Origin: Deltaproteobacteria bacterium
GTDB lineage: Bacteria > Desulfobacterota > Desulfomonilia > UBA1062
NCBI GenBank assembly: GCA_017992605.1
Contig: JAGOOG010000010.1
Location: 1 to 64,000, forward strand
Reading direction: 5' to 3'
Length of the DNA: 64,000 bases
Shown here one piece after another: positions 1 through 64,000 of the stretch. The notes under the pieces are model-generated. The model worked only from the letters and a program-made list of their open reading frames with translations, was not told where the DNA came from and did not search any database. Positions within the stretch are counted from its first letter, which is position 1; each line of letters begins with the position of its first letter. Both the position numbers and the translations under genes were made by a program.

Positions 1-68
1 TGTTCTTAAATCAAAAGTTAAGATAGGTGACGTTCACATTATGCCAGTAGAACGGAAATTCAGCTGCA

Positions 69-635
69 TCATCTTCCCATGACAGGGAACATGAGGACCT
101 GTCTGGGGATATCCTTCCACCTTCTCCGCCTGAACTGTCTTTTGGCTGCCCTGATGATATGCACCGCCTTCTGGTAGCCTATGCTTCCCAGTATCATGAG
201 CTCCTCCGCGAGGGTCTCCACCGCATGCCAGTTTGCCTGGGATCTCAGTATGCCTTCAATGCGGACATATAACCAGTTTACGAATGCTTCACATTCACGC
301 CGGGAATCGCATATGTTTTCCGCAAGGTCCATGGCCCTGCGGCGGTCTGCCCAGGCCCCGATGCGTTCACGGTGGCCTGTCAGGAGGAATATGGCGGCAC
401 TGCCGGCAAGGGAGACCATGATGTCCTTCTCTATGGAAGATCTGGTCTTTCTCCGCTCATCCCATTCAGGCCGGCTTGTAGCTCTCTGTTCTTCATGCCG
501 CATGTAGCCTTCGTAATCCTTGTTGGATTTAATGGTGACATATTTGAACTTTTTTCTGGTAAGATAGGCTGCAACGGCGTGCCCGGCTTCATGGTATGCT
601 ATGAGATTCTTCTTAGTCGCCCTTTTCCGATTCAT
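69..635 (-). CDS. Stand-alone peptidase M41-like zinc metalloprotease
   Basis: The 188-residue protein carries a zincin motif, HEAGH, at residues 15-19, inside a stretch like the FtsH protease core. A segment near residues 71-86 resembles the FtsH helix that follows the zinc motif. Asp97, in the context GAWADRRRAMDLA, lines up with the third zinc ligand of FtsH (GASNDLERAT). There is no AAA+ ATPase domain and no transmembrane segment, so it is not FtsH itself. The C-terminus is very basic (KRQFRRRR near residue 165). It stands alone on the minus strand with no operon partner in view. The zinc site is seen directly; protease activity and substrate are inferred. Confidence 0.75.
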   Translation of the reverse strand: MNRKRATKKNLIAYHEAGHAVAAYLTRKKFKYVTIKSNKDYEGYMRHEEQRATSRPEWDERRKTRSSIEKDIMVSLAGSAAIFLLTGHRERIGAWADRRRAMDLAENICDSRRECEAFVNWLYVRIEGILRSQANWHAVETLAEELMILGSIGYQKAVHIIRAAKRQFRRRRWKDIPRQVLMFPVMGR

Positions 636-830
636 GTCCGCATCTCTTTATCAAGACGAAACTTTTACTTGTCTTTTTTCTTATTCCCAACATTCAGATT
701 ATCTACCCTGTAATGTTCATATCATTCTAATAGGTATCAAACAGGCAGGCATCAATAGCTCAAGGTGCCCTAGGGTGAAAATGGTTCAAGGCAAAAATAT
801 CTTGTAATAAAACAACATGTTCTCTATCCC

Positions 831-846
831 TTGATGCAGACATCAA
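831..846. promoter_or_regulatory. Perfect palindrome upstream of the lyase/hydratase cluster
   Basis: TTGATG-CAGA-CATCAA is a perfect inverted repeat (6-bp arms, 4-nt spacer) 87 bp before the lyase ATG at 934, in the 298-bp divergent gap between the M41-like gene and the cluster. Its size and place fit a dimeric repressor operator. No regulator gene is adjacent, so the binding protein is unknown. Nothing else clear was seen in this gap apart from the strong SD (GGAGGAG) before 934. Confidence 0.4.
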
Positions 847-933
847 GTACTCCCGGTACTGGCGCTCAATGGCGAATCGATGTATTATTCCTCCATATGC
901 ATGCAATTGTCGGTTCTTTGAAGGAGGAGTCTC

Positions 934-1806
934 ATGTCCGGAAAGAAGAGCTACAGGGAGCTGTCCCTGTCAACCAGGCCCATCCTCGTCCCCGGCGCCT
1001 ATGATGCCCTGAGCGCCCGGATCGCCGAGCTGGTCGGTTTCGAGGTGGTGATTGTCTCGGGCTACGCCACCACGGCATCGCTCATGGCCAAGCCCGACTT
1101 CGGCCTGCTCACACAGACCGAGGTGATCACCACGGCCCGATACATCGCCCAGTCGGTCGGCATCCCGGTCATCGCCGATGCAGACACCGGCTATGGCGGT
1201 CCCATCAACGTGATCCGCACCGTCAGGGAGCTCGAGGCCGCCGGGGTCCAGGGTATGATCATCGAGGATCAGCTCTGGCCCAAGCGCTGCGGCCATATGA
1301 CAGGCAAGAAGGTCATCCCCATGGAAGAGTACGGGCAGAAGCTGCTCGCCGCTCTGGAGACGAGGAGCGACCCGAACAGGTTCCTTGTAACGGCCCGCAC
1401 CGACGCTTTGGGACCCCTGGGGATCGACGAGGCCATCAGGCGCGCGAACCGTTACCACGAGCTCGGGGCCGATGTGATCTTTGTGGAGGCTCCAAGGGAC
1501 AGGGAACAGCTCAGGGTCATACGCGAAAACGTGCCGGGCCCGCTGGTGGCGAACATGATCGAGGGCGGGCTGAGCCCCATCCTCACTTTGGAGGAATTCG
1601 AGGAACTGGGATACCAGTTCGTGGGATTCGTGCTGTCGAGCATCTTCGCCGCGGCAAAGGCCATCATGAAGGTACTCACCGAGCTCAGGGAAAAAGGCAC
1701 CACCAGGGATTTCGAGCCCGACATGGCCACCTTCGACGAGTTCACGAAGATCGTCCGGCTTCCTGAGACCTTTGCCCTGGAACAGAAGTATTCCATCAAG
1801 GAGTGA
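934..1806 (+). CDS. Isocitrate lyase/PEP mutase-family C-C lyase (2,3-dimethylmalate or methylisocitrate lyase-like)
   Basis: This 290-residue TIM-barrel protein belongs to the isocitrate lyase/PEP mutase superfamily. It has the Mg-binding ADADTGYG segment (residues 81-88), Glu111, and the flexible-loop signature KRCGH (117-121) with catalytic Cys119. That cysteine separates C-C lyases (isocitrate, methylisocitrate and dimethylmalate lyases) from phosphonate mutases. The start is set by GGAGGAG just before ATG 934. The next gene begins at the stop codon and encodes an aconitase-family large subunit, so this lyase probably cleaves a hydroxy-di- or tricarboxylate made by that hydratase. Dimethylmalate lyase (propionate plus pyruvate) is the best contextual match. 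Methylisocitrate lyase is the main alternative, but no methylcitrate synthase is present here. Confidence 0.8.
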   Translation: MSGKKSYRELSLSTRPILVPGAYDALSARIAELVGFEVVIVSGYATTASLMAKPDFGLLTQTEVITTARYIAQSVGIPVIADADTGYGGPINVIRTVRELEAAGVQGMIIEDQLWPKRCGHMTGKKVIPMEEYGQKLLAALETRSDPNRFLVTARTDALGPLGIDEAIRRANRYHELGADVIFVEAPRDREQLRVIRENVPGPLVANMIEGGLSPILTLEEFEELGYQFVGFVLSSIFAAAKAIMKVLTELREKGTTRDFEPDMATFDEFTKIVRLPETFALEQKYSIKE

Positions 1807-1814
1807 AACGAACG

Positions 1815-3071
1815 ATGTGCGCCACCATGGCGGAAAAGATCCTGGCCAGGGCATCGGGTCTTCCTGAAGTACATCCGGGTGATCACGTGACTGCCAGGCC
1901 TGATTTCGTCATGTCAGGGGAATCTCTTGCAGGCGTCTGGCTGCGCATGATGCAGGCAGGGGTGGAGAGCGTGTGGGACCCGGACAGGATCATCGTGTTT
2001 CTTGACCATTACTCCCCTGCCCCGAGCATACGGTCCGCCGGCATCCAGAAGATGGTCCGCGACTTCGTGCAGCACTTCGGCATCGGGCACTTCTACGGCG
2101 AGCATGTGGGTATCTGCCACCAGGCGCTGCCCGAGCTCGGGTTCGCCGCTCCGGGTCGGCTCATCCTCGGGACCGACTCGCACACCACTACCTATGGAGC
2201 ATTCGGTTGTGCGGGCACCGGCATCGGCTATGCCGAGATGGCTTATGTCTTCCTAACCGGAGAGCTCTGGTTCAGGGTGCCGGGGACCATCAAGTTCGTC
2301 GTCACCGGCAGGCCCGGACCTCATGTCTTGGGCAAGGACATCATCCTGCACATCGCAGGACTCTTTTCCTCCGAGGCAGCCCAGTACCGGTCAGTGGAGT
2401 TCCACGGCCCGGCCATGGATGCATTGCCGTTGTCCTCACGGATGACCATGGCCAACATGTCCGTGGAAATAGGCGCCAAGTTCGGCCTCTTCGTTCCGGA
2501 CGAGGCAGTCTTCACATACCTCAAGGGCCGGGTGAGGGGGGGCTTTGAGCCGGTGTATCCTGACCCGGATGCGGACTATGAAAAAGTTCTTGAGGTGGAT
2601 ATAAACGGCCTCCTGCCACAGGTAGCCCGCCCTCCCCGTGTGGATGACGTGGTGCCTGTGGATAACCTGGATGAGATTTCCATCGACCAGGCCTATATCG
2701 GGTCGTGTACCAACGGAAGGTTGGATGACCTGGCCGCTGCAGCCTCGATCCTTAAGGGGAGGAAGGTGCACGAACGGGTGAGGCTCCTCGTGACGCCGGC
2801 GTCCTATGAGGTCTACAAACAGGCCATGGCCCGGGGCATCCTCGAGACCATCATCGATGCCGGCGGGTGTATTTGCCACCCTGGCTGCGGGGCCTGCTTC
2901 GGAGGTCACATGGGAATCCTGGCGCCCGGCGAGACGTGCATCTCAACCACCAACCGCAACTTCATCGGCCGTATGGGAAGTCCCGATGCAAGGATCTATC
3001 TTGCTAACCCGTACGTGGTGGCGGCCTCGGCAGTGGCGGGCAGGATCGTTCCTCCTGAAACATGGGCCTGA
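1815..3071 (+). CDS. Aconitase-superfamily hydratase, large subunit (LeuC/HacA/DmdA-like)
   Basis: This is the large subunit of a two-part [4Fe-4S] hydro-lyase, about 418 residues. Cluster cysteines are visible in GSCTNGR and in CHPGCGACFGGH near the C-terminus. DSHTTTYGAFG is the aconitase substrate-binding motif. The length and the PGCGACFGG form match the two-subunit isopropylmalate/homoaconitate type, not full-length aconitase. ATG 1815 is preferred because AAGGAG lies 11 nt upstream; a GTG at 1803 overlaps that SD, and ATG 1827 is also possible. The gene touches the lyase stop codon and runs into the small subunit, so all three are probably cotranscribed. Leucine synthesis is possible, but pairing with a C-C lyase favours catabolism, for example dimethylmaleate hydratase. 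Confidence 0.85.
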   Translation: MCATMAEKILARASGLPEVHPGDHVTARPDFVMSGESLAGVWLRMMQAGVESVWDPDRIIVFLDHYSPAPSIRSAGIQKMVRDFVQHFGIGHFYGEHVGICHQALPELGFAAPGRLILGTDSHTTTYGAFGCAGTGIGYAEMAYVFLTGELWFRVPGTIKFVVTGRPGPHVLGKDIILHIAGLFSSEAAQYRSVEFHGPAMDALPLSSRMTMANMSVEIGAKFGLFVPDEAVFTYLKGRVRGGFEPVYPDPDADYEKVLEVDINGLLPQVARPPRVDDVVPVDNLDEISIDQAYIGSCTNGRLDDLAAAASILKGRKVHERVRLLVTPASYEVYKQAMARGILETIIDAGGCICHPGCGACFGGHMGILAPGETCISTTNRNFIGRMGSPDARIYLANPYVVAASAVAGRIVPPETWA

Positions 3072-3082
3072 AAGGAGCTGCA

Positions 3083-3589
3083 GTGCAGGAAATCACCGGC
3101 CGCATCTGGGTCTTCGGCGACAACATTGATACCGACGTGATCACACCCGGGGCCTACGTGGACGCTCCTCTGGAAGAGATGACCATGCACGTACTGGAAT
3201 CTGTCTGCCCGGATTTCCCATCCAGGTTCGAGAAGGGCGACATCATCGTTGCCGGAACCAATTTCGGCTGCGGGTCTTCACGGGAGACCGCCCCCGAGGC
3301 ATTGAAGGCCCTGGGGGTGGGCGTCATCATCGCCGGATCTTTTGCCCGCATCTTCTTCCGGAACGCCGTGGCTCTGGGTATCCCGGTACTGCAGGTGGAG
3401 CGCTCTCCTCTGGGCTTCACCCAGGGCGATGTCATCCGGGTGAACATTGAAGAAGCCCTCGTAATGAACCTGACCACCGGAGAAACCATCGACGGAACAC
3501 CTCTGTATGGGGATATCCTGGATATCCTCCGGGCCGGAGGCATCATTCCTTTGATGAAGGACATTGTCGAGAAAAGGAAAAGACCATAA
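3083..3589 (+). CDS. Aconitase-superfamily hydratase, small (swivel) subunit (LeuD/DmdB-like)
   Basis: The 168-residue swivel-domain subunit has the hallmark FGDNIDTDVITPG near its N-terminus and the FGCGSSRE active-site serine loop. GTG 3083 is chosen because AAAGGAG ends 5 nt before it; an upstream ATG at 3062 would lie inside the large-subunit gene with no SD. The substrate-specifying loop reads AYVDAPLEEM, which does not look like the YLRT/YLVM-type loops I recall from homoaconitase and isopropylmalate isomerase. A different substrate is therefore plausible. It forms the hydratase with the preceding gene and is followed by a structured leader and a transporter. Confidence 0.85.
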   Translation: MQEITGRIWVFGDNIDTDVITPGAYVDAPLEEMTMHVLESVCPDFPSRFEKGDIIVAGTNFGCGSSRETAPEALKALGVGVIIAGSFARIFFRNAVALGIPVLQVERSPLGFTQGDVIRVNIEEALVMNLTTGETIDGTPLYGDILDILRAGGIIPLMKDIVEKRKRP

Positions 3590-3650
3590 TAACCCGGTCG
3601 ATTCAAGGTTTCATGCCTATCACCTCGTTTCTTCCATGAGCACCTTCCTT

Positions 3651-3719
3651 GCAATCCTTCTCCCCGGGATTATTCTTTGCAGAAGGAAATACTTGCATTT
3701 TTTATCCGGGGAGGATTGC
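3651..3719 (+). promoter_or_regulatory. Leader with two mutually exclusive hairpins, one masking the Shine-Dalgarno of the MFS gene
   Basis: GCAATCCT (3651-3658) plus CCCCGG (3662-3667) can pair with CCGGGG plus AGGATTGC (3706-3719). This makes a 14-bp stem with one 3-nt bulge that buries the GGGGAGG SD of ATG 3721. An alternative stem pairs TCCTTCT (3655-3661) with AGAAGGA (3681-3687) and is followed by a T6 run. The two stems share bases and exclude each other, so the leader could switch between SD-closed and SD-open or terminated states. The pairing is read directly from the sequence; a regulatory role is inferred. Confidence 0.45.
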
Positions 3720-3720
3720 C

Positions 3721-4974
3721 ATGAAGGAAAGAGGGGGCATGTTCTACGGGTGGTGGATCGTCGGCGCCACCTTCACGGTGTTGTTTATCGGCCTGTGTTC
3801 TGGTTTCTACACGGTCTCGGTCTTTCTCGAGCCTATCGAGCAGACCTTCGGCTGGAACAGAACGCGGATATCGCTCGGCTTCACCATTGCCGCCCTCCTG
3901 GTGGGACTGCTGAGTCCCGTGGTGGGTATAGCGGTGGCCAGGCTCGGGGCCAGGGCCGTGCAGCTCTTCGGCGCCCTGGTGACAGGATTCGGACTGATCC
4001 TGGCAAGCTTCATCCAGACGCTCTGGCAGTACTACATCATCTACATCGTCGTGGCCGTCGGCCTGGCCAGCGTGAGCCTGGTGCCGAGCCAGACCGTGAT
4101 CTCACACTGGTTCGAGAAGCGCAGGGGCACAGCGATGGGCATCATCATGACAGGCATCGGGCTGGGGGGCATGGCCATGGTGTTCATCGCCAGCATGATG
4201 AACGAGGCCTACGGCTGGCGATGGGCCTACCGTTTCCTGGGAATCCTCGTGCTGGCCGTCGTGGTGCCGGTCATCCTCCTTGTGATCAGGAACAGGCCTG
4301 AGGACATGGGGCTCGTTCCGGACGGGGTATCCGCCACCGACACGGAGAGCTCTGGCGCCACCGTGACGGCAAGCTTCACGGTCAAGGAGGCATTCAGGAC
4401 CCTGCCGTTTCACCTGACATGCCTCGTCATGGTGCTCTTCAGCATCATTCTCGGGGGCCTGACCATGCACGCCATCGCACTTTTCAGGAGCTACGGCGTC
4501 GCAGAGGCCAACACCCTCTGGAGCATCACCCTGGGGGTGAGCGTGGCCGGCAGGATCATCTTCGGCTCGCTGGCGGACAAGCTCTCCAAGAAGCTCCTCC
4601 TCGGGGCATGCTGGCTGCTGCACATCCTGGGTTTCTGGTCGATCATCATGGCATCGGGGAACAGCTCCCTGGTCTGGGGCTTCGTGGTCTGCTACGGCCT
4701 TGCCCTGGGGTCCTTCGTCACCCTGCTGCCGCTGTTCGTGGCAGAGCGGTTCGGGGTCGAGCACTTCAGCAAGCTCATCGGCATGGTGGGCCTGTTCCAG
4801 GTCATCGGCCTGGCCGTCGGCTCGGTCCTCCTGGGCAGGATCTACGACGCGACCGCATCCTACGCGCAGGGGGTGTCGATCCTGCTCGGCATCTCCGTGA
4901 TATCTTTCCTGATCACGGTGATCATTGCCAGACCCAAGCAGCATCGCGCCGTCTACCCGACGGCCGGGTCCTGA
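3721..4974 (+). CDS. Major facilitator superfamily transporter (oxalate/formate antiporter-like)
   Basis: A 417-residue, roughly 12-span MFS protein. It opens with FYGWWIVGATFTVLFIGL and continues with FGWNRTRISLGF, a layout common in monocarboxylate and oxalate/formate antiporter-type carriers. A cytoplasmic loop between spans 6 and 7 is seen near residues 200-220. ATG 3721 is chosen because GGGGAGG lies 6 nt upstream; the open frame extends back to 3649 with no SD. Position directly after the lyase and hydratase genes suggests uptake of their carboxylate substrate or export of a product. Translation may be controlled by the hairpins immediately upstream. Substrate is unknown. Confidence 0.85.
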   Translation: MKERGGMFYGWWIVGATFTVLFIGLCSGFYTVSVFLEPIEQTFGWNRTRISLGFTIAALLVGLLSPVVGIAVARLGARAVQLFGALVTGFGLILASFIQTLWQYYIIYIVVAVGLASVSLVPSQTVISHWFEKRRGTAMGIIMTGIGLGGMAMVFIASMMNEAYGWRWAYRFLGILVLAVVVPVILLVIRNRPEDMGLVPDGVSATDTESSGATVTASFTVKEAFRTLPFHLTCLVMVLFSIILGGLTMHAIALFRSYGVAEANTLWSITLGVSVAGRIIFGSLADKLSKKLLLGACWLLHILGFWSIIMASGNSSLVWGFVVCYGLALGSFVTLLPLFVAERFGVEHFSKLIGMVGLFQVIGLAVGSVLLGRIYDATASYAQGVSILLGISVISFLITVIIARPKQHRAVYPTAGS

Positions 4975-5017
4975 CATAGCCTGCGCAGCGAAAGCCAGCC
5001 CCCTTACCGTCTCCCTG

Positions 5018-5641
5018 TCATGCCCCGGGCGTCATCTCCCGGTACGGCTGCGGAAAAGAATGCCCCGATCCCTTGAGCTCGTCATAGAATTTCGCCACGC
5101 TCACCATGAGATATGGCCCAACCCACAGGAAGCCTATCCCGAAGGTGACCAGGCCGAGCAGTATCCACCCGGTGAATCTCCCCACCAGGCAGCAGAGCCG
5201 CCACCTGTGCCCGTACATCATGGCCTTGCTCCTGCGTATCGCCTCCAGGCCGTCGACTGTGCGGTCGTCCGCCAGGATGAAGAAGGTCATGGCATAGGAG
5301 AAGGCGGCCATGATGCCCGGCACGATAAGCAGCAATGACCACAGGAAGATGAAGATCGTGGTCAGGATGTAGGCCACCAGCCCGTTGGCAAAGGTCGTGA
5401 ATCCCTCGAAGAGCTGTCCCGCCGCATGGTACCTCTGCCTAGCTATGGCAAGACAGAAGATGTGGAGCCCAACCAGCAGGGGGCCTGCGACGAGAAAGCT
5501 GCATACCCAGCCGACCTTCGGTATGGCATTGAGCAGGAATGACAGCACCAGGTAGAGGAGAAACGTCGCGGCAGCGACGCCCCATCTCCCCCGGAGCCTG
5601 TCCCGCGCAAAGGTCATGAGCTCACGACTGTCCATGGACAT
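5018..5641 (-). CDS. DUF975-like integral membrane protein
   Basis: The 207-residue protein starts MSMDSRELMTFARDRLRG and then has about five to six hydrophobic segments. A repeated Gly/Pro-rich pattern (LLIVPGIMAAFSYAMTFFILADD, split over two spans) and the motif AIRRSKAMMYGHRW are typical of the DUF975 family. The start at 5641 is set by AGGAGG 5 nt upstream; the longer open frame to 5752 has no SD. It converges with the MFS gene and diverges from the TetR gene. The function of DUF975 proteins is not known. Confidence 0.65.
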   Translation of the reverse strand: MSMDSRELMTFARDRLRGRWGVAAATFLLYLVLSFLLNAIPKVGWVCSFLVAGPLLVGLHIFCLAIARQRYHAAGQLFEGFTTFANGLVAYILTTIFIFLWSLLLIVPGIMAAFSYAMTFFILADDRTVDGLEAIRRSKAMMYGHRWRLCCLVGRFTGWILLGLVTFGIGFLWVGPYLMVSVAKFYDELKGSGHSFPQPYREMTPGA

Positions 5642-5783
5642 CCGTACCTCCTCGCACACGAGGCCTATGCAGGGCTCTCGTAGGCGGTTGCCTGCAGGGG
5701 CACCTGCCCCCGCCTTCATGCTAACAGATATTGCAGGCCCATCAAACACCATTCCATGATTCCCTCCATCGCGTGAATCTGGA

Positions 5784-5836
5784 TTGACACCGGGTGATTT
5801 TTCAACTAACTGACTACATGAATCAATTATTCAGTT
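5784..5836 (+). promoter_or_regulatory. Possible promoter and dyad operator of the TetR gene
   Basis: TTGACA (5784-5789) lies 17 bp from TAACTG (5807-5812), a weak -10 match. The dyad AACTGA (5808-5813) / TCAGTT (5831-5836), spaced 17 nt, overlaps it. TetR-family regulators usually bind a dyad over their own promoter. The dyad spans the in-frame ATG at 5818, which argues for a translation start further down at 5851. Two 6-bp arms are short, so this is tentative. Confidence 0.3.
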
Positions 5837-5850
5837 CTTCATCGCTGCCC

Positions 5851-6450
5851 ATGGACAGGAACCAGAGACGAGACGAGATCTTCCATGCCGCCCTGGTGGC
5901 GTTCGCGCGCTTCGGGTACCAGAAGACCACCATGGAGGATGTTGCTGGGGCGCTCGGCATGACCAAGGGGAACCTCTACTTCTATGTGTCCGGAAAGCGC
6001 GACCTCTACGAGAAGACCGTGAGCAGTGCGCTGCAGCAGTGGAGGGAAGCCGTGGCCATCGCCGTCGCACGGGTGGACGACGTGGTGGAGAAGTTCTCGG
6101 TCATGGCAAGGCTGTCCTTCGACTACCTCGTTGACCACGAGGACCTGCGGGCCATTCTCATCAGGGACCCGGGCATCTTTTCACTGACCCCCCGGGAAGA
6201 CCGCTTCTACGAGATCAACGCCGGGGCCATGCAGCTCATCAGGAACATCCTCGGCCAGGGCATCGCAGAAGGCCGCTTCCACCCCATGGACGTGGATCAC
6301 GCTGCCGAACTCTTCTTCTCCATCTACATCATGTTCCTCATCAAGCGGTACGTGAAGTCCGAGGGGGTATCGGCGGCACGCATGTACGGCGAGGCCATGA
6401 AGATAGTGCTGCGGGGGATCTGCACGACGCAGCCGCAGTTCACGACGTGA
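5851..6450 (+). CDS. TetR-family transcriptional regulator
   Basis: A roughly 199-residue repressor with the TetR N-terminal helix-turn-helix: RRDEIFHAALVAFARFGYQ, then TTMEDVAGALGMTKGNLYFYV, and KRDLYEKTV. The C-terminal ligand-binding half is helical and unassigned. The open frame begins at GTG 5794, with ATGs at 5818 and 5851. None has a good SD; 5851 is preferred because the candidate promoter and dyad cover the earlier codons. The multi-span membrane protein gene follows 47 bp downstream in the same direction, so it is the likely regulated partner. Its inducer is unknown, possibly a hydrophobic compound. Confidence 0.85.
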   Translation: MDRNQRRDEIFHAALVAFARFGYQKTTMEDVAGALGMTKGNLYFYVSGKRDLYEKTVSSALQQWREAVAIAVARVDDVVEKFSVMARLSFDYLVDHEDLRAILIRDPGIFSLTPREDRFYEINAGAMQLIRNILGQGIAEGRFHPMDVDHAAELFFSIYIMFLIKRYVKSEGVSAARMYGEAMKIVLRGICTTQPQFTT

Positions 6451-6497
6451 TTGCCCTCAGGGGCATGGAATAAAGACCATACAAGGGGAGGTTTTCC

Positions 6498-7148
6498 ATG
6501 ACTGAAGCCACACTGCAGGCACTTGACGGACTCAGGGACCTGACCATGGTCAAATGGTACATCATCCCGCTGCTGGCCATCGTGATCTACATCTACGTCA
6601 AGGAGATCAAGGCCGCCAAGGAGACGGGGAACTGGAACGCGGTCTTCGCGGGCGCCACCATCTTCGGGGTGGATTTCTTCAACGAGACCTGGAACGGCTG
6701 GGTGCTCCACTTCACCCAGCGCAGCGCGTTCTGGACCACGCCGGGGGACACGGCCCTGCGCACCATGGTGGGATGGAACATCGAGATCATGTTCATGTTC
6801 ACGCTGGTGGGCATCATCTTCTACCACACGCTGACCGAGGACAGGAAAGTGAAGATCCTGGGCCTGCCGGAGATGTGGTTCTGGGCGATCGGCTACTCGG
6901 TCTTCTGCGTCTTCGTGGAGTGCCTGCTCAACATCGGCGGCCACCTGGTCTGGGAGTATCCCTTCTGGTTCCTTTCGCTCAAGGGCGTCCCCCTGATCTT
7001 CCTCATCGGGTACTTCCACTTCTTCTGTGCAGCCATCTGGGTGATCACGCGCAAGACCATGAAGGCGAAGATCAGCATCCTCCTCTTCATTTATGCGGTG
7101 CCCGTCGTCATGAACATTATCGCCTATGCCTCGGGGTGGAGATACTGA
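6498..7148 (+). CDS. Unrecognised six-span integral membrane protein next to TetR regulator
   Basis: This 216-residue protein has about six transmembrane segments (around residues 17-34, 45-60, 90-110, 125-148, 158-178 and 188-208). It has a strong SD (GGGGAGG) before ATG 6498. Conserved-looking polar residues lie near or in membrane segments: DFFNETWNGWVLHFT (around 54-68), WNIEIMFMF (around 94-102) and ECLLNIGGHLVWEYP (around 141-155). A His/Glu/Trp-rich membrane protein of this kind could be an enzyme or a carrier. I do not recognise the family. The gene follows a TetR regulator and converges with nikO, so it is probably expressed in response to the TetR ligand. Confidence 0.7.
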   Translation: MTEATLQALDGLRDLTMVKWYIIPLLAIVIYIYVKEIKAAKETGNWNAVFAGATIFGVDFFNETWNGWVLHFTQRSAFWTTPGDTALRTMVGWNIEIMFMFTLVGIIFYHTLTEDRKVKILGLPEMWFWAIGYSVFCVFVECLLNIGGHLVWEYPFWFLSLKGVPLIFLIGYFHFFCAAIWVITRKTMKAKISILLFIYAVPVVMNIIAYASGWRY

Positions 7149-7164
7149 GAAGAACCCGGAGTAC

Positions 7165-7905
7165 TCAGGGATACTCGTCTTCGTGCCGGTGCGCGTACTC
7201 CCCGCCCACATGGACGTGGGCGTGGGTGTGGGGTGTGATGCCCCGGGCTGGCCTGATGCGGCCGTCGGAAAGCGTGTAGAAGACACCGGCCATCCTCGAC
7301 AGGAAGTCCATCTCGTGGGACGTGATGATCAGTGTCAGACCGAGGCTGTCGAGTGTCTCCACGAGCCGGCCTCTCGTGTCCTGGTCGAGGCCTGCCGTGG
7401 GCTCGTCGAGGATGAGAACCTCCGGGCCCATGGCCAGAACGCTCGCCAGGGCCACCAGCTTCTTCTCCCCGTGCGAGAGCTTGTGACTGACCCGATGCAC
7501 GAAATCGGCGATACCCAGCGTTGCCAGGGTTTCCTGCGCGATCGCCCTGGCCTGTGACGGGGGCCTGCCCAGATTGAGGGGCCCGAAGGCCACGTCCTCC
7601 AGGACCGTGGGACAGAAGAGCTGGTCGTCCGGATTCTGGAACAGGAACCCGATCCTCCTGCGCGCCTCAAAGAAGTCCTTCTCGCTGTCCATCTCCCGGC
7701 CGAAAATACTTATGGCCCCCGATGCCGGTCTCAGGAGGCCCATGACGAGATGGAAGAGCGTGGTCTTGCCTGAGCCGTTGGGCCCGATGATGCCGACGCG
7801 TTCATCCCTGCTCACCGCCAGGCTTGCCCGGTCGATCACGGTTGATCCCCCGGGGTACGCATAGGTGATATCGTTCAGCTCGATGACCCTCTCAACTTCC
7901 CGCAT
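7165..7905 (-). CDS. nikO: ECF-type nickel/cobalt transporter ATPase NikO (CbiO) with His-rich tail
   Basis: This ABC ATPase powers the NikMLQO importer from the cytoplasmic face. It has Walker A GPNGSGKT (41-48), a Q-loop around FLFQN (87-91), signature LSHGE (143-147), Walker B VLILDE (163-168) and switch His197. The last 21 residues carry six histidines (226, 228, 230, 232, 239, 241), a plausible metal-binding tail. The start at 7905 overlaps the end of nikQ by 14 bp; the frame is open to 7941. It is the last gene of the nikKMLQO operon. Nickel is favoured over cobalt by the NikR-type operator and by NikK/NikL. Confidence 0.88.
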   Translation of the reverse strand: MREVERVIELNDITYAYPGGSTVIDRASLAVSRDERVGIIGPNGSGKTTLFHLVMGLLRPASGAISIFGREMDSEKDFFEARRRIGFLFQNPDDQLFCPTVLEDVAFGPLNLGRPPSQARAIAQETLATLGIADFVHRVSHKLSHGEKKLVALASVLAMGPEVLILDEPTAGLDQDTRGRLVETLDSLGLTLIITSHEMDFLSRMAGVFYTLSDGRIRPARGITPHTHAHVHVGGEYAHRHEDEYP

Positions 7906-8638
7906 AGACGATCCCTGCGAGCACAAGGCATAGCACACCAAGGCTCAAGACATCCAGCCACGACATGGATCCCTCCTCGAGGTGGGGGAATTTCCCGTCG
8001 AACCCCCGACAGAGCATGGCGGCCCGTATCCGCTGGGACCTCTCGAAGCTGTTCACCAGGAGCATGCCCACGAGGTAGGCATAGCTCCGGTAGGTGTGGA
8101 TGCTCGACGACGGCCTGAAGCACCGCACCCTCATGGCATTGACGAGCCGCGCGTACTCGCTGGCGATCTCCCCGATATAGCGATAGGTGAGGAAGAGCAG
8201 GTAGGTTATCTTGTCGGGCACGCGCAGGGTGCTCATGGCATGGGTCATGGCGGTGACGGTGGTGCTCGCCATGAGGGCGACAAGGGCGAGCATGAGGGCA
8301 TTTGCCCGCAGCGTCATGGCGATCATGTAGCCGACCCCCTCCCTGGTCACGGAAAGAGATCCTATCCCGAAGATCTCTTCTCCCGGCATGCCCCAGGGTA
8401 TGAAGACCCAGAGAAAGGCCAGGAAGAGATTGAAGGCGAGCAGGCGCCTCAGGAGGACCGCTGCGGGAGGTTGCGCGAGGAGCACGAAGACCGTCGCGAG
8501 CCCCAGCGCGAGCCCGAGTGCCGACGGGGTTCTGAGGAAGGCGACAACGACGGAATAGATGACCACGCCAATGATCCTTGTGCGGGCATCCAGTGACTGT
8601 AACGGGGATCTTCCTGCACCGGTATGGTTCACTTCCAT
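7892..8638 (-). CDS. nikQ: ECF-type nickel/cobalt transporter transmembrane subunit NikQ (CbiQ)
   Basis: The 248-residue T-component couples the ATPase to the substrate-binding membrane subunit. It has about five to six hydrophobic segments and the expected coupling-helix motif near residues 185-220, where AMRVRCFRP and RSQRIRAAMLCRGF contain the CbiQ-family Ala-Arg-Gly-type signatures. The N-terminus SLDARTRIIGVV is also typical. Its ATG overlaps the nikL stop as ATGA (8638), and its end overlaps nikO, indicating translational coupling. Confidence 0.88.
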   Translation of the reverse strand: MEVNHTGAGRSPLQSLDARTRIIGVVIYSVVVAFLRTPSALGLALGLATVFVLLAQPPAAVLLRRLLAFNLFLAFLWVFIPWGMPGEEIFGIGSLSVTREGVGYMIAMTLRANALMLALVALMASTTVTAMTHAMSTLRVPDKITYLLFLTYRYIGEIASEYARLVNAMRVRCFRPSSSIHTYRSYAYLVGMLLVNSFERSQRIRAAMLCRGFDGKFPHLEEGSMSWLDVLSLGVLCLVLAGIVYAGS

Positions 8639-9264
8639 CAGGTACCGCTTCCTCGGCGGGCCTTGAAGTACATGATCAGTCCCATGATGCCGGCTATATA
8701 CCCGATGCCGCCGATGACATCGGTCAGAGACGTCGTGTGCCGGGAGGGCATCATCACCTCCCGCATCAGGGGCTCGAGCTTCCTTTCAAGCTCTTCCGCC
8801 ACAATGGCACGTATCCGTTCCTCATTGAGAGGAGTCGGGTCTTCCGCAGAACTTTCCTCACGAGCAGGAAAAACCGCAGCGGCGAGTGAGCTTTTTCCTG
8901 CCGGCTTCGCCGAAACGGCCCGGGCAGAATCCTCTTTCGGTGCCCGGGCGCCTTTTTCCCCATGCACGACACACTCGGCCCGGTGTCCCATGGAAGCCGT
9001 CAGCACAACCCTGATCCCGGAGACGTCCGGCATGGGAAAGGAAAACACGCCCTGTTCATCGGTCTTGCCCTCGAGGAGCTTCTGTCCGTCTTCGGCAAAC
9101 ACCTCCACCTGTGTGTTCTCAGCCTTCTTGCCGTCTGCGAAGTAGCCCTCCAGGTGCACCTGGCCTTCCTCGACACAGCCGAACACCATGACCTTGTGCG
9201 CGTACGCAGGCGTGCTCAGCACGATCGCGACCAGCATGCACATCAGCAGTCTTGAAGTCTCCAT
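8638..9264 (-). CDS. nikL: Nickel ECF transporter accessory membrane-anchored component NikL
   Basis: About 208 residues: an N-terminal signal sequence (LLMCMLVAIVLSTPAYA), then a beta-rich periplasmic domain beginning HKVMVFGCVEEGQ. A linker and short helical region follow (EERIRAIVAEELERKLEPL), with one C-terminal membrane span (IGGIGYIAGIMGLIMYF). This organisation fits NikL, the extra component of Ni-type ECF importers. His1 of the predicted mature protein is an attractive metal ligand. The start at 9264 lies 2 bp after the nikM stop. The open frame continues upstream to 9972 but reads antisense to nothing sensible there. The stop overlaps nikQ as ATGA. Confidence 0.75.
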   Translation of the reverse strand: METSRLLMCMLVAIVLSTPAYAHKVMVFGCVEEGQVHLEGYFADGKKAENTQVEVFAEDGQKLLEGKTDEQGVFSFPMPDVSGIRVVLTASMGHRAECVVHGEKGARAPKEDSARAVSAKPAGKSSLAAAVFPAREESSAEDPTPLNEERIRAIVAEELERKLEPLMREVMMPSRHTTSLTDVIGGIGYIAGIMGLIMYFKARRGSGT

Positions 9265-9266
9265 GT

Positions 9267-9866
9267 TCACACCCCCACCATCTCCGGTTTCACCTTCTTG
9301 AGAAAGATCACCACAAAGGCGGTGACGAGGCCCTCGATGACCATCACCGGCACATGGGCGGCGAGCACCACCCTGGCGGTGACGAGGAACGCCTTCTCGG
9401 TGAGCACCAGGGTCATTGCCACGGCCACGATGCTCAGCGTCAGCGAGACGAAACCGCAGGCGAAACCAGCCAGTGCGACGGGTTTCATACCCTCTGCACG
9501 GATCATGCCCCTGAACAGGTAGTGACAGACGACGGCCGGCAACGCCATGTTCACGGTGTTGACGCCAAGCGTGGTCAGCCCCCCGAACTGGAACAGGACT
9601 CCCTGCAGGAGCAGTGCGATCATGATGGCGGGAAACGCTGCCCAGCCGAGCAGCAGCCCCATGAGACCGTTGAGCACGAGGTGAACGCTGGTGGGTCCGA
9701 TGGGGACATGGATGAGGGATGCGACGAAGAATGCCGAAGAGAGCACCCCGACCCTGGGGATGCTCTCCGTGTCTATCTTCCTCAACCCGTAGGCCACCCC
9801 GGCGACCGCGAGCCCAAGCCCTGCGGCAAGCACCGGTGGTGAACAGATGCCCTCGGAGATGTGCAT
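9267..9866 (-). CDS. nikM: ECF-type nickel/cobalt transporter substrate-binding membrane subunit NikM (CbiM)
   Basis: The 199-residue S-component starts MHISEG, the signature in which the N-terminal amine and His2 bind the metal ion. Further family motifs are HVPIGPTSVHLVLNG near residues 53-67 (two metal-ligating histidines) and GLTTLGVNTVNMA near 95-107. It has about six to seven membrane segments. It sits between nikK (3-bp gap) and nikL (2-bp gap). CbiM of cobalt systems looks alike; the nickel assignment comes from the operon and its NikR-like operator. Confidence 0.9.
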   Translation of the reverse strand: MHISEGICSPPVLAAGLGLAVAGVAYGLRKIDTESIPRVGVLSSAFFVASLIHVPIGPTSVHLVLNGLMGLLLGWAAFPAIMIALLLQGVLFQFGGLTTLGVNTVNMALPAVVCHYLFRGMIRAEGMKPVALAGFACGFVSLTLSIVAVAMTLVLTEKAFLVTARVVLAAHVPVMVIEGLVTAFVVIFLKKVKPEMVGV

Positions 9867-9869
9867 GTG

Positions 9870-10625
9870 CTACTTCATGTCGTGGAACCTGACCCAGAGC
9901 ACGGCGCCTATTTCCACGTCCTTGTCCTTGATCTTCCTGTCGGAGGTGTTCAGGGCGGCGAACCCCCACCACCCGGCCTTGGGCGCCGCGTATGTGAACA
10001 AGCCGTTCGCGTCCGTCTTGACGACCTGGGTGACAAAGCTGTCGCCAGGGGCCTTGAACTTTCTTGACTGATTGTAGTGCTCCACCTCCACCTCGCAGAA
10101 CGGCACAGGCTTACCGTCGAGTTTCACGAGACCCTGGAACACGTTTCCGGCATAGAGACCGAAGGGCCGGACCAGCGGCACGATCTCGGTCTTGAGACCT
10201 ATCTCTTCATCCCAGCCGTCCTCGAGGCCGAAGGCGCTCACGATGACCTTGGTATAGTGGACGATGTAGCAGTCCTCTGCCGGTTCCCAGTAGGGCCTGG
10301 GTTCCATGTAGAAGCTGTAAACTCCGGGTTTCTGAAAGGTGTACGAGGCCTCCCAGGCTTTCTGGTTGAGGACCTTCACCTCCTTGAGACTACCCGAAAG
10401 ATCGGTCTTGGTATCGCCGGTCATGACGCCGAACCGTGCGGGTCTTTCCAGGGGCATGCCCTGCATCTCAAAGGGATGGGCGAACATGAGCCTGAGGCTT
10501 ATCTGCCGTGCATCACCCTGGGAGACGATGTCGTCCGAAGGAATGACCATGCCGAAATGGGCATAGGCGCCCTGTGCCGACACAAGGAACACTGCCGCCG
10601 CGACGAGCAACCCCCTGCTGATCAT
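9870..10625 (-). CDS. nikK: Periplasmic DUF4198-family nickel transport component NikK
   Basis: A secreted 251-residue protein with a signal peptide ([17 protein letters not shown]) and a mature N-terminus beginning [10 protein letters not shown]. The fold is beta-rich, of DUF4198 type. Residues [19 protein letters not shown] and the C-terminal [10 protein letters not shown] are typical of the NikK/DUF4198 group found with NikMLQO. It is the first gene of the operon, 3 bp before nikM, and is read from the promoter at 10657-10685 under a probable NikR operator. It may feed nickel to NikM in the periplasm; that role is inferred from association. Confidence 0.8.
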
Positions 10626-10656
10626 GGTGCACCTCCATGAAAAGGTCTGGCCCCCT

Positions 10657-10685
10657 TCTATACCATTGACGCCCCCCCGAACAAG
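10657..10685 (-). promoter_or_regulatory. Sigma-70-type promoter of nikKMLQO
   Basis: On the minus strand TTGTTT (10685-10680) is 17 bp from TATAGA (10662-10657), and TGG just before the -10 gives an extended -10. The predicted start lies near 10650, about 25 nt before the nikK ATG. The G-rich spacer is unusual. Confidence 0.5.
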
Positions 10686-10692
10686 AACAAAA

Positions 10693-10719
10693 TGTTACTT
10701 TTTATCTTTTCGTAACACT
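10693..10719. promoter_or_regulatory. Probable NikR operator (ATGTTAC-N13-GTAACAC)
   Basis: The dyad ATGTTAC (10693-10699) / GTAACAC (10713-10719) with a 13-bp spacer differs by one base from GTGTTAC-N13/14-GTAACAC, the NikR box I recall from comparative genomics of delta-proteobacteria and relatives. It lies 7 bp upstream of the nikK -35 element. NikR bound to nickel would repress uptake. No nikR gene is visible in this window. Confidence 0.65.
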
Positions 10720-10896
10720 TATGACTATGATCTTCATCGTCGTATTCACGCTCGAGGGCGCACCGGTGATCACAATCACCCGTATCCACGCCCATGGCGG
10801 GAGCTGCTTGAAAAGCGTCACAGCTGTGGTATGATGGTACCCCGAGCCGTCCGGGGGGATGCACCCGCTCCGGTGCTGAGGGAGGAGGATTCCACC

Positions 10897-11331
10897 ATGG
10901 GTTTCCCATGCACTGCCATGACTGTTCTGAGAATACGGGTGGCGTCATTCGAGTTCGCCGCCCTCATGGAAGACGAACGGGCACCTCAGACGTGTTTTCA
11001 GTTCAGGAGGCTCCTCCCTTACCGGCAGAAGCTCATCCACGCGCGCTGGAGCGGCGAGGCCTGCTGGATCCCGCTGGGAGACTTCAGGCTCGACGTGGGG
11101 CTCGAGAATGCCACCAGCTATCCGGCGCCCGGCGAGATCCTCTTCTACCCCGGCGGATACAGCGAGACCGAGATCCTGCTGCCCTACGGTCCCACACACT
11201 TTGCCAGCAGGATGGGGCAGCTCGCCGGCAGCCATTTCCTCTCCATCGTCGAGGGCCGGGAGCACCTGCTGGAGCTCGGCAAGCTCGTGCTCTGGCATGG
11301 GGCCCAAGACATCCTGTTCGAGCAGCCCTGA
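10897..11331 (+). CDS. DUF3830-family cyclophilin-like protein
   Basis: About 144 residues. RIRVASFEFAALMEDERAPQTC is a cyclophilin-like opening, followed by HARWSGEACWIPLGDF, the SYPAPGEILFYPGG segment and ETEILLPYG. These are the recurring motifs of DUF3830 proteins, which share the cyclophilin-like beta-barrel but have no proven isomerase activity. ATG 10897 is set by GGAGGAGG 8 nt upstream. No obvious operon partner is present; the next gene is 227 bp away. In other genomes the family often sits near amino-acid or hydantoin catabolism genes, which is not seen here. Confidence 0.75.
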   Translation: MGFPCTAMTVLRIRVASFEFAALMEDERAPQTCFQFRRLLPYRQKLIHARWSGEACWIPLGDFRLDVGLENATSYPAPGEILFYPGGYSETEILLPYGPTHFASRMGQLAGSHFLSIVEGREHLLELGKLVLWHGAQDILFEQP

Positions 11332-11436
11332 GTCAAGGGACGCACTCCCCGCTCGCGAGAGGAGCACGCCGCGGCTTGTGTTCGATCTTCCCGGTGCATG
11401 TGCCGCTCCCCCTCGCCGTTCCGTCTTCAAAAGTGA

Positions 11437-11465
11437 TTGCATCTTCTCATGACTCATTCAATAAT
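11437..11465 (+). promoter_or_regulatory. Weak sigma-70-like promoter before the secreted protein
   Basis: TTGCAT (11437-11442), a 17-bp spacer and AATAAT (11460-11465) lie about 95 bp before the ATG at 11559. The match is moderate. The rest of the 227-bp gap (11332-11558) shows no other clear signal except the SD at its end. Confidence 0.3.
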
Positions 11466-11558
11466 AAGGCCGGCGGTACATTGGGTTATTTCGATGTGGC
11501 TCCTGCAGGTGCAGGATGTCTTGCCTGCCGCCGTCCAGTCGAAGTGAGGGAGGTGCGT

Positions 11559-12245
11559 ATGAGGAAGGTTCCGATAGTCTCCGTTCTGTTCCTGTTCATC
11601 CTTGCCCAGTCCGCCTTCGCCCAGTGGGGACAGGGCAGTCAGGGGCCCAGATTCCGGGGGGACTTCAAGCCGGTGGTCGGAGCCTGGTCCGAGTACCAGG
11701 TCAAGGCGCCGGGCATGACGCCGTACAAGATGAAGATGGCCATCGTGGCCAAGGAAGGCAACGCCTTCTGGTACGAGACCGTCACCGACGGCCAGGGCGG
11801 CCGCAGCGTCATGAAGATGCTCGTGTCCGGAGACCCGAACGACCAGAAAAGCGTCAAGCGCATGATCATGAAACACGGCAAGGAGCCCGCCATGGAGATG
11901 CCGGCCATGGGAGGGCAGAAACAGGCCAAAGGCCAGGATCCCAAGGTGAAGACGGTCGACAAGGGCATGGAGAAGGTCACCGTCCCGGCAGGCACCTTCA
12001 TGGCACGGCACATCCAGTACCAGTACGACAAGGAAGAGGTTGATTCCTGGGTTGCGGAGAAGGTCTCTCCCTACGGTCTCGTCAAATCAACCGGGAAGGA
12101 TTTCGAGATGCAGCTTACGGGCTACGGCACGGGTGCCAAGACTCAGATCACCGAGACCCCGAAGAAATTCGAGATGCCCAGGATGCCAGCAGGCATGCCC
12201 AAGGGCATGATGCCCCCGGGCGTGGACATCCCCGATGGGAAATAG
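11559..12245 (+). CDS. Secreted protein of unknown function
   Basis: A 228-residue protein with a clear signal peptide (VPIVSVLFLFILAQSAFA, cleavage near residue 20). The mature part is rich in Lys, Met and Gly: a WSEYQVKAPG segment, a beta-strand-rich core (EGNAFWYETVTDG), and a Met/Pro-rich tail (around residues 208-224, MPRMPAGMPKGMMPPG). The layout (a DUF4412/LolA-like lipid- or polymer-binding barrel followed by a disordered tail) is suggestive but unproven. GAGGGAGGT precedes ATG 11559. A membrane protein gene follows 47 bp downstream. Confidence 0.7.
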   Translation: MRKVPIVSVLFLFILAQSAFAQWGQGSQGPRFRGDFKPVVGAWSEYQVKAPGMTPYKMKMAIVAKEGNAFWYETVTDGQGGRSVMKMLVSGDPNDQKSVKRMIMKHGKEPAMEMPAMGGQKQAKGQDPKVKTVDKGMEKVTVPAGTFMARHIQYQYDKEEVDSWVAEKVSPYGLVKSTGKDFEMQLTGYGTGAKTQITETPKKFEMPRMPAGMPKGMMPPGVDIPDGK

Positions 12246-12292
12246 ACTTCACCTCGACCCACAACAAGCGGGCCTGGAGGGACCCCCCGAAC

Positions 12293-12820
12293 GTGAGCAG
12301 AGACCGTGATGAGAACGGCATGGAGATCTCCGGCGTAAAACAGCTCTTCTCGAGACGGCTTATCCGCCTCGGTGTCACCCTCATCCTGCTGGGCCTCATC
12401 ACGGGCCTCGCCGTCCAGGAGCTCGCCAACCCCCGAATGGCCCTGGCCAGCCACGTGGAAGGGGTCCTGAGCGGCATGCTGCTCGTCGTGATGGGCCTCG
12501 TCTGGCCCAGACTGAACCTCGACGGGGCCGTGATGAGGGCGGCATTCTGGTTCTTGGCCTACGGGGCCTTTGCCAACTGGGCCAATCCGCTGCTTGCCGC
12601 CTTGTGGGCCGCGGGTTCATCCATGATGCCCATGGCCGCCCAGGGTCACGAGGGCACCCCCTCGCAGGAGCTCATCATCGGGTTCATCGCCGTAACCCTC
12701 GCCCTTTCCCTGCTCACCGGGATTGTCCTCGTGCTGCTGGGGCTGAGGGGCCGCGACGGAAGGGTCTCTTCCAGACGGGAATCGGCTGCCCATAGCGCTC
12801 CCGGAGATGGAGAAGATTAA
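12293..12820 (+). CDS. Hydroxylaminobenzene mutase-like (HabA/StyC-type) membrane protein
   Basis: A 175-residue protein with four hydrophobic segments. ELANPRMALASHVEGVLSG (around 42-60), then FANWANPLLAALWAAGSSMMP and GHEGTPSQELI (around 90-125), match what I recall of hydroxylaminobenzene mutases, which rearrange N-phenylhydroxylamine to 2-aminophenol. They are related to styrene oxide isomerase. The conserved His and Asn of SHVEG and FANWANP are candidate cofactor ligands. GTG 12293 has GGAGG 11 nt upstream; ATG 12320 is an alternative. Whether it acts on an aromatic hydroxylamine here is inference; no nitroreductase is adjacent. Confidence 0.65.
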   Translation: MSRDRDENGMEISGVKQLFSRRLIRLGVTLILLGLITGLAVQELANPRMALASHVEGVLSGMLLVVMGLVWPRLNLDGAVMRAAFWFLAYGAFANWANPLLAALWAAGSSMMPMAAQGHEGTPSQELIIGFIAVTLALSLLTGIVLVLLGLRGRDGRVSSRRESAAHSAPGDGED

Positions 12821-12918
12821 ATCCAATCCGGGTCCACCACGGTGATTCCGGGTTGTCTTCGTATTCAGGCAATCACGATCTTCCGTAGATGTAAAAAAAT
12901 TGTCAAACCGGCAGGTTG

Positions 12919-12984
12919 CAGCCCCTGATCCATTGCATTTGCATAAAAAGGCTTTTAGAGTCTTCCATGATCAGGGGGCGGCTG
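12919..12984 (+). promoter_or_regulatory. Large hairpin in the leader of the acyltransferase pair
   Basis: CAGC plus CCCTGATC (12919-12930) pairs with GATCAGGG plus GCTG (12969-12984), with a small internal bulge. The stem encloses a 38-nt AT-rich loop that itself contains TAAAA/TTTTA. It ends about 57 nt before the ATG at 13042. It could be a terminator of the preceding gene (no T-run follows) or a leader structure. Role unproven. Confidence 0.3.
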
Positions 12985-13041
12985 AGCCTTGTCCTCCCCC
13001 AGACGAATGATATTGAGACATCAGGTGAGAGGGTTCGGCAT

Positions 13042-13965
13042 ATGATATCGTTTTTTCCGGCCAGCGTCTGCGGGGTCATCTCCATAACACTCATGGTCCT
13101 GAACACCATCTTCTGGGCCATACCCTTCCATATCCTTGCCCTGACCAAGGTACTCAGCCGGAATGAAGCCTGGCACAGGGTCTGCACCCACATCACCACG
13201 GCCGGCGGCAACTGCTGGATCAGGGGGCAGAACGCGATCCTGAGGCTCACCCAGCCCACCGTTTACGAGATCCGGGGACTGGAAGGACTCAGCAGGAAAG
13301 AATGGTACTTCGTCAACTGCAACCACCAGTCCTGGGCCGACATCCTGGTACTGTTCCGTGCCTTCACCGGGCACATACCGTTCTTCAAGTTCTTCCTCAA
13401 GAAAGAACTCTTCTGGGTGCCGCTGCTCGGCATCTCCTGGTGGGCCCTGGACTTTCCCTTCATGAAGCGATACTCCAGGAGTTTTCTGGAGAAGAACCCC
13501 CACATGAGGGGAAAGGACATGGAGACCACGAGAAAGGCGTGCGAACGCTACCGACACACCCCGGTATCCATACTCAACTTCCTGGAAGGGACCAGATTCA
13601 CACCGGACAAGCATGCAAAACAGGGCTCGCCGTACCGCCACCTCCTGAAACCCAAGGCGGGCGGCTTCGCCTTTGCCCTCGAAGCCATGGACGGCAGGAT
13701 TTCAGCCATACTGGACGTCACCATCATCTACTCGGAGAAAGGTCTGTCATTCTGGGATTTCCTGTGCGGCCGCGTTGCCAGGATAACGGTGATCGCGAAA
13801 AAGCTGCCCGTCTCCGTGGAGGCCCTCACCGGCGACTACTCCAATGACGACGCCTTCAGGGGCCGTCTCCAGACCTGGGTATGTGACATGTGGCAGGACA
13901 AGGACGAGCTCATCGAACAGCACTGCACATGCCAGCAGGGACCGCCGCAGGGCATCTCGCCATGA
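13042..13965 (+). CDS. PlsC/LPLAT-family acyltransferase, copy 1 (YihG-like)
   Basis: The 307-residue inner-membrane acyltransferase starts with one hydrophobic anchor (FFPASVCGVISITLMVLNTIFWAIPFHIL, split). The catalytic NHQSWAD (HX4D) motif follows near residue 95, the FFLKKELFWVP acceptor segment near 118, and EGTRF near 179. The pattern fits the YihG-like branch, which acylates lysophospholipid or a related glycerol lipid. ATG 13042 is preferred: the frame is open to 12916, but the upstream residues look non-coding and contain the hairpin. It overlaps copy 2 as ATGA, so the two are translationally coupled. Confidence 0.85.
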   Translation: MISFFPASVCGVISITLMVLNTIFWAIPFHILALTKVLSRNEAWHRVCTHITTAGGNCWIRGQNAILRLTQPTVYEIRGLEGLSRKEWYFVNCNHQSWADILVLFRAFTGHIPFFKFFLKKELFWVPLLGISWWALDFPFMKRYSRSFLEKNPHMRGKDMETTRKACERYRHTPVSILNFLEGTRFTPDKHAKQGSPYRHLLKPKAGGFAFALEAMDGRISAILDVTIIYSEKGLSFWDFLCGRVARITVIAKKLPVSVEALTGDYSNDDAFRGRLQTWVCDMWQDKDELIEQHCTCQQGPPQGISP

Positions 13966-14888
13966 AATCGATGTTTTCTCCAACTCTCCGGGGGGCCACC
14001 GCCATATCGCTCATGGCCGTCAATACCTTCTTCTGGGCCATCCCCGTCCACATCCTGGCCCTCACCAAGTTTCTCATACGCACCCCCTCCTGGCAGGTCA
14101 CCTGCGCACGCCTGCTCATGGGAACTGTCACGTGCTGGATCCGGGGTATTCTCGGCGCCCTGCGGCTTACCCAGGAAACCGTGTACGATATCCAGGGACG
14201 GGAAGGACTCAGCACATCCCAGTGGTATTTCCTCAACTGCAACCACCAGTCCTGGGCCGATATCCTGGTCCTGCTCATCACCTTCCACGGACACATCCCC
14301 TTCTTCAAGTTCTTCCTGAAGAAGCAGCTCTTCTGGGTACCGCTGCTGGGGACCTCCTGGTGGGCTCTGGATTACCCTTACATGGAACGCTTCTCGAAGG
14401 AGTTCCTCGAGCTCAATCCCCACATGAGGGGCAAGGATCTGGAAACGACCCGCAGGGCCTGCGAGCGGTATCGCCATACCCCCGTTTCCATCCTCAATTT
14501 CATCGAGGGTACCCGGTTCACCCCTGAAAAACATGCACGTCAGGGCTCCCCGTACCGTCACCTCCTGAAACCCAAGGCAGGGGGCTTCGCCTTCACCTTG
14601 GCAGCCATGGATGGAAGGATCCGGGAGATTCTCGACGTCACCATCATCTATCCCCACAGGGAGTTGACCTTCTGGGATTATCTGTGTGGACGTGTCGAGA
14701 AGATCATGGTCCGGGTGAGGAAAATCCCGGTGCCAGAGCAGTTCCTGGAAGGTGACTATGAGAACGACAGGGACTTCCGTGATGCCTTCCAGTCATGGGT
14801 GAGCCGTCTCTGGCGGGAAAAGGACGACCTCATCGCAGAACACGTGGCGCCGGTGCCTGATCGGGAGTCTCCCTCCATCACCCTTTGA
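13962..14888 (+). CDS. PlsC/LPLAT-family acyltransferase, copy 2 (YihG-like)
   Basis: This is a 308-residue tandem paralogue of the preceding gene. It is nearly collinear over the full length, with identical motifs NHQSWADILVL, HIPFFKFFLKK, EGTRFTP and HLLKPKAGGFAF. The ATG at 13962 overlaps the stop of copy 1. Divergence is greatest in the membrane anchor and C-terminus, so the two may differ in acyl-chain or acceptor preference. The end of this gene contains the -35 element for the next one. Confidence 0.85.
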   Translation: MKSMFSPTLRGATAISLMAVNTFFWAIPVHILALTKFLIRTPSWQVTCARLLMGTVTCWIRGILGALRLTQETVYDIQGREGLSTSQWYFLNCNHQSWADILVLLITFHGHIPFFKFFLKKQLFWVPLLGTSWWALDYPYMERFSKEFLELNPHMRGKDLETTRRACERYRHTPVSILNFIEGTRFTPEKHARQGSPYRHLLKPKAGGFAFTLAAMDGRIREILDVTIIYPHRELTFWDYLCGRVEKIMVRVRKIPVPEQFLEGDYENDRDFRDAFQSWVSRLWREKDDLIAEHVAPVPDRESPSITL

Positions 14889-14914
14889 AACAACACCCTT
14901 TTCCATGATATAGT
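14885..14914 (+). promoter_or_regulatory. Sigma-70-type promoter of the FrsA-like hydrolase
   Basis: TTGAAA (14885-14890), an 18-bp spacer and TATAGT (14909-14914) with an extended -10 (TGA before it) precede ATG 14947 by about 32 bp. The -35 lies in the last codons of the acyltransferase gene. Confidence 0.5.
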
Positions 14915-14946
14915 CGGGCATTGATTGTGTTCGCGAGGAGGACCCC

Positions 14947-16155
14947 ATGCGTCACCCCGGATTCGGCACACGGCTGTTCCGCTCCCAGGCGTTCCACTAC
15001 CAGGCATTGAGGACTATGGGCCATTCGGCAGCCTCCGGGGCGAACCCCGGCGAGTGTCTGGAAGCCATCGGCCGGATACGCGACGAGGATGCCGAGAGCT
15101 GGTATACGGCCTGGCATGCCTTCGGGGAGAGGTGCGAGAAGCTGTCCGTAGCCGAAGGTGATGCGGTGAGCAGGGGCAAGTCCCTGCTGCGCGCCTCGAA
15201 CTACTATCGCACGAGCGAGTTCTTCCTGCCGCCGGGTGATCCCAGACGCCTCCAAACCTATCGCCAGAGCGCAGGGAGCTTCGTACGGGCCCTCCAGACC
15301 CTCAAGATTCCCCACAAGATCTGGAAGATCCCCTACGAGCGCATGTCCATGCTCGCATACTATTTACCCGGCGACGAGGCAAGGCCGCTCATCCTTGCCT
15401 TCGGCGGGTATGACTCGACCGTCGAGGAGCTGTTCTTCTGGATCGGCCATGCCGCCCGTCAACGGGGGTACCCCTGTATCATGTTCGAGGGTCCTGGGCA
15501 GTCGAATATGCTCCGCGAATACGGCGCGAGGTTTACCCATGAATGGGAAAAGCCCCTGAAGGTGCTCCTGGACTATGCCGAATGGGAAGCCCCTGAACTT
15601 GTGAAGTGCAGGAAAGTGCTCCTGGGCGTCAGCATGGGGGCCATGCTGGCCCTCCGGGCGGCGGCCCGGGACAAGCGCGTCGATGCCGCAGCTGGATTAG
15701 GCGGGTTCTTCAATATGCAGCAAGCCGCCCTGGCACAGCTTCCAGGCATCGGCAGATGGCTCTTCCGGCTGGGACTTTCCGGGCTCTTCAACAGGCTCGC
15801 CCAGATCAAGGCATCCCGGGACATCGGCAGAAGATGGGCGCTGGATAACGGCTGCTGGTCAATCGGTGCAGACTCGGCCTTCGATCTGATCGTCAGGACA
15901 GGGGACTACACCGTCGCCCCCGTGGCCCAGGATATCACCTGCGACGTGCTCATCGTCAGGGGGGAGCGGGACCATCTCATCCCATCGAGCGACAGTGCAC
16001 AGTACAGGAAGAACCTCACCCGGGCACGGACGTACAAGGAGCACCTCCTCAGGGCGGCTGACGGGGCGGGCGAGCATTGTCAGGCAGGAGCCCTCGAGCA
16101 GTTCCACCAGGTATTCTTCGACTGGACCGAGGGGTTCTCTGCAAGACGGTTATAG
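14947..16155 (+). CDS. Alpha/beta hydrolase, FrsA/dihydropseudooxynicotine hydrolase-like
   Basis: The 402-residue protein has a helical N-terminal domain (residues 1-140) followed by an alpha/beta-hydrolase core. LILAFGGYDSTVEEL forms the oxyanion-region strand; GVSMGAM near residue 231 holds the nucleophile Ser; an acidic residue in VRGERDHL near 340 and His in GAGEHCQ near 377 complete the triad. The N-terminal cap plus core resembles the FrsA and 2,6-dihydropseudooxynicotine hydrolase families, which cleave C-C or ester bonds. GCGAGGAGG precedes ATG 14947. No pathway partner is adjacent, so the substrate is unknown. Confidence 0.75.
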   Translation: MRHPGFGTRLFRSQAFHYQALRTMGHSAASGANPGECLEAIGRIRDEDAESWYTAWHAFGERCEKLSVAEGDAVSRGKSLLRASNYYRTSEFFLPPGDPRRLQTYRQSAGSFVRALQTLKIPHKIWKIPYERMSMLAYYLPGDEARPLILAFGGYDSTVEELFFWIGHAARQRGYPCIMFEGPGQSNMLREYGARFTHEWEKPLKVLLDYAEWEAPELVKCRKVLLGVSMGAMLALRAAARDKRVDAAAGLGGFFNMQQAALAQLPGIGRWLFRLGLSGLFNRLAQIKASRDIGRRWALDNGCWSIGADSAFDLIVRTGDYTVAPVAQDITCDVLIVRGERDHLIPSSDSAQYRKNLTRARTYKEHLLRAADGAGEHCQAGALEQFHQVFFDWTEGFSARRL

Positions 16156-16246
16156 GCCTCTTCCTCGAGCCCAGACCTTCGCCACGACGGTTTCCGGCGG
16201 GGCTGTCCCCATGGGAACGGAGTGTCGTTGCCCTGCCACGTTTCGC

Positions 16247-16276
16247 TTGACATCTCGGAGAGTATGCCTGTATCAA
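16247..16276 (+). promoter_or_regulatory. Sigma-70-type promoter of the NDK-like gene
   Basis: A perfect TTGACA (16247-16252), an 18-bp spacer and TATCAA (16271-16276) lie about 41 bp before ATG 16318, in the 162-bp gap after the hydrolase. The AAGGAGG SD follows. Confidence 0.5.
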
Positions 16277-16317
16277 CGCTTCAAACTGAGCTCACAACAC
16301 GGCAAGGAGGTCTTTTC

Positions 16318-17058
16318 ATGTCAGCCGAGAACCGCGAGAACACCCTGGTGCTCATCAAGCCCGACGCCCTGAAGAATTCACTGACCGGATACATCCTTTC
16401 CATGCTGTCCGAGTTCCACACCGGCCTGCACTTCGCGGGCGCGAAGATCGTGGCCGTCAGCAGGATCCTTGCCGAGGAGCACTACGAGGAACACCGGGGA
16501 AAATTCTTCTACGAGTCCCTGCAGGAATACATCACCGGCCGCCTCCACTATCCCGATGAACCCTGGAAGCGCAGGATTATCGCCTTTGTCTATCAGGGAC
16601 CGGGGGCCATCAAGAAGATCAGGGACATCGCCGGCCCCACCAATGCCCATGACGCGCGGGTACAGAAGCCCGGCTGCATCCGGGCGCTCGGGACCGTCGT
16701 GCCCGTCAAGGACGATTCCGGAAAGGGAGTCGGTGAACGGGTCGACAACCTCATACACGCATCGGCGAACCCTGCCGATGCCGAGCGCGAGATCAAGCTG
16801 TGGTTCAGGCCCACCGACATCCCTCCCTACATGCGCGACTATGCCACCGAGGTGTGCGAACAGCATCACTACTATAAGGACAATGCCCTTTCCTCCACGT
16901 ACCTGCCTGGCAGTGTCGCCTTCCTGGCCATGGGGGACTTGGCATGGAAGTCGGATCTCGAGACACTGCGGGCCCACCTCAAAGGTGAGAAGGCCGCGTG
17001 CTCGGTGAATGCCGTGGCCGCAAAATACCTCATCAACATGGAAACCGAGGCCGACTGA
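16318..17058 (+). CDS. Enlarged nucleoside diphosphate kinase-family protein
   Basis: The protein has 246 residues, against about 140-150 for a usual NDK. NTLVLIKPDAL (8-18, Lys14) is the NDK start, PGCIRALG (118-125) holds an active-site Arg, and NLIHASANPADAEREI (144-159) contains the phosphorylated His147. So the catalytic set is present. Extra material is a short insert around 125-143 and a roughly 80-residue C-terminal extension from about 165. AAGGAGG lies before ATG 16318; the frame is open further up with no SD. The extension may change oligomerisation or specificity. A 39-residue basic peptide follows, probably cotranscribed. Confidence 0.85.
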   Translation: MSAENRENTLVLIKPDALKNSLTGYILSMLSEFHTGLHFAGAKIVAVSRILAEEHYEEHRGKFFYESLQEYITGRLHYPDEPWKRRIIAFVYQGPGAIKKIRDIAGPTNAHDARVQKPGCIRALGTVVPVKDDSGKGVGERVDNLIHASANPADAEREIKLWFRPTDIPPYMRDYATEVCEQHHYYKDNALSSTYLPGSVAFLAMGDLAWKSDLETLRAHLKGEKAACSVNAVAAKYLINMETEAD

Positions 17059-17082
17059 TCGCAGCTTTCCAGGAGGCTCATG

Positions 17083-17202
17083 ATGGCAGGGCAGAAGGTC
17101 ACCCGTCGTCAGAAGGACATATCTCGGCTCATCAAGGAGCGCAGCAGGGCACGCAAGGACAAGGCGAGACGCGGCAGGGAGAAGCCCTCACGGCATCCAT
17201 GA
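17083..17202 (+). CDS. Small very basic 39-residue protein
   Basis: The short frame encodes a peptide starting MAGQKVTRRQKDISRLIK and rich in Lys/Arg (about 16 of 39 residues), with a predicted helix. A strong AGGAGG sits 6 nt before ATG 17083 (an adjacent ATG at 17080 is too close). It begins 24 bp after the NDK-like stop in the same direction. The charge suggests nucleic-acid or ribosome binding, which is inference. It is too short for most gene finders but well supported by the SD and operon position. Confidence 0.6.
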   Translation: MAGQKVTRRQKDISRLIKERSRARKDKARRGREKPSRHP

Positions 17203-17210
17203 AGCAGTCG

Positions 17211-18440
17211 CTATGAACTCTTCTCCTTGCGTTTCTTGATGTCCAGTGCTGCCTTGAGCCCCTTCTCGCGGATGACCTTGAGCTTGAGCCCGAACTCGGT
17301 GAGCTTGAAAAACCGCTTGCCGTATCTCTTCAGATGCTTTTCGTCGATCTCGAAGCCCAGCCCGGGCCTGGTGAAGGGCTGCAGCCTGCCCTCCCTGTCC
17401 GGGATGATGGGCTCGATGATGCCCTCCCTGAACTCGGGGATCCACGAAGGCTCTTCCAGTGGATACTCCAGCGGCAGGGAGTCGTCAGGATCGGCCAGGT
17501 AGAGGTTCCAGTTGATGTAGAACCCGATGCCGTTGGTCCAGGTGTGCGGGCTGAACTGGCGACCTTTCGCCCTGCAGGCATCGATGATCTGCCTGACCTG
17601 GGCAATACCGCCGGCAAAGGTGGCATCGGGCTGGTAGATGTCAAAGCAGTCCTTCTCGAGCATGATCTTGATCTCGTCCCAGCCGTAGTTGAGCTCGGCC
17701 CCGGCGACCTTGACCGGGGAGACCTTCTTCAGCTCGGCATTTCCGTCATAGTCACGCTGGTCCAGCGGCTCCTCGAGCCAGAGGAGGCCGTTGTCTCCGC
17801 ATGCCCTGGCGAAGTCCTTCGCCCTGGCCAGGTCCCAGGCCGGCACCCTGTCGACGATGGAGACGAGCCACCCCTGGTTGGCATCAACGCCGAGCTGCAT
17901 CTTTCCCCCGAGACCCTTGGCAACGGTCTCTATGTGCCGGATGTCTTCTTTGAGCTCGGCGTTCTTGACCCTGAGCTTGGCGGTCTTGAATCCCCTGTCT
18001 CGCTTCGCCATGAGATCGTATACTCGTTTGTGGGGGTCGTGCATCTCCCCGGTGGAAAGGTAGACGTCTATGGGCCTGGCCTTTCCTCCGAGCAGCTCAT
18101 AGACTGGTTTTCCCTGTGCCTTGCCCATGATGTCCCAGCACGCCGGCTCTATCCAGAAGTTCCTCCACCCCAGGAATCCCGCCTGCTTCAGCAGGGACTG
18201 GACCCGTTCAATGTCCGTGGGATCGGCGCCGATGAGGTAACCGGCGATGAGATCCCCGAGGCCCTGCCTTTCAGTGCCCATGGCCGTCCCTGCCGAGTAT
18301 CCGGTGATGCCGTCGTCGGTGGTGATCTTGACGAGGGTGAAGCGGTTGTGGGTCTGCGGGTAGCCGGGAATCCACGTGGGCCAGAAGGTCTCGTTCAGGG
18401 GTACGGATACATGGTACAGTTCGACTGCGGCGATCTTCAT
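17211..18440 (-). CDS. Mandelate racemase/muconate lactonizing enzyme-family protein (enolase superfamily)
   Basis: This 409-residue enzyme has the capping domain (residues 1-125) and barrel of the enolase superfamily. Metal ligands are in GVDANQG (Asp), WLEEPL (Glu) and AGAELN (Glu). The first catalytic motif reads KLR (in TAKLRVK), Lys-x-Arg instead of the common Lys-x-Lys. SPHTW with an upstream QPDAT supplies the His-Asp dyad of the mandelate racemase subgroup. That set abstracts an alpha-proton from sugar or hydroxy acids, so a sugar-acid dehydratase or racemase is likely. ATG 18440 is set by AGGAGG 7 nt upstream. It is single-gene, with its own promoter. Confidence 0.8.
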   Translation of the reverse strand: MKIAAVELYHVSVPLNETFWPTWIPGYPQTHNRFTLVKITTDDGITGYSAGTAMGTERQGLGDLIAGYLIGADPTDIERVQSLLKQAGFLGWRNFWIEPACWDIMGKAQGKPVYELLGGKARPIDVYLSTGEMHDPHKRVYDLMAKRDRGFKTAKLRVKNAELKEDIRHIETVAKGLGGKMQLGVDANQGWLVSIVDRVPAWDLARAKDFARACGDNGLLWLEEPLDQRDYDGNAELKKVSPVKVAGAELNYGWDEIKIMLEKDCFDIYQPDATFAGGIAQVRQIIDACRAKGRQFSPHTWTNGIGFYINWNLYLADPDDSLPLEYPLEEPSWIPEFREGIIEPIIPDREGRLQPFTRPGLGFEIDEKHLKRYGKRFFKLTEFGLKLKVIREKGLKAALDIKKRKEKSS

Positions 18441-18468
18441 ACACAAACCTCCTCATATGCTTATTCGT

Positions 18469-18477
18469 ATTATACCA
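18469..18477 (-). promoter_or_regulatory. Extended -10 promoter of the enolase-superfamily gene
   Basis: Minus strand TGG-TATAAT, a perfect -10 with an extended TGn, about 30 nt before the ATG at 18440. No good -35 is visible. GTATAATAC within it is palindromic. Confidence 0.45.
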
Positions 18478-18602
18478 CAACGTGAACCATTGGATACCCC
18501 TTCCGCATCTCGGGACACCATAACCTCGTTGAAGCAACTCTGGCGATGAACCTTCTGCTCTGCCGTCACCGGGCCTCGTTCCCTCAGGAGGACACGCGAC
18601 CC

Positions 18603-19280
18603 TCACCTCACGCCGCGAATATCCGTGACATCTCCCGGCGGCCTGCTGAGCCTGTAGAAACGGACACGTTCCGGCGGGACAACGCTGTCCCCGATGCGTA
18701 CCTCTTCCACGAACCTGAGCGCGGTGCTGTTCTCCCATGGTGCATACGGCTCCTGTGCCTGGACCGATGAGGGGTAGTAGAAGTTCACCACGAGCGAGAG
18801 CCCATGCCGCTTCTCCCATTCGGTCGAAATGAAGGGATTACCTTCTCCTTCCATGGCCTTCCGAGCAGCTACCTGAGCCTTTTCCCACTTCCGGGGATCA
18901 CCCGGGCAGAGAAACTCCCTGGAAAATGGGGACCCCCGGGATAGTGCCGGGTTGAACTGGCCATTTTGGAACACGACGCCGTGAATCCCTTTGCCGAACG
19001 CCTTCTGCATGGAAGGTGATGCACCACCGAGTCGGACCCGGTTCATGACTCCCCAGGATATGGCTTCGTACATGACGGGGTCATGGGGAAAACCCGTAGA
19101 AGCGGTCTCTGCATAGACAAGTCTTGCCAGGAGTTCCTCCTCGGAGATCCCGGATGCACTGATCGCGGCCTCTATGCCGGATGCGCCGGGGCACTCCAGG
19201 CAAGAGGGACACTCGTCTGCATAGGCCGCTGGAACAAGAAGCACCCCGAGGACCAGCACCCGGTAGAGCTTCTTCATCAT
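18603..19280 (-). CDS. Secreted cell-wall hydrolase, SleB/Hydrolase_2-like
   Basis: About 225 residues with a signal peptide (LYRVLVLGVLLVPAAYA). The catalytic region starts ELLARLVYAETAS (the acidic Glu of the SleB-type lytic transglycosylase core) and continues with MYEAISWGVMNRVRLGG, VVFQNGQFNPA and CPGDPRKWEKAQVAARKAM. These follow the SleB pattern closely. The distal part (after about residue 150) has YPSSVQAQEPYAPWE. The likely start is one of the ATGs at 19280/19277; the frame is open to 19316. It probably cleaves peptidoglycan in the periplasm. It diverges from the solute-binding protein gene. Confidence 0.7.
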   Translation of the reverse strand: MMKKLYRVLVLGVLLVPAAYADECPSCLECPGASGIEAAISASGISEEELLARLVYAETASTGFPHDPVMYEAISWGVMNRVRLGGASPSMQKAFGKGIHGVVFQNGQFNPALSRGSPFSREFLCPGDPRKWEKAQVAARKAMEGEGNPFISTEWEKRHGLSLVVNFYYPSSVQAQEPYAPWENSTALRFVEEVRIGDSVVPPERVRFYRLSRPPGDVTDIRGVR

Positions 19281-19383
19281 ATACACGATCTTCACGCGAT
19301 GGATAGACGAATACATTCTGTTATGGCCCGGTTACAGATTACAAACCCTATAGCACACAACGGACCCGGCCGATAAGAGGACA

Positions 19384-20208
19384 ATGGGCCGGCCCGGATA
19401 TCTGCTCCTTCCCACTCTCCTCTTGATCATCATCGGGTTCATCGCATGCAACGTCGATGCGGCAGAACCACAAGGGGTGGTTCTCGCCACAGGAGAATGG
19501 CCCCCCTACGTATCCAAGCGCATGAAGAACAAAGGAATATTCACCGAGGTCGTCACGGCCGTCTTCAAAGAGATGGGCATGAAACCGGTCTACCGCTTCT
19601 ACCCGTGGAAACGCGTCGAGGAGGAGGTGAGGAATGGCCGTGCATATGCATCCTTCCCCCATGTCATCACGCCGGAACGCAGCAAGGTCTTTCATTTCTC
19701 GGACAGCATCATGTTCAGCAACGGCCGGATGTTCTACAACACCAGGAAGTATCCCAACGGGATCGAGTTCGTGGACATGCATGACCTGAAAAGATACACG
19801 GTGGGAGGGGGGACGAGCTACCGCCACGAGGACATGCTCCGTGACCTCGGCCTGACAATCGAATATCTCCCTTGTGAAGACCAGAATATCCGCAAGCTCT
19901 TCCTCGGGCGCCTCGACCTGCTCCCCCTGGACGAGACCGCGGGGCTGTATAACATCCGGAGGGTGTATCCCCGCAGGGTGCACCATTTTGCCTTTGCGGA
20001 AAAACCGCTGACCCAGGACAGCCTCCACCTTATGATCTCCACGGAATACCCCTGCTCGACGAGAATCGAGAGGGAGTTCAGTCAGGCATTCAAACGGATC
20101 AAGGACAACGGGGTGTACCGGGATATCTGTACCAGGTACGGCATCATCACCACCAGCTGCAAGACCCCGATGCATACCGGTGGGGAGGGCTTCAAAAGCG
20201 AGCGATGA
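19384..20208 (+). CDS. Periplasmic solute-binding protein, family 3 (amino-acid type)
   Basis: A 274-residue secreted protein with a signal sequence ending near residue 27. The SBP_bac_3 fold is recognised from LATGEWPPYVSKRMKNKGIFTEVV (split), KPVYRFYPWKRVEEEVRNG, and the late segment REFSQAFKRIKDNGVYRDIC. No permease or ATPase gene is adjacent, so it is an orphan. Such proteins often work as sensors or with a distant ABC or TRAP system. It diverges from the SleB-like gene across 67 bp and converges with the DUF2784 gene. Confidence 0.75.
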   Translation: MGRPGYLLLPTLLLIIIGFIACNVDAAEPQGVVLATGEWPPYVSKRMKNKGIFTEVVTAVFKEMGMKPVYRFYPWKRVEEEVRNGRAYASFPHVITPERSKVFHFSDSIMFSNGRMFYNTRKYPNGIEFVDMHDLKRYTVGGGTSYRHEDMLRDLGLTIEYLPCEDQNIRKLFLGRLDLLPLDETAGLYNIRRVYPRRVHHFAFAEKPLTQDSLHLMISTEYPCSTRIEREFSQAFKRIKDNGVYRDICTRYGIITTSCKTPMHTGGEGFKSER

Positions 20209-20213
20209 CTGTG

Positions 20214-20588
20214 CTACCTTGTCTTCCTGAATACCAGCCGGCCATATATGCCGGCATTCACCATGATCACCAAGCCGGCCAGGACCACCTGAATCTCCCT
20301 GGTCAGACCCTGTGGGTAGATCACGGGCTCGATGTAGTGCATCACGAAGTCGCCCGCATATTGGTCATACCCGGACATGCTCCTGAACAGGTTCTCCAGG
20401 GGTGTCAGAGGACAGACGCACCCGGCCAGCTCCACCACGATGCCCCAGACCACACACGGCACATGAACCCAGACGATCCGTGGAAAGACAACTGCCAAGA
20501 GGCCTCCGGCCATCACAAAGACGATGAAAGCCAGGTGGATGATCACCACCGCATCGGCGAGCATCCCGTATATGAAGGAACCGTTCAT
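20214..20588 (-). CDS. DUF2784-family membrane protein
   Basis: About 124 residues with three to four membrane spans. ADAVVIIHLAFIVFVMAGG near the N-terminus, FPRIVWVHVPCVVWGIVVEL, CPLTPLEN and the YIEPVIYPQGLT segment are the regular DUF2784 features. No function is known for the family. The ATG at 20588 is chosen to fit family length; the frame is open to 20657 and no strong SD decides. It converges with the solute-binding protein gene. Confidence 0.75.
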   Translation of the reverse strand: MNGSFIYGMLADAVVIIHLAFIVFVMAGGLLAVVFPRIVWVHVPCVVWGIVVELAGCVCPLTPLENLFRSMSGYDQYAGDFVMHYIEPVIYPQGLTREIQVVLAGLVIMVNAGIYGRLVFRKTR

Positions 20589-20721
20589 GGGGAAAGAATA
20601 CCCCCTGCACACAGGACTTTCAACACAACGGTCAAGAGCGGGAAGGCCGCATGGCAATGAACCGGCGCAGAGCTCGCCCTCGTGGTTGTTCTGACCCCGC
20701 CTTGATCATGTGGAGGTGGAT

Positions 20722-21324
20722 GTGAAGGTTTCAGTGATCCTGGCCCACCCGGACAAGGAAAGCCTGAATCATGCCATTGCGCATGCGGCTAAGGAGGCGC
20801 TCAGTGAATACCATCACACCGTCTGTTTCCATGACCTCTACGAGGAACGGTTCGATCCCGTCCTTACGGCACAAGAGATCCCCAGGGGTGCGTCTCTCGC
20901 TGGAGAGATCATGGAACACTGCAATGAAATCGCGCATGCCGACGGCATCATCATCGTTCATCCCAACTGGTGGGGGCAGCCTCCGGCAATACTGAAGGGA
21001 TGGATCGACCGGGTAATCCGCCCCGGAGTGGCTTATGAGTTCGAGGAAGGCGACTCCGGCGAGGGCGTACCCCGTGGCCTGCTCAGGGCCCGGGCTGCCC
21101 TCGTGTTCAATACCTCGAACACCCCGGCCCAGAGGGAAACACGTTGCTTCGGCGACCCCCTGGAGACCTTGTGGAAGACCTGCGTATTCGGCCTGTGCGG
21201 TGTCCAGCTCTTCGAGCGCAAGATGTTCCATGTTGTGGTCACGAGCTCTGAGGAACAGCGCTCAGAATGGCTGCGGGAGGTCAGGGAGACGGTTGCCGCA
21301 TATTTCCCGGGGATATCTGCCTGA
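20722..21324 (+). CDS. NAD(P)H quinone oxidoreductase-like flavodoxin-fold protein
   Basis: The 200-residue protein is of the Flavodoxin_2 family (MdaB/NQO1/KefF type): SVILAHPDKESLNHAIA (the FMN/FAD phosphate loop), GIIIVHPNWWGQPPAILKGWIDRV, and NTSNTPAQRE. Such enzymes reduce quinones by two electrons with NAD(P)H. GTG 20722 is preferred because GGAGG lies 5 nt upstream; an earlier GTG at 20710 would put the SD inside the gene. A hairpin terminator follows. Its neighbours do not suggest a pathway. Confidence 0.8.
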   Translation: MKVSVILAHPDKESLNHAIAHAAKEALSEYHHTVCFHDLYEERFDPVLTAQEIPRGASLAGEIMEHCNEIAHADGIIIVHPNWWGQPPAILKGWIDRVIRPGVAYEFEEGDSGEGVPRGLLRARAALVFNTSNTPAQRETRCFGDPLETLWKTCVFGLCGVQLFERKMFHVVVTSSEEQRSEWLREVRETVAAYFPGISA

Positions 21325-21377
21325 TGCGACACAGCAATGGCCGACCATCACCTCGGCCTGCAAGGATGAGTATCCTT

Positions 21378-21408
21378 CAGGAAATGGCTGTTTTCAGCCG
21401 GTTTCCTG
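21378..21408 (+). terminator. Hairpin terminator after the quinone oxidoreductase gene
   Basis: CAGGAAA and GGCTG pair with CAGCC and TTTCCTG around a TTTT loop, followed by a T-rich stretch (CCATTTTCC). A smaller AAGGAT-GAGT-ATCCTT stem lies just before it. The 294-bp gap 21325-21618 otherwise holds only the promoter of the next gene. Confidence 0.55.
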
Positions 21409-21508
21409 CCATTTTCCTTGTTATCATGTGATTTCAGAGAGTTACACCTGTCTCCCCCCAACCGATATGCTCATAAGCTCTTGATATCAAAACCCTCGTC
21501 TTCATTTT

Positions 21509-21537
21509 TTGACAAATCTGTCATCAGGTTGTACTTT
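21509..21537 (+). promoter_or_regulatory. Sigma-70-type promoter of NlpC/P60 gene 1
   Basis: A perfect TTGACA (21509-21514), a 17-bp spacer and TACTTT (21532-21537), about 80 bp before ATG 21619. Confidence 0.55.
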
Positions 21538-21618
21538 CGTAATTACCCTCATGAATTTCAGTTGATTGCTCGCAAAACCGAAAAAGTATGTGAATAGCTG
21601 AGAACGAGGTGGAGAGCC

Positions 21619-22440
21619 ATGCAGGTAAGATACGTGCTCGCTCCAGTTATCCTGGTGATGGTGTTGGGGCTCATTGGAACTGACATCGGACATGCCTCAC
21701 AGGTTCAATCCGACAGGACACAATCCATTGCCCCCTCGAGTTCAAACCAGAATACCGACTCCACGACAATAAGCAAGAAGCTTCAACCCGCGCACCCGGC
21801 CAAGAAGATCGCGTCCAAGAAGAAGAACTGCAGAACAAGGCATGCCGCGGTCAGCAAGAAGAAGCGCTCGGTAAAAGGGAAAGCCCGGGTGTCTTCACAC
21901 AAGAAGACGACACCGTCAGGCCGGGCCACCGCAGATATCGACACCATCCTGACCGAAGAACTGAAAGCGTATACACCGTATGACAGCTGGCTGGCGTACG
22001 AACTGCCTGAGACATACTCCCGGCTCACGACGCTGGCACGCCTGAAAAGACTGAGGCTGAGCATCGTCGAGTCGGCGTACAACTACGTGGGCACCCCCTA
22101 TGTATTGGGGGGAACAACCCCCGACGGGTTCGACTGTTCCGGTTTCGTCAGGTATGTCTACGAGGAGAACGGTATCCACCTCAGCAGGACATCGGGAGAA
22201 CAGGCCCGGGAAGGATCCACGGTGTCAATCTCGGAGCTGAGACCTGGAGACCTTATCTTCTTCAACATGAATCGCCGCAACCGGCGGCCCGTAGACCATG
22301 TGGGCCTGTATCTCGGTGAAGGGCATTTCATCCACGCCCCCTCCAGGCGATCCCGCATGATCAAGATAGAGACCCTGGAGAACGACTATTTTCTCCCCAA
22401 GATCGTGGAAGCCCGGAGGGTTGTGGACTTTGTGAGATGA
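21619..22440 (+). CDS. Secreted NlpC/P60 peptidoglycan endopeptidase, copy 1, with lysine-rich linker
   Basis: 273 residues: signal peptide (about 1-26), a very basic Lys/Ser/Arg linker (about 53-97, including SKKKNCRTRH and SKKKRSVKGK), a short helical segment (about 103-145), then the NlpC/P60 domain. The nucleophile is Cys173 in FDCSGF; His227 in VDHVGLY and His239 in FIHAPS complete the site. The family cleaves D-Glu-meso-DAP bonds in peptidoglycan. The linker resembles the basic tails of histone H1. GAGGTGGAGA precedes the ATG. A second, diverged copy follows, with the same 14-nt leader CTGAGAACGAGGTG. Confidence 0.88.
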   Translation: MQVRYVLAPVILVMVLGLIGTDIGHASQVQSDRTQSIAPSSSNQNTDSTTISKKLQPAHPAKKIASKKKNCRTRHAAVSKKKRSVKGKARVSSHKKTTPSGRATADIDTILTEELKAYTPYDSWLAYELPETYSRLTTLARLKRLRLSIVESAYNYVGTPYVLGGTTPDGFDCSGFVRYVYEENGIHLSRTSGEQAREGSTVSISELRPGDLIFFNMNRRNRRPVDHVGLYLGEGHFIHAPSRRSRMIKIETLENDYFLPKIVEARRVVDFVR

Positions 22441-22583
22441 ACGATAGACGGCAGGGATTCGTTCGATTCTAGAGGATTTCCGACATAATGATCAGGCTGT
22501 AACAATATTCGCATGTTATGTTCCTCCAGGCGACGCGAAGAAGTCTCTATCTAGTTGATTCATCTTGAGTTATTCTGCCTTCC

Positions 22584-22612
22584 TTGACTTTTCCCGCAAA
22601 ACTGCATAAGGT
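22584..22612 (+). promoter_or_regulatory. Sigma-70-type promoter of NlpC/P60 gene 2
   Basis: TTGACT (22584-22589), a 17-bp spacer and TAAGGT (22607-22612), about 80 bp before ATG 22692. This is the same distance as in copy 1. The rest of the 251-bp gap 22441-22691 shows a weak dyad TAACA-N9-TGTTA but no gene. Confidence 0.45.
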
Positions 22613-22691
22613 TTTCTGTACACATACTTCAGTGGCCCACTATTCAGGGCCGGGACAATAGGACACAAACCTGAGAACGAGGTGTTTTGTT

Positions 22692-23594
22692 ATGCTGAGG
22701 AGAACCCTGCTCGCTCCAGTCATCTGCCTGATTATAGCGGGATTCATCGTGGCTTCACATAGCCCGTTGCAGGCGCGGACAACGGACAAGAACATAAAAC
22801 CGACCGATATAGCGCGGCAGCACAGGGAAAAGCAGGCGGGGCAGGATGCCCCCGACGCATCGGTTAGCCAGGGTGTCACCGACAAGGCCTCGCAGCACAA
22901 GGGCTCCTCCACCAAGCCTTCCGTGAAGAAGAGGAAGAAGTCTGGAACGTCTCAAAAGGCCGTCATCCACAAGAAGTCGGCCAGAAGCACGAATCATGCA
23001 AAGCATGCCGCGGGGCATTCAAAAAAACGTGGCAACTCCAACGCGGGGACCACGTCCGGAAAAGATCATCTCGCTTCTCTCAACCTTCCCGACCGGCAAC
23101 CCTCGGACCTCTGGCTTGCGAAGGACAGTCCAGAGATTCACAGGGCACTCAGGCAGGAAGAGCTCACCAATGATCTCGACAAATTGACCCTCAACATACT
23201 CTATTCCGCATACCGATACCTCGGAGCGCCCTACCGCTATGGAGGGACCTCACCTTCCGGGTTCGACTGTTCAGGATTCGTCCAGCATGTCTTCGGCGAG
23301 AACGGCATCACGTTGGGACGTTCATCCCGTGACCAGGCACAGGAAGGCATCCCCGTAGCGTTCTCGGAGCTGAGGCCGGGGGACCTCATCTTCTTCAACA
23401 TGCGCCCGAAGAAACACAACTCCATCGATCACGTGGGGCTCTATATCGGGAACGGCCGGTTCATCCATGCCTCGTCATACCGCTCCCGTGAGATCACCAT
23501 CGAGAACCTCGAATCAGGGGTTTTCTTCAACAGGCTGGTGGGGGCACGGCGGGTCCTGGAGCACGCCGGCACCGAGGCCATGGTCATTGAATGA
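22692..23594 (+). CDS. Secreted NlpC/P60 peptidoglycan endopeptidase, copy 2, with lysine-rich linker
   Basis: A 300-residue paralogue of the upstream gene: signal peptide (about 1-29), an even longer basic linker (about 70-113, with KPSVKKRKKSG and HSKKRGNS), a helical segment, and the NlpC/P60 core. Cys193 in FDCSGF, His247 in IDHVGLY and His259 in FIHASS form the active site. The catalytic halves of both copies are close (SELRPGDLIFFNM is identical), while the linkers have diverged in sequence but kept their charge. The ATG follows the shared CTGAGAACGAGGTG leader. A zincin gene follows 37 bp later. Confidence 0.88.
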   Translation: MLRRTLLAPVICLIIAGFIVASHSPLQARTTDKNIKPTDIARQHREKQAGQDAPDASVSQGVTDKASQHKGSSTKPSVKKRKKSGTSQKAVIHKKSARSTNHAKHAAGHSKKRGNSNAGTTSGKDHLASLNLPDRQPSDLWLAKDSPEIHRALRQEELTNDLDKLTLNILYSAYRYLGAPYRYGGTSPSGFDCSGFVQHVFGENGITLGRSSRDQAQEGIPVAFSELRPGDLIFFNMRPKKHNSIDHVGLYIGNGRFIHASSYRSREITIENLESGVFFNRLVGARRVLEHAGTEAMVIE

Positions 23595-23631
23595 TCCTGC
23601 CGCTTTCCCAACACCGACCTCACTGACCGGC

Positions 23632-24006
23632 ATGAACCTGAGCGACAAGGAGTTCGACCGGATAGTCAGGAGGGCACTCGAGAGCATCCCCGACGAGATC
23701 ATGCACCACGTGACGAACGTGGCGATCACGGTGGAGGACCGGCCTTCGCCCGAACTGCTCGAGGACATGGGTCTCCCACCCGATGAACCACTGTTCGGCG
23801 TGTACACCGGGGTCGCCCTGCCCGATCGTTCGGTCTCCGCGCCGGATTTCTTCCCGGACTCCATCATTCTCTTCAGGGAACCGCTCCTCGAGATCTGTGA
23901 AACCATCGGCGAACTCGAGGAGGAGATAGCCATAACCGTCGTCCATGAGATCGCGCACTACTTCGGCATCAGCGAAGAGAGGCTTACCGAGCTCGGTTAT
24001 GGATGA
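23632..24006 (+). CDS. Minimal zincin metallopeptidase (COG3824-like)
   Basis: 124 residues ending in HEIAHYFGISEERLTELGYG, the HExxHxxG zinc-binding pattern with the RL signature of the small bacterial metallopeptidase family COG3824 (often called DUF1025). The family also has the N-terminal FDRIVRRALESIPDEI and the VEDRPS segment seen here. It is cytoplasmic. No SD is visible before ATG 23632; the frame is open upstream, but family length supports this start. Proteolytic function is likely from the zinc site but the target is unknown. Confidence 0.8.
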   Translation: MNLSDKEFDRIVRRALESIPDEIMHHVTNVAITVEDRPSPELLEDMGLPPDEPLFGVYTGVALPDRSVSAPDFFPDSIILFREPLLEICETIGELEEEIAITVVHEIAHYFGISEERLTELGYG

Positions 24007-24197
24007 TACCCGTGCCCCATTGAGAGGGTTCCTGATTACACATGGCACTTTTTTCCTGAATGTAGTAGGAACATGAGGACAACCTGACACGGTTCGATGT
24101 GGAGCAAACACCGCACGTCCCGGCCTGAATCACCCTCAGAAAACGCCCGCATGAACAGACCCGGCAGCGGAACATCATCTGGAGAGGGGGAAATATC

Positions 24198-24482
24198 ATG
24201 GCGACATTCATCCTGTTCGGCAAGTACTGCCCCGATGCATTGAAAGGCGTGAGCACGGTCCGCACCAAGAAGGCCGCCGCACTGGTCAGGAAGCTCAAGG
24301 GAAAGGTCGTGGGGATGTATGCCATGCTCGGCGAGACGGATCTCGTCTTCATCCTTGAGCTGCCGGGCCTGGAAGCGGCCATGAAGGCATCCGTGGGATT
24401 GTCCAGGCTCACAGGCATCTCGTTCACCACGGCGCCGGCCGTCTCCGTGGATCTCTTCGACAACCTGATGGCCGAGCTCTGA
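24198..24482 (+). CDS. GYD-domain protein
   Basis: 94 residues with the GYD domain (around 5-85): ATFILFGKYCPDALKG, KGKVVGMYAMLGETDLVFILELPG and TTAPAVSVDLF. This is a small ferredoxin-like alpha/beta fold of unknown role, common in soil and anaerobic bacteria. A GAGAGGGGGA SD precedes ATG 24198. It lies alone between the zincin and the convergent ppiD. The 190-bp gap before it (24007-24197) has no clear gene or promoter. Confidence 0.8.
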   Translation: MATFILFGKYCPDALKGVSTVRTKKAAALVRKLKGKVVGMYAMLGETDLVFILELPGLEAAMKASVGLSRLTGISFTTAPAVSVDLFDNLMAEL

Positions 24483-24552
24483 TCACACAGCGCCGGGTTT
24501 CCAGAGACGCCCTGCAGGTCAGGGCAACAGACCCTGAAGGATCCCGTCCGGT

Positions 24553-26484
24553 TCAGTTGAAATCCATGGGTGGAGGTACGTCCTGAGGGACCCTTTCGGC
24601 ACTCCCTGCAAGCCTTTCCCTCTCGATGACGACATCATGCCACCCCTTCTTCTCGTCCCTCGCCTGCTCAAGGTAATCCTGCAGAACCAGCTCCTTCTTT
24701 CTTGCCAGGAGCCCTTTTCTCAACCCTTCTGCCTGGTCTTTGTCCAACGACCTGATATCGACCGTGTCCTTGGACTTGATCCATACGATGAAGACCCTTC
24801 CGTCACTCTCGTAGACCTTGGGGGTTCCCAAGGAGTCCACCTCGTCCATGAGCTTGGGGAGCATGGAGAGCTTGGGTACTGCGGACGCCGACCTCGTGAA
24901 TTTCCCCGTACTGGAGGGATTGCTGGAGACCAGCTCATTCATGGGGGCGGTGGCGAGCTTCTGGGCATGTTCCTTGGCCCTCTCAAGTGCCGTCTGTGCC
25001 TTGGCATCGGCTGTAACGACGTCGACGACCTCCTCGAGGTCAGGTATCCTGGAGAGGTCTTTCTTGACGACCTGATACACCGCATAACCGCCAGGTGTCT
25101 CTATGACCTCCCCGAGTTCTCCCGCAGAGAAGGTGAATGCCTTCTTCACGGTCTCCTGGCTCATGGCGATGCCTGCCTTCTCATTTTCGGAAAAAGGCCC
25201 TATCCGCCTTACCTCCATGCCCTGCTTCGCGGCATAGCCTTCAAGATCCAGCTTGTCCTGCTCATAGAGCTCCATGAAGGCCTTTTCAGCCTCGTCATGG
25301 GCCACGATTCTGGCCCGTTGCATCTTGAGCATGTCGACGACCGAGGCTGCGACCTTGTCAAAGGGGATGGCCTTGGCATCCTCCTTGCCCTCGAGCTTGA
25401 TGATCTGGATACCATCGGCTGTCATGACCGGACCGTTGACGTCACCTGGCTTCATGGATTCGACGATCTTGCCGAGCTCGGGGTGGAAGCTGTTCAGCGG
25501 AAGCATGCCCATGTCGCCGCCCTTGCCCGCAGTAGCCTCATCCTCCGAATAAGAAGCCGCCAGCGAGGCGAAGTCCTTGCCATCCTTTGCCTCCTTGATG
25601 ATCTGAGCTGCCAGTTCCTGCTTTTTCGTCAGTGAAGCGGCGTCTGCCCCCTCCGGCACCTTTATGAGGATGTGGCGTAGGTGAACCTGCGCAGGCTCGC
25701 TGAATTCACCCTTGTGACCGTCATAATAGTCCATGGCCTCCTCGGTGGTCACTTCCGTGCTCCCCAGATAACGGGTCACCGGGAAATCTATAGCCGCAAT
25801 GGTGATCCTGGGCGGAATCCTGTAGCGTTCCTTGTTGGCATCGAAGAAGCCTTGCACCTGCTCCTGGCTTACCTGCACGTCTCCCGAAAAGGTTGCCGAG
25901 TCCACAGTGAGGTAGTGCAGCTCATAGGTGTCGCTGATCTGATGGAATGCGGCCTCGATCTCCTGCGGGGCGACGATGACGTTCTCGGTGAGCACCTCCT
26001 TGAAGAGCTGTTTCACAAAGTCTCTGCGTGCCCTCTGTTCGAACTCCGCAGGGGTGATGCGTTCATACTCGAGGTACCTTCGGTAGGTGGCCTCATCGAA
26101 CTTCCCGTCACGCTGGAAAGCCGGAACCTGGCTGATGAACATCTGGAGGTCTGCGTCTTTCACCCCGATACCCATCTTGGCGGCATCCGCCTCGATGATG
26201 TACTGATCTATGAGTTCGTCGAGGACCTGTTCCCTCAGATTGAGCCGGTTGATCATCTCCGGTGTCAGGGCCTGGCCGAACTGTGTCTGGTATCTCTTCA
26301 AGGTGTCCGTGTATGCCTTGGAGTACTGCTCCGTCGTGATGATGGTGCGGTCGATCTTGGCAACCTTATTCGCCTCTCGACTTATGTATGAGCTGCCGCC
26401 CCAGAGGACGAACACCACGATGATGGCTCCGAAGGCAGTGTAGGCAAGCCAGCCCTTGGAATGTTTGCGCAAGTAGGTAAGCAT
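24553..26484 (-). CDS. ppiD: PpiD-like membrane-anchored peptidyl-prolyl isomerase/chaperone
   Basis: 643 residues: one N-terminal membrane anchor (WLAYTAFGAIIVVFVLWGG, around 13-31), a SurA_N/PpiD chaperone domain (around 38-220), a parvulin domain (around 265-370: HLRHILIKVPEGAD, YSEDEATAGKGGDMGML), and a helical C-terminal part with a second, degenerate parvulin-like region. The family helps fold outer-membrane and periplasmic proteins at the SecYEG exit. The length matches E. coli PpiD (623). It diverges from the small membrane protein gene at 26656. A second parvulin is present at 56413. Confidence 0.88.
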   Translation of the reverse strand: MLTYLRKHSKGWLAYTAFGAIIVVFVLWGGSSYISREANKVAKIDRTIITTEQYSKAYTDTLKRYQTQFGQALTPEMINRLNLREQVLDELIDQYIIEADAAKMGIGVKDADLQMFISQVPAFQRDGKFDEATYRRYLEYERITPAEFEQRARRDFVKQLFKEVLTENVIVAPQEIEAAFHQISDTYELHYLTVDSATFSGDVQVSQEQVQGFFDANKERYRIPPRITIAAIDFPVTRYLGSTEVTTEEAMDYYDGHKGEFSEPAQVHLRHILIKVPEGADAASLTKKQELAAQIIKEAKDGKDFASLAASYSEDEATAGKGGDMGMLPLNSFHPELGKIVESMKPGDVNGPVMTADGIQIIKLEGKEDAKAIPFDKVAASVVDMLKMQRARIVAHDEAEKAFMELYEQDKLDLEGYAAKQGMEVRRIGPFSENEKAGIAMSQETVKKAFTFSAGELGEVIETPGGYAVYQVVKKDLSRIPDLEEVVDVVTADAKAQTALERAKEHAQKLATAPMNELVSSNPSSTGKFTRSASAVPKLSMLPKLMDEVDSLGTPKVYESDGRVFIVWIKSKDTVDIRSLDKDQAEGLRKGLLARKKELVLQDYLEQARDEKKGWHDVVIERERLAGSAERVPQDVPPPMDFN

Positions 26485-26573
26485 TCAGCTCTCCTTCATG
26501 TACGATGACATATTGCTGGGCAAAATAGTTGAAGAGAAAAATTATTGCAAGGATTTCATGCTGGAGGTTGCCC

Positions 26574-26602
26574 TTGTCTTGTGCCGGGTTTCTTCCTATA
26601 CT
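26574..26602 (+). promoter_or_regulatory. Sigma-70-type promoter before the small membrane protein
   Basis: TTGTCT (26574-26579), a 17-bp spacer and TATACT (26597-26602) lie about 54 bp before GTG 26656. Confidence 0.5.
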
Positions 26603-26655
26603 TGTGCGCAGAGGTCCATGCTAGTGAGTTCATATCCCAGGAAGACGGAGGAACT

Positions 26656-26931
26656 GTGGACAAGGTCATCTTGCTCGGCGGCATAGCCGGAACTATCGGT
26701 GGTTTTGCGGTGATATTCTATCAGGCCCTCACCTATCTGCAGACCGACGTCTGGAACTCATTTTCCCTCTTCACTGCGGTCAATCGCGGACCGGCATCAC
26801 TGGCCGACATGGTGTCGGCTTCTCCAGGGCTCATGGATACCCTGGGCAAATGCCCCCTGTCTGCAGCCCTCATCGCTGCAGGCCTGGCCCTGTTGTGGAT
26901 TGCGGGAAAACTGAGGAACAGGTACGCATAG
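26656..26931 (+). CDS. Small two-span membrane protein of unknown function
   Basis: The product has 91 residues and two hydrophobic stretches: ILLGGIAGTIGGFAVIFYQ (around 4-22) and LIAAGLALLWIAGKL (around 69-84). GTG 26656 is set by GGAGGA 4 nt upstream and by the promoter at 26574-26602, which also suits this start better than the frame's earlier ATG (26545). I do not recognise the family. It converges with the thermonuclease gene. Confidence 0.6.
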   Translation: MDKVILLGGIAGTIGGFAVIFYQALTYLQTDVWNSFSLFTAVNRGPASLADMVSASPGLMDTLGKCPLSAALIAAGLALLWIAGKLRNRYA

Positions 26932-26977
26932 ACCCATGGCATGCAGGATCGCCTGACAAGAAAGCAGAACGAATCGT

Positions 26978-27496
26978 CTAGTTCGGTGCCCTGCCGTGCT
27001 CGTTCATCCCGGAAGATTTCTTCCCTTCCGTCTTCATCCACATACCCAGACCCTTCGACCGCGCTTCACGCTCGTACACGATGAAAAGGTCGCGCCAGGG
27101 GTGATGAAACCTCCTGTAGGCACGTGCCCATCCTTCCCTGATCATGTGCCCGTTGACCAGCACGTCGTCAACATACACATAGGCGAGCGTCCTGCCGTAT
27201 TTGTCGCGCGACGGATCTCCTTCCGACAGGGTAACCTCCCTGTGCAGGATGAGCCCTGTCAGGAACGACTTGCTCTGCTCCCCGAAGGGCTCCTTTTTCG
27301 AGTAGGGGGAATCCACCTCCGGCGCGTCCACGCCGATGAGGCGGACCTTGGTGCCGTCCTCGAGCCCGATGGTGTCGCCGTCATAGACGTGCTCGACCCT
27401 GTGTGCCTTTCCTGCATCCAGGACATGGTACGCAGCAAGTATGACGAGCAATGCAATGAGTGCAAGAAAGAAGGGAATCTTCTGCCTTCCTGCCAT
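26978..27496 (-). CDS. Thermonuclease (staphylococcal nuclease-like, SNase)
   Basis: 172 residues: a hydrophobic N-terminus (FFLALIALLVILAAYHVL) that anchors or exports it, then an SNase OB-fold. HVYDGDTIGL, VRLIGVDAPEVDSP (catalytic Arg and Glu), KYGRTLAYVY (second Arg) and REGWARAYRRF are the usual motifs. The enzyme cuts DNA or RNA with calcium, here in the periplasm. ATG 27496 has GGAGGGG directly upstream. It starts 20 bp after the stop of the alpha/beta hydrolase, so they may be cotranscribed. Confidence 0.85.
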   Translation of the reverse strand: MAGRQKIPFFLALIALLVILAAYHVLDAGKAHRVEHVYDGDTIGLEDGTKVRLIGVDAPEVDSPYSKKEPFGEQSKSFLTGLILHREVTLSEGDPSRDKYGRTLAYVYVDDVLVNGHMIREGWARAYRRFHHPWRDLFIVYEREARSKGLGMWMKTEGKKSSGMNEHGRAPN

Positions 27497-27515
27497 GACC
27501 CCTCCGGCAGCCTTC

Positions 27516-28646
27516 TCAGTATTCGGCCAGTTCGCCGAGTTCCGCCAGCAGGGTTTCGGCATAGAGCCCCGCATGGCTCACCGGTGCCATATGAGTCCCC
27601 GGGAGTATCTTCAGGGAAAGCCTCTCCGGTTCGGTCACATCGCCGAAAAAGGTCCGGTGAAACCTCAAGAGGTCATCCGAGGTCATCCGGGAAAGGTCCC
27701 TGATGCCGAGCTGCCTGACCGGGTCCATGCAGGAATCTCCTGCAGCGAACAGGACCGCGATGCGATCGAGGTGGGAGGCCTTGTACGAGACGCTGTCACA
27801 GTAGGTGCAGCAGTCATGGATGTCCCTGAACACACGCCCGGCCTTACCCGGATTGAGACCGATCAGCGCGCCGGGGATCGAACGGACCAGGTCCCCGGTG
27901 AATCCCTTGGTGAAACCCCAGGCAGAACCGAGTGCCTCTGCCGCATGAGCGTTGCCCATCCTGGCAAAGATCCTCAGGCTCTCCAAGGAAAACCTGCCCG
28001 TAAGCTCCCAAGGGCCCCATTGTTCATACCCTGCAGGACAGACCTGGCCCAGCGAGCATACCGATGCAGGATAGGCATGGGCAAACCTGCGTGCCAGAAT
28101 GCCTCCATGGGACCATCCGATGGAAACCAGGCGGGTACCGGCTTCACCCTCCCTGGTAACCGGACATGGATCATTGACGAACACCGGCATGTCCGTAATC
28201 GGCTTGAATTCCTCTACCGACAGACCTTTTCGGGCAAGAGCGATCCGAACCATCTCCATGAGGACAACATCCTTGCCGGTGTCTCCGTGCCATCCGGGAT
28301 CGCTCCCGCAGGGGGTGTCGCATACCGGGATTACGACAATGCCCGACCTGCTCATGCGCGCCAGGCGGCTCGTGAACCCGTAGGCGTCATCGGGTCGTTG
28401 TGCATGACCCTGGAAGAACACCAGGGACGGGCCTGCAGGCTGACCGCGGAGACTGTCGGCAGTCTTCTCCCGGTCCGTGCGGCAGTCGATCAACAGCACG
28501 AAGCATTTAAGGGTCTCACCGTTGAACCCTATGCTCAGAGTCTCCACATCCGGTACCCGCGGCAGGGGCCTCAGCTCCGCTCTTCCCGCCGGCGGGAATG
28601 CACATATGGTCATGAGCAGGGGAATCACGATCTTCATCATGGTCAT
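27516..28646 (-). CDS. Secreted alpha/beta hydrolase of unknown substrate
   Basis: 376 residues with a signal peptide (IVIPLLMTICAFPPAGRA). The alpha/beta-hydrolase core shows SLVFFQGHAQRPDD (oxyanion strand), SIGWSHGGILARRFA with the nucleophile Ser in GWSHGG, an Asp in LFAAGDSCMDP, and His in LPGTHMAPVSH. Several Cys pairs (CDTPCG, CCTYC) suggest disulphide bonds in the periplasm. Starts at 28646, 28640 or 28637 are all possible; no clear SD. It precedes the thermonuclease. Confidence 0.75.
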   Translation of the reverse strand: MTMMKIVIPLLMTICAFPPAGRAELRPLPRVPDVETLSIGFNGETLKCFVLLIDCRTDREKTADSLRGQPAGPSLVFFQGHAQRPDDAYGFTSRLARMSRSGIVVIPVCDTPCGSDPGWHGDTGKDVVLMEMVRIALARKGLSVEEFKPITDMPVFVNDPCPVTREGEAGTRLVSIGWSHGGILARRFAHAYPASVCSLGQVCPAGYEQWGPWELTGRFSLESLRIFARMGNAHAAEALGSAWGFTKGFTGDLVRSIPGALIGLNPGKAGRVFRDIHDCCTYCDSVSYKASHLDRIAVLFAAGDSCMDPVRQLGIRDLSRMTSDDLLRFHRTFFGDVTEPERLSLKILPGTHMAPVSHAGLYAETLLAELGELAEY

Positions 28647-28730
28647 TGCACGGCAGCATGCCCAGTATAGCGTACTTGCCGGGGAGGGTGCAAAGATATT
28701 CAGGTCACATCAAGGGGCCTCGGATGAATG

Positions 28731-29414
28731 CTAGTCGGATCCCGATGATCCCTTGTCGATGTCCAGGATGATGTGGCCTCCGGGGAAGGACTTGGTGACG
28801 TACTCGTTGAGCTTCTCCATCTTCCTGATAATATCACGAATCTTCCTCGCCTCGGTGAGGATCGACCCGGCCATCTCCTTGGCCGCGGCCACGTCCTCTG
28901 TTCCCTTTGCTATGGCGTTCGCCTCCCCCATGAGAACGGTGAGCGGCTGGAAGACCTCATGGGCGGTGGTGACGGCGAGCTGCGTGATCTTGTCGAAATA
29001 TTTCAGCCTGTCCTGCTCTTCACGGATGATGATATAGTCAAGGGCCTTCCGTATGGTGAAACGGAGGAGATCCGCGCTGAAGGGTTTGATTATGTAGTCG
29101 TATGCGCCGGCCCTTAAGGCGTCGATGACGCTGTCGATGGTGGCATATCCGGTTATGACGACTATGAGCGAGTTCAGCCGTCGCTTTCGGATGAAATCGA
29201 TGACCGCCATGCCGTCGATGTCGGGCATCCTCAGGTCGGTTATGACAACAGGGTATTGCCTCTCGGCCATGAGCCTGATACCCATCTCACCGCCTACCGC
29301 GACATCGACCTTGATGCCGTCTTCGCCGAGGATGTCCTCTACCAGGTAGCACTCACCTTCATCATCATCAATGACGAGAACGGTCTTTTCTTCCAGGGTA
29401 GGAGGTGCTTCCAT
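28731..29414 (-). CDS. Response-regulator receiver protein with C-terminal histidine-kinase-like helix but no ATPase domain
   Basis: 227 residues. The receiver domain (about 11-125) has acidic DDD (16-18), phospho-acceptor Asp60 in ITDLRMPD, Thr88 and Lys110. A linker leads to a helical segment with TAHEVFQPLTVLMGEAN (around 150-166) that looks like the H-box of a HisKA dimerisation domain, with His152 as the candidate phosphohistidine. A second helix follows (MAGSILTEARKIRDIIRKME). No HATPase_c domain follows; the protein ends at 227. It could act as a phosphotransfer relay or a dimeric scaffold. It follows the MinD-like and 62-residue genes in the same direction. Confidence 0.8.
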   Translation of the reverse strand: MEAPPTLEEKTVLVIDDDEGECYLVEDILGEDGIKVDVAVGGEMGIRLMAERQYPVVITDLRMPDIDGMAVIDFIRKRRLNSLIVVITGYATIDSVIDALRAGAYDYIIKPFSADLLRFTIRKALDYIIIREEQDRLKYFDKITQLAVTTAHEVFQPLTVLMGEANAIAKGTEDVAAAKEMAGSILTEARKIRDIIRKMEKLNEYVTKSFPGGHIILDIDKGSSGSD

Positions 29415-29423
29415 ATAAGAAAC

Positions 29424-29452
29424 AAAATAGACAAGTAGGCTCGAATTATCAA
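29424..29452 (-). promoter_or_regulatory. Sigma-70-like promoter very close to the receiver-protein ATG
   Basis: Minus strand TTGATA (29452-29447), a 17-bp spacer and TATTTT (29429-29424). The -10 ends only 9 nt before ATG 29414, so the transcript would be nearly leaderless; no SD is visible before that ATG. Confidence 0.35.
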
Positions 29453-29505
29453 GGGTGACATGGGGAAAGAATGGTGGTCGCCGGTATCGGGATGTGAAAG
29501 GAGGC

Positions 29506-29694
29506 CTAATTGTCCGTCTTGGTCAGATCGAGATTGCCCAAATAGGAGTGCACCATGGCGACGGCAGGCGAAAGGAGCGGGTTGTGATGCTCGTCATACT
29601 CCACCACGAATCTCTCTCCGGCGAAGTAGATGACCACGGGCCTCACTTCCTCCCACCTGTTAACGAGTCTCTCCCTGTACTCTTCCATTCTCAT
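29506..29694 (-). CDS. Small 62-residue hypothetical protein downstream of MinD-like gene
   Basis: The frame encodes a 62-residue acidic/aromatic peptide with no signal or span: EEYRERLVNRWEEVRPVVIYFAGERF, then VEYDEHHNPLLSP and AMVHSYLGNL (each piece short). It starts 73 bp after the MinD-like gene in the same direction, with AAAGG about 10 nt before ATG 29694. The composition is protein-like, without the Arg/Pro/Ser bias of shadow frames. Family not recognised. It may be a partner of the MinD-like ATPase. Confidence 0.55.
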   Translation of the reverse strand: MRMEEYRERLVNRWEEVRPVVIYFAGERFVVEYDEHHNPLLSPAVAMVHSYLGNLDLTKTDN

Positions 29695-29767
29695 GAAGAT
29701 GCGCCCTTTCTTGAGCTTCCTACTGTTACCTATCGGTTGGAAAAAGGTTCACTTAAGGGCTCGATCA

Positions 29768-30982
29768 TCAGCTCATGCCGAATATCATGGCAAAGCGCCC
29801 GAGACCGCTCTTGAGCTCCTGGTTGTAGGTCCTCAGTTCCGGGGGCTCCATGACTAACCTGCCGAGATATTCCAGGCACTGGGATGGCTTGCTCTTGGGA
29901 TTCACCAAGGTGAACGGCTTTCTCTGGGCCTCTGCCGCGCGGATCGCATCCTTGTCATACATCACCCCTCCCAAATACTGGGGCTTCACGGTGAAGAACG
30001 TTTCAATGTTGTTGATCCGCTCGTCAGCTGTCTGACATATCCTGTTGAAGATGAAGATGCCCTGGTTCAGGTTGGTGATCTGGTTCATGACCACCCAGGG
30101 TGAAAAGACCCTGCATGGCTTGTAGAACTCCACCTTTTCCATGAGTTTCTCTTCGATGGCCTTGAAGTGCTGGAACGATGCCTTGATGCATGCATAACCG
30201 GCAATAATGTCCTGCGGGGTTGTCACCACGATGATTTCATCCGAGGCCAGGGCGAAATCAAGAACTGTGGTGGTTATTCCCGCACTCAGGTCAAAGATGG
30301 TGAAATCGTATCTCTGGCTGATATTCCTGAAATTCCTGATGAACTTGGAGCGCTGTATGTAGTTGATGTTGGCAAGTTTAAACTCGCCCGAACTCCCGGC
30401 GATGAGGTCGAACCCCATCTGGGTCTTTTCGATCATGCTCTCCAGATCCGAGTCTCCGAGAAGAAAATCATACAGGGTGTATTCCGGGAATAGTGCCAGC
30501 TTGTTGGAGATATCGGCGTTTCCAAGGTCGGCGTCGATGAGCAGCACCTTCTTCTTGCTGCCGCTGATCACCCGTGCCATGTTCATTGCTATGTGGGTCT
30601 TGCCCACGCCCCCCTTGTTGGAAATGACAGATATGATCCGGCTCCTCCGCTCAGGTTCGGCGGTTTCGGCCTCATCCTTGCCCTTGCCGTTCTTGTAATA
30701 TAGATCGATCGCCTGCTGGATGGCCCGGCTGTCAGCGAGTGCAGGATAGATCTTTCTGCCCATGTGGGCGCTCAGGTTCTCGACGATGTCCTTCTGCTCC
30801 GGGTCACAGATGGCGACGAGCACACCGTCTCCGAGGAAACGGACGGGGAGGCTGCTGTAGTCGCGTGCGAACTTCTCTCTCAGGAGCGTGATGCATCGTG
30901 GATCCGGTGCCTCACGGGAGATGTCTATGTAAGGCATGCCACTCTTGCGGGCCAGCGTCCTGATATCGGTCGGGTTCGTCAT
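29768..30982 (-). CDS. MinD/ParA-family ATPase with N-terminal GspE (T2SSE_N)-like domain
   Basis: 404 residues. The N-terminal part (about 1-98) matches the type II/IV assembly ATPase N-domain: YSSLPVRFLGDGVLVAICDP, then GRKIYPALADSRAIQQAID. The C-terminal part (from about 115) is a deviant-Walker ATPase with SNKGGVGKTH (121-130), DADLGNADI, and FDLSAGITTTVLDFA, like the flagellar/pilus MinD-type FlhG/FleN group. Residues INQITNLNQG and MYDKDAIRAAEAQRKPF are also FleN-like. So it may place a polar machine, flagellum or secretion system. It follows mutS by 44 bp. GGGGAGAGG precedes the ATG. Confidence 0.82.
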   Translation of the reverse strand: MTNPTDIRTLARKSGMPYIDISREAPDPRCITLLREKFARDYSSLPVRFLGDGVLVAICDPEQKDIVENLSAHMGRKIYPALADSRAIQQAIDLYYKNGKGKDEAETAEPERRSRIISVISNKGGVGKTHIAMNMARVISGSKKKVLLIDADLGNADISNKLALFPEYTLYDFLLGDSDLESMIEKTQMGFDLIAGSSGEFKLANINYIQRSKFIRNFRNISQRYDFTIFDLSAGITTTVLDFALASDEIIVVTTPQDIIAGYACIKASFQHFKAIEEKLMEKVEFYKPCRVFSPWVVMNQITNLNQGIFIFNRICQTADERINNIETFFTVKPQYLGGVMYDKDAIRAAEAQRKPFTLVNPKSKPSQCLEYLGRLVMEPPELRTYNQELKSGLGRFAMIFGMS

Positions 30983-31026
30983 ATGGGCCTCTCCCCTGAT
31001 GTTTTCGGAAAAAAGCCCTGGAAGCT

Positions 31027-33597
31027 TTAGTGGTAATCGCCTTTTGTGATCTTTTGCCTGAGCCTGTGGAGTACATTCAACGCTTCGAGGGGGGTGAGGG
31101 TATCCGGATCGATCTTGAGTATCTCGTCAGCGATCCCGGTATCCCTGGTATCGAAGAGATGGGTCTGAAGAGGGGTTTGGGCTTGTGCCGCCGGCATGGT
31201 CTTTGCTCTGGAACTGATCGATGCAAGGATAATCTTCGCTTTATCAATCACCTCGTCGGGAACTCCGGCAAGCCTTGCCACATATATGCCAAAACTCCTC
31301 CCCACCGCCCCCCGTTTGACGGTCCTGAGGAATACGACCTCGTTTCCGCTCTCTTCCACGGCCAGGTGGTAGTTCTTGATGCCCTTGCGGCGACGGGACA
31401 GATCGGCAAGCTCATGGTAGTGGGTGGCGAAGAAGGTCCTCACCCTGCGCTCGTCCAGGTACTCCGCAACGGCCCAGGCGAGCGCCATGCCATCGTAGGT
31501 GGAGGTGCCGCGGCCGATCTCGTCCAGGATCACCAGGCTCTGCGAGGTCGCGTTATGGAGTATGTCGGCAGTCTCGCTCATCTCGACGAGAAAGGTGCTC
31601 TGCCCTGCTGAGAGGTTGTCCAGCGCGCCGATTCGGGTGAAGATGCGGTCGACGAGCCCGATGGAGGCCTGCCGGGCAGGCACGAAAGAACCCATCTGTG
31701 CCATGAGACAGATCAGAGCCACTTGGCGCATGTAGGTGGACTTGCCGGCCATGTTCGGACCCGTAACGATGTGGATGGTGTCTCGCTCGGCATCGAAGGA
31801 GCATGAATTCGGTACATACTCGCCTGCCCTGAGCACCTTCTCCACCACAGGATGTCTGCCGGAAACGATTTCGACCCGGCGGTCTGCAGCCACCCGGGGT
31901 CTGACATACCCGTTCTCCATCGCGACCCAAGCCAGGGAAGCGAGGACGTCGAGGTGAGCAATCGCCCGTGCGGTGGCCTGAAGGGAGGGTATCTGGGGGA
32001 GCACGGCTTCCCTCAATTCACGGAAGATACGCTGTTCAATGGCAGTAATGGCATCCTGGGCCCCCAGCAGCCTCGCCTCGTACTCCTTGAGCTCGGGGGT
32101 GACATAGCGCTCGGCATTGACAAGCGTCTGTTTGCGTATGTAGTGATCAGGCGCCTTTGCCGCATGGGCCCTGGTGATCTCTAGGTAATAGCCGAACACC
32201 TTGTTATAGCCGATCTTGAGGGTATTGATGCCGCTGGCCTCACGCTCCCTGGTCTCGAGGGCAGCGATCCACTGCCTTGAATCCCTGCGCAGCGCCCTGA
32301 GGTCGTCGAGCTCGGCATCGACCCCCGGTGCGATCACGTTACCGTCTGTCAGTCGGAGTGGAGGCGTATCCACCAGGGTACGAGAGATCCTCTCCCTGAG
32401 GTCGTCCAGGGGATTCAATCCTGCTCTGATTTCGTTCAGAAGGGGGACAGAAAATCCCTCGAGTATGACCATGATCCCCGGCACCTTCTCGAGGCCATCA
32501 GCCAGAGACCTCACGTCGCGGGGGCTTGCCGAACCCGTGGAGACGCGCCCGATGACACGCTCCATATCCGGGACATCATCCACGATGTCCCGGATGGCTG
32601 CAAGCTGGCGCTCCTGGGATATGAGCCCTTCCAGGGTGTCGAGTCTGGCCTCGATCTGAATGATATCCATGAGGGGAAAGGATATCCAGTCCGCGAGCAC
32701 GCGGGCGCCCATCGACGTGCCGTTCCGGTTGAGCAGCGAAAAGAGCGTGTTCCCCTGAGTGCCGGATATGGTCTCGAAGAGTTCCAGGTTGCGCCTAGTG
32801 GTGGGGCCGAGCATCATGAAATGGCCGGGGTTGAAAAACCTCAGCGCGGTGATGTGCGGAAGGATCGCCTTGCTGGTCTGCCTGACATAATCCAGCACCA
32901 TGGCCGCGGCATTCAGGGCGGCGCCCGCCTCCTTCAGGCCGAACCCGTCCGTGGTGACGGTGCCGAAGTGGCTGTTTAGGAGTGTAGTGGCTCGTTCCGG
33001 GGACATGGGCAGCTCGACGGGAGTGACCAGGAAGCCATCGGGCACGACGTCGTCGGTTGCTGCGAGGATCTCGCTGGGGCCTACGCGAATGATCTCCGAG
33101 AGCAGGTCTTGCGGGGAGAAGACCTCGGTGGCCCGGAAGTCTCCCGTGGAAATATCTATGAAGGCGATGCCGAAGGCTTCCCGCCGTGAATCCGGACAGA
33201 CCGCCATGAGATAGTTGGCCTTCTCCCGGTTCAGGTGGTCGTCCTCCACAATGAGGCCCGGGGTTATGATGCGCACCACCTCCCGTCGGACCAGCCCCTT
33301 TCCCCCTGCAGTGGGTTCAGCCTGTTCGCAGACCGCCACCTTGTTTCCAGCCCTGATCAACCGGGAGATGTACGAGGATGCGCTGTGGTGCGGCACACCA
33401 CACATGGGCACGGGATTTTCCTTGCCCTTGTCTCGGGTGGTCAGTGCCAGGCCGAGGAGTTTCGACGCCCTGACGGCATCGTCGTAGAACATCTCGTAGA
33501 AGTCCCCCATGCGGTAGAACAGGATCGCATCGCTACAGTCCCTCTTGATGTCGAGGTACTGCTGCATCATGGGGGTCAGGCCGTTCTCATTTTTCAT
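31027..33597 (-). CDS. mutS: DNA mismatch repair protein MutS
   Basis: 856 residues, standard for bacterial MutS. The mismatch-recognition domain starts MMQQYLDIKRDCSDAILFYRMGDFYEMFYDDA (split) with the FYEMF motif holding the intercalating Phe and Glu. The connector, lever and clamp domains follow. The ATPase core has GPNMAGKSTYMRQ (Walker A), DEIGRGTSTYDG (Walker B) and FFATHYHEL. The C-terminal tail has the TPLEALNVLHRLR helices. ATG 33597 overlaps the end of the upstream 121-residue gene by 11 bp. The open frame to 33696 lies in that gene. No mutL is nearby. Confidence 0.97.
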   Translation of the reverse strand: MKNENGLTPMMQQYLDIKRDCSDAILFYRMGDFYEMFYDDAVRASKLLGLALTTRDKGKENPVPMCGVPHHSASSYISRLIRAGNKVAVCEQAEPTAGGKGLVRREVVRIITPGLIVEDDHLNREKANYLMAVCPDSRREAFGIAFIDISTGDFRATEVFSPQDLLSEIIRVGPSEILAATDDVVPDGFLVTPVELPMSPERATTLLNSHFGTVTTDGFGLKEAGAALNAAAMVLDYVRQTSKAILPHITALRFFNPGHFMMLGPTTRRNLELFETISGTQGNTLFSLLNRNGTSMGARVLADWISFPLMDIIQIEARLDTLEGLISQERQLAAIRDIVDDVPDMERVIGRVSTGSASPRDVRSLADGLEKVPGIMVILEGFSVPLLNEIRAGLNPLDDLRERISRTLVDTPPLRLTDGNVIAPGVDAELDDLRALRRDSRQWIAALETREREASGINTLKIGYNKVFGYYLEITRAHAAKAPDHYIRKQTLVNAERYVTPELKEYEARLLGAQDAITAIEQRIFRELREAVLPQIPSLQATARAIAHLDVLASLAWVAMENGYVRPRVAADRRVEIVSGRHPVVEKVLRAGEYVPNSCSFDAERDTIHIVTGPNMAGKSTYMRQVALICLMAQMGSFVPARQASIGLVDRIFTRIGALDNLSAGQSTFLVEMSETADILHNATSQSLVILDEIGRGTSTYDGMALAWAVAEYLDERRVRTFFATHYHELADLSRRRKGIKNYHLAVEESGNEVVFLRTVKRGAVGRSFGIYVARLAGVPDEVIDKAKIILASISSRAKTMPAAQAQTPLQTHLFDTRDTGIADEILKIDPDTLTPLEALNVLHRLRQKITKGDYH

Positions 33598-33952
33598 GGA
33601 TTGCAGCCTTGCGGGCCTTTTCTTCATCTTCCCGGAACCTGAGAAGACAGGTGTGCTTGAACCGCTCGACGAATCTGGGGTGTTCCATGTAGGCACGGTT
33701 GGTGCTGATGAAGGAATCCCTCAGGCCATGCGTCACCGTCTCCAGGTCCTTGCGGTGGACACCCGGCTTGTTGAGCACACGGGTGATGCCGAGACGCCCG
33801 CTCGGGCAATACTTGAGCAAATCGACATCCCCTTCGTCGAGGGCTGTGGAAAAGGTGATGGCCAGGTGGACCATGTACAGCTCTCCGGAGAGCAGCGTGG
33901 ACTTGTCCTCCACCTCGATGAGAACGCCGTTGGCGAGTTCTATCCGTTCCAT
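33587..33952 (-). CDS. Unrecognised 121-residue cytoplasmic protein before mutS
   Basis: 121 residues beginning MERIELANGVLIEVEDKS with the upstream SD AGGAGG 3 nt before the ATG (in TTAGGAGGACATG). The strand-rich N-terminal half (TLLSGELYMVHLAITFS) and basic tail (RFREDEEKARKAAIHEK) give no known motif. It overlaps mutS by 11 bp, so both are probably translated from one message. It starts 155 bp after fliR in the same direction; that gap holds a CTCCGT/ACGGAG hairpin that may terminate the flagellar message. Confidence 0.6.
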   Translation of the reverse strand: MERIELANGVLIEVEDKSTLLSGELYMVHLAITFSTALDEGDVDLLKYCPSGRLGITRVLNKPGVHRKDLETVTHGLRDSFISTNRAYMEHPRFVERFKHTCLLRFREDEEKARKAAIHEK

Positions 33953-34107
33953 GTCCTCCTAAGGGATAATACGAGGCGGGCAGGAAAAGCAAGCCCATGT
34001 CGCTCCGTTCAGCACGGAGGCGGGTCATCCGATGTCTCCGTCGGACTTTATCCAGGTCCCGGGAAAGACAAGGGGCTCAATTCACCTGTCATGGACTCGG
34101 TAGCGCT

Positions 34108-34890
34108 TCAATACAACGCCATGGACGATTTCATGAAGACCCATGCCCTCTCCAGGGAGCCTGTCATGAGCACGGGCATCATCCTGACGACCAGTGCGGC
34201 AAAGATGAGACCGACGGATATCGTGAGCGGGAAAGCCATGAGGAAGACATTCATCTGCGGGAGAGCCCTGGCTATTATGGCAAAGGAGACATTGACGAGC
34301 AGAAGGACCCCCACCACCGGCGCGGCCACCTTGACCCCGATGACGAACATCTGGCCCGCATAGGTTATCACGGACATGAGGAATCCCTTCTCGGCAAAAC
34401 GGTCATTGACGGGCGCGATGGTGAAGGAGTCCACGAGGGCCTCTATGAGCAGGTGGTGCCCGCCGAAGGAAAAGAACAGAAGAAAAGCCGTCAGGTAGAG
34501 GAAGTTCGCGGTGACAGGCGCCGTGATCCCCGTCATGGGGTCCACGACATTGGCAATGGAGAAGCCCATCTGAAAGCCCATGAGCTCGCCTGCTATCTGG
34601 ACGCCCGAGAAGATCACGTCGATGGCAACCCCCAGGGCAAGACCGATGAGCATCTGGTTGATCATGAAGGTGAGCAGCACGAGGACGTTCAGGTCATCAG
34701 GCATGATCTGCACCTTGGGGACGACAGGCATGAGGACGAGGCTCAGGAAGAGCGCAATGAGCGCCGTGACCCTGCGGGGAACTATCTCGGCACTGAAGAA
34801 CGGCACCACCGCGAAGATCACACCGATTCGTATGAAGATCAGCAAGAACGAGAGAAAGTCGCTCCAGGCGAGGCTCAGAAGCTCGTTCAT
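34108..34890 (-). CDS. fliR: Flagellar export apparatus protein FliR
   Basis: 260 residues, about six membrane spans: LLSLAWSDFLSFLLIFIRIGVIFAVVPFFS (split) then IVPRRVTALIALFLSL, and FSIANVVDPMTGI, the usual FliR signature. It forms the core export gate with FliP and FliQ in the basal body. The ATG at 34890 overlaps the fliQ stop by ATGA; the open frame to 35163 is a shadow of fliQ. It is the last gene of the motA-fliR message in this window; flhB and flhA are not here. Confidence 0.95.
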   Translation of the reverse strand: MNELLSLAWSDFLSFLLIFIRIGVIFAVVPFFSAEIVPRRVTALIALFLSLVLMPVVPKVQIMPDDLNVLVLLTFMINQMLIGLALGVAIDVIFSGVQIAGELMGFQMGFSIANVVDPMTGITAPVTANFLYLTAFLLFFSFGGHHLLIEALVDSFTIAPVNDRFAEKGFLMSVITYAGQMFVIGVKVAAPVVGVLLLVNVSFAIIARALPQMNVFLMAFPLTISVGLIFAALVVRMMPVLMTGSLERAWVFMKSSMALY

Positions 34891-35156
34891 CGGATGAGCG
34901 TCGGTATGCTGGCAAAGAGGTTGGCGGTGTACGTGGTGAGCTTTTCTATGATCCAGGGCAATGTCACGAGCAGTGCCAGGAAAACGACGACGATCTTGGG
35001 GACGAAGGTGAGCGTCATCTCCTGGATCTGTGTGACGGCTGAGAATACGCTGATGGCGAGGCCGACGAGCAGTCCCATTATGAGCATGGGGGCCCCGACT
35101 ATAAGGGTGATCTTTATGGCCTCGGCCATCATGGTGGTAACGGTTTCCGGCGTCAT
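34887..35156 (-). CDS. fliQ: Flagellar export apparatus protein FliQ
   Basis: 89 residues with two membrane spans: [32 protein letters not shown] (split) and [20 protein letters not shown]. The length and motifs, including [15 protein letters not shown], are those of FliQ. The ATG at 35156 overlaps the fliP stop (35153) by ATGA. Confidence 0.95.
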
Positions 35157-35911
35157 CCGACAAACCCCCTTATGATTGACCCCACGAGCAGGTTCCATCC
35201 ATCCACGAGCACGAAGAGCATGATCTTGAACGGCAGCGAGATCATGACCGGCGGCAGCATCATCATGCCCATGGACAGGAGGATCGACGAGACCACCATG
35301 TCGATGATGAGGAAAGGAATGAACAGGATGAACCCGATCTGGAATGCTGTCTTGAGCTCGCTGATCATGAACGCGGGTATAAGGGCCCGGGTTGGGACCT
35401 CCTCCTTGTTCCTGGGCTTTTCCTTGGCCACGATCCCCATGAAGAGCTGGAGGTCGTTTTCCCTGGTCTGTTTGAACATGAATTCACGCAGCGGGCCTTC
35501 GGCGTTCGACAGGGCCTGAGAAAAGGTGATGTTCCCGTTCTTGTATGGGGCCAGGGCAAGTTCATTGACTTTGTCCAGGGTGGGAGACATGATGAAGAAC
35601 GTCAAAAAAATGGCGAGCGCGGTCAACACCTGCATGGGTGGCATCTGCTGGGTCCCCAGTGCCTGCCGGAGAAAGCCCAGGACCACCACGACCCTGGTGA
35701 AGGCCGTGACCATGATGACGATAGAAGGGGCAAGTGCAAGGATCGTGAGTATGAACAGGACCTGGAGCGCACCGACGACCTCTTCGGGGTTGCTCGCCTC
35801 CTTGACACCGAGATTGACGCTCGGGATGGGGATCCCTTCAGCGGCATGGAGCAGCGCCGGAATGAGGAATGCGGCGAGGATTGCCGTACCAATGACGTGA
35901 GCTCTTTTCAT
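35153..35911 (-). CDS. fliP: Flagellar export apparatus protein FliP
   Basis: 252 residues with a cleavable signal peptide ([15 protein letters not shown]) and four membrane spans. [35 protein letters not shown], and the late [23 protein letters not shown] are FliP signatures (both given in short form here). It nucleates the FliPQR gate. The ATG overlaps the fliO stop by ATGA (35908-35911). Confidence 0.95.
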
Positions 35912-36285
35912 TGATGTGATCCCACAGGTTCAGCGAACTCGGACAGGGATTTTTCGAAATCGCCCTGTTCAATGTCTTTGAGCAGATTCACCGTATTGGC
36001 GGTTACCCCCAGGAGCAGCACCGACGTGCCGACCCGGACCAGCGCCAGGGTCGCCTTGCTGCCGACTGATACCTGGCCCAGCACATCCAGGCCGAAGGTT
36101 TTCCTCGCACGCGCCACCGGCCCATAGCGCTTGATGACCCATGCGATCCCGAACATGAGGGCGATGACAAGCAGAAGCGAGAAGGCGGCTCTCAGGCCGG
36201 TACCGGCCATACCCCCCTCTGCCGCGAGGAGCTCTCCCGCATGCCCGAGCACGAGCACTGCCAACATCCAGGAAAATCGCTTCAT
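35908..36285 (-). CDS. fliO: Flagellar biosynthesis protein FliO
   Basis: 125 residues: a signal-like N-terminus ([16 protein letters not shown]), one membrane span ([20 protein letters not shown]), then a cytoplasmic domain with [20 protein letters not shown] and [13 protein letters not shown], the FliO pattern. It aids FliP complex assembly. The ATG at 36285 overlaps the fliN stop by ATGA; the longer frame upstream is a shadow of fliN. Confidence 0.88.
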
Positions 36286-36776
36286 GCAAGCCTCTTCACC
36301 CTCTCGAGGGGGCTGACGATGTCCGTTATGCGGATGCCGAACTTCTCGCTGACCACCACCACCTCGCCCCGGGCGATGAGCTTGCTGTTGATGAGGATGT
36401 CCAGTGGTTCTCCGGCCAGCCTGTTCAATTCGATGACCGACCCCTGGCCGATCTGCAGAAGGTCGTTGATCAGCATCCTTGTCCTGCCCATCTCCACGGT
36501 CACCTCGAGGGGGATGTCGAGGATGAAGTCGAGGTCCTTGGACGGGCCTGCACCGAGCCTTGTCTCCTCGAGCTCGGTGAAGGTGGCCTTCTTCGCATCC
36601 TTCTCGAAGGGCTTGCCTCCGTCGATCTCCGCCCCCGACTCCAGGGCCTGGGCCCACTCCTCGGCCATCTTGTCCTGGTCGACGTCTGTCCCCTTCTTCT
36701 CTTCGCCGCTTCCGCCCATGAGCTTGTCGATATCGTCCTGGCTGAGCGTGCCGCCTGTCTTGTCGTCTAGTGCCAT
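36282..36776 (-). CDS. fliN: Flagellar motor switch protein FliN
   Basis: 164 residues. The N-terminus LSQDDIDKLMGG resembles the FliM/FliN CheY-binding-type peptide. The SpoA domain (about 80-160) has LDFILDIPLEVTVEMGRTRM, GSVIELNRLAGEPLDILIN and GIRITDIVSP. FliN forms the C-ring base. It starts 10 bp after fliM and is coupled to fliO by ATGA. Confidence 0.95.
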   Translation of the reverse strand: MALDDKTGGTLSQDDIDKLMGGSGEEKKGTDVDQDKMAEEWAQALESGAEIDGGKPFEKDAKKATFTELEETRLGAGPSKDLDFILDIPLEVTVEMGRTRMLINDLLQIGQGSVIELNRLAGEPLDILINSKLIARGEVVVVSEKFGIRITDIVSPLERVKRLA

Positions 36777-36786
36777 AGCCTCCTCC

Positions 36787-37776
36787 TTAGTAGAGCTTCC
36801 TGTCGATCACGTTCATTATGTCTATCGCGAGGGTATCCTTTATCTTTCCCGGCCGTGCATGGAACTTGGGCAGGTTCTGCACGTTCACCACGAGCGGGTC
36901 GTTGATGTCCTTGTCCAGGAGCACCACGTTGCCCGGTTTCAACGATGCGAGATCCCGGGGCGAGATTGTGCTGCGACCGAGCTCCACACCCACATCCACG
37001 TACACGCCCATGAGCTCCTGCTTGAGCCGGCTCACCCAGGCCCCATCGACGCTCGCCTTCTCCTCGGAGTGGAAGGTCGCATAGAGCCTGTCCCGTATGG
37101 GTTCGATGAGCATGTACGGCAGGCACACCATTATGTTGCCCGTCATCTCGTCCATCTCCACCTCGAACTGGACAACCACGATCACGTCCTCGTTGGGAAT
37201 GATGCCGGCGAACTGGGGATTCATCTCGGAACGGACATAGTGCAGCTCCAGTTCGTAGACGGGCTGCCACGCGTTCACCAGCTCCTTGATCGCCGAATGG
37301 ACGACCTTGTGGAGCATGCGCTGCTCGATGGCCGTGAACTCCCTGCCCTCCACCTTCATGGTCCCGGCGCCGCGGCCCCCGAAGAAGCTGTCGATGAGGG
37401 CGAACACGAGTTTGGTCTCGACGATGACCAGCGCATTGCCCCGCAGCGGGTCCACACGGATGATGTGGATGCTCGATGGCACCGGCAGCGACCGCATGAA
37501 GTTTCCGAACTTGATGGTGTCCATGGAGACCGGGGTGATATCCACCATCTTCCTGAGCATGCTCGACAGCGTGTTCCGGAAGAAGCGTGCAAAGCGGTCG
37601 TGGATTGCGTCCAGCGAGGGCATCCTCCCCCGGACGACCTTGTCCTGGGCGGCAAAATCGAACCGCTGGAACTGTCCTTCCTCGGCCTGAGGCATGGCAG
37701 TCTCGGTGACGATCTCCCCGCCGACGACCCCTTTCAAGAGGGCATCAACTTCTTCCTGGGTCAGTATCTGTCCCAT
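36787..37776 (-). CDS. fliM: Flagellar motor switch protein FliM
   Basis: 329 residues. The N-terminal ILTQEEVDALLKGV is the CheY-P-binding peptide. The middle domain has RVDPLRGNALVIVETKLVFALID (split) and the GGRG torque-ring motif. The C-terminal SpoA domain has VYVDVGVELGRSTISPRDLASL. Standard length. It starts 9 bp after fliL. Confidence 0.96.
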   Translation of the reverse strand: MGQILTQEEVDALLKGVVGGEIVTETAMPQAEEGQFQRFDFAAQDKVVRGRMPSLDAIHDRFARFFRNTLSSMLRKMVDITPVSMDTIKFGNFMRSLPVPSSIHIIRVDPLRGNALVIVETKLVFALIDSFFGGRGAGTMKVEGREFTAIEQRMLHKVVHSAIKELVNAWQPVYELELHYVRSEMNPQFAGIIPNEDVIVVVQFEVEMDEMTGNIMVCLPYMLIEPIRDRLYATFHSEEKASVDGAWVSRLKQELMGVYVDVGVELGRSTISPRDLASLKPGNVVLLDKDINDPLVVNVQNLPKFHARPGKIKDTLAIDIMNVIDRKLY

Positions 37777-37785
37777 TTCATAACC

Positions 37786-38334
37786 TCACTGAACCACGAA
37801 TTCCGTGAAATAAACCTGGGTCACCTGTCCCGAGGTCAGGTACCTGTTGACCGCGGAAACGATCTCGCGCTTGAGCATACGCTTGCCCGCCACCGTTGCT
37901 ATGTCGTCAAAGGTCTTGTTCGAGAGTATCATGAGGATCTCGTCGCGGATCTGGGGCAGCCTGCCGGTGATCTCCCCTTCCACGGCGTGGTTGTCCGTCT
38001 CGAGCTGAATGACCGCCTTGAGATAGCGCTGTCCCTGGGCATCAGCCAGGTTCACGATGAAAGGATCGAGCATCTTCATCGGACCGGCTGAACCCGCTCC
38101 CTCTCCGCCGTGTCCTTCGGAGCCTTTGGCCACCGCCTGCTCCTGCCTCGCACCATGGCCCTCTTCTGAGCTCCCCGGTGCCTTCATCTTGGGGGCCAAG
38201 AGCAGGAAATAGCCTGCAGCAGCCCCGCCAAGGACGAGCACGACAGCGAGCACGATCACGACGAGCATCACCGGAAACTTCCTTTTCGGCTGTGCTGCCT
38301 GTTCCTTTTTTTCTTCCTTTTCCTCACCTGCCAT
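37786..38334 (-). CDS. fliL: Flagellar basal-body protein FliL
   Basis: 182 residues: a charged N-terminus (EEKEEKKEQ), one membrane span (FPVMLVVIVLAVVLVLGGAA), an acidic/Gly linker, and the periplasmic FliL domain with LDPFIVNLAD, RYLKAVIQLE and the C-terminal VTQVYFTEFVVQ. It supports stators under load. AGGAGG lies before the ATG. It follows the second motB gene by 9 bp. Confidence 0.93.
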   Translation of the reverse strand: MAGEEKEEKKEQAAQPKRKFPVMLVVIVLAVVLVLGGAAAGYFLLLAPKMKAPGSSEEGHGARQEQAVAKGSEGHGGEGAGSAGPMKMLDPFIVNLADAQGQRYLKAVIQLETDNHAVEGEITGRLPQIRDEILMILSNKTFDDIATVAGKRMLKREIVSAVNRYLTSGQVTQVYFTEFVVQ

Positions 38335-38343
38335 AGGGCCCTC

Positions 38344-39063
38344 CTAGATTCGGTCTTTCAACAGGATGATCTCCACCCGCCTGTTTTTCTGTCTGCCCGT
38401 CACGGTTTCATTCGTGGCAATGGGCTTGAGCTCTCCGTACCCGGCGACGCAGAACCTTCCGGGGGGCATGTCGAGACTGTAGACGAAGAAATCGGTTACC
38501 CGGATGGCCCGTTGCAGGGAAAGCGTCCAGTTGGAGCTCTCGCTCCCGACGTCATCAGTGTGGCCTTCGATGGATATGGTTACACTGGTGCCCCGGATGT
38601 TCTGCGCAATGGCCCCCAGTAAGGCACCGGCTGCCTTCTTCACCTCGGCCGAACCCTCGGCGAAGAGGACGTCCCCGGGTACCCGGATGGCGAGCCCTCG
38701 GTCCGTCTCGACGACCTCGAACAGGTCGAGCCCCCGGGGGGCAACCTGGCGGGTGACCTGGTCCCTCAGCGAGAGCATGATATTCCTCTGCAGACCCTCG
38801 CTGTCGAGCTCGATGATCCTGGGCTCGGGCTTGACAAGATTGTGCTGGACCTTGGTCTCATGTTCGTAAGGGAACTCGAGGGGGCCCGCCACGGATCTGA
38901 AGAACCCGAACGATTCCTGCAGGGTCTTGCTGTCCATGGAGCTCATGGCGATGATCATGACAAAGAAGGTGAGCAGCAGCGTGACCATGTCGGAAAACGT
39001 GGTCATCCAGCCCAGGCGATCGGGCAGTCTCACGTAGACGGTGTTGATGTCTTTCTTTGCCAT
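38344..39063 (-). CDS. motB: MotB-type stator protein with intact proton-channel Asp
   Basis: 239 residues. The membrane segment TFSDMVTLLLTFFV contains Asp25, the residue that carries protons in E. coli MotB (Asp32). The OmpA-like peptidoglycan-binding domain (from about 130) has ISIEGHTDDVGSESSNW, LSLQRAIRVTDFF and VAGYGELKPIA. The ATG at 39063 overlaps the stop of the other motB-like gene by ATGA, so they are made in step. It is therefore the likely energising partner of MotA. Confidence 0.92.
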   Translation of the reverse strand: MAKKDINTVYVRLPDRLGWMTTFSDMVTLLLTFFVMIIAMSSMDSKTLQESFGFFRSVAGPLEFPYEHETKVQHNLVKPEPRIIELDSEGLQRNIMLSLRDQVTRQVAPRGLDLFEVVETDRGLAIRVPGDVLFAEGSAEVKKAAGALLGAIAQNIRGTSVTISIEGHTDDVGSESSNWTLSLQRAIRVTDFFVYSLDMPPGRFCVAGYGELKPIATNETVTGRQKNRRVEIILLKDRI

Positions 39064-39854
39064 CACTGCTCTTCCAGTTCGAAGTTGAAGCCCTTGTAGA
39101 AGAAAATGGACCTTCTCCACTCCTGGCGTGACTGTGTGACTTCATCGAGCCCGACATCGTCCGGCAGCTTGCCCACGATGGTTATCTCCACCCGCCTGTT
39201 CACTCTCCTGCCGTCTTCGGTTGCATTGCTCGCAATGGGCCTGCTCGAGCCCATGCCGTATGCCGTCAGCCTGCCGCCCGGGACGTCCCTCTGCTCGAGA
39301 AAGGCCAGGACGGCCAGCGCCCGTGCTGCGGACAGGCCCCAGTTGGAGTTGAACGGGGGTGTTTCCACCGGGATCGAATCCGTGTGGCCGGTGATGACGA
39401 CCGGGTTGTCGATCCGGTTCAGGATTCTCGCCACTGCGGAAAGCACCCTCGTGCTCTCCCTGCTGAACCCGTCGGTCTCGCCCTCGAAGAGGATGGACGA
39501 CTTGATGGTTATCGTCACGCCGAGCTTCCCTTCACTCACTGCGATACTGCTGACGGCCCCGGTATTGTTCATGGTGTCCTGAATGTCCTTGAGGCTCATG
39601 GGCCCGCCCTGAACGGGTGGGCTCTGGGGCAGGAGATTCCGGGCATCTTCCGAAGAAAACGGACTCCTCCCCCCTGGCAGCACGCCGAAGCTCCCCAGTA
39701 TCGACCCGATGGCAAGCCTCTGCCGCTTGCTGTCCACAATGCTCATGGACGCAAGGACCACGAAGAAGGTGAGCAGGATGAGAAACAGGGAGCAGTAGAG
39801 CATGATCAGGGTGTTCCTCGGAGGCTCGACATAGACTACCTTCTTCCGTGCCAT
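39063..39854 (-). CDS. MotB-like OmpA-family protein lacking the proton-channel Asp
   Basis: 263 residues, same layout as MotB: an N-terminal span and an OmpA_C domain (VVITGHTDSIPVE, SNWGLSAARALAVL, YGMGSSRPIASN). Its span reads LYCSLFLILLTFFV: the residue aligned with the essential Asp of the next gene's SDMVTLLLTFFV is Ser22, and no acid lies in the span. It cannot conduct protons in the known way. It lies between motA and the true motB. It may be a structural stator subunit, a mixed-dimer partner, or a basal-body ring protein. Confidence 0.85.
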   Translation of the reverse strand: MARKKVVYVEPPRNTLIMLYCSLFLILLTFFVVLASMSIVDSKRQRLAIGSILGSFGVLPGGRSPFSSEDARNLLPQSPPVQGGPMSLKDIQDTMNNTGAVSSIAVSEGKLGVTITIKSSILFEGETDGFSRESTRVLSAVARILNRIDNPVVITGHTDSIPVETPPFNSNWGLSAARALAVLAFLEQRDVPGGRLTAYGMGSSRPIASNATEDGRRVNRRVEITIVGKLPDDVGLDEVTQSRQEWRRSIFFYKGFNFELEEQ

Positions 39855-39857
39855 GCC

Positions 39858-40637
39858 CTACTCTCCTCTCGGCCGCCCCACCACCTGCTCGCGCATGGCC
39901 GGTGACAGGAACGAGTGGAGTTTGCGTTCCACGATCCTCGGGTTGTCTCCCGCTGAGATGGACATGATACCCTCGATGATCATGCCCTTTTCCAGTGCCT
40001 CTTCCCGGGAGCGCATGGTGAGTTTGCCCGCCATGGGCAGGGCGATGAGATTCGCCATGACCGCTCCATAGAAGGTGGTTATGATGGCGACAGCCATGGC
40101 CGGCCCGATCGTCGACGGATCGGACATGGACTGGAGCATCTGCACGAGACCGATGAGCGTACCGACCATGCCCATGGCCGGCGCAAAGGTGCCCATGGAG
40201 TTCAGGATGTCGGCCCCCCTGATGTGCCGCTGCTCGATGTGCTCGATCTCCGTCTCCAGGATCTCCCGGATGGCCTGGGGTTCGAGTCCATCGATGACGA
40301 GTTCCAGGCCCTGCCTGAAGAAGGGATCTCCGAGGTCCACGGCCGCGCTCTCCAGCGCCAGGATCCCCTCACGGCGCGCCCTCGAGGCGAAATCGACAAA
40401 GGTCGGTATGAGGCCCTGCGCCTCTCGATGCTGGGTAAAGAACACGTTCCTGATGACGCCGAATACGCCGAACACATCCCTCATGGGATAGTTGATGAAG
40501 ATGATGCCGAAGGTGCCTCCGATCGTGATGAGCAGGCTGGGGATGTTCACGAACAGCGTCAGCGGTCCTCCTGCCACGATCCCCATGAGGACCAGCCCGA
40601 ATGCCACCAGCACGCCGATAATCGTCGCAAGATCCAT
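39858..40637 (-). CDS. motA: Flagellar motor stator protein MotA (PomA-like)
   Basis: 259 residues with four membrane spans: DLATIIGVLVAFGLVLMGI, LFVNIPSLLITIGGTFG, and GTFAPAMGMVGTLIGLVQML plus AIITTFYGAVMANLIALP. The cytoplasmic loop between spans 2 and 3 carries charged residues (REGILALESA, DVGDPF-like). This is the PomA/MotA class common in Desulfobacterota. It is the first gene behind the sigma-54 promoter at 40686-40701, 38 bp downstream of the predicted start. A GAGGAG SD is present. Confidence 0.95.
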   Translation of the reverse strand: MDLATIIGVLVAFGLVLMGIVAGGPLTLFVNIPSLLITIGGTFGIIFINYPMRDVFGVFGVIRNVFFTQHREAQGLIPTFVDFASRARREGILALESAAVDLGDPFFRQGLELVIDGLEPQAIREILETEIEHIEQRHIRGADILNSMGTFAPAMGMVGTLIGLVQMLQSMSDPSTIGPAMAVAIITTFYGAVMANLIALPMAGKLTMRSREEALEKGMIIEGIMSISAGDNPRIVERKLHSFLSPAMREQVVGRPRGE

Positions 40638-40685
40638 GAATGTACCCCTTGCTCCTCGCAGTTATGAAATCACGAACCAGTGAAA

Positions 40686-40701
40686 AGCAAGGGACATGCC
40701 A
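40686..40701 (-). promoter_or_regulatory. Sigma-54 promoter of the motA-fliR operon
   Basis: Minus strand TGGCATGTCCCTTGCT: GG and GC are separated by exactly 10 nt, as in TGGCAC-N5-TTGCW, with one mismatch (T for C). The start is predicted near 40675, about 38 nt before the motA ATG. It would need RpoN and an enhancer-binding activator of FlrC type; neither gene is in the window. Confidence 0.75.
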
Positions 40702-40841
40702 CGAGATGGCTTGCTCGCAACCTATTGATATTGTTGGTGAGTGGGTCGGCAGGAGGTAACCAGATCATGGTGCCATGGGTCATAAATTTGACGCCCTCGA
40801 TCCCTGTGACCGAAAGGCGAGAGAGGTGGTCAACCCGTTTC

Positions 40842-40875
40842 CGGGCCCCTCCCCGTGTCAGGGAGCGGGGCCCGG
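40842..40875 (-). terminator. GC-rich hairpin downstream of flgE
   Basis: CGGGCCCC/TCCC pairs with GGGA/GGGGCCCG around a CGTGTCA loop (with a 2-nt bulge), 32 bp after the flgE stop on the minus strand. It is very stable but lacks a T-run, so termination would be Rho-dependent or partial. The 269-bp gap 40638-40906 holds this hairpin and the motA sigma-54 promoter; no flbD-like gene was found there. Confidence 0.4.
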
Positions 40876-40906
40876 ATGAACGGGCTTCATCACGTGAGTA
40901 TACCCG

Positions 40907-42412
40907 TTACCGCTTCAGGTTGATGAGCTCCTGGAGCATGCCGTCCACTGTGGTGATGATCCTCGAGTTGGCCTGGAAGCCACGTTCGGTGGTGATCATC
41001 TTGACGAACTCGGCTGCGATGTCCACGTTGGACTGTTCCAGGGAGTTGGGGGCGATCCTCCCGAGGCCATTCTCACCGGGGTGGCCGGTGATGGCGTCGC
41101 CCGACTCGCGGGTCGCCGACCAGAGGTTACCGCCCACCTTGAACAGGGCCTGCTGATTGTTGAACTTGGCCAGGCCCACACGGTAGAGGTTGAGGATCTG
41201 GCCGTTGGAGTAGTGGCCGGTCATGATCCCGTCGGTGCCCACCGAGATGCTCTCCAGGAAGCCGGTGCCGTAACCGTTCTGGGTCTGGAAGACCGTGGTG
41301 GACGAGGATGCGTACTGGGTTGAGGTCAGGGCCTGGGGCTCCCAGGTTGAGGTGGGAAGCCCCCCACCGACAACGTCCGCCACCGTGGTTCCGCCGGCAG
41401 CCCAGGTGCCGTTGGTGCTTCGGGTCCCGAACTCGGCCGAGACGACCTGGTCAACACCCGCCACGAACTGGGCCGTGAACTGCGGGTATCCGTCGGTGGA
41501 GAAGCTCGTGGCACGGGTCCAGGTGGCCGGGTCCGTGGGATCATTGCCGGAACCGTCGTACACGAATGCGCTCATGGCCTCCAGGGAACCGCTCTGGGCG
41601 TCATACGTCATGGTGCCGCGCATGAGCACCCCTTGGGCGGAGGTTCCTGCAAAGTCCGCCCTCATATCGTCGCTGGGATTGCAGGTAATGATGTATTCCC
41701 AGGAGTTTTCGAGGTCGATGGCACCGTCATCATATTCACTGGTATCGCTCATCTTGTCATAAATGACGGTGATGTCATGGGAGTTGCCCAGGGCGTCATA
41801 GACCCTGATGGAGGTCTGGTAGCCGTAGGCCGCATCCCCGATGGGTTCGGTGGCAGTGGCGTCCCAGGCATCGAAGAGACTGTCCGAGTTGGAGGTGTCC
41901 TCGCTGTCCAGGTTCGTGACGGCCGTGACCGATCCCGTGGGCTCGGGCGGCGAGGTGAAGGCGCTCAGGCGTATATCCTGCAGGGTTCCCACGTCGTTGC
42001 CGGTGTCGTCCAGGGCCCAGCCCCTGGCAACGTACCCTTCAGGGTTGACGAAGAAGCCGTCCGCGTCGAACCTGAACTGACCGGCCCGGGTGAAGTATTC
42101 GGTCTCCGAGTCCTGGGGGGACACGATGAAGAAGCCGTTACCGCCGATGGCCAGATCGGTGGCCGATGAAGTGGATTCGAAGGAGCCCTGCTGGAACAGC
42201 GTGTCAATGGCGGACAGAGATGCCCCTCGGCCGATCTGAGCCGTACCTGCCGAGGTCGCGACCGACTGGGCCAGGACGTCCTGGAACGTGGTCCGGCTCG
42301 ACTTGAAGCCGATGGTGTTCACGTTGGCGATGTTGTCGCCGATGACGCTCATGGCGTTACCGTTGGTTGAAAGACCGCTGATACCCGAAAACAACGAACT
42401 GGATATACTCAT
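40907..42412 (-). CDS. flgE: Flagellar hook protein FlgE
   Basis: 501 residues. The N-terminus SSSLFSGISGLSTNGNAMSV and GDNIANVNTIGFKSS are the rod-hook signature. The FlgE motifs FFIVSPQDSETEYFTRAGQF and the C-terminal LEQSNVDIAAEFVKMITTERGFQANSRI (split) confirm it. The central D1-D2 region is larger than in E. coli FlgE (402), giving a longer hook subunit. It follows flgD by 21 bp. Confidence 0.93.
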   Translation of the reverse strand: MSISSSLFSGISGLSTNGNAMSVIGDNIANVNTIGFKSSRTTFQDVLAQSVATSAGTAQIGRGASLSAIDTLFQQGSFESTSSATDLAIGGNGFFIVSPQDSETEYFTRAGQFRFDADGFFVNPEGYVARGWALDDTGNDVGTLQDIRLSAFTSPPEPTGSVTAVTNLDSEDTSNSDSLFDAWDATATEPIGDAAYGYQTSIRVYDALGNSHDITVIYDKMSDTSEYDDGAIDLENSWEYIITCNPSDDMRADFAGTSAQGVLMRGTMTYDAQSGSLEAMSAFVYDGSGNDPTDPATWTRATSFSTDGYPQFTAQFVAGVDQVVSAEFGTRSTNGTWAAGGTTVADVVGGGLPTSTWEPQALTSTQYASSSTTVFQTQNGYGTGFLESISVGTDGIMTGHYSNGQILNLYRVGLAKFNNQQALFKVGGNLWSATRESGDAITGHPGENGLGRIAPNSLEQSNVDIAAEFVKMITTERGFQANSRIITTVDGMLQELINLKR

Positions 42413-42433
42413 ATATGCCTCCTTTTCTCCTAT

Positions 42434-43105
42434 TTAGCCCGATATGTTGTTTATGTCCGCAAGGGTGATCTCTTTGTCGCCGACCTGCAGGTAAATCGTC
42501 CCGTTCTCGAACTTGATGCCCGTGACCGTGCCTTTGGCATAGGTGCTGGCATTCACCGCGGCCCCGCTGTAATCCGATGCCTTGACGCTGTAATAGTACG
42601 TCCCGGGGCTGACGGCCTCGCCGCTGTCATTCATGCCGTCCCAGGTGCAGGTGACGTCGCCCTCCTGCACTGAGCTCATGGTGATGGTGCGCACGGTCGT
42701 ACCCGAGGAGTTGTAGACGGTCACCGTAACCAGGGAGGCATTGCCTTCCAGGTTGAAGTCGATGCCGGTCTCCCCGCTCGAGTAGTTGATGGTGTTGCCC
42801 CTGGCATTCACCTGCCTCCCGATGAATGACGCCGCCTGCATGCTGTTCATGGAGTTCTGGAACTGCGCCATGAGCTCGATGTTGCTGTTCATCTCTGCCA
42901 TGGACTCCAGCTGGGAGAACTGGGCAAGCTGTGCCGTGAACTCGGTGTTCTCCATGGGGTTCAGCGGATCCTGATACTGGAGCTGCTTGACCAGCAGGTT
43001 GAGGAACATGTTCTTCTGCTCGGCGATCTTGTCGCTGACCGTACTTGCCGATGCAGCCTCGGTGGCCGACTGGGTCGCCAGGATGGTATCAAGCCCTATT
43101 GCCAT
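42434..43105 (-). CDS. flgD: Flagellar hook cap/assembly protein FlgD
   Basis: 223 residues: FLNLLVKQLQYQDPLNPMENTEFTAQLAQFSQLE (in pieces, around residues 33-65) is the FlgD N-terminal domain. The C-terminal part has the FlgD Ig-like/tudor domain with TCTWDGMNDSGEAVSPGTYYY. It caps the growing hook. It follows fliK by 22 bp. Confidence 0.95.
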   Translation of the reverse strand: MAIGLDTILATQSATEAASASTVSDKIAEQKNMFLNLLVKQLQYQDPLNPMENTEFTAQLAQFSQLESMAEMNSNIELMAQFQNSMNSMQAASFIGRQVNARGNTINYSSGETGIDFNLEGNASLVTVTVYNSSGTTVRTITMSSVQEGDVTCTWDGMNDSGEAVSPGTYYYSVKASDYSGAAVNASTYAKGTVTGIKFENGTIYLQVGDKEITLADINNISG

Positions 43106-43127
43106 AACCGCCTCCCTCCTTCAATCC

Positions 43128-44732
43128 TCAGGCAAAGATATCGAGCCCGCCGCCATCGGCGAATCGCCGAGCGGGGGTATACCCGTTCCCGTATTCATCG
43201 AGATTTTTCGAAGGGCTCTCGGAGCCCTGTCCCCTGCCCCGGTCCTGGGATCCGCCCCTGCCATTGCCGGGGCCGAACCAGGCCAGTGCCTCCCGGTTAT
43301 CGCGTGCATTGAAGCTGTCAGTGGTCACCGTGAACTGAGTGACCTTGATGCCCTGCTCGTTCATGGCCTCTCTCAGGACATGCATGTTCTGCTGCAGGAT
43401 ATCGCGTGTCACGGGCTGGTCCACCTTGAAGGATGCATGGATCTGTCCGTCCTCCACGCGAATGTCGATATCCACCCTGCCGAGCAAGGGTGGATTGAGC
43501 TTCACCCTGAACGTACCTTCGTTCCCCTTCACGGCGGCCAGGACAGCCTGTCTGACTCGTTCCATGACGTCCTGGGCATACCTGCCCGTCGTGCCGGCCG
43601 GTTCTTCTCCCAGGTTCTGCAGCAGGACATCGAAAACCGCCCTCTCAACGGTGAAGGGCTGGATAGCTGCCGCCAGGTCCGGGTTGAAGGAGTTCAGGGC
43701 ATGGTCTATCCCGCTGAATTCCTGGCGCGTGAGGCCCCCTTTGAGCAGGCCCAGGGCCTGCATGACCTGCCTGGGCAGCTCCCTGCCGGCATTGGCCTCG
43801 AGGAAGGAGGCGATCCGCTCGGTCGCATCCTGTACTGCAGCCTGCCGCACCTGCGGATCGCAGGAGAAGAGAAGATCACCGATGATCTTCCTGGGGATTT
43901 TCAAGGTATTCTCCAGCTCATCCACGCCTCCGGCGACCTGGGTCACGGCTGCGGGATCGGACCTGTCAGCTGACGCTGCCATGGCAGCGACCTGGGCCTG
44001 ACCCCGGGATACCACCCTGGCCTGCACGATATCGGCGAACAAGGATTCGGCAGCCGGTGACGAGACGGGGTTCTTGGGCATGGCAGCGCTCACGGGTCCC
44101 GTGATCTCGGCGGAGACCTTCGTGCCCCCGGCAGGGGATGCCTGGAACAGGGTGCTCTCACCCTCCTGTGCAGTTCCCCAGGAACGTTCCTTGGACAGGA
44201 CGAACTGGGCAACCGCGGCATCAGAGGTGGTCTTCTCGATGAGCTGGTCCACGTCCAGACCGGTCGTGGCGAACTGCCGGCGTATCTCGCTGGAGACGCT
44301 CCGTGCAAGTTCTGCCTTGAGTTCGGCACGTAGAACCGGGTCGCTCATGATCCTGCCGATGTCGGCGTCATGAAGGCCGCCGGCGGCAAGGATGGTCTTG
44401 ATGCCCTCATCGGAGACTCCCTGGGCATCGCCCAGGAGGAGCGCCCTGACATCACCGCTGGTCAGGCCCATGGACTTCAGGTCGGACAGGAGTTCGAGCA
44501 GCGGGACGGCCCGGGGGTCTCCCGGCAGGGCGGTCATGGGGTCTTCATCGAGGGCACCCTGATCGGTGACGGGTTTCTGCGGTGGTGACATTCTTCCCGG
44601 TGAACAGCCCTTCAGCGCAGCCGTGAGCTGTTCATCGAACCCCGATGGTGCACTCGGCTGAGTGAAGACCTTCTGCAGAAGACTCATGGCCCCGCTGGCA
44701 AGTCCCATGAGCGCTGCTAAGGGTGATGGCAT
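43128..44732 (-). CDS. fliK: Flagellar hook-length control protein FliK
   Basis: 534 residues. The long Ala/Gln/Ser-rich N-terminal region is low in motifs; the C-terminal Flg_hook domain (around 400-480) has VKLNPPLLGRVDIDIRVEDGQIH (split), and QNMHVLREAMNEQGI. It is exported and measures hook length, then switches export specificity. The ATG at 44732 is set by GGAGG upstream and by a sigma-54 promoter at 44769-44784 that lies inside the longer open frame (to 44828). Confidence 0.9.
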   Translation of the reverse strand: MPSPLAALMGLASGAMSLLQKVFTQPSAPSGFDEQLTAALKGCSPGRMSPPQKPVTDQGALDEDPMTALPGDPRAVPLLELLSDLKSMGLTSGDVRALLLGDAQGVSDEGIKTILAAGGLHDADIGRIMSDPVLRAELKAELARSVSSEIRRQFATTGLDVDQLIEKTTSDAAVAQFVLSKERSWGTAQEGESTLFQASPAGGTKVSAEITGPVSAAMPKNPVSSPAAESLFADIVQARVVSRGQAQVAAMAASADRSDPAAVTQVAGGVDELENTLKIPRKIIGDLLFSCDPQVRQAAVQDATERIASFLEANAGRELPRQVMQALGLLKGGLTRQEFSGIDHALNSFNPDLAAAIQPFTVERAVFDVLLQNLGEEPAGTTGRYAQDVMERVRQAVLAAVKGNEGTFRVKLNPPLLGRVDIDIRVEDGQIHASFKVDQPVTRDILQQNMHVLREAMNEQGIKVTQFTVTTDSFNARDNREALAWFGPGNGRGGSQDRGRGQGSESPSKNLDEYGNGYTPARRFADGGGLDIFA

Positions 44733-44768
44733 GTTCGCCTCCGCACAAAAGTTCTTGCCATCGACCAG

Positions 44769-44784
44769 AGCAAACCTGGTGCCA
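44769..44784 (-). promoter_or_regulatory. Sigma-54 promoter of fliK-flgD-flgE
   Basis: Minus strand TGGCACCAGGTTTGCT, a full match to TGGCAC-N5-TTGCW. The start is predicted near 44758, about 26 nt before the fliK ATG. Confidence 0.85.
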
Positions 44785-44944
44785 CATACCCGCGGAACAA
44801 GGAATTTCCTCATTCGTGCCTGGAGCATTCAGGTTCCTGATGGAAAATTTTTCACTGCCGGGTGAGCAAATGTTGCCTGTGGCGACAGAAAAGGGACGGC
44901 GGCTGTCGGGACAAAGGGCAGGGAGTTCTACGGGGCGGCTCCCT

Positions 44945-46060
44945 TCACCCCGACGCCTTGGCCCTGAACCCGAGTCCTGTCAGAAGGCAGACCCCGACGA
45001 CTCCCACGACCCTGAATGCCGCACCGTACCCGATGGCCTCGCAGAGAAACCCGAACCCCACGGACGCCGCGAGCATGCCCACGTTGAACGACCAGACGAA
45101 CAGTGCGTTGGCGATGCCCTGACGCTCGGGGTTGACCGCTATCATGGAGGCATTCAGGGTGGGATAGAGATATCCGTAGCCGACCCCGAAGAGCACTGAA
45201 AGTCCCGTGAATACCGCCCCGCCGGCCGTCCATGGGACGCACAGCAGCAGCATGACCAGGAGCACGGACGACACGGTCCACGAAATTCTCGCCGGCAGTA
45301 TCCTTATTCTCCGATACAGCACGGTCCACACGAGCAGGCTCCCGAGCACGAAGGAGATGAAGAAGGGACTCGAGTCCGTGACATCCCGGGTCATGAGGAA
45401 CGGCGGCAGAAAGATGATGGCGGACCCGAAGACCGCCCCCAAGACCAGGCTTGAAGCGGTCAGGACAGGGGCGGTGTTCACGCCGGCCAGTCCGGGCCGG
45501 TCCACCGATACCCGCAGGGGCAGCAGGAATGACAGGATGAAGGCAAGGAGCCCGAAGGATGCGGCGCTGGCAAAGAGTGCAGGGTAACCCCATGCCACGA
45601 TGAGAAACTCCCCCAGCGAAGGACCGATGGCATGCGTCATGATGCCGGCCACGGTGAGGATGCCGAGAAGCAGTTTCCGCTCGGACGGGACACCGGTCTC
45701 GACCACCATGGCCCCGGTGATGCCGAAGGTGCTCGCGAAACCCACGCCCTGGAGGATGCGCAGGAGAAAGAGGGCCCCCAGGCATCCGGAGAACGTTTCA
45801 TAGAACAGCGTCGGAACCGCCAGGAGCACGGTGCCTGCCATGAACAGGGCCTTTCTCGGGAGCCTTTCCGAGAGAAGTCCTGCAGCGGGAAGGCTTATCA
45901 GCACCGAAACGCTGAACGACCCCATGAGCAGACCGATGACCGAGGGACCGAAACCGATGGTCAGGAAGTACTTGGGAAGCAGGATGAGCTCGGAAAAATT
46001 CAGGAAGAAGAAGAAATGGATACCCAGGAGGACGAGGTATTCACGACTGACTCTGGGCAC
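44945..46060 (-). CDS. MFS transporter, 12-span
   Basis: About 371 residues, hydrophobic along the length: GIHFFFFLNFSELILLPKYFL, then LPAAGLLSERLPRKALFMAG with the MFS loop motif, GVGFASTFGITGAMVVE, and GVGYGYLYPTLNASMI. The start is probably GTG 46060 (PRVSREYLVLLG), overlapping the HAD gene's end by 20 bp; no ATG lies nearby in frame. Substrate unknown. It ends 160 bp before the sigma-54 promoter for fliK. Confidence 0.82.
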   Translation of the reverse strand: MPRVSREYLVLLGIHFFFFLNFSELILLPKYFLTIGFGPSVIGLLMGSFSVSVLISLPAAGLLSERLPRKALFMAGTVLLAVPTLFYETFSGCLGALFLLRILQGVGFASTFGITGAMVVETGVPSERKLLLGILTVAGIMTHAIGPSLGEFLIVAWGYPALFASAASFGLLAFILSFLLPLRVSVDRPGLAGVNTAPVLTASSLVLGAVFGSAIIFLPPFLMTRDVTDSSPFFISFVLGSLLVWTVLYRRIRILPARISWTVSSVLLVMLLLCVPWTAGGAVFTGLSVLFGVGYGYLYPTLNASMIAVNPERQGIANALFVWSFNVGMLAASVGFGFLCEAIGYGAAFRVVGVVGVCLLTGLGFRAKASG

Positions 46061-46697
46061 GGACGATCCTGTCGACAAAGTGGTCGAGGCTCGTGAGTGA
46101 GTCCTCGAGGCGCGGCCCCCTGCCCCTCCAGAGATGGTAGGCCAGGAGCCCGGCGCTCCGGGGCACCTCGTAGTCGAAGCGGACATGGTCGCCCACATGG
46201 ACCACCCTGGTCCCCATGAGTTCCGAAAGGCGGACAAAGGCATCGGCATGGGACTTTACCGTTCCCCAGTCGTCCGGCAGGGAGATGGTCCTGTCAAAGA
46301 ACGCCTCGAGGCCGCAGTGCTCGACCTCCTTGTCGAGGAACTGCCTCGGGGCGTTGGAGAAGAGCACGAGCGGATATCCGAGGTCGCGCAGCGACCTGAC
46401 CGCCCGCAGCCCGTCATCGAAAGCCCGGATGCGGGGGATGAACCCGGAGATGAGGTCTTCCCCGTCTACGTGTCCCAGGCCGAAGTGGTCGAGCCAGTGG
46501 TGAAGCTGGTACCATTTGATCGACGCATCCCCCTCGCTGCGGTAGGCATCCATGCATAGCCGGACAGCTTCCTCGCGGCCGATGCCGAAACTGTCCGCCA
46601 CGAGGGCGGGCAGCCCCTCGTTCCACACCCCGTCCACGAACGCCAGGTCGGTCAGCGTACCGTCGAGATCGAAGGAGAGGCTCAGTCCTCTTCCCAT
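46041..46697 (-). CDS. HAD-superfamily hydrolase (phosphatase)
   Basis: 218 residues: motif I SFDLDGTLTDL, motif II LVLFSNAPRQ, motif III Lys in TVKSHADAF, and motif IV HVGDHVRFDYEVPRSAGL. Cap type C1. It is a Mg-dependent phosphatase, likely acting on a small phosphometabolite. ATG 46697 lies 16 bp inside the end of the GGDEF gene, with GGAGGT immediately before it. Confidence 0.88.
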   Translation of the reverse strand: MGRGLSLSFDLDGTLTDLAFVDGVWNEGLPALVADSFGIGREEAVRLCMDAYRSEGDASIKWYQLHHWLDHFGLGHVDGEDLISGFIPRIRAFDDGLRAVRSLRDLGYPLVLFSNAPRQFLDKEVEHCGLEAFFDRTISLPDDWGTVKSHADAFVRLSELMGTRVVHVGDHVRFDYEVPRSAGLLAYHLWRGRGPRLEDSLTSLDHFVDRIVRAQSQS

Positions 46698-48382
46698 ACC
46701 TCCACCCGGTCCTTCCACCTGGCCTTGGCCGCGTACATGGCACTGTCCGCTTTCCTGACGAGGTCGGCCTTGTCGGTGTTCCCGCTCACGATGGTGCCCA
46801 CCCCTATGCTCACCGTGACCTTCGCCCCGACAGCCTCTCCGTAGGTGAAGGGCGTGGAGCGTATGGTCTGACGGATCCGCTCGCCCACGATCACCGCCTG
46901 CTCGGTCCCGGCATTCGGCAGGATTACCGCGAACTCCTCGCCCCCGTACCGTGCCAGGATGTCGATGCTTCGGATCGAGCTTTTCAGGAGGGAGGCGATG
47001 TGCTTGAGCACCATGTCCCCGCACTGGTGGCCGTACGTGTCGTTGAAAAGCTTGAAGTCGTCGATGTCCATGAGCAGCAGAGAGAGCACCCCGCCGCCCT
47101 TGAGCCGGTTGAGGCGTTCAACTTCCTCGGTGAGACGGTCCTGGAAGTGGCGATGGTTGTACACCTCGGTGAGCCCGTCGGTGATCGAGAGCAGGTTGAG
47201 CTTTTCATTGAGCTGCTTGAGGTCCTCGGTAGCCTTGTTGAGCTCTCCGGCGCGTGCCTCGAGCGCGTCCTTCACCTCGGCCATGTCCCACAGGGTCCGT
47301 TCCATCTCGGCGTTCTTCTCGAGCAGCTCGAGCTCGAGAACCTTCTTGTCCGTGACGTCGCTGAACATCATGAGCGCCTTGGACGGATGTCCCTTGCGGT
47401 ATATCACCCGGGCGTTGTACTCGATGGTCACGGGCCTGCCGTCCATGGTGGTTATCGTGCTCTCGCGTTTGGCGATTTCCCTGCCGTCCGTGAAGAGTTC
47501 CCGGAAGTCATCCCTGAGCACTCCGGCCTGGTCCGGACTGACATGGTCAGTGAAGGGTGTTCCCCTGATCTGCTCCCGGGGGCGACCGACGAGCGCGGCC
47601 ACGTAGTCGTTGCATTCCATGATCCTGCCCCTGGGGCTTATATAGATGATGCCTGCGGGAAGTTCGCCGAAGAGCTCGGCGAACTTCAGCTGCTCCTCCT
47701 TCAGGGCTCGCCTGATCCTGTGGTTCTCGGTGACGTCGTCGAGGGTGATCCAGATGAGCCTCCGGGACGCCCGTTCGATGCATCCGCCCCGTGCCGTGAA
47801 GAGCAGCCTGCTTCCCCTGCACGACGTGAGCATGAGATCGAACGTCTCGACCTCACCGTTGCCCTGGTCATGCCATATCTGGCAGGCCCTGATGAAATCC
47901 TGCCGGCCCTCCTTCGACACGAGGCTTATCACACTGGTACCGAGGACCTGGCCGCGCTCCTTTTCCAGGAGTGCGCACAGAAACTCGTTGACGTAGACGA
48001 CAACGCCCCGGTCCACCACAAGCCCCCCCACGGGGGCCCTGGTGAACATGCGCACAAAGGTATCACGGTCCGCGTATTCGACGAAGGGCCGGGCCGGGTT
48101 CTTCTCGCTGATCAGGGCGATGACCCTGCAGTCACCCAGGGTTATAGCCGTGCATGCGAAGACGTCTTCCCCTCCCCCCTTGGTGGCAAGGGCCACCGAT
48201 GAAGGGATTTCTGCACCGGGCGAGACAAATGCGGGGATCCTGTCCAGACCGCGCCTGACTTCACCCTCGTCCACGCCGAGCCGCCCGCTCAGCGCCGCGC
48301 TCACGTAGTGAACACCCGTGCCTCCAAGCAGTACGATGTACGGTGAAAGAACGGCCTCAAGCCCTGCTATATCAAGGTCCAT
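46682..48382 (-). CDS. PAS-containing diguanylate cyclase (GGDEF)
   Basis: About 566 residues. Two PAS-like domains (around 120-250 and 255-370, with GIIYISPRGRIMECNDYVAALVG), then a coiled linker, then a GGDEF domain (around 400-560): DGLTEVYNHRHF, LLLMDIDDFKLFNDTYGH and RYGGEEFAVIL. The active site is GGEEF and RSID, five residues before it, is the inhibitory I-site, so product inhibition is expected. It makes c-di-GMP. No membrane spans, so it is cytosolic. The start ATG 48382 overlaps the PRTase gene; the longer frame is a shadow. It lies between the T2SS and flagellar genes. Confidence 0.9.
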   Translation of the reverse strand: MDLDIAGLEAVLSPYIVLLGGTGVHYVSAALSGRLGVDEGEVRRGLDRIPAFVSPGAEIPSSVALATKGGGEDVFACTAITLGDCRVIALISEKNPARPFVEYADRDTFVRMFTRAPVGGLVVDRGVVVYVNEFLCALLEKERGQVLGTSVISLVSKEGRQDFIRACQIWHDQGNGEVETFDLMLTSCRGSRLLFTARGGCIERASRRLIWITLDDVTENHRIRRALKEEQLKFAELFGELPAGIIYISPRGRIMECNDYVAALVGRPREQIRGTPFTDHVSPDQAGVLRDDFRELFTDGREIAKRESTITTMDGRPVTIEYNARVIYRKGHPSKALMMFSDVTDKKVLELELLEKNAEMERTLWDMAEVKDALEARAGELNKATEDLKQLNEKLNLLSITDGLTEVYNHRHFQDRLTEEVERLNRLKGGGVLSLLLMDIDDFKLFNDTYGHQCGDMVLKHIASLLKSSIRSIDILARYGGEEFAVILPNAGTEQAVIVGERIRQTIRSTPFTYGEAVGAKVTVSIGVGTIVSGNTDKADLVRKADSAMYAAKARWKDRVEVWEED

Positions 48383-49044
48383 ACCTTGTTGCTGCCCTCT
48401 TTGACCTCCCTCGCCTGCTGCATGTCGGCCAGAACCCTGTCGATCTCCTGTCGGGCGATATCCACGGACATGGCCTCCTCCAGGATCCTGATGATGTCCT
48501 CCACCGTCGCCCCGCCGGTGATCTGAAGGACCTTTTCCGTGAAGGAAAGGAGGTCTTCGTGCCGTGACCACGGGAACAGGACCCATCGCCACTCATCCAT
48601 GGTCTCCGGGCAGTAATCCGCCTTCAATCGAGAATCGGCCTTGCTCACCAGGACCATTGTCCGGATCTCCCTGACGCGCGACCTGAGGTAGGAGACCACA
48701 CCCTCCATGGTTCCTCCCTCGTCGGAAACGTCATCCACGACGAGCACGCGCTTTCCCGAAAGGTCGACATCGGGCAGCGGGATGACGATCTTGGGCCTTT
48801 CGCTCAGCGAGGCCCCATCGTCCCAGTGGCCCATCTGGAATGAACAGATGTACTTCTTCTGCAGGTAATCCACGAGAATCCGCGCAGGGGCGAGCCCACC
48901 CCTGGCCACGGCGATGACCACGTCGGGATCGTAGTTGTCGGCCTTCATGGCCAGCGCCACCTTCCACAGGAGTTCCTCGACCTCTTCCCAGGACAGACGT
49001 ATAGCCAGTGGGAAGTGCTTCCCTATCGCGTTTTCATCATTCAT
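48367..49044 (-). CDS. Phosphoribosyltransferase-family protein
   Basis: 225 residues. The PRTase core has VIAVARGGLAPARILVDYL and the PRPP-binding signature RVLVVDDVSDEGGTM. The hypoxanthine/xanthine-type (COG2236) layout is followed by a longer C-terminal helical region. It may salvage a purine base. ATG 49044 is preferred: an AAGGTG SD lies upstream; GTG 49053 is an alternative. It overlaps gspN by 8 bp. Confidence 0.85.
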   Translation of the reverse strand: MNDENAIGKHFPLAIRLSWEEVEELLWKVALAMKADNYDPDVVIAVARGGLAPARILVDYLQKKYICSFQMGHWDDGASLSERPKIVIPLPDVDLSGKRVLVVDDVSDEGGTMEGVVSYLRSRVREIRTMVLVSKADSRLKADYCPETMDEWRWVLFPWSRHEDLLSFTEKVLQITGGATVEDIIRILEEAMSVDIARQEIDRVLADMQQAREVKEGSNKVWTLI

Positions 49045-50113
49045 GTTCTTCACCTTCCGACTCTATTGGTTGTTGAAGCTCCACCTCATCAGGCTCGAGA
49101 TCGAGGAATTCCTCTTCCTCGGCCTCGGATGGGCCGCCCGCCTGCGGGGGTTGGGCTGCCTGCCGCCTTGCCCGTGTAATGGCATCCCTGACGGCATTGG
49201 ACGGCGCCTGTATGGAGGGAGCGGGGCTGGCGGCCGGCCGTCTGGCCATTCTGCCCGCATATGAACCGAGCATGCGGAACCGAGGTTTCTCGATGCTGCC
49301 CCTGAGGCTGAACCTCGCACCCTGCCCGGAGGACGCCGAATCGGTACCCAGGGCCGTTCTCAGTGACTCGGGCAGGGACAACTCCCCGGCGAGATTGAGT
49401 CGTGATTTCCTGACATCCCGGGAAAGACGGATGCTCCCTGTCATGGTGCCCGAGAAATCACCCGTTATCTCGACCTTGTCGAGGCTCAGGAGACCGTTAT
49501 CGATGGTCCCCTCAAGGTCAAGATTCTCGAAGACCAGTGCATCGACGGGCAATGTCGGCATGCCGAGCGGCAGCGACCCGTTCTTCCAGGAGAGCGTAAG
49601 GCTTCCAATGGCCTTCTCAATGGACTCGCGCGGTGTCGTGACCCTGAGCTCGCCGTTCACCGTGCCCGAAAGGATCTTGTTCGGCGGGAGGATTTTGGAG
49701 AATCCCTTCAGGTCGACGTTCGCCATGTCAAGGGTGAGCTCCAAGGGCCGGCTGCTCTTCCTGAAGGGGAGTCTCATCCTCCCCTCGGCCGCACCCGTCA
49801 CAAGGTCGGCATGGTAGCCGAATCCAAGGCTTCTCCTGAAGATCTCCCACGGCCGGGGCGTTATTATGAGCCTGGTTGCCACCTGGTCTCCCCCGATGGC
49901 GACGCCTTGAATCTTGTATCCCCTCAGCAGGCTGGGCTCTATGTGGCCCAGTGTGACGGGAGCGCCGAAGACACCCGACAGTGCGTTTTCGGCCCGGTAT
50001 TTGAGCGAATCGTATGGGAACCGCATCCACATGAAGAGAACGAGACAGACACACGCGTAAAGGCCAAGTCCGATAGGGGTCCAGAGTCTGGAAGCTTTTC
50101 GGACGTCAGCCAT
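49037..50113 (-). CDS. gspN: Type II secretion system protein GspN
   Basis: 358 residues: an N-terminal membrane anchor (WTPIGLGLYACVCLVLFMWM, around 11-30), then a beta-rich AsmA-like periplasmic domain with RAENALSGVFGAPVTLGHIE, KGFSKILPPNKILSGTVNGEL (split) and LEGTIDNGLLSL. The C-terminal tail is disordered and acidic. This is the longer GspN found in Desulfobacterota and Xanthomonas. It overlaps gspM by 8 bp. Confidence 0.82.
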   Translation of the reverse strand: MADVRKASRLWTPIGLGLYACVCLVLFMWMRFPYDSLKYRAENALSGVFGAPVTLGHIEPSLLRGYKIQGVAIGGDQVATRLIITPRPWEIFRRSLGFGYHADLVTGAAEGRMRLPFRKSSRPLELTLDMANVDLKGFSKILPPNKILSGTVNGELRVTTPRESIEKAIGSLTLSWKNGSLPLGMPTLPVDALVFENLDLEGTIDNGLLSLDKVEITGDFSGTMTGSIRLSRDVRKSRLNLAGELSLPESLRTALGTDSASSGQGARFSLRGSIEKPRFRMLGSYAGRMARRPAASPAPSIQAPSNAVRDAITRARRQAAQPPQAGGPSEAEEEEFLDLEPDEVELQQPIESEGEEHE

Positions 50114-50702
50114 AGGACACCACCTGGAACGTGACGTCCATGTTTCCGTCCTTGTCCTGTCTCCTGATGGTGATGTGTTTGATCTTGACCGGATAGGGCG
50201 TGTTCTCGATACCGAAAAGCAGGCTGATGAGATCTTCCTGGTACAGACCCCTCATCTTCACCTCTACCGATTCATGACCTGCCTCAGTGGTATCGGTGAT
50301 GGGCTTCATGTACTCGATCCGGTCATTGATGGACAGGCGGGCCGCCAGCTCCTCGAGGAAGCCGAAGAGGGTGAACCGCTTGTCTCCGGCGGAAGCCCCG
50401 GCGTCCACGGTCTTCTGCAGTCCCTTGATGGAGGCCGACATGGTGTAGATCTCCCGGAGCTGGTCATCCTTGGAGGCAATGGCCTTGTCCAGGCTCGTCT
50501 GGTAGTGCAGCAGCGGCCCCACGATGCCGGCCAGCAGGACAAAGACGGCCACGAACACCGCTCCGCCCGTCACGATGACACGTTCCCGGGGGGATAGCCT
50601 GGCCAGGTAGTTCAGGGCCTTCCCGAGCGCCTGCTCGACGGGCAGCACGAGCCCCCTTATCTTCTGCCTGTCTATGGGAATTTTCAGATTTGCCTTCTGC
50701 AC
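50106..50702 (-). CDS. gspM: Type II secretion system protein GspM
   Basis: 198 residues: a short cytoplasmic N-terminus, one membrane span (VIVTGGAVFVAVFVLLAGIV, around 43-62), a coiled coil (LDKAIASKDDQLREI) and a ferredoxin-like periplasmic domain. It couples GspL to the pilus assembly. It overlaps gspL by 19 bp. Confidence 0.85.
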   Translation of the reverse strand: MQKANLKIPIDRQKIRGLVLPVEQALGKALNYLARLSPRERVIVTGGAVFVAVFVLLAGIVGPLLHYQTSLDKAIASKDDQLREIYTMSASIKGLQKTVDAGASAGDKRFTLFGFLEELAARLSINDRIEYMKPITDTTEAGHESVEVKMRGLYQEDLISLLFGIENTPYPVKIKHITIRRQDKDGNMDVTFQVVSYG

Positions 50703-52210
50703 GTCAGCCTCATCTTCACCTTCTGGTCGTTCTTGTCCACATTGGCCGAGACGATCTTCACCTCTTTGATGTAAGGAAGCCTTGCGAGCACCGCCTGAAT
50801 CTGTTCCACGTCGTCATACTTGCCGGTGCTACCGGACATGGTGATGCTCTCGCCATCGATATTGATCGAATCGATGACCACCTCGATACCGTCCGGGATG
50901 CCGGCGCTGATATCCTTGATAATTTCAAGGGGGGTGCCGGCATTCGCCCCGTCGAGAGCCCCGCCCTGCCCGGACAGCCGGGCCAGGTACTGCTCCATCT
51001 GCTTGACCGGGTCCACCATGGGTGTGCCCTTGGGCATGACCGAAGAGAACTCGGCACCGATCTTCTTGGTGAGATCTGCATTCGTGCGAGATTTGAGGAA
51101 GACATTCATTCCGAGCCCGAGGACCCAGATCACGAGGAGCACGAGGGCCGCCTTGATCCATGGCCCGGTATCGCCCATGATCTTCCTGAACCGTTTGGTC
51201 AGGCCGAGCTCACCCTGGCGGAAATTCACCGCATCGTCACCGGCGATGCCCCTGCATGCCAGGGAAACGCTCAGGAACGCCTCCAGAAGATCGTCCATGG
51301 TCCCCCCGAACTGGATATCACCCAGGGTGGGTTTCAGGAGGCTCATTCCCAGCATGTCCTCGGCCGCCCCTTGAAGGTTCCGGATGAGCCGGGCATATCC
51401 CGTGGCAAGGAGGACCCGGTCTCCTTCGCGTCCGACGCTCTTGTCGAGCATGATGAGGACCTCGCGGAAGAGGCCGGTGAGAACCTCTCCTCCTTCCACG
51501 CCGTGAGTGCGAAGCCGCTCGCGGTCCAGCACCGCTGCTTCGGTTCCCTCGCGGGTCCCGCCGGACACGATCCTCTCGAACCCGTAGGGGAGCGCCCAGA
51601 CGTACTTGATCGCCCCCCCGGACAGGACAGCCATGGATGTCTCCGTCCACCCCATGTGGAGGACCACGACCGCCTCGTCCTGCGGCAGCCTGAAGAGGGT
51701 GCGGGCCCCTGCCGCAATCGCCACCGAGGGACAGTCCACGATCTCAGGGTCAAGGCCTGTGCCTTTCCATATATCCATCAGGCGCACCACTGACGAGGTC
51801 TTTGCGCACAGCGCCTGGACCACATGCGCGCCGTCCGCGTCTTTTCCCAGCAGGACAAAGTCCGTGAGGAGCTTCGAGTCCAGGACTGGGAGCATGGTTT
51901 CCACCTCGGGCCCGATGGTCTCCATGATCTTTCTCCGGTCGGAGAAGGGTCTCGTCAGCTTCCGGTACATGAGTTCCGTTTCGGGGAGTGCGGCCACGCA
52001 GATCTCGGTGTCTGTCCCCCTGCGTTCCAAGACCGCCCTGAGATCCTCCGCGGGACCGTGTACGGGATTGCCCCCGGCATCGAGTTGACGGGGTGCCACG
52101 ATGATGTCCTCGACGACGAATTCAGCGATACCGGCCTTTATGACGCAGGCCTGGATCCTCCGTTCGTCCCATGATACACCCAATGATTTCCTTGTGATGA
52201 CCGTCCGCAT
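50684..52210 (-). CDS. gspL: Type II secretion system protein GspL
   Basis: 508 residues: a large cytoplasmic actin-like domain (GVSWDERRIQACVIKAGI, EAVVVLHMGWTETSMAVLSGG, SLACRGIAGDD), one membrane span (AALVLLVIWVLGLGMNVFL, around 348-366), and a short periplasmic ferredoxin-like domain. The actin fold recruits the GspE ATPase. Longer than typical GspL (about 400), with a PilM-like cytoplasmic part. Confidence 0.88.
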   Translation of the reverse strand: MRTVITRKSLGVSWDERRIQACVIKAGIAEFVVEDIIVAPRQLDAGGNPVHGPAEDLRAVLERRGTDTEICVAALPETELMYRKLTRPFSDRRKIMETIGPEVETMLPVLDSKLLTDFVLLGKDADGAHVVQALCAKTSSVVRLMDIWKGTGLDPEIVDCPSVAIAAGARTLFRLPQDEAVVVLHMGWTETSMAVLSGGAIKYVWALPYGFERIVSGGTREGTEAAVLDRERLRTHGVEGGEVLTGLFREVLIMLDKSVGREGDRVLLATGYARLIRNLQGAAEDMLGMSLLKPTLGDIQFGGTMDDLLEAFLSVSLACRGIAGDDAVNFRQGELGLTKRFRKIMGDTGPWIKAALVLLVIWVLGLGMNVFLKSRTNADLTKKIGAEFSSVMPKGTPMVDPVKQMEQYLARLSGQGGALDGANAGTPLEIIKDISAGIPDGIEVVIDSINIDGESITMSGSTGKYDDVEQIQAVLARLPYIKEVKIVSANVDKNDQKVKMRLTCRRQI

Positions 52211-52216
52211 ATCACC

Positions 52217-53182
52217 TCAGTAGATCCTATAATACACTATTCGCGGCTCGTTGTTAATGCGTTCGAGTACCGCCCTGACGTTCACCTGTGCCCCCGAGGG
52301 CATGACCCCCCTGACGTCCACGGCGAACCTGGAGCTCTTCACGTCCAGGGTGTTCCTGATCCAGGCGCTCTCCGCTGATCCCCCCGAGAGATCGAGGCCT
52401 CGAATGCACCCGTAATCGGCACTCTGAAAAGGCCTGCAGTCCACAACGCTGGTGACCACGTCCTCGCCGATATCGTCGGACAGGCTCATGATCACGGCCT
52501 CGGTGGCCGTGTTGATGTTGATCTTTCCGTTCGTGCCCACGGTCACATGGTTCCTTATTCCCTCATAGTTCTCCGTACCGGTGAGATACTCCCTCTTCAT
52601 GCCCTTGACGAGGAGAATCTCCTCGACGCTGTCCATGAGTGCATTCTTGCAGTGATACGGCGGCTCCAGGGACTGATAGTAATCGTCCTCGGCCCCCAGG
52701 TCCGTCTCGGCATCGGCATCGACCCAGTCTATGAGGGCATACACGAGGTCATTGAGCTCGTCTTCGGTAATGTCGATACGGAGCACGGTGAAGAGCCGCT
52801 TGAACTGACTGATGCGAAGCTCGCGGTCGTTATCGTTCTTCGCCAGGGCGTTCAGGTCGATCTTTCCGCTCTCATCGGTGATGCTGCCGGTCAGCTGCGC
52901 GTCTTCGAGATAGGCGGACGCACCTGCCGCATATTCCGCGAACCCCCCCCACTGCTCATCCTCCGAGTCATAGGCCTGATCATCCTCCGAGAGAACGGCA
53001 ATGGCGGCCTCCACCCCTCCGCGTGCTATGTACTGGGCCTGGATCGAATCGCGGAAGTTATAGGCGAGCTCGATATCCAGGCTCTCGTCCGCACTGAAGA
53101 CGACGATCATGGCGGTGAAGAGCGCCACCATGCTCAACACCAGGATGAGGACGACTCCCCTACGGTCCCTCATGACCTTCAC
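52217..53182 (-). CDS. gspK: Type II secretion minor pseudopilin GspK
   Basis: 321 residues. The N-terminal hydrophobic helix is GVVLILVLSMVALFTAMIVV after a basic RDRRG. GspK's cleavage site has no Glu at +5, as expected for the tip subunit. The large body has VYALIDWVDADAETDLGAED (calcium-site region), and YEGIRNHVTVGTNGKININTA (split). It ends 7 bp before gspL. Confidence 0.9.
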   Translation of the reverse strand: MKVMRDRRGVVLILVLSMVALFTAMIVVFSADESLDIELAYNFRDSIQAQYIARGGVEAAIAVLSEDDQAYDSEDEQWGGFAEYAAGASAYLEDAQLTGSITDESGKIDLNALAKNDNDRELRISQFKRLFTVLRIDITEDELNDLVYALIDWVDADAETDLGAEDDYYQSLEPPYHCKNALMDSVEEILLVKGMKREYLTGTENYEGIRNHVTVGTNGKININTATEAVIMSLSDDIGEDVVTSVVDCRPFQSADYGCIRGLDLSGGSAESAWIRNTLDVKSSRFAVDVRGVMPSGAQVNVRAVLERINNEPRIVYYRIY

Positions 53183-53189
53183 CGTGCAC

Positions 53190-53882
53190 CTACCCCTGGG
53201 GAGGCTGCAACCGGATGCCTGCCAGGGGCAGCGATGCGGTTGCCGAAAAGCTTATCGTGTCATCCCCTGACCCCATGGTCAGGGTCACCTTGACCTGTTT
53301 CGGCAGCGTCAGCCGATCGGCGAGATCCCACTCCTCGGTCTCCCGGGCTGTTCCGTCGAGGTAGACGATGTCCATGCCCGTTATTCCCTCGGCGATCTCG
53401 AGCTCGTGTCCCGCCGTGGTCACCCCGTGGTGGGGTGTGGGATCCTCCCTGCGCATGAGGATGTAAGAGCCCTTTTCCTCGTCTTCCTCCTTGAGATAGT
53501 ACCCCACTTCACAGACGCTGCCTGAAAACCTGGAGAATCCGATGTCCGTGGTCGTGGTGAACGCTATGCTGTCCCTGTCCGTCTCGCCTGCTTCCTCGTT
53601 GACGCCCACGAACCGGTAGAGGGAGATCTCGTCGGCCGTCATCTGGCGGTTGTCCGTGGGCAGGTAGGCACAGGTGAGGTCCTTGATCATGCGGTCCATG
53701 ACGATACGGACCGTCTGGTAGATCTCCCGCTGTTCCCCTATGGCCTCGATAGTGGCATGGGAACGGAAGAAGGCGAAGTTGACCGTGGTGATGATGATCG
53801 CGGCAATGGCGATGGCAAGGACCAGTTCCAGCAGCGTGAACCCGCTACCGCGAGGTGATGAACGAGATGATCTTCGTCTCAA
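53190..53882 (-). CDS. gspJ: Type II secretion minor pseudopilin GspJ
   Basis: 230 residues. The prepilin peptidase site is GSGFTLLELVLAIAIAAII (G-FTLLE). The periplasmic body has VRIVMDRMIKDLTCAYLP and EITGMDIVYL-like segments typical of GspJ. It overlaps gspI by 38 bp. Confidence 0.9.
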   Translation of the reverse strand: MRRRSSRSSPRGSGFTLLELVLAIAIAAIIITTVNFAFFRSHATIEAIGEQREIYQTVRIVMDRMIKDLTCAYLPTDNRQMTADEISLYRFVGVNEEAGETDRDSIAFTTTTDIGFSRFSGSVCEVGYYLKEEDEEKGSYILMRREDPTPHHGVTTAGHELEIAEGITGMDIVYLDGTARETEEWDLADRLTLPKQVKVTLTMGSGDDTISFSATASLPLAGIRLQPPQG

Positions 53883-54204
53883 GGGGCCCCTCCTCTCCCC
53901 CCCACTTGACGGTCAGGGTATATTTCAGGTACCCGCCGAGCGGTGTCGCCTCCACGGTTTCCTCGTAGGTGTATCCCGGGTAATCCGCCCCGAAGTCCCC
54001 CTGACTGTCCCCTGTCGATATGCTGCGGAAACCCGAGGTCACCTCCGAGATGCGTTCCTGTGCGAGCAGCGTCGATGTGGTGAGGAAACGTGACCGCAGT
54101 GCCATGTCGATGCCCTGGCTCTCGGCGCCGAGCAGCCCGATGAAGGTGATGCTCAGGATAATGAGCGCGATGAGGACCTCGATCAGGGTGAACCCCCTAA
54201 CCAT
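53845..54204 (-). CDS. gspI: Type II secretion minor pseudopilin GspI
   Basis: 119 residues. Prepilin site [19 protein letters not shown], then LLAQERISEVTSGF, the GspI pattern. It initiates the pilus tip with GspJ and GspK. It overlaps gspH by 8 bp. Confidence 0.92.
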   Translation of the reverse strand: MVRGFTLIEVLIALIILSITFIGLLGAESQGIDMALRSRFLTTSTLLAQERISEVTSGFRSISTGDSQGDFGADYPGYTYEETVEATPLGGYLKYTLTVKWGGEEGPLETKIISFITSR

Positions 54205-54715
54205 AGGTCACCTCGACATAGTGGTCGTAGACCTTCAGGGTACCGGAAAACGGTTTCACCACGAGGGTGTATATCCTCCCGAAGGACCCCTCCACGTAGA
54301 TGACACCCTGTTCCACCACCCCTTCGCTGGTAACCTTCAGGTCCATCTCGCCCCTGTCCTTTTCCGTCTGGTAGGGCGTTTTGATGCTCTTGAGGTCCAC
54401 GCCGTCGGCCATCGAGCGCTCCCTGTCCATTTCGGGCTCCTTGCCCGAGCTCTCCGGCATGGGGTACACGGAGATCTTCTCGTCGTCCAGGTCAAACCGG
54501 ATGAAATAGGTTTTATGCTGGGTGACGGCCGAAGACCTCGTCAGCTGGATCATGGCGGTGATGTCCCTGACGGTGCGGTCCATGTTGGACGCGAAGAGCC
54601 CGCTGAAGATCCGTGGTCCGATGTATCCGAGCGTGATGCCGATGATGGCGATCACGATCATCAGCTCGATGAGGGTGAACCCCTTCTCAGTTGTACCCAG
54701 ACTGCGCCCCTTCAT
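54197..54715 (-). CDS. gspH: Type II secretion minor pseudopilin GspH
   Basis: 172 residues. Prepilin site [19 protein letters not shown], then [18 protein letters not shown] and a beta-rich C-terminal region of GspH/FimT type. ATG 54715 ([12 protein letters not shown]) gives the normal short leader; the open frame extends to 54796 but that part overlaps gspG. Confidence 0.88.
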
Positions 54716-55157
54716 CCTCGGGTTCCCAGTTACCGACATCCGCTCCATCTCCGTCTCCGCCCGGCTGACCATCGGCGGCATAGGAAAAGAGATCAAAGCC
54801 GTTCGGGTTCCTCACCCCTGGAAACAGGTAGACATATTCGTTTTTCCACGGATCTTTGGGCACAGCGCTCTTGTCCAGGTAGCCGCCTTCCCTCCAGTTC
54901 CTGGGCGGGGTGCCGGCGGCGGGCTTCTCTACCAGGGCCTTGAGCCCCTGTTCTGTCGAGGGGTACTCCCCGTTGTCGAGCATGTACATCTTGAGCGCGT
55001 TCTCCAGGGCCTGGATCTGGATCTGGGCCTGGGTACGGCGCGCCTCCTCGGGCTTGCTCATGATCCTGATGCCCACGAAGGTCGCCAGGATGCTCAGGAT
55101 GACGATGACGACGAGAAGCTCTATGAGTGTGAATCCCTTTTTGTCCATTTCGTTCAC
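54687..55157 (-). CDS. gspG: Type II secretion major pseudopilin GspG
   Basis: 156 residues. Prepilin site [19 protein letters not shown], then [41 protein letters not shown] and an Asp/Gly-rich C-terminal calcium loop (GGDGDGAD). It is the main pilin of the T2SS. It overlaps gspH by 29 bp. Confidence 0.96.
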
Positions 55158-55166
55158 CTCTGTTTT

Positions 55167-56390
55167 CTATCGTACGATGGTGCTCATCTCGAGCATGGGC
55201 ATGAGAATGGAGATCACCACGAAACCCACGATACCGCCCATGATCACGATCATGACGGGTTCGAGTATGGATGTGAGACCCGCCACGGTCGTCTCCACGT
55301 CGCCCTCGTATGAGTCGGCCGCCTTGGAGAGCATCTCTTCCAGGCTGCCGCTCTTCTCGCCCACGCTGATCATGTGCACGAGGATGGGGGGGAAGACCCC
55401 GGACCTCTTGAGCGGCGCGGCCAGGCTGGAGCCGTCCATGACCTCCGATATGGAGTTCTCTATGGCCATCTCCATGATGCGGTTGAGGACCACGGTCTTG
55501 ACGATGCGCAGCGACTCTATGATGGGCACGCCGGAGGCCAGCAGGGTGCCCAGCGTCCGGGCGAACCTGGCCACGGACACCTTCCGGAAGATGGCGCCGT
55601 ATATGGGAAAGTTCATCTTGAACTGGTCGAACCTGAGGGCGCCCCGGTCAGTCCTTTTCCACCTGGCCACCAGCACGGCGAGAACGATGAGAGCTATGAG
55701 TATCATCCACCAGGTCGCCGAGAGAAAGGTGCTGACCGCTATGAGAACCCGCGTGGGCAGGGGGAGGACCTGGTTCATGCTCTCGAACATGCCCACGACC
55801 TTCGGCACCACCGCAGTGAGCAGGTACATGAGCACCACCACGGAGATGAACAGCAGTACGGCGGGATAGAGCAATGCCGCACCCACCTTGGAACGGAGCC
55901 TGTGCTGTCCCTCAAGAAACTCGGCAAGCCTGAGCAGGACCACGTCCAGTGCACCGCTCGCCTCGCCGGAACGGACCATGTTCACGTAGAGATCGGGGAA
56001 GACCCTCTTGTGCTGGGCCAGCGCATCCGCAAAGGAAAGCCCCTCGTTCACCGAGTCCCTCACCTGGGCGATGGTCTTCTTCATGGCCGGGGAGTCGGTC
56101 TGTTCGAAGAGGGCACCCAGCGCGTCCACCAGCGGGATGGACGCACCCACGAGGGTGGAAAGCTGGCGGGTTGTGACGGCAAGGTCTTCCATGCGCACCC
56201 TGCCGAGAAGTCCCTTGATGGAAAGGTCCCGCAGCGGGTGCGCGATGCCGTGCGCCTCCTCTGCTATGGTGCTGACGAACAGGCCCTGTGACCGGAGCTT
56301 GATCTTCGCCTCGCGCAGGGAAGAGGCATCAATCATGCCGGAGGAGGTCTTACCCTTCTCCGTGTATCCGGTCCAGCTATAGATCGCCAC
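55167..56390 (-). CDS. gspF: Type II secretion inner-membrane protein GspF
   Basis: 407 residues with three membrane spans in the GspF duplication pattern: two helical-bundle repeats (around 70-170 and 270-370). The N-terminal AIYSWTGYTEKGKTSSG, the MVRSGEASGALDVVL motif and the late MISVGEKSGSLEEML are the repeat signatures. It is the first gsp gene of this run; gspC, gspD and gspE are not in the window. Confidence 0.95.
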   Translation of the reverse strand: MAIYSWTGYTEKGKTSSGMIDASSLREAKIKLRSQGLFVSTIAEEAHGIAHPLRDLSIKGLLGRVRMEDLAVTTRQLSTLVGASIPLVDALGALFEQTDSPAMKKTIAQVRDSVNEGLSFADALAQHKRVFPDLYVNMVRSGEASGALDVVLLRLAEFLEGQHRLRSKVGAALLYPAVLLFISVVVLMYLLTAVVPKVVGMFESMNQVLPLPTRVLIAVSTFLSATWWMILIALIVLAVLVARWKRTDRGALRFDQFKMNFPIYGAIFRKVSVARFARTLGTLLASGVPIIESLRIVKTVVLNRIMEMAIENSISEVMDGSSLAAPLKRSGVFPPILVHMISVGEKSGSLEEMLSKAADSYEGDVETTVAGLTSILEPVMIVIMGGIVGFVVISILMPMLEMSTIVR

Positions 56391-56412
56391 GGGTTCCTGA
56401 CCTCCTCACGAT

Positions 56413-57339
56413 CTACTCGTCCGCCCCGCCTTCCGGCTCCGCCACCCCGGCCGCGGGCGGCTCCGCATCCTTCTGCTGATCTTGCGCCTTGTACTTCTCG
56501 AAGTACTCGTCGTTGATCTCCACCTTGGTCTTCTTTCTGATATCCGCCTTGAGATCCCCCACTGCCTTGTTGAGCTTTTCCCTCGTGATGACCCGTTCGA
56601 TGGACTTCTTCACCTGGTCGTAGGGTTTCTCCGAAGACTTCGACACCCTGTCGGTGAACAAGATCACATATCCCTTGTCGGTCTTCACCGCCGGGCTGAC
56701 CTCGCCCTCCTTCAGGGAGAACACGACCTTCTCCAGGTCGGGTGTGAGCTTGCCTTCTCTGACGATGCCGAGGTTGCCGCCTTTGCCGGCATGCTCGTCC
56801 TTGGAATACTGCCGTGCCAGTGCCGCAAAGTCTTCGCCTTTCCTGAACTTCTCGAGGACCGTCTTGGCCTCCCCTTCGGTGGGCACGGTTATCTGCCGCG
56901 CATGGACCTTGAGATTGCTGCCGTAGCGGTCCTTGTGGTCTTCATAATACTTCCTGATCTCCGCTTCTTCCACCGTGATGCCCTTTTTCAGTTCTTCCTC
57001 GATCTCACGGGCGAGGGTCTGGTCGATGAGCATCTCGAGCCTGAGCTTCACGTCCTCCCGCTTGTCGATACCGCGCCTCCTCGCCTCCCCTGCCAGCATT
57101 TCCATGCTGACAAAACCCTCCACGATCTCCCGGCGGATGCGTTCGGAGCCGTACCTGCTGCTCACCTGCGGGGGCAGGTTTCCCAGAAACTGTTCCACCT
57201 GCTTATCATAGATGGCCTTTTCGCCGACCTTGGCAACGACATCCCCATCGTCACCCGTCCCCGACTCCTTCGAGCCGGACCCCGGGCATCCAACGACCAA
57301 GACACTCACTGCCAGCACCAAGAAAGCATACTTCTTCAA
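56413..57339 (-). CDS. Parvulin-type peptidyl-prolyl isomerase lipoprotein (SurA/PrsA-like)
   Basis: 308 residues. A lipoprotein signal with lipobox VVGC (KKYAFLVLAVSVLVVGC), a SurA-type N-terminal chaperone region (around 40-140) and one parvulin domain (VHARQITVPTEGEAKTV, YSKDEHAGKGGNLGIV). The start is TTG 57339: AAGGAGG sits 5-6 nt upstream and the following Lys-rich leader is a normal lipoprotein start; the frame is open to 57405 without an SD. It probably helps periplasmic folding of secreted proteins. It lies just upstream of gspF. Confidence 0.88.
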   Translation of the reverse strand: MKKYAFLVLAVSVLVVGCPGSGSKESGTGDDGDVVAKVGEKAIYDKQVEQFLGNLPPQVSSRYGSERIRREIVEGFVSMEMLAGEARRRGIDKREDVKLRLEMLIDQTLAREIEEELKKGITVEEAEIRKYYEDHKDRYGSNLKVHARQITVPTEGEAKTVLEKFRKGEDFAALARQYSKDEHAGKGGNLGIVREGKLTPDLEKVVFSLKEGEVSPAVKTDKGYVILFTDRVSKSSEKPYDQVKKSIERVITREKLNKAVGDLKADIRKKTKVEINDEYFEKYKAQDQQKDAEPPAAGVAEPEGGADE

Positions 57340-57373
57340 GTTTTCCTCCTTATCCCCTCTGCCGGGGGGCTGC

Positions 57374-58072
57374 TCATTCATCGTGGCCAACGATAACACC
57401 AACACCGGATTCTGTCACTACCCGAGCTTTTCCGCTCCGGCTGCCCGCAGTCATCACGGCGAGGAGAACTCCATCGCGCACCCTGACGCTGGCCTGCGGT
57501 TCCAGGACGACGTTGCTCACCCCGTAGGGTCTTCCGATCTCCATGACCCCGTCGTCGAGTTCGTAGGCAAACCCGTCGAGCACGATACCCGCCACCCTCT
57601 CCGTGAGCGGCAGGAACGAGACGATACGTCCCTGGGCGTGCTCCAGGCTCGCGCGGGACCCCACCAGGAAGATCAGCTGGGAATCCGTGGTGATGAACGC
57701 CGGTACACCATGCCGAAAGGCCATGTAGAGCAGGTGCACGTTTGCCAGGGTATGATCGAAGCGGTCTCCTACGGCCCCCAGGATCTCTATGAGACGCGCC
57801 CCGGTGAGCAGCGCCTCCCGGAGTGCGATCTCGGTGTCGGTCTGGTCCTTGTCGGGACTGAACCACCTGCACTCGATCCCGGATGCCTCGATGCGCCGGA
57901 GGACCCCGTCGCCCAGGGAGTCCCTGTCACCCACCACGAGATGGGGAATGACGCCGGCGTCGAGGCAATACTCCGCACCCCTGTCGGCAGCGATGATCCG
58001 TTCCGCCAGGGATGCCTTGTCCGTGATCAGCCCTTTGCCGGGCGGCTCGCCACCTGTCACGATCAGGAACAT
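57374..58072 (-). CDS. Thiamine pyrophosphokinase
   Basis: 232 residues. IIAADRGAEYCLDAGVIPHLVVGDRDSLG (split) and PDKDQTDTEIAL are the TPK nucleotide- and thiamine-binding motifs (usual GDxDS and DKDxTD). GAVGDRFDHTLAN completes the site. It transfers pyrophosphate from ATP to thiamine. ATG 58072 matches the family start; the frame is open to 58150. Confidence 0.92.
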   Translation of the reverse strand: MFLIVTGGEPPGKGLITDKASLAERIIAADRGAEYCLDAGVIPHLVVGDRDSLGDGVLRRIEASGIECRWFSPDKDQTDTEIALREALLTGARLIEILGAVGDRFDHTLANVHLLYMAFRHGVPAFITTDSQLIFLVGSRASLEHAQGRIVSFLPLTERVAGIVLDGFAYELDDGVMEIGRPYGVSNVVLEPQASVRVRDGVLLAVMTAGSRSGKARVVTESGVGVIVGHDE

Positions 58073-58146
58073 AGCGCGAATAAACAACGATTGGGGGGCG
58101 AAGTCAAGAAGGGGCTTCGGTCCGGCAGGAAGGTCGGACCCGTTGT

Positions 58147-58686
58147 TCAACAGCCCTGGTGTTTCAGCAGCGGCAACCCGGCATCCTTGTCCGAGAGGAC
58201 CGGGGAATCCGCAGGCCAGGGTATGGCAAGGTCCGGGTCATTCCACCGAATGCCTCCCTCTGCCTGCGGGTTGTACGGTGCATCGACCTTGTAGAACACC
58301 CTCGTGTCGGCTTCGAGGGTGCAGAAACCATGGGCAAAGCCACGGGGGACAAAGACCATGAGGGGCTTGCCGGCCGAGAGCTCGAACGCCTCCCACCTCA
58401 GGTAGGTCCTTGATCCCTTTCGGAGATCGACGATCACGTCATAGACCGAACCGGTCAGCGTCCACACGAGCTTTGCCTGAGCGTGGGGGGCGCGCTGAAA
58501 ATGCAGACCCCGGATGACCCCGGCCTCGAGTGAGTGGGAGCAGTTGTCCTGGACGAAAGAAACATGGAGTCCGCAGCGCGCCAGGGCGTCTGCATTGAAT
58601 ATCTCCAGGAAGGAGCCCCTCCGGTCCCGGTGGATGACCGATTCGACCACATAGGCTCCTTCCAGAGCGGTCCCGATGAGCTTCAT
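58147..58686 (-). CDS. rfbC: dTDP-4-dehydrorhamnose 3,5-epimerase
   Basis: 179 residues, a cupin: GVIRGLHFQRAPHAQAKLVW has the catalytic His and Lys, with DVIVDLRKGS and FVPRGFAHGFCTL. It makes dTDP-L-rhamnose precursor for O-antigen. The ATG at 58686 suits family length; the frame is open to 58767. The other rhamnose genes (rfbABD) are not adjacent. Confidence 0.93.
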   Translation of the reverse strand: MKLIGTALEGAYVVESVIHRDRRGSFLEIFNADALARCGLHVSFVQDNCSHSLEAGVIRGLHFQRAPHAQAKLVWTLTGSVYDVIVDLRKGSRTYLRWEAFELSAGKPLMVFVPRGFAHGFCTLEADTRVFYKVDAPYNPQAEGGIRWNDPDLAIPWPADSPVLSDKDAGLPLLKHQGC

Positions 58687-58738
58687 GACCTTCTCCACGC
58701 CTCCCCGCTTCCATTCATACCTGCAACTCGTGCCGATT

Positions 58739-59731
58739 TCAAGGCTGCGCTCCATTCTTCGCGGCATCCAGTTCCTCCATCACCTCCTCCACCCGATGGT
58801 GGTAGCGGGGGGAGATGTGCATGGGGACGACCTTCCGCGCACCGAGTCTCCGGGCGATCAAGCTGGCCTGGCGGGCTGTCAGGTGTGCCTTCTCGAGGGC
58901 CTCCCGCTCGCGGTCACTCATGTAGTACGCCTCGATATAGAGGACATCGACGCCCTGCGCGATACGCTCTATCCTCCCGATGTTGGCATCCGATGCCCTG
59001 ATGTCCGCAATGTAGGCGACCGTCTGTCCGGGGGAGGTGACGACAAGCTCCTGCACGAGGTCCTCGACCTTCCTGCGTATCGAGCCCGCGCCGGTGGCTA
59101 CAGCGACCTCGTCGCCCATGTTCCCTGCCAGAAGCTTGTCCTTGAGTTCCCCGATCCATGGGCCGCTGCGATACCCCCTGTCCGCGAGGGCACCGGACCT
59201 GATGTTGATGTGGAAGGGTTCCCTCAGCACAAATCCCAGGCAGGGCAGGTTGTGATCGAGAATGACGCCGTCCACGGTGTACCGTACCCGGGAGGCGATG
59301 GCGGTCCCATCCCGGCGAAAAGATCTCGTCTCCCCGGGCTTGAACCCATCCCGGGCCGAAACCGAACAGACTGAGATCTCGTGATCTGTGACCTCATGGA
59401 TCGTGATCTCCAGGTGGTAGTCTCCGGTGAGATTCCAGGTATACGAACCCAGCCTGGCAATGACCCTGTCGCGGATCCCTTCGGGTCCATAGACATGCAG
59501 GGGCTCTTCCCGGTGGAGTATGGTCCTGAGGATACGGTCGAACCCCATGAAGTGGTCCATGTGGGCATGGGTGACCAGGACGGCATCGAGGGCGAGGATT
59601 TCCCTGTTCGACAGCCCCTCGAAACGGCCGCAGTCGAACAGGACGGCGCGGCTCGTGTTGAGGAGCCGGACAAAGACGACGGGGTCGAACAGAGGGCCGT
59701 TCACGAGCCGCGCGAGGAACGTCGGTCTCAT
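58739..59731 (-). CDS. Metallo-beta-lactamase-fold hydrolase (ribonuclease Z-like)
   Basis: 330 residues. VTHAHMDHFMGF (53-64) is the HxHxDH zinc motif; YIADIRASDANIGRI holds a further Asp; HISPRYHH near the C-terminus supplies the last His. The arrangement fits the RNase Z/ElaC group, but residues differ from canonical RNase Z in the exosite, so other hydrolase activity is possible. It lies between nadE and rfbC. Confidence 0.82.
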   Translation of the reverse strand: MRPTFLARLVNGPLFDPVVFVRLLNTSRAVLFDCGRFEGLSNREILALDAVLVTHAHMDHFMGFDRILRTILHREEPLHVYGPEGIRDRVIARLGSYTWNLTGDYHLEITIHEVTDHEISVCSVSARDGFKPGETRSFRRDGTAIASRVRYTVDGVILDHNLPCLGFVLREPFHINIRSGALADRGYRSGPWIGELKDKLLAGNMGDEVAVATGAGSIRRKVEDLVQELVVTSPGQTVAYIADIRASDANIGRIERIAQGVDVLYIEAYYMSDREREALEKAHLTARQASLIARRLGARKVVPMHISPRYHHRVEEVMEELDAAKNGAQP

Positions 59732-59745
59732 GCCCCTGCCGGACC

Positions 59746-61818
<2,073 letters not shown>

Positions 61819-61846
61819 GGTCGGCGAACCTTTTCCCATACTTTGT

Positions 61847-61875
61847 ATTATACATCGGAGAACGCCAACAGACAA
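61847..61875 (-). promoter_or_regulatory. Sigma-70 promoter of nadE
   Basis: Minus strand TTGTCT (61875-61870), a 17-bp spacer and a perfect TATAAT (61852-61847). The start is predicted near 61840. Confidence 0.65.
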
Positions 61876-61896
61876 ATGAACTTAACCATTTCATGC

Positions 61897-61925
61897 TTGT
61901 ATTCATGTCATAACTTTTATACATT
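61897..61925 (+). promoter_or_regulatory. Sigma-70 promoter of rnpB
   Basis: TTGTAT (61897-61902), a 17-bp spacer and TACATT (61920-61925). The start falls at about 61932, exactly at the P1 stem of the RNase P RNA. It diverges from the nadE promoter. Confidence 0.6.
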
Positions 61926-61931
61926 CGATGT

Positions 61932-62315
61932 TCGGGCTGAAGGAGTACAGGTAATCGCTGGCGCCTAGAGCGGCGCGAGAGGAAAGTCCGGGCTCCGCAG
62001 GGCAAGGGTGGTCGCTAACGGCGACCGGGGGTGACCCCAGGGAAAGTGCCACAGAAAACAAACCGCTGCCCGGCTGCGGCAGTAAGGGTGAAACGGCGAG
62101 GTAAGAGCTCACCAGTTCCCCGGGTGACCGGGGAAGCTCGGTAAACCCCACCCGGAGCAAGACCAATAGAGGGGCTTCAAGGGCTGCCCGTCCCGCCCCC
62201 GGGTAGGTCGCTGGAGGCCGCGGGCAACCGTGGCCCTAGATGAATGATTACCACCCCGACCGGGAACGATCCGGGAGGGGGCACAGAACCCGGCTTACGT
62301 GCTGCTTCAGCCCGT
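61932..62315 (+). ncRNA. rnpB: RNase P RNA, bacterial type A
   Basis: The universal core is present: GAGGAAAGTCCGGGCTCC at 61980-61997 and ACAGAACCCGGCTTA near 62284-62298. AGGGTGAAACGGCGAGGTAAGAGCTCACC is the conserved P10/P11 region (given in part). P1 pairs CGGGCTGAAG (61933-61942) with CTTCAGCCCG (62305-62314). It processes tRNA 5' ends. The ends are set by P1, so they may be off by a few bases. Confidence 0.95.
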
Positions 62316-62349
62316 GCACGTACCAGGACGGGGACACGGGGATCTCACC

Positions 62350-63414
62350 ATGACGAAGAAATCGAGATTCGAGCTGGGCCACCTCGAGAAAACGAGGCGG
62401 TCCATCTACGTGTTCCTGAGGGACCAGCTCGAACACAAACTCATTTCCATCGCACTGGAGTCCCCCTACCGCCTCTGCCGGGTCAAGGACATGCCCTACC
62501 CCTACGTGGAGCCCGGCGACCTGAAGCCCAAGAAAAAGGAGTTCACCAAGGATTCCTTCGTGGCTCAGCCCTTCTTCATCGTCTTCTGCGAGGACGCCAT
62601 CGATGAGGTCCATCAGAAGTACATACGGTTTTCCGAATCCAACAGGGTGAAAAAAGACAACCTCCAGCTCATACCGGACATCAGGCTCCAGCGCTCCTTC
62701 TACACGACGGCCAGGTTCTTCGAGCGCGATTCGTTCTTCGAGCTCTTAGAACAGCTCCTGGACGTCGACTACTGCCTGCTCATCCAGCGTGAAAACCGCT
62801 ACAGAAAGGACAGCCGGTACTGCCTCACCCATTTCCACGTCAAGATCGACTGGCCCATCGCGGACGCCGCGGAAAGCCTGGCCAGGGAGCTCCGCTACAT
62901 CTCCAAGAACCTCTATGAGAAGGGGGACCGGTATGCCGAGATCCTCCAGCAGAAACTCTTCGAATACTACGGGTGTCACCACCAGGGCGCCGGCGGACGG
63001 AGGTCCGCGGCCCTCATCGCGGCCCAGTACTTCAAGAACATACCCTATCTCTCAACGGTCTACGTGTCCAGCGCCGAGACCAGGACCCTGACCACCTATT
63101 CGGAGAAAGGCATCGGGAGGTACGCCATCGTGCAGATGGAAAAGCAGTACGCGAAGGCCCTCATCGAGGCGCAAGGGATCACCGAGTCCGGTTTCCGCCA
63201 GGGATACGTCCTGGGAGAATCCGGGAACGCCTTCGATGTCATGCTCATCGTCCGCTACGAGCATACGGAGTGGGGCACCCCCCCTGCCGACGGAAAGCTC
63301 AGGATCATCAGGCCCGACTATTCATGGCTCGGGGTGGACACGGAGATGGTGCTGCCCAAGACCGACGCGGTGAACTTCAGGCCTCTGCAGGTCAAGTGGG
63401 TATACCGGGGTTGA
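62350..63414 (+). CDS. Unrecognised 354-residue protein next to rnpB
   Basis: 354 residues with no signal or span. It is rich in charged and aromatic residues: KKSRFELGHLEKTRRSIYVF, RDSFFELLEQLLDVDYCLLI, THFHVKIDWPIADAAESL and GVDTEMVLPKTDAVNFRPL (each a fragment). HFHVKIDW and CHHQGAGG hold clustered histidines that might bind metal. ATG 62350 begins 35 nt after rnpB; the frame's earlier ATG at 62299 lies inside the RNA. A weak GGGGA is upstream. folD follows 21 bp later. I do not recognise the family. Confidence 0.7.
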   Translation: MTKKSRFELGHLEKTRRSIYVFLRDQLEHKLISIALESPYRLCRVKDMPYPYVEPGDLKPKKKEFTKDSFVAQPFFIVFCEDAIDEVHQKYIRFSESNRVKKDNLQLIPDIRLQRSFYTTARFFERDSFFELLEQLLDVDYCLLIQRENRYRKDSRYCLTHFHVKIDWPIADAAESLARELRYISKNLYEKGDRYAEILQQKLFEYYGCHHQGAGGRRSAALIAAQYFKNIPYLSTVYVSSAETRTLTTYSEKGIGRYAIVQMEKQYAKALIEAQGITESGFRQGYVLGESGNAFDVMLIVRYEHTEWGTPPADGKLRIIRPDYSWLGVDTEMVLPKTDAVNFRPLQVKWVYRG

Positions 63415-63435
63415 TCAGAGACTCAGGAGGTTTTC

Positions 63436-64000
63436 GTGGCGACCATCATCGACGGCAACGAACTCTCACGAAAGAAGCGCCTGATCATCGCCGACGAGGC
63501 GGCTGAATTCGCCCGGCGATGCGGTAGGCCGCCGGGCCTGGCCGTGGTGCTGGTGGGAGGAGATCCTGCCTCGGCAATCTACGTGAGGAACAAGAAGAAG
63601 GCCTGCGAGACCGTGGGGTTCAGGTCTTTCGACCATCACCTCGACGGCGGCACGCCCAGGGAGGAACTCCTGGCCCTGGTGAAGAAGCTCAACGACGACC
63701 CGGCAGTGGACGGCATCCTGGTGCAGTTTCCCGTGCCAGCCCATCTCGATCCTCAGGAGATCCAGCTCGCCATCGACCCCGGCAAGGATGTCGACGGGTT
63801 GCACCCCTACAACCTGGGGAGGCTTCTCTCGGGCACACCCGCCCTCGTCCCCTGCACGCCGTCGGGCATCATGTGCATGCTCAGCGAGTACGGCGTCTCA
63901 CTCAAGGGGAAGGACGCCGTGGTCATCGGCCGGAGCAACCTCGTGGGCAAACCCGTTGCCGTGCTGCTCACGATGGGGCACGCGACCGTCACGATCTGCC
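63436..64000 (+). CDS. folD: Bifunctional methylenetetrahydrofolate dehydrogenase/cyclohydrolase FolD (5' part)
   Basis: The first 188 residues are visible; the gene runs off the window. GLAVVLVGGDPASAIYVRNKKKACE (split, with the Tyr and Lys of the active site), DGILVQFPVPAHL, IDPGKDVDGLHPYNLG, PCTPSGIM and VIGRSNLVGKPVA are FolD motifs. It interconverts methylene-, methenyl- and formyl-THF. GTG 63436 has AGGAGG about 5 nt upstream. Confidence 0.95.
   Translation, partial: MATIIDGNELSRKKRLIIADEAAEFARRCGRPPGLAVVLVGGDPASAIYVRNKKKACETVGFRSFDHHLDGGTPREELLALVKKLNDDPAVDGILVQFPVPAHLDPQEIQLAIDPGKDVDGLHPYNLGRLLSGTPALVPCTPSGIMCMLSEYGVSLKGKDAVVIGRSNLVGKPVAVLLTMGHATVTIC

Follow-up and report, generated by a model that had tools for sequence, protein, structure and literature searches.

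What part a MotB protein can play without its ion-binding aspartate is the question raised by this locus. The window, which is the whole 64,000-nucleotide stretch of deltaproteobacterial DNA that was analysed, carries on its minus strand a flagellar operon ordered fliK-flgD-flgE-motA-motB1-motB2-fliL-fliM-fliN and continuing to fliP, in which a sole motA (39858..40637; PomA/MotP-like, 259 aa) adjoins two motB genes. The hook protein gene flgE (40907..42412) lies upstream within this operon, and fliL (37786..38334), fliM (36787..37776) and fliN (36282..36776) are also members of it. The upstream paralogue, here MotB1 (39063..39854, stop codon included; 263 aa), is joined to the downstream MotB2 (38344..39063; 239 aa from its ATG) by an overlap of one base: the stop TGA at 39065-39063 and the start ATG at 39063-39061 together read TGATG. 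An earlier note on this DNA had described the two genes as coupled by ATGA; the overlap is real, while the ATGA is not. No terminator-like site was found in 38200-41000, and the gap of 269 bases between flgE and motA (40638-40906) holds no minus-strand reading frame of 40 aa or more, so no flbD-like gene is seen there.

The two paralogues differ at the ion site itself. The helix segment of MotB2 reads T-T-F-S-D25-M-V-T-L-L-L-T-F-F-V and that of MotB1 M-L-Y-C-S22-L-F-L-I-L-L-T-F-F-V, such that a gap-free alignment anchored on LLTFFV sets MotB2 Asp25 against MotB1 Ser22. A separate alignment to Clostridium MotB (6YSF/8UCS) returns the same register, with the Asp of the 6YSF helix at that very position. 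A change from Asp to Leu was considered and ruled out, since the ungapped register gives Asp to Ser. The membrane-helix core of MotB1 (Y20-V32, YCSLFLILLTFFV, 39759..39797, minus strand) is free of charged residues, as is the span as a whole, which bears out the earlier note on an Asp25 downstream and the lack of any acid in the upstream span. It was equally right that both copies retain an OmpA domain: both exceed the Pfam cut-off, MotB1 with 60.4 bits for PF00691. The MotB_plug match is clear in MotB2 (50.1 bits, cut-off 24) and borderline in MotB1, which scored 21.8 bits when proteins were scanned and 24.5 bits when the genome was. MotB1 has a single N-terminal membrane helix with the MotB motif LLTFF (residues 15-55 in the AF2 model), and its model resembles the periplasmic domains of MotS, MotB and PomB. 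Of the parts of a MotB, MotB1 has the OmpA-type domain and the helix but lacks the ion-binding Asp, which MotB2 has.

The Asp-less MotB1 is real and not a sequence error. The latter would have been indicated by relatives that keep an Asp upstream, and 69 of 71 non-redundant motA-motB-motB' loci from Desulfobacterota are Asp-less in the upstream copy (S53 A10 G3 T2 N1 D2 in the Asp column), with an Asp in the downstream copy at all 71. All 18 genomes of the same family that were compared, the source genome counted, have tandem MotBs with the Asp missing upstream and present downstream. Across all scorable tandems, the upstream copy lacks the Asp in 70 cases and has it in 18, the downstream copy has it in 89/89, and so do the 52 of 52 single MotBs that were checked; a lone MotB that seemed to be the sole exception proved to be an upstream copy at a contig end, whose neighbour lies beyond the contig. 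Wherever both genes are present the Asp copy follows the Asp-less copy, mostly at a spacing of -4 to +3 bases. Of 395 Desulfobacterota genomes sampled, at least 44, from at least 17 families, showed an Asp-less upstream copy in a profile search that was built from Asp-less copies and whose best matches were read locus by locus; this is a lower bound rather than a prevalence. A scan of contigs, whose pattern included the Asp-less motif and was hence biased towards Asp-less copies, recovered the tandem in records labelled Desulfobacteraceae, Desulfobacterales, Desulfatiglandales and Desulfotignum, and in one contig labelled Candidatus Sumerlaeota. In the last (L075), again ordered motA-motB-motB', the upstream copy lacks the Asp and its OmpA domain is degenerate; both transfer and mis-binning are possible origins. 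For MotB1, dN/dS lies at 0.14-0.21 among the better-separated pairs, near the values for MotB2, and is higher but unreliable for pairs with few differences.

What the Asp-less copies have lost and what they have kept is informative. Asp-bearing copies have a Trp at -6, Thr or Ser at -3, the Asp at 0 and usually Thr or Ser at +3. The trio of T/S at -3, D, and T/S at +3 is missing altogether in 64/70 Asp-less copies and complete in 17/18 Asp-bearing upstream copies, so the loss of the Asp is accompanied by that of the neighbouring Thr residues and the Trp. Since the PomAB structure has Na+ coordinated by PomB T21 and D24, the equivalents of positions -3 and 0, it is the residues of the ion path that were lost together. 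Position 0 of the Asp-less copies is Ser or a similar small residue and never an acid, and none of the copies scored has a charged residue in the span. The packing core is kept, with FF in 69/69 Asp-less copies and mostly L or I elsewhere in the core, and the helix is the most constant part of the protein (its mean entropy is 1.35 bits, whereas the OmpA core has 2.03 and the linker 2.81). In Desulfobacterales loci the wall-binding Arg of LSxxRA has become Met (19/69 Asp-less copies), in a few lineages the GHTD motif is lost, and in both cases the membrane helix is unchanged; a few lineages have a degenerate OmpA domain (L069, L075). As the helix is conserved though the wall-binding domain decays, the simplest reading is that tight contacts with other protein chains constrain the MotB1 helix, of the sort to be expected in the middle of a MotA ring.

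Possible histories of the Asp come from quick trees without a secure root. On a tree of upstream MotBs from which the helix motif was removed, 16 Asp-bearing copies form one well-supported clade, while two more (L110 and L152) are placed singly among Asp-less copies; on the MotA tree these two fall inside well-supported, mostly Asp-less groups. Such trees require at least three changes between D and non-D for the upstream MotBs and at least two for MotA, and either one early loss with a few regains or several losses may underlie them. Recent gene conversion as the source of the L110 Asp was ruled out, the helix DNA identity being only 55/75. The pairs of the 16-member clade have no adjoining motA, and their readable flanks mostly place them after flgH-flgI. 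A second type of tandem, in which both MotBs have the Asp and no MotA is alongside, was seen at twelve loci downstream of putative flgH-flgI, these two genes being identified from the look of their sequences.

The MotA of the locus is PomA-like, with the conserved Pro residues of the 5:2 stators MotA/MotB and PomA/PomB and with the sodium-site threonines of TM3-TM4: T160, T187 and T188 are the equivalents of PomA T158/T185/T186, and the Na+ threonines of PomA are invariant in 68/68 MotAs. Sodium drive of the stator is predicted on this basis. An acid in TM3 or TM4 of MotA that might compensate for the missing Asp was sought and dismissed, as the only acidic columns, 172-173, lie at a helix end or in a loop. 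In six genomes that are 97-100% complete, the tandem pair accounts for the only MotB_plug matches (E <= 0.01), and one MotA was found at E <= 1e-4. The source genus also encodes an ordinary MotA-MotB pair at another place in its genome, and most other family members examined have no such second pair.

It is against this background that the best reading, to which we give even chances, is that MotA5-MotB1-MotB2 assemble as a mixed unit that has a single ion site. The earlier note had raised such a mixed dimer with one Asp, and it is the best-supported reading because there is one MotA gene, the genes are coupled, the helix is a fixed MotB-type helix, the partner bears the Asp wherever both genes are present, and the six genomes yielded no other stator. 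MotB1 and MotB2 would pair with each other within a single MotA pentamer, and MotB2 would supply the sole ion-binding Asp. MotB1 would take the second axle position, packing against MotA and MotB2, and would shut the ion path on its own side, while its periplasmic domain and tail may help to anchor, plug or place the unit. The ring would then make five ion steps per turn instead of ten, probably with Na+, and a one-site unit would have half the ion cost and do roughly half the work per turn. The sequences themselves show that the Asp is missing, that the helix signature persists, that the two genes adjoin with no Asp-less copy on its own in any complete locus, and that several genomes yield just one MotA; from these we infer the mixed dimer, the lone ion path, the number of steps and the kind of ion. 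Covariation among MotA, MotB1 and MotB2, computed from an effective 26 sequences, spoke neither for nor against this reading. Counted against this reading are the 16 upstream copies of the separate clade, which retain the Asp and have no MotA alongside. Moreover, in PomAB one Asp sits engaged and the other disengaged, and stators of known kinds are proposed to use the two by turns (PMC10374538), so a one-site unit might stall, in which case a MotB2 homodimer would do the work.

It is possible, though unlikely, that MotB1 instead acts mainly in the periplasm as an anchor, scaffold or assembly factor, comparable to MotY/MotX or MotK/MotE, with its C-terminal tail binding the rod, a ring, FliL or a wall partner. 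The tail is the feature that speaks for such a role. In MotB1 it is FFYKGFNFELEEQ (39066..39104, minus strand), modelled as a weakly predicted hairpin (250-253, 256-259), and under a strict pattern a short aromatic tail of the Y-K-x-F-x-F type (for example YKGFNF, YKKFDF or FKGFLF) ends 64/88 upstream MotBs and none of 88 downstream or 52 single MotBs. Since it is found on upstream MotBs with and without the Asp, the tail ties Asp-bearing and Asp-less upstream copies together as one family, and it hints at a partner that is not common to MotB2. There is some precedent in Cereibacter, whose MotB2 is reported to be bound by additional proteins of the periplasm (PMC10954123). The OmpA-type MotY of the Vibrio MotX/MotY T-ring, a periplasmic accessory of a Na+ motor, is likewise reminiscent of MotB1, but MotY matches the OmpA part only, whereas MotB1 has near its N-terminus the MotB-type inner-membrane helix that accessories of the MotY type lack. 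Against such a role, a simple anchor would drift in its membrane helix, yet this is the most fixed part and carries the MotB packing motif, and the wall-binding Arg is lost in Desulfobacterales. The scaffold ring that the earlier note offered as an alternative for the Asp-less copy leaves the fixed membrane helix poorly explained, while the upstream-specific tail leaves room for a periplasmic partner.

A rather improbable scenario is that the paralogues build separate units, a working MotA5-MotB2(2) and a MotA5-MotB1(2) that would be a non-conducting decoy, vying with the working units for places at the motor and so tuning torque or leak. That one MotA gene serves both MotBs, and that MotB1 retains a MotB-type helix and the MotB fold, would fit such a decoy. 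Aquifex aeolicus likewise has a single MotA gene ahead of two for MotB (PMC4525482, PMC4987623), but there both MotBs are conducting, and each of its MotB helices functions as a chimera with MotA alone (PMC4525482); those two helices are 97% identical, whereas here the upstream helix is without an ion path. However, the tight gene coupling makes near-equal expression likely, which would be costly for a pure decoy, and strict pairing in at least 17 families suggests joint function. The gliding machinery AglQRS of Myxococcus also has two distinct MotB-type subunits for its one pentamer-type subunit, and whether these mix in dimers is an open question there; both are described with an Asp and they power gliding rather than a flagellum, in contrast to the Asp-less MotB1 (PMC9389320). 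Both MotBs have Pseudomonas MotD and Bacillus MotS among their closest curated or structurally solved relatives, although all scores for the Pseudomonas MotC/MotD and Bacillus MotP/MotS families fall far below the family cut-offs. These systems have one MotB-type subunit per MotA. Finally, decay of a duplicate, or a sequencing artefact, might be suspected in MotB1 from the loss of its ion-binding Asp and the degenerate OmpA domains of a few lineages, but this is highly improbable given its retention across genomes and families with intact frames and low dN/dS, and a sequence error or pseudogene is ruled out on these grounds.

MotB2 is an ordinary MotB, and MotB1 shares its helix motif and OmpA fold. 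A structure paper of 2023 calls the MotB Asp universally conserved, and our search of the open-access literature, with subscription papers and preprints outside its scope, found no report of a natural Asp-less MotB. As MotB1 can readily be mistaken for an ordinary MotB in annotation, the Asp-less site provides curators with a clean marker. The finding is of direct consequence for the counting of ions by 5:2 motors, current models of which take two equivalent Asps as alternating. A natural one-Asp unit, if true, would test the need for a second Asp, the factor that fixes how many ions a turn consumes, and the scope for a division of labour between the two axle chains. That many Desulfobacterota carry, beside a normal MotB, a second and ancient MotB copy without the ion-binding residue suggests motor units with one ion site rather than the textbook two. 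More tentatively, a stator with a mixed-dimer axle and a single ion site, fixed early in Desulfobacterota and passing five ions per turn rather than ten, may serve these low-energy bacteria as a lower-cost gear.
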